Origin: Nocardioidaceae bacterium
GTDB taxonomy: Bacteria > Actinomycetota > Actinomycetes > Propionibacteriales > Nocardioidaceae
Reading direction: 5' to 3'
DNA: 40,368 bases
NCBI GenBank assembly: GCA_029266455.1
Contig: JAQSWV010000024.1
Location: forward strand, 1-40,368
Below are positions 1 through 40,368 of this stretch, piece by piece. A program made the position numbers and the translations under genes. The notes beneath the pieces are model-generated. The model searched no databases. It saw only the letters and a list, made by a program, of their open reading frames with translations, and was not told where the DNA came from. Within the stretch, counting starts at the first letter, position 1, and each line of letters begins with the position of its first letter.

Positions 1-97
1 GCTCCAGCTCCAGCTCCAGCCCCAGCCCCAGCCCCAGCCCCAGCCAACGATCCGCGACTTACGCAGGCCAGCGCTCCAGCCCCAGCCCCAGCCCCAG
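1..97. repeat. Hexamer tandem repeats (GCTCCA/GCCCCA)
   Basis: Two short arrays of a 6-bp unit. The first (1-45) has three GCTCCA units followed by GCCCCA units. The second (about 73-97) has one GCTCCA followed by GCCCCA units. Each array runs directly into one copy of the 22-bp element described separately, so array plus element is itself duplicated. The region is non-coding as far as I can see, and the array may extend beyond the left edge of the window. Confidence 0.8.
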
Positions 98-242
98 TCA
101 ACGATCCGCGACTTACGCAGATTCGTCCTTCACTGAAAGCGTCAAGCACATCGCCCGAGCGAGGACACACGTCGACCTGCACAACTCGCGGATCGTCGCC
201 CCAGGGGGGTGGGGGCGGGCCTGCACAACTCGCGGATCGTCG
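45..242. repeat. Four copies of a 22-bp element, two in each orientation
   Basis: Two identical forward copies lie at 45-66 and 99-120; both contain CGATCCGCGACTTACGCAG. Two identical copies in the reverse orientation lie at 177-198 and 221-242; they contain CTGCACAACTCGCGGATCG. The reverse complement of the second type matches the first at 18 of 22 positions. The arrangement is head-to-tail pairs facing each other, downstream of the 2H phosphoesterase gene that ends at 249. It resembles an intergenic repeat family (REP/BIME-like) rather than an operator, but the family is not one I can name. Confidence 0.75.
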
Positions 243-248
243 CCCAGG

Positions 249-815
249 TCACGGTCGTGGCCCCTGTGAGCCCTCCGCGGGCGGGTGCTGCTGGTCCGGG
301 CGGCGCAGCCGCCACTCACGCCGGGCATCGCCGTCCCAGCGGCGGCAGGACACCAGCCGCGCGTCCAGATCCCGTCCGCCGCCGAGCACATCCAGCGCAG
401 CGGGCACCTGCTCGGCGGCCAGCCGACGGGCCAGCGTCACATGCGGCGTCCAGGCCCCCGGAGCGAAGTGCGTGTCGGTGGTCCGGTCCGGGCCAAGCAG
501 ATCCCGCACCGCGGCCTGCAGGTCCAGCAGCGCTCGAGTGGGGACCACGAGGCGCACCAGCACGTACGGCCCCGAGCCGAACAGCGCCGCCGACCCCAAC
601 CGGACGGGAAGCGGGAGCCCACCCACCGCGGAGACCAGTGCGGGCTCGACCGCGGGATCGATCCAGCGCCGCGCGGCCAGCGTGACGTGCGGACGGTTGG
701 ACGCCCCGGTGTGCCGCGCCTGGCTGGGCAGCCCCGCGGCGGCGAGCGCGGCCCACTGGCTCCGGACACCGGCGTCGGCGGTGTCGTCCAGGAGCAGCTC
801 GACCGACTGGGTCAT
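249..815 (-). CDS. 2'-5' RNA ligase family protein (2H phosphoesterase, LigT/CPDase type)
   Basis: 188-residue cytosolic protein with the two HxT motifs that define the 2H phosphoesterase superfamily: RPHVTL (His43/Thr45) and TPHVTLAR (His125/Thr127), about 80 residues apart as expected for the pseudo-symmetric fold. Family members act on 2',5' or cyclic phosphodiester bonds of RNA or nucleotides; the substrate here cannot be told. The ATG at 815 lies 13 bp downstream of the icd stop, so it is probably co-transcribed with icd. The tail after about residue 170 is Pro/Gln/Gly-rich and probably disordered. Confidence 0.88.
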   Translation of the reverse strand: MTQSVELLLDDTADAGVRSQWAALAAAGLPSQARHTGASNRPHVTLAARRWIDPAVEPALVSAVGGLPLPVRLGSAALFGSGPYVLVRLVVPTRALLDLQAAVRDLLGPDRTTDTHFAPGAWTPHVTLARRLAAEQVPAALDVLGGGRDLDARLVSCRRWDGDARREWRLRRPDQQHPPAEGSQGPRP

Positions 816-828
816 CTGCCCCGGCGGC

Positions 829-2046
829 TCAGCCGAGCCGCTTGGTGAGGTTCTCGTCGAGGGTGGCCAGGAACTCCTCGGTGGACTGGAACTCCTGGTC
901 GCCGCCGACCAGCAGCGCCAGGTCCTTGGTCATCGCTCCGCCCTCGACGCTCTTGACCACGACGTCCTCGAGCGTCTCGGCGAACTCGATCACGGCCGGC
1001 GTCTCGTCGAGCTTGCCCCGGTGGGCGAGACCGCGCGTCCACGCGTAGATGGAGGCGATCGGGTTGGTCGACGTCGGCTTGCCCTGCTGGTGCATGCGGA
1101 AGTGCCGGGTGACCGTGCCGTGCGCTGCCTCGGCCTCCACGGTACGACCGTCGGGCGTCATCAGCACCGACGTCATCAGGCCCAGCGAGCCGAATCCCTG
1201 CGCCACCGTGTCGGACTGCACGTCGCCGTCGTAGTTCTTGCAGGCCCAGACATAGCCGCCCTCCCACTTCATCGCGGCGGCGACCATGTCGTCGATGAGG
1301 CGGTGCTCGTACGTCAGCCCCTTGGCCTCGAAGTCGGACTTGAACTCGTTCTCGAACACTTCGGCGAAGATGTCCTTGAACGCGCCGTCGTAGGCCTTGA
1401 GGATCGTGTTCTTGGTCGAGAGGTAGACGGGATACTCGCGCATCAACCCGTACGCGAACGACGCCCGGGCGAAGTCGGCGATGGACTTGTTGAAGTTGTA
1501 CATGCCCATGGCGACACCGCCGTCGGCGCCATAGTTGGCGACGACGTGCTGGATCGGCTCGGACCCGTCCTCGGGCGTGAAGGTGATGGTGAGCTCTCCG
1601 GCACCGGGGACCTTGAAGTTCGTCGCCTTGTACTGGTCGCCGTGGGCGTGCCGGCCGATGATGATCGGCTTGGTCCAGCTCGGCACCAGCCGTGGCACGT
1701 TGCTCATGATGATCGGCTCACGGAACACGACGCCGCCCAGGATGTTGCGGATCGTGCCGTTGGGCGACAGCCACATCTGCTTCAGCCCGAACTCCTCGAC
1801 GCGAGCCTCGTCGGGGGTGATGGTGGCGCACTTGACCCCGACGCCGAGCTCCTTGATGGCGTTGGCGGCGTCCACGGTGACCTGGTCGTCCGTGTCGTCG
1901 CGGGACTCGATGCCGAGGTCGTAGTAGCGCAGGTCGATGTCGAGGTAGGGGTGGATCAGGCGTTCCTTGATGAACTGCCAGATGATCCGCGTCATCTCGT
2001 CACCGTCGAGCTCGACGACGGGGTTCTCCACCTTGATCTTGGCCAT
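829..2046 (-). CDS. icd: NADP-dependent isocitrate dehydrogenase, homodimeric type
   Basis: 405 residues. Converts isocitrate to 2-oxoglutarate and CO2 with NADP+, in the TCA cycle. The sequence follows the eukaryote-like dimeric IDH subfamily throughout. The N-terminus has [14 protein letters not shown], the substrate segment is [17 protein letters not shown], and the metal-binding region reads [18 protein letters not shown]. The NADP-specificity segment is [12 protein letters not shown]. It is not the monomeric type found in Corynebacterium and Streptomyces. The start is supported by GGAGG five bases before the ATG. The 2H phosphoesterase follows after 13 bp on the same strand. Confidence 0.97.
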
Positions 2047-2167
2047 GCGGCCTCCGCTCGCGATCGGGATGTCGACTCAAGTTATCGAACCTCGGCGGTC
2101 CGGTCCGACCGGTGGTCCAGGGGCCGGCGACCGAACCCGGTCCGTTGTCGACCTCCCGCCCGGGCGC

Positions 2168-3034
2168 TCAGTCCGGCTGACAGGACGAGCACCACCAGAC
2201 GGTGCGGCCGGCCATCGGCTCCGCGCTGATGGGGGTGCCGCAGACCCGGCACGGCTCGCCGGTCCGCCGGAACAGGTAGAACGCGCTGGCACGCGTGGGG
2301 CGGCGGGTTCCCGCTGGCCGGTCGGCGGGCTCGGTCGTGACCTCTGCGCCGCCGCGCTCGACGGCGGCGCCCATGAGCCGAGCCAGGTGGTCCCACAACC
2401 TGCGCCACTCGGGCTCGCCGACGTCGCGGCCGGGACGCTGCGGAGCGATGCCGGCCAGGAACGGTGCCTCGCACCGCCAGATCAGCCCTGCCCCGGCCAC
2501 CACGTCCTGTCGCAGCAGCAGGGTGCCGAGCGGCGCCTTGCTGCGCGACGCCCTGGCGAACCCCTCCATGGGGTCGGCGTCGTCGCGCAGGGGGTCCGGA
2601 CCCAACCGGTCGACCACGACGTCCACACCGGCGGCATCAGCCAGCCGGCAGGTCATCGCGCCCCGCAGGTCCGCGCTCACCGCGTCCTGGCCGCGACCCG
2701 CCGACAGCAGCAGGCGGCGGTTGCCTCCCCCGGCACCGCGCAGCGGGCGACCGGCGACCTGCATGCCGTCGGCGTCGTACCACCGCCAGCCTCCGATGAG
2801 ACCCAGGTGCACGTGCAGCCAGGGCATCGCTCGCCCGGCGGTTGCTCCCCGCGGCACGGAGAACCGCAGGAACAGGTTCTTGCCGTACGCCTCGACGCCG
2901 GTCAGTCTGCGGCCGTCAAGAGCAGCCGCACCCTCCGCGAACCGGCCCTGCGGGCTGGCGGCCCGTACGGTCCGACCCGCAAGCCGGGCGGTGAAGCGAC
3001 GGGCGTCGACGTGGACGATGTGACCCTCGGGCAC
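2168..3034 (-). CDS. Fpg/Nei family DNA glycosylase (endonuclease VIII-like)
   Basis: 288 residues. A bifunctional base-excision repair glycosylase/AP lyase that removes oxidised bases. The N-terminus MPEGH carries the catalytic Pro2 and Glu3. Lys52 (in YGKNLFLRF) is the conserved lysine of the beta-hairpin. A helix-two-turn-helix region is recognisable around [18 protein letters not shown]-terminal zinc finger has Cys262, Cys265, Cys282 and Cys285. It is closest in pattern to actinobacterial Nei-type enzymes rather than MutM, but I would not assign nei1 or nei2. It is divergent from mdh, with only 63 bp between starts. Confidence 0.93.
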
Positions 3035-3097
3035 CCGGTGAGCCTATGGGCTAGCGTCGGGCCACCCTGCAGGCGAGAAGTCGAAGGAGACAGCCCC

Positions 3098-4102
3098 GTG
3101 AGCCCAGCCGAGTCCCGTCAGCCCGTCAAGGTCGCCGTCACCGGGGCCGCAGGCCAGATCGGCTACAGCCTGCTGTTCCGCCTCGCCAGCGGTGCGCTGC
3201 TGGGCCCGGACACGCCGATCGAGCTGCGGCTGCTGGAGATCACCCCGGCGCTCAAGGCGCTGGAGGGTGTGGTCATGGAGATCGACGACTGCGCGTTCAC
3301 CACACTGGCCGGCGTCGAGACCGGCGACGACGCCGACCGCGTCTTCGACGGGGTCAACATCGCCCTGCTGGTGGGTGCCCGCCCCCGGAGCAAGGGTATG
3401 GAGCGCGGCGACCTGCTCGAGGCCAACGGCGCCATCTTCACCACCCAGGGGAAGGCGCTCAACGAGAACGCGGCCGACGACGTGCGCGTCCTCGTCACCG
3501 GAAACCCGGCCAACACGAACGCGCTGATCGCCATGCGCAACGCTCCCGACGTCCCCGCCGAGCGCTTCGCCGCGCTCACCCGGCTCGACCACAACCGAGC
3601 GATCGCCCAGCTGGCCGCGCGCACCGGTGCCGCCGTCAGCGACATCACCCACATGACGATCTGGGGCAACCACTCCGCTACGCAGTACCCCGACCTCTTT
3701 CACGCGGCGGTCGGCGGTCGCAACGCCTATGAGCTCGTCGACGACCACGACTGGGTGGAGAACGACTTCATCCCCACCGTGCAGAAGCGGGGCGCGGCGA
3801 TCATCGAGGCGCGCGGCGCGTCGTCCGCGGCATCGGCGGCCAGCGCCACCATCGACTGCACCCGCGACTGGCTCCAGGGTTCGCCCTCGGACGACTGGCT
3901 GTCGATGGCGGTGGCCAGCGACGGCTCGTACGGAGTCCCTGAGGGCCTGATCTCGTCGTTCCCGGTCACGACCGGGAACGGCGAGTGGTCGATCGTGCAG
4001 GGACTGGAGATCGACGACTTCTCGCGGCGCCGGATCGACGCGTCCGTGGCCGAGCTGGCCGAGGAACGGGACGCCGTGCAGGGCATGGGCCTGCTCGGCT
4101 GA
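3098..4102 (+). CDS. mdh: Malate dehydrogenase
   Basis: 334 residues from a GTG start. NAD-dependent malate/oxaloacetate interconversion in the TCA cycle. Visible motifs are the Rossmann GAAGQIGY near the N-terminus, the active-site loop [15 protein letters not shown] with its substrate arginines, [16 protein letters not shown], and the catalytic-His segment [11 protein letters not shown]. The GTG at 3098 is preferred because GAAGGAGA (3083-3090) sits seven bases before it and the N-terminus then matches the family. The same open frame runs far upstream but antisense to the glycosylase and icd; that part is not coding. Confidence 0.96.
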
Positions 4103-4144
4103 GCCGCTCCGGCGCGCGCCTGGTCCGGCTGCTCGTCAGGGAGC

Positions 4145-5365
4145 TCAGGTCCGCGAGGACCGGTCGAGATACCTGATCGCCAGCCGCCGGACGAGCCGGC
4201 TCCGGTCCATGACGCTCAGTGCCGCCAGCCGGGCCCGCGCCGCCGCCGACCTGGCGGTGCTGGCGATCGTCGAACCCGCGTCAGCAGCGGCCGGCTTGTT
4301 GTTGCGGGACCTCCACCACAGATCGGCGTACGCCTCGACCACGGTGCCGAGGGCGGTCAGGGCAGCGTCGGCGACCTCGTCGGGTGCGGCGGTGTCCGGC
4401 CGGGAGGCCATGCCGACACTGGGAGGAGGAAGCAGGTCCGCCAGGTCTCCGACCACGTGGTACTCGCGGCTTCGCAACACCTCGACCGTGGCGCTCGCGC
4501 GCTCGGTCACCCAGCCACGCTCGTCGTCGGGAAGACTCATCGTTCCCCGCCCACGGTCCTGCAGCGCCGGCCGGACCCCGTTCGCCACGACCCGGGTGTA
4601 CTGACGCTCGTTCAGCCGGTCGCCCAGCGAGGTGTTCAGCCGGCGCAGCACCTCCACCTCGGCCGCACCCATCGACACGTTCCCCCGGTAGTCGCCGATG
4701 GCAAGCCAGCCCGGGTCAAGCCGGGTGGCAGTGGCGAAGCGTTGCACCAGGAGCTCCGGAGGCGACCCCGGCGGGGGGACCGTGACGACGTGGACCCGTC
4801 CGCGGGGAACCTCTCGCTCCCAGATCTCGAGCACGCGTGCGACGTCCTGACGCAGCCAGAAGGCCACGCCGGCGCTGGCGGGCCCCTGCTCCGGATCGCG
4901 GACGGCGGTGGCGTACTCGTCCCACCGCCAGCTCCGGCCCTTGGCCAGCTCCTGCTGCCAGGCACCGACCAGCACCCGTGCGAGGTCGCGGACGGTGACC
5001 ACGACATGCACGGGCGCCGGAGCGAACGCCCGCACCGCCTGCCGCACCTGCCGGGGCCGGGCGAAGGCGAAGAACTCCTCGGACACCACGGCGTGTGAGC
5101 CGCTCCACGCGCGCACCTCCCCCACCAGCGCCTCCCAGGCGCCCACGACCTGCGGCCGCTCGGCGCCGCGGGGACGGCGTCCCATGAGGTCCCAGGCGGC
5201 CAGGTTCTGCGACATCTGCCGGGGGCCGGGCACGAGCACACCGTGCTCGGCCAGCTGTCGGCGACTGTTCCACAGGGTGCTCTGCAGGTACGAGGTGCCG
5301 CTCTTGGGTAAGCCGATGTGAAGAAACACGGCCGCTGCCGGCGCATCGGTGTCGTTCGCATTCAT
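4145..5365 (-). CDS. Sulfotransferase-like protein
   Basis: 406 residues, cytosolic. The N-terminal [15 protein letters not shown] (about residues 14-28) is the 5'-phosphosulfate-binding loop of PAPS-dependent sulfotransferases, preceded by a beta strand. A later stretch, [14 protein letters not shown], resembles the 3'-phosphate-binding region, where an Arg followed by Asp and a downstream Ser are usual. The acceptor is unknown. The C-terminal 60 residues are Ala/Arg-rich helix with no domain I recognise. The ATG at 5365 has GGAG six bases upstream. It starts 29 bp after the DUF3017 gene on the same strand, so it may be the last gene of the folD operon, and it converges with mdh. Confidence 0.82.
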
Positions 5366-5394
5366 ACGGGCTCCAGGCAGGCTTCTGCGCGAGG

Positions 5395-5694
5395 CTAGGG
5401 AAGGGGCGGTCGGTCGGGTATCAGGTAGGCCAGCACCAGCAGCACGGTGCCCATACCGGTGGTCACGAGGACGTCCGACGTCGCCCGGCGGACCCTCAAC
5501 AGGCCACTGTGACGCTCGGGCAGCACGGTGCGGGCGAGTGCGCCGACCAGAAGGACCGCGCCGAGCATGCCGATGCCGAGGCGCCAGGGACCGAAGGCGA
5601 GGACCGCAAGGCCGAGGACACAGGCCGTGACCTCGAACGCGAAGACGAGGGTGCCTGGCTGCACACGGGTACGACGGGACCGGGTCGGGCTCAT
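5395..5694 (-). CDS. DUF3017 small membrane protein
   Basis: 99 residues with three predicted transmembrane segments (about residues 16-35, 38-55 and 77-92) and a basic N-terminus [10 protein letters not shown]. It matches the actinobacterial DUF3017 family, which typically lies directly downstream of folD. The ATG overlaps the folD stop (ATGA, 5691-5694), so translation is probably coupled to FolD. No catalytic residues are visible and the function is unknown. Confidence 0.88.
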
Positions 5695-6551
5695 GCCGGG
5701 TCGTCGAGCATCCGCTCCGCGGCCTCGACGACGTTGCTGAGCAGGAGGGCCCGGGTCATCGGCCCGACGCCACCGGGATTCGGTGAGACCCAGCCGGCCA
5801 CCTCCCAGACGTCGGCGGCGACGTCGCCGAGGATGCCGTCGGCTCCCCTGCTGACACCGACGTCGAGGACCGCCGCCCCCGGGCGCACCATCTCGGCGGT
5901 GATGATTCCCGGGACCCCGGCCGCGGCGACCACGATGTCGGCGCGGCGTACCTCGGCGGCCAGGTCGCGCGTCCCGGTGTGGCACAGGGTGACCGTGGCA
6001 TTCTCCGACCTGCGGGTGAGCAGCAGCCCGAGTGACCGGCCGACGGTGACGCCGCGGCCCACGACGCACACCTGGGCGCCGGCGATCTGTACGCCGTGGC
6101 GTCGGAGCAGCTCGACGATGCCGTGCGGGGTGCAGGGCAGCGGAGCGGCCTGGTTGAGCACGAGCCACCCGAGGTTGGTCGGGTGCAGGCCGTCAGCGTC
6201 CTTCGCCGGGTCGATGCGACCCAGCACCGCGTTCTCCTCCATGCCCTTCGGCAGCGGCAGCTGCACGATGTAGCCGGTGCAGGCGGGGTCGGCGTTCAGC
6301 CGATCGATCTCGGCCTCGACCTCGCGCTGCGAGGCCGTGGCGGGCAGGTCCACCCGGATCGACTCGATGCCGACCTCTGCGCAGTCCTTGTGCTTGCCGG
6401 CGACGTACCAGCGGCTGCCGGGGTCATCCCCCACCAGCACGGTGCCGAGCCCCGGTGCCACACCGTGGTCGCGCAGTCGCTTGACCCGCCCGGCGAGCTC
6501 GGACTTGATCGCCGCCGCCGTCGCCTTGCCGTCCAGGGTCGCAGCCGTCAC
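5691..6551 (-). CDS. folD: Bifunctional methylenetetrahydrofolate dehydrogenase/cyclohydrolase
   Basis: 286 residues. Interconverts 5,10-methylene-, methenyl- and 10-formyl-tetrahydrofolate, making the formyl donor used by the PurN and PurH encoded just upstream. Motifs seen are YVAGKHKDC (catalytic Lys), [27 protein letters not shown], the NADP-binding VGRGVTVG, and the C-terminal [10 protein letters not shown] chose the GTG at 6551 because GAGGAT lies about seven bases upstream and the N-terminus ([10 protein letters not shown]) then matches the family. The frame is open further upstream, but that part is Ser/Pro/Arg-rich antisense shadow of purH. Confidence 0.95.
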
Positions 6552-6615
6552 GGCGGCATCCTCGCACGCCGGCGCCACGCCCACGCCCGCCTCCCGCGCC
6601 GAGTGGCACGGCAGT

Positions 6616-8202
6616 TCAGTGGAAGAAGTGCCGCGCCCCGGTGAGGTACATGGTCGCGCCCGCGGCCTGGGCGGCCGCCACGACCTCGTCATCGCGGACC
6701 GACCCTCCCGGCTGCACGACAGCGCGCACGCCGGCGTCGAGGAGCATGACCAGCCCGTCGGCGAAGGGGAAGAAGGCGTCCGACGCGGCGACGGCTCCGG
6801 CGGCCCGCTCACCGGCGCGGGCGACGGCCAGGCGCGCGGAGTCGACCCGGTTGACCTGGCCCATTCCGACGCCCACCGACGCCCCGCCGGCGGCCAGCAG
6901 GATGGCGTTGGACTTCACCGCCCGGCAGGCGCGCCAGGCGAACGCAAGGTCGGCGAGCGTCTGCTCGTCGGCGGCGGGGCCGCTCACCAGCTGCCACCCC
7001 GCCGGCCGGTCGCCCGCTGCGTCGACGGCGTCACGGTCCTGCATCAGCATGCCGCCGGAGATCCCGCGCAGCTCGGTGCCGCCGCGGCCCGCCGGCGGAA
7101 CGCGCAGCAGCCGCACGCTCTTCCTCCCGGCCAGCAGGTCCACAGCGGGCGGCTCGAAGTCGGGGGCGGCCACCACCTCGGTGAACACCTCGGCGACCTG
7201 CTGAGCCATCGCAGCGGTGACCGGGCGGTTGACCGCGATCACGCCGCCGAAGGCCGACACGGGATCGCACGCGTGCGCCTTGCGGTGTGCCTCGGCGACG
7301 TCGGCACCGACGGCGATCCCGCACGGGTTGGCGTGCTTGACGATGGCGACGGCCGGGTCGTCGAAGTCGTACGCCGTGCGGCGCGCCGCGTCGGCGTCGA
7401 CGAAGTTGTTGTACGACATCTGCTTGCCGTGCAGCTGCTCGGCCTGTGCCAGGCCCGGGTCGGGGACGAACCCCGAGCGGTACAAGGCGGCCCGCTGGTG
7501 CGGGTTCTCGCCGTAGCGCAGCACATCGGCGCGCTGCCAGGTGGCGCCGACCCAGGCCGGCCAGCCGGTGCCGCCCGAGGTGTCGGCCAGCGCGTTGCCC
7601 ATCCAGGAGGCCACGTGCACGTCGTAGGTCGCCGTGTGCGCGAACGCCTCCGCTGCCAGCAGCTGCCGCTCGGACAGGGTGAGCCCGCCCGCGCGCACGG
7701 AGCCCAGCACGGCCAGGTAGCGCTCGGGGGAGACCACCACGGCGACACTGGGGTGGTTCTTGGCGGCCGCTCGGACCATCGCCGGCCCACCGATGTCGAT
7801 CTGCTCGACGCACCCGTCCGCGGACGCCCCCGACAACACTGTCTCGGTGAACGGGTAGAGGTTGCTCACCACCAGGTCGAACGCCTCGATGCCGAGCTCT
7901 GCCAGCTGGTCGCGGTGCGAGTCGAGGCGGAGATCCGCGAGTATCCCCGCGTGCACGCCGGGGTGCAGCGTCTTGACGCGCCCGTCCAGGCACTCGGGGA
8001 ACCCGGTCAGCTCCTCGACCGATGTGACGGGGACGCCTGCCTCGGCGATGCGCGCAGCGGTCGACCCGGTCGAGACCAGCGCCACACCGGCCTCGTGCAG
8101 ACCGACGGCGAGAGCCTCCAGACCGGTCTTGTCGTACACCGACAGCAGCGCCCGGCGTACGGTCCGGCGCCCCTGGTCCGGTGCTGTCCGTCCTGGGCTC
8201 AT
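6616..8202 (-). CDS. purH: Bifunctional AICAR formyltransferase / IMP cyclohydrolase
   Basis: 528 residues. Catalyses the last two steps of de novo purine synthesis, AICAR to FAICAR to IMP. The N-terminal MGS-like IMP cyclohydrolase domain shows [31 protein letters not shown] and SNLYPF. The C-terminal transformylase shows [16 protein letters not shown] with the catalytic Lys-His, and DAFFPFADG. The ATG at 8202 overlaps the purN stop (ATGA), which fixes the start and implies translational coupling; an in-frame start 33 bp upstream would lie inside purN. Confidence 0.97.
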
Positions 8203-8840
8203 GGGATCGTGACCTTTCGTCCGTCGATGGTCCACCCTTGGCGGACCATGCGCCCCACCTGCTCGACCAGCTGTCGCTGCTCGGCGGCCTTGATGCGCTC
8301 GGTCAGCCGCTGCTCGTCATCGTCGTCGTGCACCGGCACGGCGACCTGGGCCACGATGGCCCCGGTGTCCACCCCGCGGTCGACGACGAACAGGGTCGCG
8401 CCGGCGACCTTGACGCCGTGCGCCAGGGCGTCGCGCGGCCCGTGGATGCCCGGGAACGACGGCAGCAGCGCGTTGTGTGTGTTGACGTAGATCCCGCCGA
8501 ACCGGTCGAGGAAGTGCTGCCCGACCAGCTTGAGGAAGCCCGCCGACACGACCAGGTCCGGCCGGTACGACGCCACCTGCTCGGTGAGGGCGGCGTCCCA
8601 GGCGGACCGGTCGGCGAAGGCTCCGAGCGGGACGCAGAACGTCGGCACCCCCGCCCGTTCGGCCCGCCGCACGCCGGTCGTCCCCTCCCGGTCGGCACCC
8701 ACCGCCACCACCCGGGCGCCGTACGACGAGTCCTGCGACGCGTCGAGCAGCGCCTGCAGGTTGGTGCCCGAGCCCGAGACCAGCACCACCAGGCGCGCGG
8801 GGTCGCCGGACTCGGCCAGCGGACCGTACGACTCGGGCAC
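8199..8840 (-). CDS. purN: Phosphoribosylglycinamide formyltransferase
   Basis: 213 residues from a GTG. Transfers formyl from 10-formyl-THF to GAR in purine synthesis. Motifs seen are [16 protein letters not shown] (phosphate binding), the active-site [12 protein letters not shown] with catalytic Asn and His, and [11 protein letters not shown] with the catalytic Asp. The usual Pro after the His is Asn here; that residue is not catalytic. It follows the DUF6350 gene after 10 bp and overlaps purH by 4 bp, so DUF6350-purN-purH looks like one transcript. Confidence 0.96.
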
Positions 8841-8850
8841 CCGGCAGACC

Positions 8851-10131
8851 CTAGCGATGCCTCCACGGCAGCCGCGCCCAACCGGGCCAGGCCGGCCGAC
8901 CGGGCAGCCGGAGGCGCCCGGGGAGCAGTGCCAGCCGGTCTCCGAGGACGCGGACGGCGCAGGCGCCGAGCAGACCGCCGAGGGCCAGGGTGAGGACGGC
9001 GACCACCGCGGCCGAGGGAAAGGGCCCGACCTCGCTCATGCGCCCCGGCCCGATGGCACCCCCGGCCAGCATCATCGCCAGCCCCAGCGCCGCCCCGGCC
9101 AGCGCTCCGGCGGCGGCTCCGGTCAACGCGCTCGTCCGCCACCGGGCACCGGGCGTGCGCCGCTCGGCCGCGGCGCCCGCGACAGCACCCGCAGCCAGCG
9201 GCAGCACCAGCAGGAGCAGCAGGACCGCGGGCTGCTCGCCCGGGCCGGGCAGCGCGGCGAGCGGCGGGTAGGCCGGCAGCGGGCCGAGCACGACCGTGGA
9301 CGGCGAGACCTGGCTGCCCGCGCCGACCTCGAACCCAGGACCCAGCAGGTACGCCGCGGCCCACAGCACCGCGTTGGGCAGGTACAGCAGGCTCGCACCG
9401 GCGAGCAGCACGGCTCCGACCAGGCCCGGCGCGAGCCGCCCACCCAACGCCCACACGTCCGGCGCGTGCACCACCAGCGTGGCCAGCACGATCAGCGCCG
9501 ACAGCCCCAGCATGGTGACCAGGCCGGTCACCGCACCACGGGCAGCGGCAGCGACCCACACAGGCGTCCTCTCGGCGGCACGCGCCAGCAGGCCGCGGGC
9601 GGACACCGTCGCCGCGGCGAGTCCGAGCGCGACCAGGAGGCCCGCGAGCACACCCGCGCGCAGGGGGCCGACCGCGGCGCCGGACGGTACCGCCACCAGC
9701 GCGAGCCCGGCGGCGAGCGCGGCGTAGGTCAACCCGGCCACGGCGACCGCGGCGGCGGTGCCGATCCGGCCCGCCGCCGCGGACGCGTCGAGGGCCCACC
9801 TGCCGGCCCAGCGGCTCAGCAGCACCACGAGCGGCGGGACACCGAGCGGCACCAGGCCGAGCTGCACCGGGCCGATCCCCGGCGGCGTCCCGTGCCCGGT
9901 CAGCCAGACCGCGACCCCGACCTCCGCGGCACCGCCGACGGTGCCACCGGAGGAGGCCAACCAGCCGATGACCGCAAGGGCTACCGCGGCGACGAGGCCA
10001 CAGGCCGCAACCGCCAGTGCGGCGAGCAGCGCCGACACGACGAGTGGTCGCGCCGGTCCGTGACGGGACGCGGAGCCGCCGCCCCAGGACTGCAGGCTCG
10101 ACGGTCGCGGACGCTGGGTGACGGCAGACAT
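8851..10131 (-). CDS. DUF6350 polytopic membrane protein (PerM-like)
   Basis: About 426 residues with roughly ten hydrophobic segments, Ala/Leu/Val/Gly-rich. The family and its position just upstream of purN-purH correspond to mycobacterial PerM, a membrane protein linked to cell division and persistence; the name is by context and composition, since these proteins diverge quickly. The ATG at 10131 is preferred over the in-frame GTG nine bases upstream (10140) because a GAGAG lies 8-12 bases before the ATG. It is divergent from the gene at 10283, leaving about 150 bp for two promoters. Confidence 0.85.
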   Translation of the reverse strand: MSAVTQRPRPSSLQSWGGGSASRHGPARPLVVSALLAALAVAACGLVAAVALAVIGWLASSGGTVGGAAEVGVAVWLTGHGTPPGIGPVQLGLVPLGVPPLVVLLSRWAGRWALDASAAAGRIGTAAAVAVAGLTYAALAAGLALVAVPSGAAVGPLRAGVLAGLLVALGLAAATVSARGLLARAAERTPVWVAAAARGAVTGLVTMLGLSALIVLATLVVHAPDVWALGGRLAPGLVGAVLLAGASLLYLPNAVLWAAAYLLGPGFEVGAGSQVSPSTVVLGPLPAYPPLAALPGPGEQPAVLLLLLVLPLAAGAVAGAAAERRTPGARWRTSALTGAAAGALAGAALGLAMMLAGGAIGPGRMSEVGPFPSAAVVAVLTLALGGLLGACAVRVLGDRLALLPGRLRLPGRPAWPGWARLPWRHR

Positions 10132-10282
10132 CCGTCCCACTCTCGACCAGTGGGCTCAGCCGCCGGGTCGCGACACGCGCATCCGGTCGCGTACCGTCGA
10201 GGCGGCCCGCGACGGCCGACCCCCGGACAGACCCCGACCGGACCAGAGCGATCGCCCCTGCCCCCGACGAGGTGCTCACCTG

Positions 10283-11650
10283 ATGGCGCGCGTGGACGAG
10301 CCCCCCGGACCGAGCCGACGACCCCGGCGCCGGCTGTGGAGGGCCGCGGCCATCGTGCTCGCGGTCGTCGTGGCGGCGGCAGGCGTCCTGGTCGTCTCCC
10401 CGACGGCCGGCCCTGACCTGCTCGACCGCCTGCTCGGAGAGACCGATGCGACCCCGGCCGCGACGAACCCGAGCGAGCCGACCACCGGACCCGAAGCCTC
10501 CGATCCCGGCCCTCCAGAACCTCCAGGCGCGAGTCGGGACCAGCTGCTGAGACCAGCGCAGCTGCCTCGCCTCGATCCGCGGACCTCGTGGCGAGTGGCC
10601 GGCGAGGGGGGCGCCATCGCCTCGGTCTGCCAGCCACGCCCGACGGCCCGCCCGCGCCCGCAGGGCCTTCTCGTCCGCAGGTACGTGGCCGACTCCGGGC
10701 GTCCGCAGCGAGCCGTGCAGACCGTCGAGGTGGCCCGGCGCCCGGCGGGAGCAGCGGCGGCGTACCGGACGATGATCGGCTGGTATGCCGGCTGCCAGGC
10801 GCCACGCCTGCAGCTGATATCGAGCTTCCTGGTCGACGCGCGCAACGGCCGCGGCGATGTGCGGATACTGGTCCTGCGCAGGTGGTCGCAGCCGGTGCGG
10901 ACCCTCACGGTTGCCGTGGCCCGCAGTGGTGTGGCCACGACCGCGCTGGTGCACGAGGTCAGCCGGGCGGTCGGCCCCGGCGCGATGGCCATGGCGCGCA
11001 GCATGTCCCGCGCGCTGGACCGACTGTGCCCGACCACCGGTGGCGGCTGTGGGAGCCAGCGGCGACCGGCCCCTGCGCCGCCGCCTCCCACCGGCGAGGT
11101 GCCGGGCTTCCTCGGCGTCGTGGACCTGCCTCCTGTGGACGGCCTGAATGCCGTCTGGGCCGGGACCGCGCCGATGCGCGCCACCGGTCTCAACCCTGCG
11201 GCGACGCTGTGCGACGACGCCGACTTCGGGCGCCGGGCGTTCACCCAGGTGCGGTCGCGGACGTTCGTGGTCCCTGAGTCAGACCTGCCGCAGCGCTTCG
11301 GGCTCAGCGAGACCGTCGCGCGGGCGACCCGTCGAGGGCTGGCACCCGCCTTCACCGAGAAGGTGGCAGCGCGGGTCGCCGGCTGCCCCGACCGGGAGCT
11401 GTCCGCGCGCATCCGCCGTCACGACACGGTGCGGTCCGGCGACGTGCGGGGCCATGCGTGGGCGCTGACCTTCGAGGTCTCGGAGGGCGTCGAGGTCGCG
11501 TACCGGCTCGGGCTGGTGCGCCGGGGCACCAGAATCGCCCAGCTGTCCTTCCTGGGCACGCCCGAGGCGGACATCGGCGCCACGGCGTTCGCCGGGCTGG
11601 TGCTTCGCGCGGGTGAGCGGCTGCGTGAGCTCGACGAGGTGCCGCGGTGA
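10283..11650 (+). CDS. Membrane-anchored protein with duplicated extracellular domain
   Basis: 455 residues, function not recognised. A basic N-terminus (SRRPRRRLWR) is followed by one transmembrane helix (about 20-39), a Thr/Pro/Glu-rich linker (50-85), and two related extracellular domains (about 85-250 and 280-450). Each domain has an alpha/beta pattern and contains a Cys near its start and another later (Cys116/Cys171 and Cys310/Cys368). They are separated by a Pro-rich linker (260-272). The layout resembles the PknH-type extracellular sensor fold of actinobacterial proteins, but this is inference. The ATG is supported by GAGG about ten bases upstream. The upstream part of the frame lies antisense to DUF6350 and is not used. 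Confidence 0.8.
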   Translation: MARVDEPPGPSRRPRRRLWRAAAIVLAVVVAAAGVLVVSPTAGPDLLDRLLGETDATPAATNPSEPTTGPEASDPGPPEPPGASRDQLLRPAQLPRLDPRTSWRVAGEGGAIASVCQPRPTARPRPQGLLVRRYVADSGRPQRAVQTVEVARRPAGAAAAYRTMIGWYAGCQAPRLQLISSFLVDARNGRGDVRILVLRRWSQPVRTLTVAVARSGVATTALVHEVSRAVGPGAMAMARSMSRALDRLCPTTGGGCGSQRRPAPAPPPPTGEVPGFLGVVDLPPVDGLNAVWAGTAPMRATGLNPAATLCDDADFGRRAFTQVRSRTFVVPESDLPQRFGLSETVARATRRGLAPAFTEKVAARVAGCPDRELSARIRRHDTVRSGDVRGHAWALTFEVSEGVEVAYRLGLVRRGTRIAQLSFLGTPEADIGATAFAGLVLRAGERLRELDEVPR

Positions 11651-11657
11651 CGCCCGT

Positions 11658-11686
11658 CCGCTGAGCACAGCGGTCCGGCTCAGCGG
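11658..11686. terminator. Bidirectional hairpin between converging genes
   Basis: Perfect 9-bp inverted repeat CCGCTGAGC / GCTCAGCGG with an 11-base loop. It lies between the end of the gene at 10283-11650 and sucD and includes the sucD stop codon (11680-11682). There is no T-tract on either side, which is common for actinobacterial terminators. Confidence 0.6.
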
Positions 11687-12564
11687 GACCTGACGATCTC
11701 GCGCATCAGCCGGGCGGTCTCGCTGGGGGTCTTGCCGACGCGGACACCGGCTTCCTCGAGGGCCTGCTTCTTGGCCTCGGCGGTACCGGACGAGCCGGAG
11801 ACGATCGCGCCGGCGTGTCCCATGGTCTTGCCCTCGGGGGCGGTGAATCCGGCGACGTAGGCGACGACGGGCTTGGTGACCGTGTCGGCGACGAACTCTG
11901 CGGCCCGTTCCTCGGCGTCGCCGCCGATCTCGCCGACCATGATGACGGCGTCGGTGTCGGGGTCGTCCTCGAAGGCCTGCAGGCAGTCGATGTGGGTGGT
12001 GCCGATGATGGGGTCGCCCCCGATGCCGACCGAGGTGGTGAACCCGATGTCGCGCAGCTCGTACATCAGCTGGTACGTGAGCGTGCCCGACTTGCTCACC
12101 AGGCCGATGCGGCCCGGGCCGGTGATGTCGGCCGGGATGATGCCCGCGTTCGACTGACCGGGAGACGCGATGCCCGGACAGTTGGGCCCGATGATGCGGG
12201 TGGTGCCCTGCTGCTCGGCGTGCGCCCGGAACACGGCGGTGTCATGCACCGGCACGCCCTCGGTGATGACCACGACCAGAGGCATGGCGGCGTCGACCGC
12301 CTCGAGAACGGCGTCCTTGGTGAACTTCGGCGGGACGAACGCGACCGACACGTCGGCGCCCGACTCCTCCATCGCCTCTGCCACGGTGCCGAAGACCGGG
12401 AGCCCGGTCCCGTCGATGTCGACGGTCTCCCCGGCCTTGCGCGCGTTGACCCCCCCGACGATGGTGGAGCCCGCCGCGAGCATCCGCCGGGTGTGCTTGA
12501 GGCCCTCGGAGCCGGTCATGCCCTGCACGATGATCTGGCTCTCGCCGGACAGGAAGATCGCCAT
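11680..12564 (-). CDS. sucD: Succinyl-CoA synthetase alpha subunit
   Basis: 294 residues. With SucC, interconverts succinyl-CoA and succinate with nucleotide phosphorylation in the TCA cycle. The N-terminal CoA-binding Rossmann domain contains [10 protein letters not shown], followed by GGVNARKAG and GPNCPGI. The phosphorylated catalytic His lies in the C-terminal [13 protein letters not shown]. It begins six bases after the sucC stop and has an AAGGG about ten bases upstream of the ATG. Confidence 0.97.
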
Positions 12565-12570
12565 CTGTCG

Positions 12571-13755
12571 TCAGCCCTTCTGCACGCCGGCAGCGGCGAG
12601 CTCGGCCGCGCGCGCGGCGGCCCCGTCCATGGTGTCGACCCGCTCCACCCCGCCCAGCCCGGCCTCGTCGAGGATGCGCCTGCCCTCGTCGGCGTTGTTG
12701 CCGTCCAGGCGTACGACCAGCGGCTTGGTGACCGGCTCGCCCCGCTCCTCGAGCAGCCGGAACGCCGTGACGATCCCGTCTGCGACCGCGTCACAGGAGG
12801 TGATGCCGCCGAAGACGTTGACGAACACCGAGTACACGCCGGGGTCGCCCAGCACGATCTCGAGCCCGTTGGCCATCACCTCGGCGCTGGCGCCACCGCC
12901 GATGTCGAGGAAGTTGGCCGGCTTGACCCCGTGCTCCTCACCGGCGTAGGCGACGACGTCGAGGGTCGACATGACCAGTCCGGCTCCGTTGCCGATGATG
13001 CCGACCTGCCCGTCGAGCTTCACGTAGTTGATGTCCTTCTCCCGGGCGAGCCGCTCCAGCGGCTCGGCGGCCTCGACGTCGTCGTACTCGTCGTGCTCGG
13101 GGTGGCGGAAGCCGGCGTTGTCGTCCAGGGTGACCTTGCCGTCGAGCGCCTCGAGGGTGCCGTTGCCCAGCTTGGCCAGCGGGTTGATCTCGACCAGGCT
13201 GGCGTCCTCCTCGATGAACACCTTCCAGAGCTTCAGCACCATGTCGACGGCCCGGTCGGCGATGTCGTCCGGGAAGCCGGTCCGGGCGACGATCTCCCGC
13301 GCGACGGCCTCGTCGACCCCGGTCACGGGGTCGATCGGCACCTGGGCGACGGCGTCCGGGTTCGTCCGAGCGACCTCCTCGATCTCGACCCCGCCCTCGA
13401 CGCTGGCGATGCAGAGGTACCCGCGGCGCGCCCGGTCCACGACGAACGAGAAGTAGAACTCGTCGGCGATGTCGGCCGTGGGGTCGACCAGCACCCGGTG
13501 CACGGTCAGGCCCTTGATCTCCATGCCGAGGATGTCGGCGGCGCGCTCGGCGGCCTCGGACGGGCCGTCGGCCAGCTTCACACCACCCGCCTTGCCGCGT
13601 CCGCCGGCCTTGACCTGCGCCTTGACCACGACACGCCCACCCAGCTCCTCGGCCGCGGCCCGTGCCTCGTCCGGCGTCGTCGCCACGATCCCCAGGGTCA
13701 CCGGTACGTCGTGCTTGGCGAACAGCTGCTTGGCCTGGTACTCCATCAGGTCCAC
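12571..13755 (-). CDS. sucC: Succinyl-CoA synthetase beta subunit (ADP-forming type)
   Basis: 394 residues. The ATP-grasp domain is N-terminal ([33 protein letters not shown]), with the metal-binding SLVEINPLA. The C-terminal CoA-ligase domain has [19 protein letters not shown] and NVFGGIT. The GTG at 13755 is taken as the start because an AAGGAC lies about nine bases upstream and the [10 protein letters not shown]-terminus is typical; an in-frame ATG nine bases later is the alternative. Confidence 0.96.
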
Positions 13756-13832
13756 GGAAAGACGTCCTTGTCCACTGAGAGGGGCCGGCAGGCCGGCGCT
13801 GACGGCGGACCTGACTGTAGCCCCGAGGCAGG

Positions 13833-14819
13833 ATGGGCGCCGTGACCCCCTCCGGCGGCAGCGGCCAGCCGCGGCCGCCCGTCCCGGCGCGCACGGTTGT
13901 CGTGGACACCGGTGACGTCACCCTGAACGCGACGCTGCACGCCGCCGGTGACCTGCCCGGCGATGCCCCGGTGGTCGTCGCCGTGCACGGCTACCCGGAC
14001 ACCCAGGAGGTCTGGGACCTCGTCGTGTCCGAGCTCGCACCGGACCACCTGGTCGTCACCTACGACGTCCGCGGCGCCGGTCGCTCAGGTACCCCGCACG
14101 AGACCCGCGGATACCGGGCCGAGCGCCTCGTCGACGACCTCGTCGCCGTCCTCGACACGGTCGTGCCGGAGCGACGTCCCGTGCACCTGGTCGGGCACGA
14201 CTGGGGGTCGGTGCAGCTGTGGGACGCCGTGTGCAACGAGGAGACCGATCCACGCCTGCAGGGCCGGATCGCGTCGTTCACCTCCATCAGCGGGCCCTCG
14301 CTCGACCATGTCGCCGCGTTCGTCCGCCACGCGCCCGTCGCCCAGGTGCGCGCGCAACGCCGGCGTTCCCGGTACGTGCTGGCGCTGCACGTGCCCGTCC
14401 TCCCCGGACTCGCATGGCGGCACCTGGCCGGTCCCCTGCGCCGGCGGCTGGCACGCGCCGAGCGCCTCACTTGCGCCGACGGGCCCAGCGGCCACTGGGC
14501 GGAGACGCTCGGTGCCGACGGGGCTCGGGGTACACGTCTCTACCGGGCGAACATCCGCCGGCGGATGCGCAACCCCGGACCGGGGCGCACGCGTGTGCCG
14601 GTACTCGTGGTGGTGCCTCGCCAGGACCGCTTCCTCACCCCGGCGCTGCTGCGCTGGGGTTCGGCCGCCGGTCCGGTCGAGTGTGTCGAGGTGGAGGGCG
14701 GTCACTGGCTGCCCCGGACGTCGCCGCGAGGTGTCGCCGAGCTGGTCCGGAGGTCGGTCCGGCGGGGCCGGGGTGGCGGGTCGGGTGTGAGCCGCCGCGA
14801 CGGGGACCCGCGGCACTGA
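13833..14819 (+). CDS. Alpha/beta hydrolase (epoxide hydrolase-like nucleophile)
   Basis: 328 residues. An alpha/beta hydrolase fold is visible from the oxyanion segment [13 protein letters not shown], the nucleophile elbow VGHDWGS with Asp in the nucleophile position as in epoxide hydrolases and haloalkane dehalogenases, the acid PRQDRF, and the catalytic His GGHWLPR. A similar domain is often fused in front of a short-chain dehydrogenase in actinobacteria; here only the hydrolase part is present and the C-terminus is a short basic tail. A GTG nine bases downstream (13842) has AGGA eight bases before it and could be the real start. It is divergent from sucC. Confidence 0.87.
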
Positions 14820-14885
14820 CCCCGTACCCGTACTCGTACCGCTGCCCCGTACCGGTGGCCGGGGACCCGCTGGGCCCGGCGAGCG

Positions 14886-15296
14886 TCAGCTGCCGACCTG
14901 GGAGCTGGCGTCCGCGACGTTCTCGTCGACCCAGGTGGCGATCTCGGTGGTGGTCGCCCCGGGCGTGAAGATCGTGGAGACGCCGATCTCACGCAGCTGC
15001 GGGATGTCGTCCTCGGGGATGATCCCGCCGCCGAACACGACGATGTCGGTGGCGTCACGTTCCTCGAGCAGCGTCAGGATCTTGCGGAACAGCGTCATGT
15101 GCGCGCCCGAGAGGACGGAGACGCCGATCGCGTCCGCGTCCTCGGCAAGCGCGGCCTCGACGATCTGCTCGGGCGTCTGGTGCAGGCCGGTGTAGATGAC
15201 CTCGTTGCCCGCGTCCCGCAGTGCGCGGGCCACCACCTTGGCCCCTCGGTCGTGCCCGTCCAGGCCCGGTTTCGCCACCACGATCCGCTTCGGCAC
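14886..15296 (-). CDS. Stand-alone cobalamin (B12)-binding protein, small mutase-subunit type
   Basis: 136 residues from a GTG. The whole protein is one B12-binding domain: [17 protein letters not shown] carries the DxHxxG motif with His15 as the lower axial cobalt ligand. [10 protein letters not shown] and [11 protein letters not shown] are the dimethylbenzimidazole-pocket loops seen in methylmalonyl-CoA mutase and isobutyryl-CoA mutase small subunits. Length and order match the IcmB-type small subunit that sits near pcrA and sucC in Streptomyces. No mutase large subunit is in this window. The frame is open upstream to 15389, but that N-terminus is not family-like. Confidence 0.88.
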
Positions 15297-15410
15297 GTGG
15301 GGACAGTACCCGAACCCGGACCGGAGGGACACCGCAGCCGGCCCGTCGGTGGCCGTCTGAGCCCGTCCACCATGAGCGGACGCCCACACGTCGCCAAGCC
15401 GTCAATTAGT

Positions 15411-15449
15411 CGTTCCGTCACCGTTCCGTTATCGTTCCGCGGGGTTCCG
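15411..15449. promoter_or_regulatory. Four helically phased CGTTCCG repeats upstream of the M23 gene
   Basis: CGTTCCG occurs at 15411-15417, 15422-15428 and 15433-15439, and GGTTCCG at 15443-15449. The start-to-start distances are 11, 11 and 10 bp. Repeats on one face of the helix, 90-130 bp before a cell-wall hydrolase gene, suggest cooperative binding of a regulator. MtrA-type control of M23 peptidases is known in actinobacteria, but the assignment here is inference. Confidence 0.5.
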
Positions 15450-15537
15450 GCTCCCGAGATGCACGTGAACTGTCCCAGACCGTGACATCGCGGCCGCAGC
15501 CAGCATTCCCACTCCCGACGAGAGGTGAGGTCGACGC

Positions 15538-16491
15538 GTGCCGAGTTCCGACCCCGGCCGTTCTGCCGGCCGACGGCAGGTGCGGATGCCGGCCCGGCAC
15601 CGCCGGACGCGACCCTGCCCGACCCATCGCGCCGGCCCGCCGCGCGCCGCCGGGCTCCGACGCTGGTTGCGCGGGCCGGTGGTGACCGGGCTGGCAGTCG
15701 TCGCGACCTGCGTCGGGGTCGCCACGGCTGCCGCGAGCGGTGGCGGCACCACCGATGCCGCCGGCTCCGCGTCGTTGCAGAGCCTGGCGTCGGTGGTGCC
15801 GGCCGCCCCCCTCACCGGTTCCGGCTCCGCAGCGGCGGCCCAGGTGGCGGGCGGCTCCGCGACCGGTGCACCGACCGGCCGGACCGGTGGCCCCGGCGCG
15901 TCGGCCGGCTCCGGCCCCGGCGACATCTCGGCATTCCTCGCCTCGCGCCGCGACGACGCTGTCTCTCAGGTCAGCCGTGGCGACGTTCGCTCCGGGCTGC
16001 AGCAGCAGGCGGAGGTGCAGGCACGCCAGCGCATCGAGGCACTCGCCCGGCTGACCGACAAGGCGGAGGAGCGCGCGGATGAGCTGGCCGCGGCCCGGTG
16101 GGTGCTCCCGATCTCCCGCTACAACCTGACCGCCACGTTCGGTGAGAGCAGCTACCTGTGGTCGACGGTGCACACCGGGCTGGACTTCGCCGCCTCCGAG
16201 GGCGCCCCCATCGTCTCGGTGGCCACTGGCAGCGTGACCTCGACCAAGTACGACGGCGCGTACGGCAACACGACGGTGGTGACGTCCGACGACGGCACCG
16301 AGATCTGGTACTGCCACCTGTCCTCGCAGACGGCCCAGCGTGGCGAGGTGGTCGCCGCCGGCGACCCCATCGGGGCGGTCGGCTCCACCGGGAACGTGAC
16401 CGGTCCCCACCTGCACCTCGAGGTGCGCCCCCGTGGCGGTGACCCGGTCGACCCCCTCGCCGAGTTCGTCGCCCACGGCATCCGGCCCTGA
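15538..16491 (+). CDS. Secreted/membrane-anchored M23 (LytM) metallopeptidase
   Basis: 317 residues. A basic N-terminus is followed by a hydrophobic segment (about 47-66, signal anchor or uncleaved signal), a Ser/Gly/Ala-rich linker (70-130), a short coiled coil (150-186) and a C-terminal LytM domain. Zinc ligands are visible: HTGLD (His212, Asp216) and HLHLEV (His291/His293), plus the active-site YCHL (His260). Peptidoglycan endopeptidase or amidase-activator activity is expected. The GTG start has AGAGGTGAGG (15521-15530) seven bases before it. It converges with pcrA, as in the conserved actinobacterial arrangement. Confidence 0.92.
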   Translation: MPSSDPGRSAGRRQVRMPARHRRTRPCPTHRAGPPRAAGLRRWLRGPVVTGLAVVATCVGVATAAASGGGTTDAAGSASLQSLASVVPAAPLTGSGSAAAAQVAGGSATGAPTGRTGGPGASAGSGPGDISAFLASRRDDAVSQVSRGDVRSGLQQQAEVQARQRIEALARLTDKAEERADELAAARWVLPISRYNLTATFGESSYLWSTVHTGLDFAASEGAPIVSVATGSVTSTKYDGAYGNTTVVTSDDGTEIWYCHLSSQTAQRGEVVAAGDPIGAVGSTGNVTGPHLHLEVRPRGGDPVDPLAEFVAHGIRP

Positions 16492-16551
16492 TCCGGAGCA
16501 GCTCCACCAGGCCGCAGCACCGGGCAGCACCGGGCAGCGGCAGGTGCGTCG

Positions 16552-18945
16552 CTACAGCTTCTGTACCGGCGCGTAGCGCAGGAGCAGGCGCTTGACCCCC
16601 GCTGAGCCGAAGTCCACCGAGGCGACGCTCCGGTCGCCGACGCCGTCGACGGCGACGACCGTGCCGAGCCCGAACGAGTCGTGCGCGACCCGGTCACCCG
16701 GACGCAGCGTGGGGATGGACCGCTCCGACGAGCCAGCACGTCCTCGCGCCGGCGAGGGCCGCGCGACCGGCCGGGACAGCGGGACGGCTCCACCGCTCCA
16801 GCGGGTCTGGTCCGCCTCGGTCCGCCGCCAGTCGATCAGCTCATCGGGCAGCTCGTCGAGGAAACGGGACGCCGGGTTGTGCTGCGGTGCGCCCCAGGCA
16901 GACCTGACCGTGGCGCGGCTGAGGTAGAGCCGCCGCTGCGCCCGGGTGATGCCGACATAGGCGAGCCGGCGCTCCTCCTCGAGCTCGCGGGGGTCACCGA
17001 GCGAGCGCAGGTGGGGGAAGACGCCGTCCTCGAGCCCGGACAGGAAGACGACCGGGAACTCCAGACCCTTGGCCGTGTGCAGGGTCATCAGCGTCACGAC
17101 CCCGCCGCCCCCGTTCTCGCCGTCCTCGCCGTCTGCCGGGGCGTCCGGGATCTGGTCGGAGTCGGCCACCAGCGCGACGCGCTCCAGGAAAGCGCCCAAC
17201 GAGCCCGGCTCGACGGGGTCGTCGTCGGCCCCCGTCTCGGTGACGTCGGCGGCCTCGGTGACGAACTCGCGGGCCACGGCGACCAGCTCGGCGAGGTTCT
17301 CGACGCGGGTCTCGTCCTGCGGGTCCTCGGACTGCTCGAGCTCGGCGAGGTAGCCGCTGCGGGTCAGCACCGCCTCGAGGACCACGTCGGCGGGCTCTCC
17401 CACGTCGACCAGCAGCCGCAGGTCGTCGATCATCTCGACGAAGGCGCGTACCGCGGCGACCGAGCGGGTGGCGATGCCCGGTGCCTGCTCGACCCGGTGC
17501 AGCGCCTCGAAGAATCCGATGCGCTCACGCTCGGCCAGGGCGGCCACGCACGCCTCGGCCCGCTCGCCGATGCCGCGCTTGGGCACGTTGAGGATCCGGC
17601 GCAGCGAGACGGTGTCCCGCGGGTTGATCAGCGCCCGCAGGTAGGCCAGCGCATCCTTGACCTCGCGCCGCTCGTAGAACCGCAGTCCGCCGACCACCTT
17701 GTACGGCAGGCCGACCCGGATGAACACCTCCTCGAACACGCGGCTCTGCGCGTTGGTGCGGTAGAACACGGCGACCTCGCTGGGCCTGGCCAGCCCCTCG
17801 TCGGCCAGCCGGTCGATCTCGTCGGCGATGAACTGCGCCTCGGCGTGCTCGTCGTCGGCGACGTACCCGACGAGCAGGTCACCGGCTCCGGCGTCGGTCC
17901 ACAGCCGCTTGGCGTTGGGCCGGGCGTTGCGTGATATCACGGCGTTGGCCGCGGTGAGGATCGACTGCGTCGAGCGGTAGTTCTGCTCCAGCAGCACGGT
18001 GCGGGTGTCGGGGAAGTCGTTCTCGAACTCGAGGATGTTGCGGATGTTGGCGCCGCGGAAGGCATAGATGGACTGGTCCGAGTCACCGACGACCATGAGC
18101 TCCCCAGGGGCCACGGCGGCCGGGTCGGGCGTACCACCCGCGCCCGGACCTCCCGCGGGGTCGGGGGCACACAGCTCCCGCACCAGCGCATACTGCGCGT
18201 GGTTGGTGTCCTGGTACTCGTCGACCAAGACGTGCCGGTAGCGACGGCGGTACGCCTCGCGCACGTCGGGGAACCCCTGGAACAGGTGCACGGTCGTCAT
18301 GATCAGGTCGTCGAAGTCGAGGGCATTCGCCTCGGTGAGCCGTGCCTGGTAGCGGGCGTAGGCGTCGGCGTACGCACGTTCGATGTCGTTGTCGGCCCGG
18401 CGGACGGCGTCCTCGGCGTCGCGCAGCTCGTTCTTCTGGTTGGACACCCAGTGCTGCACGGCCCGGGGTGGGAAGCGCTTGGGATCGAGCTCGAGGTCGC
18501 GGCAGACCATCGTCATGAGCCGCCGGGAGTCGGCGTCGTCGTAGATCGAGAACGACGACGAGAAGCCGAACCGCTGGGCCTCCCGGCGCAGGATGCGGAC
18601 GCAGGCGGAGTGGAAGGTGGACACGGTCATCAGGCGCGCCCGGCCGCCGACCAGGGCGGCGACCCGCTCCCGCATCTCGGCGGCGGCCTTGTTGGTGAAC
18701 GTGATGGCCAGGATGGATCCCGGGTGGGCACCCCGCTTCGAGATCGTCCAGGCGATCCGCCGGGTCAGCACCCGCGTCTTTCCCGATCCCGCACCGGCGA
18801 CGACCAGCAACGGGCTGCCCTCGTGCACGACGGCCGTGCGCTGGGAGTCGTTCAGTCCCTCGAGGAGGGTCTCCGGGTCGGGCCTGCGCTTCCGGGCGGC
18901 GGCAGCGGTCGGGGCGACGGTGGGCACGGGGAACGGCGCAGTCAT
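16552..18945 (-). CDS. pcrA: ATP-dependent DNA helicase PcrA/UvrD1
   Basis: 797 residues. Superfamily 1A 3'-5' DNA helicase in nucleotide excision repair and replication. Walker A is GAGSGKT (51-57). Other motifs are FTNKAAAEM, VDEYQDTNHAQ (motif II), GDSDQSIYAFRGA (motif III), EQNYRST (motif IV) and TLHTAKGLEFPVVF (motif V region). The C-terminus (PGDRVAHDSFGLGTVV to the end) is the PcrA Tudor-like domain that contacts RNA polymerase. Length is normal. The ATG at 18945 lacks a strong Shine-Dalgarno. Confidence 0.97.
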   Translation of the reverse strand: MTAPFPVPTVAPTAAAARKRRPDPETLLEGLNDSQRTAVVHEGSPLLVVAGAGSGKTRVLTRRIAWTISKRGAHPGSILAITFTNKAAAEMRERVAALVGGRARLMTVSTFHSACVRILRREAQRFGFSSSFSIYDDADSRRLMTMVCRDLELDPKRFPPRAVQHWVSNQKNELRDAEDAVRRADNDIERAYADAYARYQARLTEANALDFDDLIMTTVHLFQGFPDVREAYRRRYRHVLVDEYQDTNHAQYALVRELCAPDPAGGPGAGGTPDPAAVAPGELMVVGDSDQSIYAFRGANIRNILEFENDFPDTRTVLLEQNYRSTQSILTAANAVISRNARPNAKRLWTDAGAGDLLVGYVADDEHAEAQFIADEIDRLADEGLARPSEVAVFYRTNAQSRVFEEVFIRVGLPYKVVGGLRFYERREVKDALAYLRALINPRDTVSLRRILNVPKRGIGERAEACVAALAERERIGFFEALHRVEQAPGIATRSVAAVRAFVEMIDDLRLLVDVGEPADVVLEAVLTRSGYLAELEQSEDPQDETRVENLAELVAVAREFVTEAADVTETGADDDPVEPGSLGAFLERVALVADSDQIPDAPADGEDGENGGGGVVTLMTLHTAKGLEFPVVFLSGLEDGVFPHLRSLGDPRELEEERRLAYVGITRAQRRLYLSRATVRSAWGAPQHNPASRFLDELPDELIDWRRTEADQTRWSGGAVPLSRPVARPSPARGRAGSSERSIPTLRPGDRVAHDSFGLGTVVAVDGVGDRSVASVDFGSAGVKRLLLRYAPVQKL

Positions 18946-19039
18946 GTCCTGGTCAGCCTACGGCCGGGCGGCGACGCCTGGCGGAGGGCGTGCCGGTGCG
19001 GAACCGTTGGGGGACCAGCGCATCCCGACCGGGGTCGCG

Positions 19040-20503
19040 TCAGATGCTGCCCCGGCTCCGCCAGGTGCGCTCGAACGGCAGCCGCCAGGCCTGCGGTGCG
19101 ATCAGCTGATGGATGGAGTTCGGCCCCCACGACCCCGGCTCGTAGGTACGCACCGGCGGCGGATCGGCGAGCAGCGGGCGGGAGATGTCCCAGAGCCGCT
19201 CGATCCCCGATGCGGTGGTGAACAGGGTGTGGTCGTCGCGCAGGGCGTCGTGGATGAGCCGCTCGTACGCCTCCAGCACCGCGCCCTCGCGACCGGTCTC
19301 CTCGAGGGCGAACTGCAGGCTCAGCTTGTCGAGCTTCATGCCGGTGCCGGGTTTCTTGCCGTAGAACGACAGCGACAGCTTCGACGCCTCCGCGAGGTCG
19401 AAGGTCAGGTGGTCCGGGCCGTGCGCGCCCACCCCCGAGCCCTGCGGGAACATCGACTTCGGCGGCTCACGGAACGCGATCGAGATGATCCGCGCACCCT
19501 CGGCCAGGCGCTTGCCCGTCCGCAGGAAGAACGGGACACCGGCCCAGCGCCAGTTGTCGATCTCGAGCTTGAGGGCCACGAACGTGTCGGTGTCCGACTG
19601 CGGGCTGACACCCGGCTCGTCACGATAGCCGGCGTACTGACCGCGCACGACGTTGTGTGGCTCGATCGGCTTCATCGAACGGAAGACCTTGTTCTTCTCC
19701 TCGCCGATCGCCTCCGGGGCGAGCGCGGTGGGCGGCTCCATCGCCATGAACGCCGCCACCTGCATCAGGTGGGTGACGACCATGTCCTTGTAGGCACCGA
19801 TCGACTCGTAGAACTTCGCCCGGCCCTCCAGGCCCAGCCTCTCGGGCACGTCGATCTGCACGTGGTCGATGAACTGGCGGTTCCAGATCGGCTCGAACAA
19901 GCCGTTGGCGAAGCGGAACGCGAGAATGTTCTGCGCCGCCTCCTTGCCCAGGAAGTGGTCGATCCGGAAGATCTGCGACTCGTCGAACACCTTGTGCAGG
20001 TCGGCGTTGAGCTCGACCGCGCTCTCCAGGTCGGTGCCGAACGGCTTCTCCATGATGATGCGCGAGCGCTCCACCAGCTTCGCCTGCTCGAGCGTGTCCA
20101 CCACCTGCAGGGCCGCGTTGGGCGGCACGGACAGGTAGTGCAGGCGGCGCGCGGTCTCCCCCAGCGCCTCCTCGCACTCGGCGACCGCGTCGGCCAGCGC
20201 CTGTGGCCCCTCGGTCTGTGGGACGTAGTGCAGCAGCGCGCAGAAGTCGTCCCACTGCTCCTCCGACACCGGCCGGGGGCTGAACTCGTCAACCGCCTTG
20301 CGCGCGAACTTGCGGAACTCGTCGTCGTCGAACTCGTCGAGCGACGTCCCGAGGATGCGACAGCTCGGCACCAGTCCCGCCTGGGACAGGTGCATCAGCC
20401 CAGGCAGCAGCTTGCGCTTCGCCAGGTCGCCGGTGGCGCCGAACAGCACGATGACGTGCGGGTCGACGGGGCTCATGCTGCTGCCACTGATGTCACGCGC
20501 CAT
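19040..20503 (-). CDS. zwf: Glucose-6-phosphate dehydrogenase
   Basis: 487 residues. Oxidises glucose-6-phosphate to 6-phosphogluconolactone with NADP+, entry to the pentose phosphate pathway. NADP-binding [11 protein letters not shown] (21-31), EKPFGTDL (152-159) and the active-site RIDHFLGKE (180-188) are present, as is the C-terminal [18 protein letters not shown]. It is not next to opcA/tal/tkt, so it is probably a paralogue outside the main pentose-phosphate operon. The start could be this ATG or the in-frame GTG at 20512, which overlaps the stop of a 13-codon leader frame (see 20509-20550). Confidence 0.93.
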
Positions 20504-20508
20504 GTCGT

Positions 20509-20550
20509 TCACAGGGTCCAGACTCCACCCAGGGACCTGTTGTGCGCCAT
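20509..20550 (-). other. Candidate 13-codon leader peptide overlapping the G6PD start
   Basis: ATG at 20550 follows GGAGGAAACG, the best ribosome binding site in this part of the window. The frame encodes [13 protein letters not shown] and stops at TGA (20509-20511), which overlaps an in-frame GTG of the downstream zwf gene (CTGTGA) and lies five bases before its ATG. This looks like a translationally coupled leader. A one-base sequence error fusing it to zwf is the alternative. Confidence 0.45.
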
Positions 20551-20567
20551 CGTTTCCTCCGCATGTC

Positions 20568-20607
20568 GGGCGTGGGGGGACAGATGACCCTCCTGTCGCC
20601 CACGCCC
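20568..20607. terminator. Strong hairpin downstream of the response regulator
   Basis: Left arm GGGCGTGGGGGGACAG (20568-20583), nine-base loop, right arm CTGTCGCCCACGCCC (20593-20607). It pairs as 9 bp plus 4-5 bp with a small internal bulge. It begins 15 bases after the LuxR regulator stop and lies just upstream of the zwf leader frame. Probably the terminator of the two-component operon. Confidence 0.7.
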
Positions 20608-20622
20608 GCTCGGGCCGCCTCT

Positions 20623-21354
20623 TCAGACCAGGCGTCGGGCAGCCGCCCAGCGCGTGAGCTCGTGCCGGCTCGACAGCTGCAGCTTGCGCAGCACGCTGGA
20701 GACATGCGTCTCCACGGTCTTGATGGAGATCACCAGCTCTCGGGCGACCTCCTTGTACGCGTAGCCCCTGGCGATGAGGCGCATCACCTCGCGTTCCCGC
20801 TCGGTCAGGCGGTCGAGGTCCTCGTCGATGTCGGCGACCGCCACCTGGCCGGCAAACGCGTCGAGGACGAAGCCCGCCAGCCGTGGCGAGAAGACGGCGT
20901 CCCCGTCGCCCACCCTGCGGATCGCCGCCACCAGCTCCGGTCCGGTGATGGTCTTGGTGACGTAGCCCCGCGCGCCCGCACGAATCACCGCGATGACGTC
21001 CTCGGCGGCGTCGCTGACGCTCAGGGCGAGCACGCTCGTACGGCCCATCCGACCCTGCATCCGGCGCAGGACCTCCGTCGCCCCGCCGCCGGGCAGATGC
21101 ACGTCGAGCAGCACGACGTCCGGCGCCGTCGCCGTGATGGCGGCCACCGCCTGCTCCACGTCGCCGGCCTCCGCCACGACCTCGACGGCGCCGCCGAGCT
21201 CGGAGCGCACCCCGGCACGGAACATCTGGTGGTCGTCCACCAGGACCACCCGGGGCAGCGCCGGGTCGGGCCCGGCGGAGGATCCACCCGGCCCCTGCGC
21301 ATCCCGTGGTGGCGTGGGGCCGATCGGATCCGGGGTGGGCGGGTCGCTGGTCAT
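20623..21354 (-). CDS. LuxR/NarL-family response regulator
   Basis: 243 residues. The receiver domain has the acidic pair Asp40-Asp41 ([10 protein letters not shown]), the phospho-acceptor Asp84 ([11 protein letters not shown]) and Lys134 (YVTKTITG). A C-terminal LuxR helix-turn-helix (about 181-240) has the typical [15 protein letters not shown] and [14 protein letters not shown]. The first 30 residues are Pro-rich and disordered. The ATG overlaps the sensor kinase stop (ATGA, 21351-21354), so the two are translated as a pair. An in-frame extension upstream lies inside the kinase gene and is not used. Confidence 0.94.
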
Positions 21355-22703
21355 CGGGATGCTCCCTCGTCCTGGTCGACCGGGCGTGGCAGCACCAGCC
21401 GGATCTCCGTGCCTTCGCCGGCTGCGCTGCGGACGGTGGCCTCGCCGCCGTGGCGACGCATCCGGTCGCGGACCGATCCCCGCAGTCCCAGTCGCTCGAG
21501 CGGCACCGCCGCGGGGTCGAAGCCGCATCCCCGGTCGCGGACGAAGACCTCGACGTGGCTCCGCTGGACCTCGGCGTACACGTCCACGCGGTCGGCCCCG
21601 GAGTGCTGGGCCGCGTTGAGCACCGCCTCACGGGTGGCCCGTACCAGCGCCTGGGTGTCGCGGTCGAGGGTGGTGTCGGCGACCACGACGAGCTCGACGG
21701 GTACGGCCTGCTCCTCCTCCACCTCGGCCACGGCCCTGGCCAGTGCCGACGCAAGCGTCGCCGGGCTGCCGTCCGGGTCGGCCGTCCTCTCCTGGGCCCC
21801 GAAGAGCCACGCTCGCAGCTCGCGCTCCTGCTTGCGGGCCAGCGTGGCGACCGTGCGCTCGTCGCCGGCATGCCGCTGCAGCAGTGCCAGCGTCTGGAGC
21901 ACCGAGTCGTGCAGGTGCGCGGCCACGTCGGCGCGCTCCTGCGCGCGTACCCGCTCCGACCGCTCGGCCCCCAGCTCGCGGACGAGCCTGGTGACCCACG
22001 GGCCCAGCAGCAGGGCCACGCCGGCCAGCGCCAGCACCAGGGCGATCACCACGTCGTCGAGCAGGCTCCAGCCGGCGGACTGCGCCACCAGCACCGAGAT
22101 CGCGGTGACGACGAGCGCCCCACCGAGCACCAGCCGGATCAGGGCCCCGCGGGTGTCGGCGCCCAGCACCAGCCCCAGCACGGGCAACCCGGGCGAGCGG
22201 TCGGTCCAGCGAGCCCGCTGCACCTGGTCGGCCTGCCACCACACCAGCGCGACACCGGCGGCTCCGGCCAGCACCGGGATGACGAACGGGCCGAACGACC
22301 CTGCGCGTGCGGAGAGCAGCACCACCCCGAGGCCGATCACGCCGAGCGCGACCGCCTGACCGGAGTCGCCGCGCCGCCGCACCCCGGCCGGGGCGACACC
22401 GGTGCGCCGGCCCTGACGGGTGGCAGCATCCAGTCCGGGCGCGGCGCTGTCCCCAGGAGGAGCCTCCTGCGGCAGCAGGCCCCAGAGCAGGCCGTAGGCC
22501 AGGACCCCGGCACCGCCGAGCCCGACGCCCACGACCAGCGCGATCCGTACCGCCAGCACGCTGACACCGAGATGCTCGGCCAGCCCGGCGGCCACCCCCG
22601 CGACCATCCGGCCGTCAAGGGGACGCACGGCCCGGCGGTACGGGAGGCCGTCCGACGCACGTCCGGCAGCCGCTCCGGCTCGCGCTGCGGTCGACGTCGT
22701 CAC
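21351..22703 (-). CDS. PspC-domain sensor histidine kinase (NarL-partner type)
   Basis: About 450 residues. The N-terminal PspC domain ([24 protein letters not shown], then a TM helix) is followed by further transmembrane segments up to about residue 235. A dimerisation/phosphoacceptor region ([17 protein letters not shown], the His before Asp is the likely phosphosite) comes next. The HATPase domain shows [13 protein letters not shown] (N box), RDRGCGFDP (G1) and GLRGSVRDR (G2). A GTG at 22721 would add six residues; neither GTG has a convincing Shine-Dalgarno. The pair probably senses membrane state through PspC, and is divergent from another PspC gene. Confidence 0.92.
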
Positions 22704-22744
22704 CTCTCGATGCTCACACACCGGGTGCGCCCGCGACCATCAGC

Positions 22745-22804
22745 GACGACCCTGACCATCCCCTGCATGCCGGCCGCGGGCCTCAGGTCCGGACCAGGGT
22801 CGTC
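22745..22804. promoter_or_regulatory. Inverted repeat in the divergent PspC/two-component promoter region
   Basis: GACGACCCTG at 22745-22754 and its exact complement CAGGGTCGTC at 22795-22804 are separated by 40 bp, between the sensor kinase and the divergent PspC gene. GACCATC is also directly repeated at about 22736 and 22754. Spaced dyads of this kind could be LuxR-regulator half sites for coordinated control of both genes. No experimental or consensus support. Confidence 0.4.
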
Positions 22805-22837
22805 CCCTATGGTCCCCGCGGCCACGGGACGCCCACG

Positions 22838-24256
22838 ATGGTGGACATGGACGAGACGACCACGGCACCACCGCCGGACGCGGCGTTCGACGCGTCCCGG
22901 CTGCGAACGGTGCTGGAGCTGCGCCGGCCCGTCGACGACCGGATCGTGGCCGGCGTCTGCACCGGCCTGGCCCGCTACCTGCGGCTGGACCCGGTGGTCG
23001 TCCGCGTGCTGCTGGCGACGTTGTCGGTCGTCGGCGGGCTCGGGCTCATCGTGTACGCGACGGTCTGGTTGCTGACCCCCGAGGAGGGCAGCGACCGGGC
23101 ACCGCTCGGCCAGGTCGATGCGCTGCACCGCGGAGGTACGCGCACGGTCGTCCTGCTGCTGGCGGCCGCGCTCGCCGTGACGGCGATCGTGGGGCCGGGC
23201 GTGCTGTGGTGGGGTCCGTGGCCGGGCCTGGTGGTCGTCGGCGTTATCGCCTGGCTCCTGATCCGCGACCGCGACCGCGGCGACGACGGCACCGGGAGCG
23301 GTCCGGACAGCGGCACAGGTACGGGTGCGAGTGCGGGCGCCGGCCCAGGCACGGGTGCGGGTCCGGGCTCGAGTGCAGGTCCCGGCACGAGTGCAGGCCC
23401 GGGCACGGGTGCGGACGCCGGCCGAGGCACGGGTACGGATCCGGGTGCGGGCGTGGGAACTGGCGACGGCCCGCACAGCGGGGCAACCGCGAGCGAGGCC
23501 GTCGTCCCGGCCGGGGAGACCCCGGACGAGACCACGCGGCTGCTGTCCGGCGGGGCACCGGCCGGCGCACCAGCGACCCCGCCCCCTGACCGGCCGGCTG
23601 CGTCGCCGCCGGGGGCCTCGGCCGCGCGACCCCCCTCCGGCCCCTCCCCCCGGAACGCACGGCGTGACGGCGGGCGGCTGACCCTGCTTGCGCTAGGGCT
23701 GGTGGGACTCGTGCTGGCCGGTGCATGGGTCGCCGACCGTGTCGGGGAGCCGGTCGATGCGCCGGTGGTCGTCGCAGTCGCGCTGGGTGTGGTGGGGTCG
23801 GCCCTGCTGGTCGGGACGATGCTCGGCAACGGCCGGCCGCTGGTGGTCCCGGCGCTGCTTCTCGGTGGAGCGCTCGCGGTCACGTCCGCGATCCCCAGCT
23901 GGACGGTCGGTGAGCGTCGCGTGTCTCCCGCGAGCGCCGCCGCGGTCGAGGACTCGTACGAGCTGGGCGTCGGCAGGCAGCTCATCGACCTGGGTGGCGT
24001 CAGTGACGTGGACGCGCTGGACGGTCGCGTGGTCCGCGTCGAGACGGGGGTCGGCGAGACCGTGGTCGTTGTCCCCCCGGGGACCGACCTGACCATCGAC
24101 GCCGACGTGGGGGCAGGTGAGCTGGACATCCTCGGCTCCCGGATCGAGCACGGGCCTGACAGCAGCCTGCGGTACTCCGACCCGGATACCGCGGCGCCGG
24201 ACCTCGAGCTGGTGCTCCGCAACCAGCTCGGACGCATCGAGGTGGAGCGAGGATGA
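22838..24256 (+). CDS. PspC-domain polytopic membrane protein
   Basis: 472 residues. The N-terminal PspC domain (about 30-80: RPVDDRIVAGVCTGLARYLRLDP plus a TM helix) is followed by two TM segments (103-141), a Gly/Thr/Pro/Ser low-complexity linker (149-290), three TM segments (about 296-360), and a C-terminal extracytoplasmic beta-rich domain (about 385-472) with repeated short strands such as VRVETGVGETVVVVPPG. The C-terminal part resembles the LiaF-type envelope-stress domain, by pattern only. An ATG at 22847 is an alternative start. The stop overlaps the start of the next small gene. It is probably the output or partner of the divergent PspC kinase system. Confidence 0.85.
   Translation: MVDMDETTTAPPPDAAFDASRLRTVLELRRPVDDRIVAGVCTGLARYLRLDPVVVRVLLATLSVVGGLGLIVYATVWLLTPEEGSDRAPLGQVDALHRGGTRTVVLLLAAALAVTAIVGPGVLWWGPWPGLVVVGVIAWLLIRDRDRGDDGTGSGPDSGTGTGASAGAGPGTGAGPGSSAGPGTSAGPGTGADAGRGTGTDPGAGVGTGDGPHSGATASEAVVPAGETPDETTRLLSGGAPAGAPATPPPDRPAASPPGASAARPPSGPSPRNARRDGGRLTLLALGLVGLVLAGAWVADRVGEPVDAPVVVAVALGVVGSALLVGTMLGNGRPLVVPALLLGGALAVTSAIPSWTVGERRVSPASAAAVEDSYELGVGRQLIDLGGVSDVDALDGRVVRVETGVGETVVVVPPGTDLTIDADVGAGELDILGSRIEHGPDSSLRYSDPDTAAPDLELVLRNQLGRIEVERG
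23282..23473 (+). repeat. Coding low-complexity GTGAGPG-type repeat
   Basis: Residues about 149-212 of the PspC membrane protein are built from short degenerate units such as GPGTGAGPG and SAGPGTSAG, encoded by imperfect GGYRCGRGTGCG-like hexamers/dodecamers. A flexible linker between the cytoplasmic/membrane part and the distal membrane block; likely variable in length between strains. Confidence 0.7.
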
Positions 24257-24438
24257 GACGGCACCCGATCGACGTGGTGAGCCTGGTGGCCGGCCTGGTG
24301 GTCGTGCTCGGCGTCCTGGGCTGGGCGCTGTGGTGGACCGACACCGTGGCAGCCGAGGACTTCTCCTGGCTGGTCCCCATCGGGCTGGTCGTCGCCGGCG
24401 CCACCGGGATCGCCGCCTCGCTGCGCTCGCCGGACTGA
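24253..24438 (+). CDS. Small two-helix membrane protein
   Basis: 61 residues with two hydrophobic helices (about 9-28 and 40-56) separated by a short loop with WWTDTVAAEDF. The ATG overlaps the stop of the PspC gene (ATGA), indicating co-translation. Not assigned to a named family. Its position suggests it works with the PspC membrane protein, perhaps as a subunit. Confidence 0.8.
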   Translation: MRRHPIDVVSLVAGLVVVLGVLGWALWWTDTVAAEDFSWLVPIGLVVAGATGIAASLRSPD

Positions 24439-24513
24439 CCCGGCCCGCCGTACCGACCCGGTGCGGGGCGCTCGACGGCCGCCGCCCCGGCCGACACGCG
24501 GCGCACTAGACAG

Positions 24514-24584
24514 GCGAAAACTGCGCCTCCACGGCGCTGCAGCGCCCTAGGAGTGCCGCTTTCGCAGCCCACCCTGCGAAAACT
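24514..24584. promoter_or_regulatory. Dyad-rich region upstream of the ABC exporter operon
   Basis: Three nested signals lie in the 200-bp gap before the ABC genes. A perfect 14-bp palindrome GGCGCTGCAGCGCC lies at 24533-24546. An inverted repeat TTTCGCAG-N6-CTGCGAAA lies at 24560-24581. GCGAAAACT is directly repeated at 24514-24522 and 24576-24584. The 24514-24565 stretch as a whole is an imperfect 52-bp dyad centred on the palindrome. Likely an operator/promoter; the binding protein is unknown. Confidence 0.55.
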
Positions 24585-24642
24585 CCCAGGCGGCAGTAAT
24601 CCGTTCGCCCCGCACCCGCCGGTTCCGTACCGTTGCGGGGCT

Positions 24643-26367
24643 ATGCGCATTCTCCCGCTCGCCGACCCGGGTACGCCCGACGTCCGCTCGCCCGGCCGCC
24701 TGCTGTGGTGGCTGGCGCGCGGTCAGTGGCCGACCCTGCTCGGGGCCATGGCGTTCGGGATCGTGTGGATGCTGGCGCAGGCGGTGATGCCGGCCCTGGT
24801 CGGCAAGGCGATCGACGAGGGGGTCACCGCCCGGGACGCCTCGGCGCTGGCGGCGTGGGCGGGGGCGCTGGCGGCGGTCGGCCTCGTCCAGACCGGAGCG
24901 GGGGTCATGCGTCACCGCTTCTCGGTGACGAACTGGCTGACCGCCGCCTACCGCGTGGTGCAGCTGGTGACCCGCCGGGCCACGCACGTGGGCGCCGGAC
25001 TGCCGCAGCGGGTCGCCACCGGTGAGGTCGTCAGCGTCGGCTCCAGCGACCTGCCCAACTTCGGGAACGTCATGGACGTCGCCGGCCGCGCCGCGGGCGC
25101 CGTCGTGTCGTTCGTCGTGGTCGCGGCGATCCTGCTGCACACGTCGCAGACGCTGGGGCTCGTGGTTCTCATCGGGGTGCCGGTGCTGCTGTTCGCCATC
25201 GGCCCGCTGCTGCGGCCGCTGCAGGTGCGCACCTTGTCCCAGCGCGAGATGACGGGTCGGCTGAACAGCCAGGCGACCGACATCGTCGGCGGCCTTCGGG
25301 TCCTGCGCGGGATCGGCGGTGAGGACGTCTTCCACGACCAGTACGCCCGCGAGTCCCAGCGCGTACGCGCCGCAGGCGTCCGCGTGGGCAGGATGCAGGC
25401 GCTGCTCGACGCGCTGCAGATCCTGCTGCCGGGAGTCCTGGTGGTCCTCGTGGTGTGGCTCGGGGCCCGGCTGGCGGTCGCCGGTGCGATCAGTCCCGGG
25501 GAGCTCGTCGCGTTCTACGGCTACGCGGCGTTCCTGGTGGTGCCGTTGCGCACGGCCACCGAGTTCGCCAACAAGCTGATCCGCGCACTGGTGGCCGCCC
25601 GACGCTTCTGCTCGGTGTGGGCCGTCGAGCCCGCGATCACCGACCCCGCCGGCCCGATGCCACTTCCGCCGGCCGGCGCGCTGTTCGACCGGGAGTCAGG
25701 TCTCGTGGTGACACCCGGCCTTCTCACCGCGGTGGTGGCCGCTGCTCCGGACCACGCCGCCCGCATCGCCGACCGGCTGGGCCGCTACGTCGACGGCGAC
25801 GTGACGTACGGCGGTGTGCCACTGGACGCCGCGACGCGCACCCAGGTGCGCCGGCGGATCCTGGTCAGCGACGCCAGCAGCACCGTGTTCTCGGGGCCGC
25901 TGCGCCACGCGGTCGACCCGTGGGGCACGGCGGACGAGCCGACGCTGGCCGACGCGCTCACCGCCGCCTCGGGTGACGACGTGCTCGAGTCGCTGCCGCA
26001 GGGCTGGGACACGGTGGTCGAGGAGCGTGGCCGCTCGCTGTCCGGCGGGCAGCGACAGCGCGTCGTGCTGGCCCGTGCGCTGGTCGCCGACCCGGACGTG
26101 CTGGTGCTGGTGGAGCCGACCTCGGCCGTCGACGCCCACACCGAGGCGCGCATCGCTGCGACTCTTGCCGAGCGCCGTCGGGGGCGCACCACGGTGGTGA
26201 CGACGTCGAGCCCGCTGCTGCTCGACCGGGTCGACGAGGTCGCCCTCGTCGTCGACGGGCGGGTGGTCGCCACGGGCACCCATCACGACCTCCTGCGCAC
26301 CGACGCGCGCTACCGCCACGCAGTGACCCGCGACGACGAGGCGGCCGAGCTGGAGGGGGTCGGATGA
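24643..26367 (+). CDS. ABC exporter half-transporter with degenerate ATP-binding site
   Basis: 574 residues: an exporter transmembrane domain (six helices within about 30-325) and a nucleotide-binding domain (340-574). The domain keeps a perfect signature LSGGQRQR (466-473) but has no Walker A: the position reads LTAVVAAAPDHAARIADRL (361-379) with no Gly-Lys-Ser/Thr. Walker B is VLVLVEPTS, with Val instead of the metal-binding Asp but Glu491 kept. The Q-loop position is LVSDASST, and the switch His is Ser (VTTSSP). It must act with the next gene, which it overlaps by 4 bp. The ATG at 24643 has only a weak G-rich upstream; the frame upstream of it is not protein-like. Confidence 0.93.
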   Translation: MRILPLADPGTPDVRSPGRLLWWLARGQWPTLLGAMAFGIVWMLAQAVMPALVGKAIDEGVTARDASALAAWAGALAAVGLVQTGAGVMRHRFSVTNWLTAAYRVVQLVTRRATHVGAGLPQRVATGEVVSVGSSDLPNFGNVMDVAGRAAGAVVSFVVVAAILLHTSQTLGLVVLIGVPVLLFAIGPLLRPLQVRTLSQREMTGRLNSQATDIVGGLRVLRGIGGEDVFHDQYARESQRVRAAGVRVGRMQALLDALQILLPGVLVVLVVWLGARLAVAGAISPGELVAFYGYAAFLVVPLRTATEFANKLIRALVAARRFCSVWAVEPAITDPAGPMPLPPAGALFDRESGLVVTPGLLTAVVAAAPDHAARIADRLGRYVDGDVTYGGVPLDAATRTQVRRRILVSDASSTVFSGPLRHAVDPWGTADEPTLADALTAASGDDVLESLPQGWDTVVEERGRSLSGGQRQRVVLARALVADPDVLVLVEPTSAVDAHTEARIAATLAERRRGRTTVVTTSSPLLLDRVDEVALVVDGRVVATGTHHDLLRTDARYRHAVTRDDEAAELEGVG

Positions 26368-28202
26368 GCGAGCTGTTGCCCGTGGCCGACGGCGCCGAGC
26401 TGCGCCGCTACGCGCGCGGCCTCGCCCGCCGGCACCCGCGTGCCCTGACCCGGGTGGTGATCCTGCACTCCCTGGCCGCCCTGGCCGGCCTGGCCGGCCC
26501 CTGGCTGCTCGGCGACCTGGTGCAGAGCGTCGCCGGGGGCACCACGGCGGCCCACATCGACACGGTGGTCGCGTGGCTGGCGGGCTTCCTGCTGGCGCAG
26601 TTCGCGCTCGCCTACGCCGCCCGGTACGCCTCCACCGTCCTGGGCGAGCAGGCCCTGGCCGAGCTGCGCGAGGACTTCGTCGCCAACTCTCTGGCGCTGC
26701 CGGTGGGCACGGTCGAGCGCGCCGGCACCGGTGACCTGCTGACCAGGTCGTCCCGTGACGTCGACCAGCTGGGCTGGTCGCTGCGCTACGCCGTCCCTGA
26801 GACCCTGATCGCGCTGATCACGACGGTGCTCACGGTGACCGCCTGTCTGGTGGTCGGGCTCTGGGTGGCGGCGCCCCTGCTGCTGGCGGTTCCGTTCCTG
26901 TGGGCCGGCACCCGTTGGTACATCCGGCGCGCCCAGCCGGCCTACCTGGCCGAGCACGAGTCGTACGGCGCCATCAACGCCGTGCTCGCCGAGACGGTCG
27001 AGGGCGGCCGTACGGTCGAGGCGCTCGGCCTGGAGCGGACCCGGGTGGCGCTCATGGACCGGGCCATCGCGCGCTCGTTCCGGTGCGAGCGCCGGACCCT
27101 GCACCTGCGCACGGTCTTCTTCCCCACGATCGAGTTCGGCTACCTGGTGCCGACGGTGGGCACCCTGCTGCTGGGTGGCTGGCTGTACTCGCGTGGCCAG
27201 GTCGGGCTGGGCGAGGTCACCGCCGCAACCCTGTATGTGCAGCAGCTCATCGACCCGCTGGACCGCCTCATCTCGTGGCTCGACGAGCTGCAGATCGCGG
27301 GCACCTCACTGGCCCGGCTGCTGGGGGTCGCGCACGTGCCGGACGACCGGACGCCCACCGGCCGGGAGCCGGCCGACGAGCACCTGACGGCCTGCGACGT
27401 GCGCTTCTCCTACGTCGAGGGCCGAGACGTGTTGCACGGCATCGACCTCGACCTGCGGGTGGGCGAGCGGCTGGCCATGGTCGGTCCTTCCGGAGCCGGG
27501 AAGTCGACGCTGGGCCGGCTGCTCGCCGGGATCCATCCCCCCCGTACCGGCGACGTCGCCATCGGCGGCGTGGGGCTCACCGAGCTGCCCCTCGACGACC
27601 TGCGGCGGCACGTGGCCCTGGTGACACAGGAGCACCACGTCTTCGTCGGGTCGCTCCGCGACAACCTGGTGATGGCTCTCGACGGCGCGATGACCCACGC
27701 GACCGGCACCGGGGGCTGGTCGCCCGAGGTCGACCGGCGGCTGTACGAGGCGCTCGACGCGGTGGACGCGCTGCTGTGGGCAGAGGCGCTGCCGGACGGG
27801 CTCGACACCCGGGTGGGCTCGGGCGGGCACGTGCTCACGCCGGCGCAGGCCCAGCAGGTGGCACTGGCCCGGCTGGTCCTGGCCGACCCGCACACGCTCG
27901 TGCTCGACGAGGCGACGTCGCTGATCGACCCCCGCTCAGCCCGTCACCTGGAGCGGTCGCTGGCCGCGGTCCTCGAGGGGCGCACGGTGATCGCCATCGC
28001 GCACCGGCTCTTCTCGGCTCACGACGCCGACCGCGTGGCCGTCGTCGAGGACGGCGTCGTCGCCGAGATCGGGACCCACGACGAGCTGGTTGCCTCCGGA
28101 GGCTCGTACGCCGACCTGTGGCGCTCATGGCACGGAGAGCCGGCGAAGGCCGCCGTGGGCGGAGGCGGCGCGGTCACCGGCTGGGGGTCCGGCCCTCGCT
28201 GA
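26364..28202 (+). CDS. ABC exporter half-transporter with intact Walker motifs, degenerate signature
   Basis: 612 residues: a six-helix exporter domain (about 25-320) and a nucleotide-binding domain (340-600). Walker A GPSGAGKST (374-382), Q-loop Gln422 (LVTQEHH), Walker B TLVLDE (511-516) and switch His547 (AIAHR) are intact. The signature is LTPAQAQQ (491-498) instead of LSGGQ. This complements the partner encoded immediately upstream (ATGA overlap), giving one normal and one dead ATP site in the heterodimer. An insertion of about 20 residues (444-460) precedes the signature helix. The substrate is unknown; the gene overlaps the converging gamma-glutamyltransferase gene by 29 bp. Confidence 0.93.
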   Translation: MSELLPVADGAELRRYARGLARRHPRALTRVVILHSLAALAGLAGPWLLGDLVQSVAGGTTAAHIDTVVAWLAGFLLAQFALAYAARYASTVLGEQALAELREDFVANSLALPVGTVERAGTGDLLTRSSRDVDQLGWSLRYAVPETLIALITTVLTVTACLVVGLWVAAPLLLAVPFLWAGTRWYIRRAQPAYLAEHESYGAINAVLAETVEGGRTVEALGLERTRVALMDRAIARSFRCERRTLHLRTVFFPTIEFGYLVPTVGTLLLGGWLYSRGQVGLGEVTAATLYVQQLIDPLDRLISWLDELQIAGTSLARLLGVAHVPDDRTPTGREPADEHLTACDVRFSYVEGRDVLHGIDLDLRVGERLAMVGPSGAGKSTLGRLLAGIHPPRTGDVAIGGVGLTELPLDDLRRHVALVTQEHHVFVGSLRDNLVMALDGAMTHATGTGGWSPEVDRRLYEALDAVDALLWAEALPDGLDTRVGSGGHVLTPAQAQQVALARLVLADPHTLVLDEATSLIDPRSARHLERSLAAVLEGRTVIAIAHRLFSAHDADRVAVVEDGVVAEIGTHDELVASGGSYADLWRSWHGEPAKAAVGGGGAVTGWGSGPR

Positions 28203-29667
28203 CGGCCACCGCCCCGGTTCTCCGGGGGTCGCCGGCGGCACCCAGCCCGCCGTCCGGGCCCCACCGGGCGACGCCGACCCCGCCGAAGTACATGGAGTGG
28301 GCCGGCATGGCCAGGTCGGGCCACCCCAGGTCGGCGGGCAGGACCAGGTCCTCCTCGTGGTCGACGCGAACCGGCGGATCCAGCCGCTCGCGGACGCGCA
28401 CGTGCACCCGGGGGTGGGCGACTGCGTCGGCGAGCTCGAGACCGCCGTTCACGTGCAGCGCCAGCACCTGCGCGATGGCGGTGGGGATGCGGTCGGAGCC
28501 AGGGGACCCGATCGCAAGCACCGCCCCGTCGGATGGCCGCCGCCCGACCGTGGGCGCCATGTTCGAGGTCATCGGGTCGCCGGGACTGAGGTCGGAGAAC
28601 CCGGCGGGCAGCAGCTCCTGCTCACCCAGGCAGTTGTTGAGCCAGATCCCTGTTCCCGGAGCCAGCACCCCGGACGTGTACCCGGACGACACGGTCACCG
28701 CGCAGGCCGTGCCCTGGTCGTCGACCACGGACACGTTGGCGGTGCCGGGCGAGGTCAGGGCGGCAGGATCGGCGCCGAGCACCTCGTGCTGGACCGTGAC
28801 CAGGTGGCGTAGGTCGTCCTCGTCCCAGCTGCCCGACGCCGGCCGCTCGCCCAACCGCGAGAGGATGGCCACCGTGGCCATGCCGCCGCGCGCCGGGCCG
28901 GGGTTGACGGCCAACCTCCATCCGCCCATCTCGAGCTCCAGGGCCGGACGCTCCACCGCCTCGTACGCTGCCAGGTCGGCCATGGTGAGCGCGCCCTCGT
29001 GCTCGGCCATGTCAGTGGTGATCAGTCGCGCCAGCTCGCCGGTGTAGAACGCGTCGACGCCCTCGGTGGCGATCAGCTCGAGCGAGTCGGCCAGATGCGG
29101 GACGCGGATGGTCGAACCGAACGGCACCAGGGCGCCCGAATCGTCGTGCAGGACGGCGCGGCTCTCGGGATGCCAGCCGAACACGAGGTCGTGCACGTAC
29201 TCGAGGTAGTGGTGGGTGGCCTGGCCGATCGTGAAGCCGTCACGGGCGGCCTCGACCGCCTGGCCGACCACATTGCGCCACGGAGCCTGACCGTGGCGGC
29301 GCGAGGCGAGGTCGAGCGCGCGCAAGGTCCCCGGTACGGCCACCGAGCCGTGCCCGATGGTCATGGTGGTGCCACCGCCGTAGGGGGTGTAGATGTCCCA
29401 CACGCCCCGGCCGAGGCGTCCGGGGGGCAGCCCGGCGCCGGGTACGCGGACCCAGCCGTCGATGGTGACCGGCGCGGAGCCGTCCGCCGGCTGGATGGTG
29501 ACGAACCCGCCCGAGGCCAGGGAGACCAGACCCGGCTCGGTCACCATGGTGACGAGCGCCGCGGCCAGCGCGGCATCGACGGCGTTCCCACCGTCGGCGG
29601 CCGCCCTGGTGGCAGCGGCAGCGGCCAGCTGGTTGGGCGCGGCCACTGCGATCCGGGTCGACGTCAC
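28174..29667 (-). CDS. Gamma-glutamyltransferase-family (Ntn-hydrolase) protein
   Basis: 497 residues from a GTG, shorter than typical GGT (about 560-600) and without a signal peptide, so probably cytosolic. GGNAVDAALAAAL, EPGLVSLASGGF and GSPGTANVSVVDDQG identify the family; Thr309 is the expected self-cleaving catalytic Thr. Several substrate-binding signatures differ: the usual DxRE motif is TIDGWVRVPG, the Ser-Ser pair is TSNM (367-370), and GSPGG is GSPGSDRI (387-394). A related acylase/amidase activity is as likely as glutathione hydrolysis. Converges on the ABC operon. Confidence 0.88.
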   Translation of the reverse strand: MTSTRIAVAAPNQLAAAAATRAAADGGNAVDAALAAALVTMVTEPGLVSLASGGFVTIQPADGSAPVTIDGWVRVPGAGLPPGRLGRGVWDIYTPYGGGTTMTIGHGSVAVPGTLRALDLASRRHGQAPWRNVVGQAVEAARDGFTIGQATHHYLEYVHDLVFGWHPESRAVLHDDSGALVPFGSTIRVPHLADSLELIATEGVDAFYTGELARLITTDMAEHEGALTMADLAAYEAVERPALELEMGGWRLAVNPGPARGGMATVAILSRLGERPASGSWDEDDLRHLVTVQHEVLGADPAALTSPGTANVSVVDDQGTACAVTVSSGYTSGVLAPGTGIWLNNCLGEQELLPAGFSDLSPGDPMTSNMAPTVGRRPSDGAVLAIGSPGSDRIPTAIAQVLALHVNGGLELADAVAHPRVHVRVRERLDPPVRVDHEEDLVLPADLGWPDLAMPAHSMYFGGVGVARWGPDGGLGAAGDPRRTGAVAVSEGRTPSR

Positions 29668-29745
29668 GCCGCGACGCTACCGGCGGGGTGCCGAGGCGTC
29701 GCGGTGCGGCCGGTCGCGGCGGTCCGGGCGGGCGTCACCGCGGAG

Positions 29746-29790
29746 CCCGGGCGCACGCCCGGGTGCGCCCGGGTGCGCCCGGGTGCGGAC
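29746..29790. repeat. Inverted plus tandem GGGTGCGCCC repeats
   Basis: CCCGGGCGCA (29746-29755) pairs perfectly with TGCGCCCGGG (29764-29773) around an 8-base loop. The decamer GGGTGCGCCC is tandemly repeated at 29761-29770 and 29771-29780, with a third partial copy after it. It lies between the divergent gamma-glutamyltransferase and SRPBCC genes, so it would sit in or next to their promoters. Confidence 0.6.
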
Positions 29791-29817
29791 GAGGGCCGAT
29801 CGGCGTAGATGTGGGGA

Positions 29818-30231
29818 ATGGGAACCTATGAGCAGAGCGCAGACATGTCCGTACCCCCCGACCGGTTGTTCGCCTATCTGGCCGAGGTGGACCACCTGCC
29901 CGAGTACATGCCGCGCATCACCCAGGCACATGCCGTCGACGGTGGGGATGCGGTCGACGTGACGGCGGAGATCGACCCGCCGGACGCGCCGGCGCAGACC
30001 GTCCAGGGCGAGGCCTGGCTCCGGGTGCGGGAGGAGGGACGCAGCCTTGCCTGGGGCTCCGAGGGCGAGAACAACTACTCCGGTGAGCTCGACGTGGAGC
30101 CGGCCTCCGCCGGCTCCCGGCTGACCGTGCGGCTGCACACCGAGCGGGCGGAGGGCGGGCAGATCGACGCCTCCCTGCGCGAGGTTCTCGACAGGGTCAA
30201 GGAGCTGGTGGAGAACGAGGGGGTCGCCTGA
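29818..30231 (+). CDS. SRPBCC (START-like) family protein
   Basis: 137 residues, one helix-grip domain of the polyketide cyclase/dehydrase type: DRLFAYLAEVDHLPEYMPRI at the N-terminus, alternating strands, and a long C-terminal helix (SLREVLDRVKELVENEG). Such proteins bind hydrophobic ligands; no catalytic residue can be proposed. The ATG at 29818 is preferred to the one nine bases upstream because the N-terminus MGTYEQSADMSV fits the family; GGGGA precedes it closely. Confidence 0.87.
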   Translation: MGTYEQSADMSVPPDRLFAYLAEVDHLPEYMPRITQAHAVDGGDAVDVTAEIDPPDAPAQTVQGEAWLRVREEGRSLAWGSEGENNYSGELDVEPASAGSRLTVRLHTERAEGGQIDASLREVLDRVKELVENEGVA

Positions 30232-30273
30232 CCGGGACGGCGGCGGAAGGGTGTCACACGGTCCCGTGCTGAG

Positions 30274-31281
30274 TCACCAGCGGTGGTGCACGTGCGCGCG
30301 GATCTCGCGGTCGTAGAGGTCGCGCAGGGCATCCTGCAGGTCGGGTGTCAGCGGTGGCACCCACGCGGCCTCGGCGTTGGCACGTGCCTGCTCGGCCGAC
30401 CTGGCACCCGGGATCACCGTGGTGACACCCGGCTGGTCCACGATCCAGCGCAGCGCCAGCTGAGCCGTCGTCGTTCCGGCCGGTGTGAGGTCCGCCACCT
30501 GCTGGGCGGCTCGCACCCCCACGTCGAACGGCACGCCGCTGAACGTCTCACCGACGTCGAAGGCGCCGCCGTCCCGGTTGAACGTCCGGTGATCGTCGGC
30601 GGCGAACGTCGTGTGCTCGTCGTACTTACCGGACAGCAGCCCGCTCGCAAGCGGGACCCGGGCGATGATGCCGACCCCTGCCGCGGCAGCCTCCGGCAGC
30701 ACCCGCTCGAGCGGCTTGCGCCGGAAGGCGTTCAGGATGATCTGCACACTGGCCACGTGCGGACGGGCGATGGCGGTCAGCGCCTCGTCGACGGTCTCGA
30801 CGGACACGCCGTACGCGGCGACGACGCCCTCGGAGACCATGGTGTCCAGGTGGTCGTAGATCCGATCGTCGGAGTAGACCGACGTTGGCGGGCAGTGCAG
30901 CTGGACGAGGTCGATCCTGTCGACCCCGAGGTTGCGCCGGCTGCGGTCGAGCCAGCCCCGGAAGGCGTCGAGGGTGAAGGCCGACGCGTCGAAGGGGTCG
31001 GCGCGACGGCCCATCTTCGTGGCCACCACCAGGTCGACGTCGGTGCGGTCGGCAAGGACCTTGCCGACCAGCTGTTCGCTGCGGCCGTCGCCGTAGACGT
31101 CAGCCGTGTCGAGGAACGTGACGCCCGCGTCGATGGCAGCGTTGAGCACGCCGATCGCGTCCGACGGCTCGACATCGCCCCAGTCAGCACCGAGCTGCCA
31201 GCAGCCCTGGCCGATCACGGACACCTCGCGGCCGGACCGGCCGAGCGTGCGGCGCTCCATCTGGGACTTCGTGGTCGGCAT
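30274..31281 (-). CDS. Aldo/keto reductase
   Basis: 335 residues, NADPH-dependent oxidoreductase of the AKR fold. The catalytic tetrad is visible as Asp and Tyr in FLDTADVYGDG, Lys in VVATKMGRR and His in DLVQLHCPP. The cofactor-binding C-terminal segment is TTVIPGARSAEQARAN. The natural substrate cannot be predicted. The ATG at 31281 lacks a clear Shine-Dalgarno; a second in-frame ATG (MERRTLG) 21 bases downstream is possible. Converges with the SRPBCC gene. Confidence 0.94.
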   Translation of the reverse strand: MPTTKSQMERRTLGRSGREVSVIGQGCWQLGADWGDVEPSDAIGVLNAAIDAGVTFLDTADVYGDGRSEQLVGKVLADRTDVDLVVATKMGRRADPFDASAFTLDAFRGWLDRSRRNLGVDRIDLVQLHCPPTSVYSDDRIYDHLDTMVSEGVVAAYGVSVETVDEALTAIARPHVASVQIILNAFRRKPLERVLPEAAAAGVGIIARVPLASGLLSGKYDEHTTFAADDHRTFNRDGGAFDVGETFSGVPFDVGVRAAQQVADLTPAGTTTAQLALRWIVDQPGVTTVIPGARSAEQARANAEAAWVPPLTPDLQDALRDLYDREIRAHVHHRW

Positions 31282-31385
31282 GAATGGGAGCCTAGGTGGT
31301 CCGGCTCTCGGTTCCGGCTGCGGGTGGTGATACCGCGGAATCACTTCATCCGGCGGCCCAGCCGGCACCGATGCGGGTCGCGGGT

Positions 31386-31754
31386 TCAGCCGGGGCCGCG
31401 GTGCCAGCGCACTGGTCCGGCGCGTAGCGGTGGCTCGGGTTGGACCCCACGCGTGGGCCGCACCACCGGGCCGGGGGCTGGTGGCCGTGCCGTGCGGAGA
31501 CCTGGCCCGGGCGCGCTCGACAGCCGCCCTGACCGCTGGTGGTAGCGGGCCCGCCGTTCGGGGTCCTTGAGCAGCAGGTAGGCGGCGATGACCCGCCGCA
31601 ACGCAGAGTCCGCGGCCGCCGGGTCCGCACGGAGGTCACGGGTGTCCGGATGGTGCTGCCGCAGCAAGGACCGGTACGCAGACGTGACCTCGGCCTGACT
31701 GGCATCCGGCGCCAGGCCGAGCACGTCGTACGGGTCAGGCGTTGCGCCGGTCAT
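31386..31754 (-). CDS. Small J-domain protein
   Basis: 122 residues. The N-terminal J domain (about 6-75) contains the HPD motif at 35-37 (LRQHHPDTRD) and the helix IV pattern DPERRARYHQRSG. The rest is a Pro/Arg-rich disordered tail with no G/F region, zinc finger or substrate-binding domain, so it is not DnaJ itself but a dedicated Hsp70 co-chaperone. It lies downstream of hsp20 and a small gene on the same strand, consistent with a heat-shock unit. Confidence 0.85.
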   Translation of the reverse strand: MTGATPDPYDVLGLAPDASQAEVTSAYRSLLRQHHPDTRDLRADPAAADSALRRVIAAYLLLKDPERRARYHQRSGRLSSAPGPGLRTARPPAPGPVVRPTRGVQPEPPLRAGPVRWHRGPG

Positions 31755-31902
31755 GACCTTCTCCGTGCCATCTCAGCGGCCCTCAGCGGCCCCCAGCCGC
31801 CCCCAGCGGCCCTCAGGGGCAGGTGGTGCTCGGTGCTCTGCGGTCCCGGCCGGCGGTTGCCGACCGGGACCACAGGCGCTCGGAATGGAGCCTCGCCCGA
31901 CG

Positions 31903-32214
31903 TTACGGAGGAGAGCGCTGCCGCGGGTTGGTACCGGTGTGTCGCGAGCGGACGGTCGGACGTGGACCGCCGGATCGGCTCGGCGATCGGGGACACCGCC
32001 GGTCCGGCCGGCTCGCCTGCCGCCGTCTGCGGGGAGGGCTCGGCGGGGTCGGCCACTCGGCGGCAACGATGGCGTCGAAGGCCGCGTGCAGCAGCTGGTC
32101 GTCGGCGCACACGATGTCCGCGAACTGCGCGACCGCCTCCTGCTCGGCGGCGCGCTGGACGCCACGCCAGCAGACGCCGCCCCCCACCTGTGCTTCCCCG
32201 GTCCGCTTGGCCAC
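31903..32214 (-). CDS. Small protein of unknown function between hsp20 and the J-protein gene
   Basis: 103 residues from a GTG 18 bp after the hsp20 stop. The convincing part is an acidic amphipathic helical core (about residues 22-54) including AVAQFADIVCADDQLL and AAFDAIVAAEW, unlike the Arg/Pro/Ser noise of the other frames. The C-terminal half is Pro/Arg-rich and disordered. The Shine-Dalgarno is weak (GGGAA). I do not recognise a named family. The remaining 31755-31902 before the J-protein gene shows nothing I can interpret. Confidence 0.5.
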   Translation of the reverse strand: MAKRTGEAQVGGGVCWRGVQRAAEQEAVAQFADIVCADDQLLHAAFDAIVAAEWPTPPSPPRRRRQASRPDRRCPRSPSRSGGPRPTVRSRHTGTNPRQRSPP

Positions 32215-32231
32215 TGCCGTTCCCGCGTGCG

Positions 32232-32654
32232 TCAGGCGTTGATGGCCTCGCGGCCGCTCTCGCTGCTGCTGACCGTGATCTTGCGAGGCTTGGCCCGCTC
32301 CGCCACGGGGATGCGCAGACTGAGCACGCCCGCGTCGTAGCTCGCGGCGATGTTCTCGGTGTCCAGGGTGTCGCCCAGGATGAGCTGGCGGCTGAACACC
32401 CCGCGTGGGCACTCCGCCGCGACCATCTCCTGGTCGCCGGAGCGAGCCGGGCGCTCGGCCCGTACGGTCAGCACGTTGCGCTCGACGTCCACGGCGATCG
32501 AGTCGGGGCTGACGCCGGGCAGGTCGAGCTCGACGACGAACTCCTCACCCTCGCGCCACGCATCCATCGCCATCGCCGCCGGCCGCGTGGTGGTGCCGAA
32601 GATGTGCTCGGCGAAGCGGTCGAGGTCACGGAACGGGTCGGTGCGCATCAGCAT
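32232..32654 (-). CDS. Hsp20 (alpha-crystallin) small heat shock protein
   Basis: 140 residues, ATP-independent holdase. Short N-terminal arm [20 protein letters not shown], then the alpha-crystallin domain (about 40-130): [29 protein letters not shown] and [15 protein letters not shown], with the C-terminal extension KPRKITVSS. The GGAGG nine bases before the ATG at 32654 fixes the start; the open frame upstream lies in the promoter region. Divergent from an HspR-like MerR regulator, which probably controls it. Confidence 0.94.
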
Positions 32655-32748
32655 CGTTGTCCACCTCCATCGACAGAGTCGGTGCTCCGGCCCGCCGCCA
32701 GGAGAACCTGGACCGAGACCAGAGATCTGTGACGGCGGATCTAGATTT

Positions 32749-32778
32749 TTTGTATCACACGTGACAGTGTTGGTGCAA
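32749..32778 (-). promoter_or_regulatory. Candidate hsp20 promoter with internal dyad
   Basis: On the minus strand TTGCAC (32773-32778) and TACAAA (32749-32754) are separated by 18 bp in the only AT-rich patch nearby. The spacer holds TCAC-GT-GTGA (32755-32764), a small dyad adjacent to the -10 where a MerR/HspR-type repressor could bind. No match to the classic HspR HAIR sequence was found. Confidence 0.35.
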
Positions 32779-32814
32779 GACATACCAGCGTGAGGATCGT
32801 CGTACGGAGGGATA

Positions 32815-33204
32815 ATGGGCACCGATCCGTCCGGACCCGCGCCCTCGGGCCACGAGAGCGACCGCGGCGTCTACGGGATCTCGGTGGCAGCCGACCTGGT
32901 GGACATGGGTACGCAGAACCTGCGGCTCTACGAGCGTCGGGGGTTGCTGGAACCGGACCGGACCGACGGCGGTACCCGACGCTACAGCGAGCAGGACCTG
33001 GCCCGGCTGCGCCGCATCGGCGAGCTGCTCGACGCCGGTCTGAACCTGGCGGGAGTGGCCCACGTGCTCGAGCTCGAGTCGGACAACGCACGGCTGCGCG
33101 ACGACAACGCCCGGCTGCGGCACATGCAGCCCGCGGACAGGCCGGTGATCGACGACTCGGCGGGTGGCAGCGATCCGCACGCCGCGGCACCCTGGGATCG
33201 ATGA
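32815..33204 (+). CDS. MerR-family regulator, HspR-like
   Basis: 129 residues. MerR winged helix-turn-helix at about 19-88: [20 protein letters not shown] then [12 protein letters not shown] and [16 protein letters not shown], the order typical of HspR. A C-terminal leucine-rich coiled coil ([18 protein letters not shown]) mediates dimerisation. There are no cysteines for metal sensing. GGAGGG lies a few bases before the ATG. Divergent from hsp20 and overlapping the next small gene, so a local repressor or activator of the heat-shock unit is the likely role. Confidence 0.91.
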
Positions 33205-33416
33205 GCGACTCCGGGATGGACAGTCCGGCGCCGGACCCGGTCGAGGTCCTCGAGCGCTGGCATCAGTCCGGTGCCGAGTGGCAGGTGCTGACGAGGTCCT
33301 CGTCGCAGGTCACGGTCGTGTTGTACCGGTGCGACGGGGTCGAGGAGGATCGGCTCGTCTCGAGCGATCCCGCCCTGCTGTCGTTCCTCGCCGGCCGTAC
33401 CAGCAGTACCGCCTGA
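33201..33416 (+). CDS. Small acidic protein co-translated with the MerR regulator
   Basis: 71 residues; the ATG overlaps the MerR stop (ATGA, 33201-33204). It has a helix DPVEVLERWHQSGAEWQVL followed by a beta hairpin (SQVTVVLYRCDGVEEDRLVS) and a final helix with DPALLSFLAGRTSS. Compact, with one Cys and two Trp. I do not know a function; similar small proteins occur in other actinobacteria. An accessory to the regulator or chaperone unit is inference from position. Confidence 0.78.
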   Translation: MSDSGMDSPAPDPVEVLERWHQSGAEWQVLTRSSSQVTVVLYRCDGVEEDRLVSSDPALLSFLAGRTSSTA

Positions 33417-33450
33417 CGGAGCCCACCGACCCGCCACACCGTGCCGTCAC

Positions 33451-33801
33451 TCAGTGCAGTGCGACGGTGAGCAGCACAACGGCGTCTGTACGGGCGACGA
33501 GCGCGTGCCGCCTGGACGGTATGGCGGTGATCTGCCCCCCGACGACGGTCAAGCGGTCGGCGCCGGCTGTCAGCTCGACCTCTCCGGACAGCACCTGCAA
33601 GGTCGCGGCGGGTGGCGCCTCGTGCTCGGCGAGCTCGGCCTTCTCCGCGAGTGCGATGAGTGTCGCCCGCATGGAGGGTCCCGTGAGGATGGTCTTTCCG
33701 GCCCGGTGCGCGTGACGTGTCCTCGCCTCGGCGAGCAGCGCATCTGCCAGGTCGGCCAGCGTCAGGGCTTCGCCGACGCACGTCTCCTGAGTGTCGCTCA
33801 T
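33451..33801 (-). CDS. Cupin-domain protein
   Basis: 116 residues. A helical N-terminus (TLADLADALLAEARTRHAHRAG) precedes a single cupin barrel: TLIALAEKAELAEHEAPPAATLQVLSG-type strands (positions about 48-75), then LTAGADRLTVVGGQITAIPSRRHALVA. Only one His (AEHEAP) and the later RRHA are candidate metal ligands, fewer than in catalytic cupins. The start has GGAGAGG upstream of the ATG at 33801. Function unknown; possibly small-ligand binding. Confidence 0.84.
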   Translation of the reverse strand: MSDTQETCVGEALTLADLADALLAEARTRHAHRAGKTILTGPSMRATLIALAEKAELAEHEAPPAATLQVLSGEVELTAGADRLTVVGGQITAIPSRRHALVARTDAVVLLTVALH

Positions 33802-33974
33802 CGTCCTCTCCTCTCCCACCCGGTGGGTCATCACCAGGCAGCGATCGGTTGGCGGGATCCAGACCGAGTCTGGCAGCGTTGCGGCGCTGTCGTCGTCGGC
33901 TCGTGCGGGTCGAGGCTGTCCTTGACGCCCGAATGCGCCAGACTCGGCACAGCAGCCGAGCGCAGGAGACCGTG

Positions 33975-34259
33975 ATGTCAGTCCAGGGCGACCATGTGAC
34001 GTCGCGACCATCACCAGAGGACAGGGATGACCGCGGTCTCTGGCAGGTCGCCCTGGGTGCCGTTCTCGCCGTGCTGGCCCCACTCGCCGGGTTCCTCGGC
34101 GGCTCCATGCAGGGGTCTTCGGGCACCGCCGTTGATGTCGATCCGCTGCTTGCATGGCTGATCGGCGGGCTGGCGGTCGGTGGCATCGGCGTCGTGATCG
34201 CCTGCCTCGGCGGGCTGCGTTGGCACCGGTCCAACCGTCACCGGCAGCTGTCGCAGTAG
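33975..34259 (+). CDS. Small membrane protein
   Basis: 94 residues with two hydrophobic helices (about 25-44 and 60-82), a polar N-terminus rich in Asp/Ser/Arg and a basic tail WHRSNRHRQ. AGGAGA lies six bases before the ATG. Divergent from the cupin gene and converging with the SPFH gene. No family recognised. Confidence 0.7.
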   Translation: MSVQGDHVTSRPSPEDRDDRGLWQVALGAVLAVLAPLAGFLGGSMQGSSGTAVDVDPLLAWLIGGLAVGGIGVVIACLGGLRWHRSNRHRQLSQ

Positions 34260-34281
34260 CCGGGATTGCCCGCAGCCGGCA

Positions 34282-35139
34282 TCAGCCGTTGCCGGGCAGC
34301 GACCCGTCGACCGCGTCCACCTCGGCGACCGATGCTGCTCCGTTCGCCGTGTGCGGCGCAGCTCCGGGGGTGGCCCCCTGATCCTGCCTGATGGCTGACA
34401 GGAAGGGACCGACGATGTCGAGGGGGAGCGGAAAGACCACCGTCGAGTTCTGGTCGGCTCCGAGCTCCAGCAGTGTCTGCAGGTACCGCAGCTGGAGCGA
34501 CGCCGGGCTCGCAGAGAGGGTGTCCGCTGCCTGGCGGAGCTCATCCGAGGCCTGGAGCTCGCCCCGGGCGTTGATGATCTTCGCCCGCCGCTCACGTTCG
34601 GCTTCTGCCTCCCGCGCCATCGCCCGTTGCATGGCCTCCGGAATCTCCACGTCCTTGATCTCGACGACCTCCACCTGGACCCCCCACGGTCCGGTCTGGT
34701 TGGCGATGCTGTCGCGCAGGTCCTCGTTCAGGTCCTGCCGATGCGCCAACAGGGTGTCGAGATCGGCCCGCCCGACGACGGAGCGCAACGTGGTCTGCGC
34801 GATCTGCGACGTGGCGACGGCATAGTTCTCGACGGACATCACGGCTCGGACGGGGTCGGTGACCTTGAACATCACCACCGCGTTGACGCGTGCGGGCACG
34901 TTGTCCTTGGTGATGACCTCTTGCGGGGGGATCATCAGGGTGACGACGCGCAGGTCCACCCGGATCAGCTTCTCGAATCCCAGCATCACCAGCTTGACAC
35001 CCGGCTCGAGCGGTGGGCGAAGGCGCCCCAACCGGAAGGCAACGCCGCGCTCGTACTCGCGCAGCACCCTCAGGGACATCACCAGGTAGGCGACGAGAAC
35101 GACGACGACCGCGAGGACGAGGAACCCAGCGAGGCTCAT
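34282..35139 (-). CDS. SPFH/stomatin-like (slipin) membrane protein
   Basis: 285 residues. N-terminal hairpin helix (about 5-25), then the band-7/SPFH domain: LREYERGVAFRLGR, PGV, VTLMIPPQEVITKDNV and TTLRSVVGRADLDTLL, followed by a coiled coil (AMQRAMAREAEAERERRAKIINARGE region) and a C-terminal oligomerisation part. Stomatins scaffold membrane microdomains and modulate membrane complexes. The ATG at 35139 has AGGAG nine bases upstream and overlaps the stop of the preceding gene (ATGA), so it is the third gene of the norB unit. No partner NfeD-type gene is adjacent. Confidence 0.93.
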   Translation of the reverse strand: MSLAGFLVLAVVVVLVAYLVMSLRVLREYERGVAFRLGRLRPPLEPGVKLVMLGFEKLIRVDLRVVTLMIPPQEVITKDNVPARVNAVVMFKVTDPVRAVMSVENYAVATSQIAQTTLRSVVGRADLDTLLAHRQDLNEDLRDSIANQTGPWGVQVEVVEIKDVEIPEAMQRAMAREAEAERERRAKIINARGELQASDELRQAADTLSASPASLQLRYLQTLLELGADQNSTVVFPLPLDIVGPFLSAIRQDQGATPGAAPHTANGAASVAEVDAVDGSLPGNG

Positions 35140-35789
35140 GACGGTGTGCTCCTTTTCCATTCCGGCTGCGACGCCGACTCCGGCTTGGGGGACGGGAAGG
35201 ATCCCCACCGAGTGGCGAACCGATCCGACGGCTCGGCCGGGAGGCCGAGGGCCGGCTGCCGGGCTACGTGGTCCGGGAATCCGGCCGGCGACCGGCGCAG
35301 ATGCCGCCAGAGCGGCCAGCTGGCTACCGCGGCGAGCAAGGAGGCCAGCACGAGCGCGCCGGCCTCCGCGACAGGACGACCCACCGCGAGGGCGAGGGGG
35401 AGCAGGACCGCAAGCGCAGTTGCCGAGCACGCGATGCCGCGGTGGAAGCGTCCGGCTTCCGAGTGCGGCCACGGGTCGACGTTGCGAATGACCTCGCGCC
35501 CGCTGTCCGACCCGGTGCATGCCTGCTTGACCGGACAGCTGTTGCAGACCGTGGGGTTGGCGCGGTAGCGCATCACCCGGTTCTCCGGGTCGAACGCCTC
35601 GGGCCAGAGCCACTGGTCTTCCGGACACACCCACGCGTCGTGATCCTCGTGGTAGCGGAAGGTGCCGCTCCGCCAGTCGGTGGTGTGTCGCGACGCACGT
35701 CTGGCGAGAAGGTCCAGTCCGTACGCGGCCGCGACGAGGAACGCCGCATAGGCCGACCCGAGCCACACCGTTGTGCTGAGGTCACCCAT
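35136..35789 (-). CDS. Membrane protein with conserved-looking cysteine cluster, norB-linked
   Basis: 217 residues, not recognised. TM helix at about 9-28, a cytoplasmic or periplasmic domain (30-115), then two TM helices (about 118-137 and 142-160) and a Pro/Ser-rich tail. The middle domain has WVCPEDQW (Cys55) and VCNSCPVKQAC (Cys82, Cys85, Cys91) plus His47, His50 and His109, which could hold zinc, heme or an Fe-S cluster. The start overlaps the norB stop by 8 bp and the stop overlaps the SPFH start by 4 bp. A nitric oxide reductase accessory or electron-transfer role is inference. Confidence 0.85.
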   Translation of the reverse strand: MGDLSTTVWLGSAYAAFLVAAAYGLDLLARRASRHTTDWRSGTFRYHEDHDAWVCPEDQWLWPEAFDPENRVMRYRANPTVCNSCPVKQACTGSDSGREVIRNVDPWPHSEAGRFHRGIACSATALAVLLPLALAVGRPVAEAGALVLASLLAAVASWPLWRHLRRSPAGFPDHVARQPALGLPAEPSDRFATRWGSFPSPKPESASQPEWKRSTPS

Positions 35790-38229
35790 CGCCTTGACCC
35801 TCGTCGTCCCGCCGCTCCGAGCGCCACCGGCTCTGCTCCGAGGCCCGCAGGTCCAGCTCACCCACGCGCGCGTCCGACCCGTACGACGTGCTCTCCGGCC
35901 GGCTCGCCTGCGAGCCAGCCGGCTCGAGCTCCGTGTACAGCGCCTCGATCGGCACGTCGAGAGTGGTCGCTGCGCGGGTATGCCGCACACCGAGCCATGC
36001 GATCCACAGGAACGGCAGGACGCCACCGATCATGAAGATCAGGTCTCCCGGCATCCGCAGCCATTCCAGAGCGGCGTTGCCCGGCTCGGTGACGAAGGCG
36101 AGGGTCCTTGCCTCGAAGTAGCCCTCACTCACCGAGTGGTACAGCTGGACGACCCCGAGAGGCAGCAAGGTGGCGAACAGCATCCATGCCAGCCCGATGT
36201 TGAGGGACCAGAAGCTGATCTTCGCCAGCGTGTCCGGCCATAGTCGCTCAGGAATGAGGTAGCGAAGCGCGAACAGTGCCAGGCCGACACCCATCATCCC
36301 GTAGACGCCCATCATGGCCCCGTGCGCGTGATTGGACGTGAGAGCGGTGCCTATCTGGTAGTAGGAGACGATCGGCAGGTTGACCAGGAAGCCGAAGACG
36401 CCGGCGCCGAGGAAGTTCCAGAAGCCGACCGCGACGAGGAACATCACGGCCCACCGGTGGGGGAACGGCGATGTGCTCGACGCCTCCTGCCGGGACCCGA
36501 GCTGCAGGAAGCTCCACGCCTCGACGGTCAGGAACGTGAGCGGGATGACCTCGAGCGCCGAGAAGAACGCACCGAGCGCCATGTGCTCGACCGGCGTGCC
36601 GGAGAAGTAGAGATGGTGCATCGTGCCGATGACGCCGCCGACGGAGTACAGGATGACGTCGAGGAAGATGACGCCGAGGGCGATCCGCTGCCGGACCACG
36701 CCGAGCATCACGAAGATGTAGGCGACCATCACAGTCGTGAACAGCTCCAGGAAGTCCTCCACCCACAGATGGACGACCCAGAACCGCCAGAACTCCGCAA
36801 CGGTCAGGTGCGTGTCGGTGCCGGCAAGCATGCCCACCGAGTAGAAGGCGGGGATCGCCAGACCCGCGAAGAAGAAGAGCCAGGGCATGTTGACCCGCGA
36901 CTCCGTCTTCAGCCGCGTACGAATAGCACGGAAGATGATGATGATCCATATGAACAAGCCCGCAGAGAGCAACACCTGCCACACCCGTGGGAGGTCGAGG
37001 TACTCCCACTGCTGATCGAACAGCGGCGACCCCTTGGCCCAGTCGACGCCGTGAATCGAGAGTGCCTCACCGGTCAGGCTGCCGGCCACCACCAGGGCCA
37101 CCGCAGCGAGCAGGCCATAAGTCAGCCAGTGCTGCCGGCGTGGTTCCCGGCCGGAGACGAACGGCGACAAGAAGATGCCGGCCGCGAGGAATGACGCAAC
37201 CGTCCAGAACAGCGCCAGCTGCACGTGCCAGGTGCGCGCGAGGTTGAACGGCAGGAGCTGCGCCAGATCGAAGCCGAAGAAGTCACCCACCTCGGCCCGG
37301 TAGTGCTCGGCCGCCGCGCCCACCAGTGTCTGCAGGAGGAACAGGGCGGCTACCACGAAGAAGAACCATGCGGTCGCCCGCTGGGCAGGGGTGATCCCGA
37401 CATCGTCTGGCTGAGTGAAGGAGATGCTCGGCGCTTCCTCGCCGTGCCATCCGAGCTTGCGGCTCCAACGTCCGTAGACGGCGAAGAGGGCGCCGGTGCC
37501 GACCAGCAGCGCCACCAGTGACAGCACGCTCCACACGATCACGTCCGCAGTGGGGCTGTTGTCCACCAACGGCTCAGGGGGCCAGTTGTTGGTGTAGGAG
37601 TACGGCAGGTCCGGCCGCTCCGCAGCAGCAGCCCACGCCGTCCAGCCGAAGAACGCGGTCAGCTGGTGGATCTCCTCGGGGTCGGTGATGGCCTCGGGGA
37701 TCAGTCCGTACTGGGTGGTGACGGAGCCGAAGTACTCGGCGTAGTGCTGCTGGTTGGCCTCGAATGCCTCCACTTGGAGCTCGGTCCACTCCAGGTCACC
37801 TGACTGCTCGTCGTACCGGTTGGTCCGGAACTCCTCGACCAGAGCGGCTTGCGGGTCGGGCGCACCGCTGGCCTCGATGTCGGCCAGCGCGTACTCGGCG
37901 GACCGGCGCAGATAGTCGGCCGTCCAGTCCGGGCCGAGGTAGCCGCCGTGGCCCATGATGGAGCCGTACTGCTGCAGCCCGCGACGCAGGAAGATCTGCT
38001 GGCCGGCGGTGATGTCGTCCCCGCTGAACACCTCCTGACCCGTCGGATCCACCACTCGCTCCGGCTGCGGCATGGAGTCCGTGTAGGTGCGGAACGCCAG
38101 CAGGCCCATGACGGTGAAACCGAACAGCATCACCAGGGCCACTGCCTGCACCCACGTCTTGGACACCAGCATCGGGGTGCGCGACGGGCCAGGTGTCCTC
38201 GGTCCCGTCTCTTCTCGGACCTCGCTCAC
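35782..38229 (-). CDS. norB: Quinol-dependent nitric oxide reductase
   Basis: About 815 residues: NorC-like N-terminal extracytoplasmic part (about 45-230, no CxxCH so no heme c, as in qNOR) fused to a heme-copper oxidase-like core of about 12 helices. Putative ligands: His335 (ARTWHVQ), His487 with Glu491 (VVHLWVED), the His538-His539 pair (GTMHHLYF) and His634/His636 (SNHAHGAMM). Reduces 2 NO to N2O with quinol; detoxification or denitrification. The start is uncertain: GTG at 38229 chosen, ATG at 38172 possible, neither with a good Shine-Dalgarno. Confidence 0.95.
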   Translation of the reverse strand: MSEVREETGPRTPGPSRTPMLVSKTWVQAVALVMLFGFTVMGLLAFRTYTDSMPQPERVVDPTGQEVFSGDDITAGQQIFLRRGLQQYGSIMGHGGYLGPDWTADYLRRSAEYALADIEASGAPDPQAALVEEFRTNRYDEQSGDLEWTELQVEAFEANQQHYAEYFGSVTTQYGLIPEAITDPEEIHQLTAFFGWTAWAAAAERPDLPYSYTNNWPPEPLVDNSPTADVIVWSVLSLVALLVGTGALFAVYGRWSRKLGWHGEEAPSISFTQPDDVGITPAQRATAWFFFVVAALFLLQTLVGAAAEHYRAEVGDFFGFDLAQLLPFNLARTWHVQLALFWTVASFLAAGIFLSPFVSGREPRRQHWLTYGLLAAVALVVAGSLTGEALSIHGVDWAKGSPLFDQQWEYLDLPRVWQVLLSAGLFIWIIIIFRAIRTRLKTESRVNMPWLFFFAGLAIPAFYSVGMLAGTDTHLTVAEFWRFWVVHLWVEDFLELFTTVMVAYIFVMLGVVRQRIALGVIFLDVILYSVGGVIGTMHHLYFSGTPVEHMALGAFFSALEVIPLTFLTVEAWSFLQLGSRQEASSTSPFPHRWAVMFLVAVGFWNFLGAGVFGFLVNLPIVSYYQIGTALTSNHAHGAMMGVYGMMGVGLALFALRYLIPERLWPDTLAKISFWSLNIGLAWMLFATLLPLGVVQLYHSVSEGYFEARTLAFVTEPGNAALEWLRMPGDLIFMIGGVLPFLWIAWLGVRHTRAATTLDVPIEALYTELEPAGSQASRPESTSYGSDARVGELDLRASEQSRWRSERRDDEGQGDG

Positions 38230-38451
38230 CCCACGGATTGTCGACCAACGTCCTGCCCCAACGTGCGAGGCCGCCGCAGATCGGCGTGTCCTCGCCGCAG
38301 CCCCGTCTCTGCCGCTCCACGAGCAGACCACCGCCGGTGCGGAGTGCAGCAGGCGAGAAGGTCCTCGCGCCGTCGGCGGTCCTGCTCTGCGGCCGCGGTC
38401 CTTCGGCTCTTCAGGCCGGACGCTGTTGCTCGAGCGCCGGCCGAGAGCCGG

Positions 38452-39609
38452 CTAAGGCGTCGGGGCCGGGTCTGGCCGAGTGGCCGCGAGCCTGTCGGCG
38501 TACTTGGCAAGGAGCGGTCCGCTGATTCCGAGGATCACCACGTAGGCCGCTGCCAGCGGTCCGATCTCGGTGTAGCCGGCCGATACGGCGAGCTCTGCGA
38601 TGACGATCGAGAACTCGCCTCGCGCGATCAGGGCAGCCCCGGCGCGGGCGCGTCCGCGCGACCCGACACCGTCACGGCTCGCGGCGAACATCCCGGTGCC
38701 GACCTTGGTGACCGCGGTGACGGCAGCAAGGAGCAGGGCGACCAGGAGGTACGGTCCGAGCTCGCCAGGCGCCGTGTGCAGCCCGAAGGACAGGAAGAAC
38801 AGGGCGGCGAACAGGTCCCGCAACGGCTTCAGCACACCGCGTGCACGCCGGGCGGCGTCCTGCGGGATCGCCAAGCCGACAAGGAATGCGCCCACTGCCG
38901 CCGACGCGTCCACGAGGTAGGTGAGGCCCGACACCAGCAGCATGACGCCGACGACGCGCAGCAGCACCTGCTCGTCGTCGCCATGCCCGATCATGCGACC
39001 CAGATGATGACCGAACAGTCGCGCGGCAAGGAGCACAGCGGCGACCACGGCTACTGCGGCCACCACGTTGCCCGTCGCCACGAGCGCCGTCCCTCCCGAG
39101 AGCACGACCACCAGGAGGGGGAGGAACACCGCCATCGCGATGTCCTCCAGCACCAGGACGGACAGGATGGACGGGGTCTCCCGGAATCCGGTCCGTTTCA
39201 GGTCGGACAGGAGCCTCGCCACGATTCCGGACGAGGAGATCCAGGTGATGCCGGCAAGGGCCAGGCACGCCTGCCAGTCGTAGCCGAGCAGGAGTCCGGT
39301 GGCGAACCCCACCGGGGCGTTGAGGACGAGGTCGACCAGCCCGGAAGGCGTATGGCGTCTCAACGAGGCAGCGAACTCCGCCGCCGAGAACTCCATCCCC
39401 AGGAGCAACAACAACAGCAGCACACCGAGCTCGCCGGCCACCTCGATGAACGAGGTGGACGCGCCGAGGTCGTGGATGCCGCCCTCTCCCAGCAGGAGGC
39501 CGGCGAGGAGGAACGCGGGGATCGCTGACAGACCGAGACGACCCGCGACGTTGGCCAGGGCCGCGAGCAGCAGCAGGATGACGCCGAGCTCCAGCAGGAA
39601 GGCATCCAC
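38452..39609 (-). CDS. khtU: CPA2-family cation/proton antiporter (KhtU-like)
   Basis: 385 residues, about 12 transmembrane helices and no cytoplasmic RCK domain. CPA2/KefB features: LELGVILLLLAALANVAGRL, LGVLLLLLLLGMEF, the broken-helix region GITWISSSGIVARLL, and ARGEFSIVIAEL in the late core. The preceding gene encodes the matching soluble KhtT-type regulator, so K+/H+ (or NH4+/H+) antiport as in Bacillus KhtTU is likely. A GCCGGC-loop-GCCGGC hairpin overlaps the stop codon. Confidence 0.9.
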   Translation of the reverse strand: MDAFLLELGVILLLLAALANVAGRLGLSAIPAFLLAGLLLGEGGIHDLGASTSFIEVAGELGVLLLLLLLGMEFSAAEFAASLRRHTPSGLVDLVLNAPVGFATGLLLGYDWQACLALAGITWISSSGIVARLLSDLKRTGFRETPSILSVLVLEDIAMAVFLPLLVVVLSGGTALVATGNVVAAVAVVAAVLLAARLFGHHLGRMIGHGDDEQVLLRVVGVMLLVSGLTYLVDASAAVGAFLVGLAIPQDAARRARGVLKPLRDLFAALFFLSFGLHTAPGELGPYLLVALLLAAVTAVTKVGTGMFAASRDGVGSRGRARAGAALIARGEFSIVIAELAVSAGYTEIGPLAAAYVVILGISGPLLAKYADRLAATRPDPAPTP

Positions 39610-39620
39610 GAGTGCGGCGC

Positions 39621-40100
39621 CTAGCCCTGCAGGATCTTGCGCACGCCGTCGATGCCAGACGTCGTCCCCACTACGACCAGCAGATCACCACTGCGGAGCA
39701 CCTCTGCCGGAGTGGGTGAGGCGAGCACCCGGTCCCCACGAACCACTGCGACGATCGAGGCACCGGTGAGCGTACGCGAGCGGGTCTCGCCCAGTGGCTG
39801 ACCATCGAAGCGCGAGCCGGCTGGGACCTCGAGGGTGCCAGAGACCAAGCCCGGGATCTCGCGAGTGAGGTCCGCGAAGCGCTCCACGATTCGAGGGGCA
39901 CCGAGGATCTCGGCAACGGCGTCCGCCTCCTCCCGGGTCAGCGTCAGCAACGTCTCGGGAGCGTCCGGGTCACTGCCCCCGTAACGCACGAGATCGAACT
40001 CCCGGTCCCGTTTGGCCACGATGCCGACGCGATCGCCCGAAGAGGTCGGGAACTCGTAACGGACACCCACTCCTGGCAACAGGATCTCGGTAACGTCCAT
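39621..40100 (-). CDS. khtT: KhtT-like antiporter regulatory subunit (TrkA-C/RCK_C domain)
   Basis: 159 residues. The N-terminal half (MDVTEILLPGVGVRYEFPTSSGDRV is the first strand region) matches KhtT-type proteins. The C-terminal RCK_C/TrkA-C domain spans about 85-159, with PLGETRSRTLTGASIVAVVRG and LRSGDLLVVVGT. In Bacillus such subunits gate the antiporter and bind c-di-AMP; binding here is not shown by sequence. Eleven bases separate its stop from the khtU start. Confidence 0.9.
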   Translation of the reverse strand: MDVTEILLPGVGVRYEFPTSSGDRVGIVAKRDREFDLVRYGGSDPDAPETLLTLTREEADAVAEILGAPRIVERFADLTREIPGLVSGTLEVPAGSRFDGQPLGETRSRTLTGASIVAVVRGDRVLASPTPAEVLRSGDLLVVVGTTSGIDGVRKILQG

Positions 40101-40179
40101 GGAGGCCAGTGTGTCGCAGCAGGCCGGAGCTCCCTTCGGGGTGGGCGCGTTGGGCGACCTTATCCCCGAGGGCCCTACG

Positions 40180-40195
40180 CTCCATCCCGATGGAG
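40180..40195. terminator. Small inverted repeat between khtT and the right-edge gene
   Basis: CTCCATC and GATGGAG flank CC (40180-40195); as a hairpin this is a 6-bp stem with a 4-base loop. It lies in the 154-bp gap between the end of the right-edge gene and the khtT start. Either a terminator for the former or an operator for khtTU; no T-tract. Confidence 0.35.
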
Positions 40196-40254
40196 GGGGG
40201 CGCTAGACGTCGTCGCCAGCAGGCACCACAAGGGCGACGGGCTCGTCTGCGCGG

Positions 40255-40368
40255 TCAGCTGTCCCGGCGCAGTACGGCGACGTGCCGGTCGGCGGCGGAG
40301 TCGACGTGCAGCAGCCGCAGACCCGCCTCGGCAGCGACGTCGGCGATCGCGTCCATGCCGACCGTGGC
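40255..40368 (-). CDS. C-terminal fragment of an unidentified protein (cut by window edge)
   Basis: The last 37 codons are in the window and stop at TGA (40255-40257). The visible end includes GMDAIADVAAEAGLRLLHVD and DRHVAVLRRDS, an alpha/beta pattern compatible with the C-terminus of a class I methyltransferase, but this is too short to assign. Confidence 0.55.
   Translation of the reverse strand, partial: ATVGMDAIADVAAEAGLRLLHVDSAADRHVAVLRRDS

Follow-up and report, generated by a model that had tools for sequence, protein, structure and literature searches.

Organization of the Locus

The window analyzed here, a stretch of 40,368 nucleotides from a Nocardioidaceae bacterium, carries on one strand norB, the gene of a quinol-type NO reductase (qNOR), followed by genes for a membrane protein, here called MID, and for an SPFH/stomatin-type scaffold (Table 1). 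The norB stop codon lies 8 bp inside the start of MID, and an ATGA is common to the MID stop and the SPFH start (4 bp overlap); the coordinates, strand and overlaps given in a preliminary description of this DNA were correct on re-check. An alternative GTG start of norB is found further upstream, at 38331, and would yield a product of 849 aa.

Table 1. Features of the norB-MID-SPFH locus (window positions)
Feature	Position	Strand	Remarks
norB, quinol-type NO reductase, 815 aa	35782..38229	-	GTG start at 38229
NorB C-tail motif Y-G-S-D-A-R, residues 783-788	35866..35883	-	Window form of Y-[AG]-S-D-R-R
MID, three-helix membrane protein, 217 aa	35136..35789	-	Gene between norB and SPFH
MID Cys domain, predicted cytoplasmic, residues 39-119	35433..35675	-	Homologous to Cys region of IS1182-family transposases
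MID four invariant Cys	35517..35627	-	Cys55 (35625-35627) to Cys91 (35517-35519)
MID C-tail motif T-R-W-G-S, residues 193-197	35199..35213	-	Counterpart of relatives' T-S-Y-A-S-D-R-R
SPFH/stomatin-type scaffold gene, 285 aa	34282..35139	-	Band_7, 1e-38
SMP, small two-helix membrane protein, 94 aa	33975..34259	+	Convergent to SPFH in the window

A scan with an alignment of MID returned 197 relatives, the best 80 of which formed the locus set. L009 and L010 were left out of the analysis. Among these 80 loci, norB was found immediately 5' of MID in 79, the exception (L078) being a locus where the contig ends, and one other locus (L060) giving only a short norB match; SPFH followed immediately 3' of MID in all 80. 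The norB-MID genes overlapped in 44/79 loci, and overlapped or were separated by at most 9 bp in 78/79, while MID and SPFH overlapped in 74/80 (start codons picked by script). The earlier view of the three genes as one coupled unit was borne out by this conserved order and the overlapping junctions, the neighbor search having placed homologs of the 217-residue protein beside norB and not mostly elsewhere.

The SPFH protein has the features of an SPFH/stomatin domain protein: a Band_7 match in Pfam lies downstream of an N-terminal hydrophobic segment, and its best solved relative is human stomatin (2.4e-62, residues 3-248), by analogy with which an oligomeric ring is predicted. That the tight gene coupling implies a stoichiometric complex, as had been proposed, is not supported, because human stomatin is described as a 16-mer ring (PMC12344292) and SPFH is missing from several norB-MID loci, there being none beside MID in G303, G443 and G658.

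No further gene was general in the flanks of the 80 loci. Upstream frames at six loci matched DUF1349, TfoX_N and one GAF/HisKA_3 sensor kinase, the other three being without a match, and on a Streptomyces plasmid an Rrf2 gene and a truncated hemoglobin gene lie 3.6 and 2.6 kb 5' of norB, respectively. At least 25/80 loci, each with a mycobacterial label, have a GAF-type sensor kinase nearby; the corresponding response regulator occurs in at least 31/80, and an Acg-family FMN oxidoreductase in at least 27/80, all lower bounds because 4.5 kb on both sides was available in 68/80 loci. Regulation of the island is thus likely, and operon linkage may reflect co-regulation. That this is the whole explanation, the operon simply uniting unrelated NO-stress proteins that make no contact, is nevertheless quite unlikely: the same order and overlaps recur through many actinobacterial families, only one NorB lineage is involved, and a tail peptide is nearly confined to NorB and MID (see below).

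The Reductase

NorB of the window combines in one chain PF22085 (NorB_cytochrome_c-like; residues 56-218, 7.8e-53) and COX1 (285-730, 3.3e-51) domains, and its closest solved relatives (E 3e-156) are annotated as NO reductase subunit B. Aligned with solved NorBs, it retains the metal-site motifs RTWH (332), HLWVE (487), HHLYF (538), ALEV (558) and HAH (634), which we take to correspond to the metal ligands and the catalytic Glu region. By its domains and closest solved relatives, it is a full-length qNOR, as first described, and quinol-driven NO reduction is predicted. Enzymes of this type draw electrons from quinol, and their heme b3-FeB center sits closer to the outer face of the membrane. 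The protein thus resembles qNOR/NorZ, which is described as a single-gene enzyme whose FeB is inserted without the aid of helpers (PMC9976466); the difference here is that a partner gene lies 3' of norB in 17/17 full-length loci of a class sample, 15 with and 2 without the Cys domain.

Topology and Cysteines of MID

Helices of MID were predicted by AF2 at residues 6-40, 108-135, 140-156 and 158-166. Averaged over 80 MIDs, K+R residues numbered 0.04 ahead of helix 1 and 4.2 behind it, 1.9 ahead of helix 2, 0.4 between helices 2 and 3, and 1.5 beyond helix 3, a positive-inside pattern by which the Cys domain is predicted to be cytoplasmic. The cluster comprising Cys55 and C-x2-C-x5-C is present as described, Cys55, Cys82, Cys85 and Cys91 being spaced as C-x26-C-x2-C-x5-C. 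Its conservation, when checked, was complete: all four Cys, together with H50 and H116, were found in 81/81 sequences (window plus 80 relatives), and H47 in 74/81, although Cys55 formed part of one scan pattern and hence only the invariance of Cys82, Cys85 and Cys91 is free of that bias.

These invariant cysteines, the conserved His residues and the tight gene coupling would suit the original proposal that a redox metal centre in MID supplies the NorB active site with electrons, or shields it directly, within a fixed three-protein complex. With the Cys domain predicted to be cytoplasmic, however, electron supply to an enzyme that takes its electrons from quinol and has its active site towards the outer side is unlikely. 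Furthermore, MID-family proteins devoid of the Cys domain adjoin full-length qNORs at three loci, and SPFH is missing at the three loci named above. We therefore consider this proposal very improbable.

A sequence search of MID against solved structures gave no convincing match. AF2 modeled the Cys domain with low confidence (block means 43-53 in the full protein; mean 62 alone), the resulting model being strand-rich, and Foldseek returned no match at E 0.001. With VIA-align, the best Z was 3.3; three weakly matching NrdR (zinc-ribbon) chains had Z values of 2.4-2.8, which is at noise level.

A Transposase-Related Cysteine Domain

The Cys region of MID and a segment of IS1182 transposases are homologous, their similarity extending beyond the cysteines themselves. 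NCBIfam NF033551 (Pfam DDE_Tnp_1_6) matched residues 33-109 of the window protein at 3.3e-11 (model positions 347-422 of 488) with all four Cys aligned, and such a match was found in the Cys region of 52/52 MIDs. An hhalign comparison of the region with 12 long frames from a phylum search gave 99% (score 100.5), compared to 8.2-31.5 for 20 shuffles in which the Cys columns were kept; two of these frames were scanned, and both were IS1182 above the cut-off (345 and 340). MID as a whole IS1182 transposase was rejected (42.8 bits against a cut-off of 270, with only the above segment matched), and its matching stretch, unlike that of the transposases, is bordered by membrane helices. The middle protein, earlier called unrecognized, is consequently not wholly so, that label having failed for its Cys region. 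Two plasmid records matched MID, one annotated as an IS1182 transposase and one without annotation, whereas 44 pattern matches in viral contigs included no MID relative.

Could this domain be a WhiB-like [4Fe-4S] NO sensor that regulates NorB turnover or SPFH docking? The spacing of the MID cysteines (55-82-85-91) nearly equals the C-xn-C-x2-C-x5-C of WhiB1 (9-37-40-46; PMC6282962), and the core C-x2-C-P-V-x3-C recurs in two EndoIII-type Fe-S loops of the window's genome. However, homology to WhiB was rejected, as the hhalign result (24%, score 23.9) fell within the range of 20 shuffles against the WhiB profile (8.3-24.0), the Cys pattern alone being alike. The window protein scored 15.9 bits with the WhiB family profile, below the cut-off of 23.6, and 1/52 MID members matched at E ≤0.01. 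Moreover, MID is membrane-bound, the window protein is without the G-V/I-W-G-G turn, and its low-confidence model is strand-rich whereas WhiB1 is described as helical (PMC6282962). A sensor of this kind is accordingly less likely than not.

The arrangement also recalls SPFH-NfeD operons (slipin or flotillin with NfeD), in which the gene directly 5' of SPFH is described as coding for a membrane protein that has a cytoplasmic domain (PMC2636767; PMC11222466), as MID does here. It differs in that an enzyme gene comes first, a tail peptide is common to NorB and MID, and the Pfam/NCBIfam matches of the window protein, taken to E 1, included no NfeD family; identity of MID with NfeD was rejected.

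Distribution and the Constant Pair

In an even class sample of 394 genomes, the NorB domain was found in 18. Full-length qNORs numbered 17 (G236 and G230, with frames of 357 and 372 aa in which only the N-terminal part of NorB matched, were excluded); 15 adjoined a Cys-bearing MID, 14 of these with SPFH, and two a Cys-less protein of the MID family. In a phylum sample of 396 genomes, MID was found in nine, qNOR in nine and both in seven. Three of these MIDs are incomplete: G405 is without helix 1 and has no norB on its contig, G281 has helices 2-3 out of frame, and that of G459 is truncated where its contig stops; G281 was scored as a qNOR despite a NorB frame broken near the N-terminus. The MID profile matched 18 phylum-sample genomes, but in nine only the Cys region was matched (in one of them the tail also matched weakly), and these were not taken as carriers of MID.

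In NorB trees, the carriers of MID-family proteins formed one clade (SH-aLRT 99 in one tree; 99/98 in another), outside which fell two actinobacterial qNORs plus seven (first tree) or three others (second tree). At these nine qNOR loci outside the clade, tblastn at E 0.1 found no MID or SPFH; for the seven from other phyla, which are plasmid or megaplasmid loci, the search covered flanks of 2.5-4 kb.

The Cys-less proteins at three qNOR loci (the Streptomyces locus, G816 and G582), taken together, belong to the MID family, hhalign giving 98.1% and a score of 87.3 for the pooled set, compared to 14.4-29.0 for 20 block-shuffles. Singly, they gave 96.5, 97.3 and 59.6%, respectively, so that the assignment for G582 rests also on position and length. 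In the NorB tree these three loci group together (100/99), next to the Cys-bearing G303 and G281 (86/71), although a tree grouping all Cys-bearing MIDs together was not rejected (p-AU 0.228). Given these loci and those without SPFH, the constant core of the unit, as read from the sequences, is NorB and the three-helix protein.

A Shared C-Terminal Peptide

A rare peptide, Y-A/G-S-D-R-R, is common to the C-terminal tails of NorB and MID in relatives. Six-frame searches of the 80 loci with Y[AGS]SD[RH]R gave 53 matches, 26 in NorB frames, 25 in MID frames, one near MID on the same strand and one elsewhere. At the DNA level, the pattern had just two matches in the 5-Mb genome of G488, both YASDRR and located in the NorB and MID tails; across the six genomes searched, three, including the window's own, had none, and one of the four matches (in G069) lay elsewhere. 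The codons of the motif vary, indicating that selection acts on the peptide.

A joint MID tail pattern, like the other tail patterns composed after the tails had been inspected, occurred in 78/81 SPFH-neighbored MIDs, in 0/8 MIDs without SPFH, and in 9.7% of tails after shuffling. Among the eight, the three tails of the Cys-less proteins are very short and that of G405 belongs to the gene lacking helix 1; G281 was left out. The MIDs of L071, L076 and L089 match the pattern only nearly, and that of G495 is without the motif despite the presence of SPFH. With NorB, Y-x-S-D/Q was missing in 49/79, including L011 solely owing to its TYGSDD; in the Mycobacterium/Mycolicibacter branch the motif is genuinely absent.

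The presence of SMP, for which no Pfam match was found at E 0.01, follows the motif closely: it was encoded at 30/30 loci with the NorB tail motif and 3/49 without, one of the three being L011, missed by the regular expression. SPFH, the motif and SMP are confounded by shared descent. One case, G658, is nested within the motif clade and has kept SMP, yet is without SPFH and carries the motif in neither tail, the sole nested loss; it favors SPFH over SMP as the putative reader of the motif.

Proposed Function

That norB is encoded with MID, and usually SPFH, in many actinobacteria suggests a dedicated membrane assembly within which the reductase operates. From the order of the genes, their conservation and clade restriction, the domain homology and the rare tail motif, all read directly in the sequences, we infer contact, docking, and possible metal binding and sensing within the unit. 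MID, made right after NorB, would most likely serve as an accessory subunit or stability factor. Its cytoplasmic Cys4 domain between helices 1 and 2 would be a relative of the IS1182 transposase Cys region that has acquired another role, probably as a metal or Fe-S site that serves sensing or structure and not electron supply. A stomatin-type SPFH oligomer may then gather NorB and MID through their cytoplasmic tail peptides (T-x-Y/W-A/G-S; Y-A/G-S-D-R-R), giving rise to an NO-reducing membrane microdomain. We give about even chances to this clade-specific qNOR assembly of NorB and a dedicated partner docked onto an SPFH scaffold. An extended version, a miniature NO-reducing membrane organelle in which the ring captures NorB and MID through their shared tag and the transposase-derived Cys4 domain, if a [4Fe-4S] site, detects NO in the cytoplasm and thereby controls the docking or turnover of the reductase, is speculative and unlikely in full.

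Alternatively, MID may help to assemble NorB or deliver iron to it, functionally replacing NorQ/NorD, with SPFH exerting quality control. NorQ is an AAA+ and NorD a VWA protein, and neither domain occurs in MID, SPFH or SMP. With cNOR, helper genes norQD(EF) likewise adjoin norB, and NorQ and NorD are described as inserting FeB (PMC9976466); that MID is membrane-bound, encoded right behind NorB and equipped with a cytoplasmic Cys4 domain would fit such a role. Against this, qNOR is reported to be independent of helpers (PMC9976466), the window NorB keeps its metal-site motifs, and Cys-less MIDs occur, making a role in assembly rather unlikely.

Among the top-ranked literature matches, no NOR system of norB-MID-SPFH composition was described, in agreement with the preliminary description. 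New here are the IS1182 homology, the Cys-less MIDs, the cytoplasmic topology, the shared tail peptide and SMP as a companion. An enzyme described as self-sufficient and encoded by one gene is thus accompanied by a clade-wide partner, an SPFH neighbor and a shared peptide tag. If the docked assembly is correct, a client of a bacterial SPFH scaffold could be named from sequence and hence tested. The locus also offers an example of a transposase domain put to use by a membrane protein of respiration, and it has a bearing on actinobacterial NO detoxification and N2O release. SMP, which accompanies 34/80 loci and in relatives is encoded on the same strand directly 3' of SPFH, would be a further, optional part of the assembly.

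Conservation of the norB-MID-SPFH Unit

The preliminary description placed norB, the gene of a 217-residue membrane protein (MID) and an SPFH gene in serial overlap, and these overlaps were confirmed (Table). MID has three helices. NorB of the window, which is one entire contig of 40,368 bases, carries the domain set of a quinol-type NO reductase (qNOR) by domain search; its closest relatives among solved structures are NO reductase B chains (E 3e-156), and the same kind of comparison identified the SPFH protein as stomatin-like.

Table. Coordinates of the unit, its neighbors and selected loci of relatives
Feature	Locus	Coordinates	Strand	Remarks
norB, MID, SPFH gene	window	34282-38229	-	overlaps of 8 and 4 bp
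Na/H-exchanger-type transporter and TrkA_C protein, in tandem	window	38452-40100	-	upstream of norB; CPA2-type antiporter with separate regulatory subunit
HSP20 gene (-) adjoining HspR-like MerR-type gene (+)	window	32232-33204	both
SMP (two-helix membrane protein, 94 aa)	window	33975-34259	+	convergent to unit; collinear in 34/80 relatives
Response regulator, GAF-type sensor kinase, Acg-family FMN oxidoreductase	L055	10193-13775		24 other mycobacterial loci alike
norB and MID, broken	L133 (G281)	about 4700-7570		NorB frame broken near N-terminus; MID retains Cys domain, lacks helices 2-3, tail in different frame
MID without helix 1	L134 (G405)	2146-2661		possible remnant or misassembly; contig of 5 kb has no norB
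MID tail	L064	990-1760		three tandem copies of Y-A/S-S-D-R-R peptide

Among 98 relatives' genomes, 10 matched and eight of these held MID proper (the window's own included), each with norB before and SPFH after it. A genome-contig scan returned 197 MID relatives; in the best 80, which are the most similar ones, norB lay directly upstream of MID in 79 and SPFH directly downstream in all 80, the sole exception for norB (L078) starting at a contig end. Actinobacterial names were attached to 79 of these 80 loci and an Acidobacteria label to one MAG contig (L085), which is probably mis-binned; in the NorB tree, its NorB clusters with rows of Propionibacterium and Ornithinimicrobium. Since the best 80 are biased to similar sequences, even samples of the phylum (396 genomes) and class (394 genomes) were added, several class-sample genomes recurring among the 80. 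With the phylum sample, the MID profile matched in 18 genomes, nine with MID (three incomplete) and nine with the Cys region only, and a NorB domain was found in 11 genomes (nine qNORs, two with N-terminal frames only); MID and qNOR occurred together in seven. With the class sample, a NorB domain was present in 18 genomes, at full length in 17, and a Cys-containing MID adjoined the full-length qNOR in 15 of the 17, accompanied by SPFH in 14 of these 15. Frames of 372 and 357 aa in G230 (L136) and G236 (L137) match the N-terminal part of NorB only, the rest of the enzyme being missing. Two copies of the unit were observed under a single genome label in Mycolicibacter sp. MYC340 (L049 and L060, of which one matches norB over a short stretch) and in a Mycobacterium MAG (L031 and L047).

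NorB and the Three-Helix Protein

Three genomes (G303, G443 and G281, the last with broken genes) have norB-MID without SPFH, and a fourth (G658) has norB-MID-SMP without SPFH. At three qNOR loci (G816, G582 and a Streptomyces plasmid, L198), MID is represented by Cys-less proteins of 109-129 residues, comprising helix 1, a short linker replacing the Cys domain, and helices 2-3, with the W-P-H-S/T-E motif retained in two of the three. As a set these match the MID profile (hhalign 98.1%, score 87.3; block-shuffled, 14.4-29.0), G582 alone reaching only 59.6%. Their NorBs form one clade (100/99), but a tree uniting every Cys-bearing MID was not rejected (AU p 0.228), and absence of the Cys domain may be either a loss or ancestral. 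Given these Cys-less loci, the Cys domain is a plug-in that the NorB-MID pair does not require; the constant pair is NorB and the three-helix protein.

Two genomes of the same phylum (G140 and G346) have a qNOR with neither MID nor SPFH, and tblastn at E 0.1 found neither in the examined flanks of seven plasmid qNOR loci from Pseudomonadota, Thermodesulfobacteriota and a haloarchaeon. NorB trees placed every MID-family carrier in a single clade (support 99 in the first tree, 99/98 in the second) and all of these other qNORs outside it; thus, MID is a marker of one lineage of qNORs.

The Cys Domain

Residues 33-109 of MID match IS1182-family transposases at positions 347-422 of 488 (3.3e-11). 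The IS1182 model was matched by 52 of 52 MIDs tested and Pfam DDE_Tnp_1_6 by 51 of 52 at E 0.01, the window MID scoring under the curated cut-offs of both. Profile comparison of the Cys region with 12 long frames that the phylum search had returned gave 99% and a score of 100.5, against 8.2-31.5 for 20 shuffles with the Cys columns kept; the two of the 12 that were scanned are both IS1182 transposases above cut-off. Repeated long frames with a Cys region matching MID were observed in group f21 genomes (G467, G396, G405 and others), and the sampled frames L102 and L105 are IS1182 transposases.

The four cysteines (55, 82, 85 and 91), proposed earlier to form a redox or metal center, are invariant in 81/81 sequences. 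Basic residues occur on both flanks of the domain and are nearly absent from the N-terminus and the helix 2-3 loop; the Cys domain and C-tail are therefore predicted to be cytoplasmic. C-x2-C-P-V-x3-C is also present in the two EndoIII-type loops of this genome, which we take to be Fe-S loops from the family name, and the spacing of the MID cysteines resembles that of WhiB1 (9-37-40-46; PMC6282962). Evidence to the contrary is that profile similarity between WhiB and the Cys domain was not significant and that the predicted model of the domain, of low confidence, is strand-rich. The domain may hold a [4Fe-4S] cluster or zinc with about equal probability.

Shared Tail Peptides and SPFH

The tails of NorB and MID carry peptides of the types S-R-Y-A-S-D-R-R and R-R-T-S-Y-A-S-D-R-R. 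In six-frame reading frames totaling 1.57 million residues, taken from the best 80 of the 197 loci, the strict motif Y[AGS]SD[RH]R occurred 53 times. NorB frames at 26 loci accounted for 26 of these and MID frames at 23 loci for 25; of the other two, one lay near MID on the same strand and one elsewhere, and SPFH frames had none. A DNA pattern covering part of the serine codons only, run on six whole genomes, gave four matches. Two are the tails of NorB and MID in G488, both YASDRR, and that genome has no further match; the others are the MID tail of G018 and a site in G069 away from these tails. The remaining three genomes, among them that of the window, had no match to this pattern. The codons of the motif vary, and hence selection acts on the peptide. 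In the other branch (mycobacteria and others), MID has T-R-W-G-S/G instead and NorB lacks the motif.

A joint MID tail pattern, composed after the tails were seen, fits 78 of 81 SPFH-neighbored MIDs and 9.7% of shuffled tails, and none of eight SPFH-less MID-family tails, three of them very short. Six other SPFH-neighbored tails from the class sample fit it with one exception (G495). In G658, which nests within the motif clade, SMP is present, SPFH is absent and both tails lack the motif. We infer that the tails of NorB and MID may dock to SPFH. The stoichiometric complex suggested earlier is unlikely as regards SPFH, which by likeness to human stomatin, a 16-mer (PMC12344292), would be a many-subunit ring.

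Proposed Mechanism and Comparison with Known Systems

The sequences themselves show the order of the genes and their conservation, the restriction to one clade, the homology of the Cys domain, the topology signal and the tail motif. In the proposed mechanism, NorB would contact MID, with SPFH docking, a metal site and sensing as putative further features. MID occupies the place of NfeD in SPFH-NfeD operons, a likeness of position and not of sequence (PMC2636767 and PMC11222466). Searches of a literature collection with few subscription papers found no paper that linked SPFH, or stomatin together with Actinobacteria, to NO reductase; NO reductase with flotillin gave one unrelated paper, and wider searches had no such NO reductase system among their top-ranked matches. 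The text of PMC13332983, which treats an actinobacterial qNOR, does not contain the words SPFH, stomatin or slipin, nor do PMC2636767 and PMC2258279, both on prokaryotic SPFH proteins, contain 'nitric'. We regard these negative results as weak evidence that such a system is undescribed.

SMP and Regulatory Neighbors

SMP directly follows SPFH in 34 of the best 80 loci, and is present in 30/30 loci with the NorB tail motif versus 3/49 without it; its convergent orientation in the window points to local inversion or re-insertion. Often near the unit in the mycobacterial branch are a NarL-type response regulator (31/80), a GAF-type sensor kinase (25/80) and an Acg-family FMN oxidoreductase (27/80). 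These genes are similar in kind to DosRS, a hypoxia/NO system, and to members of its regulon, an analogy that fits a putative NO role of the unit.
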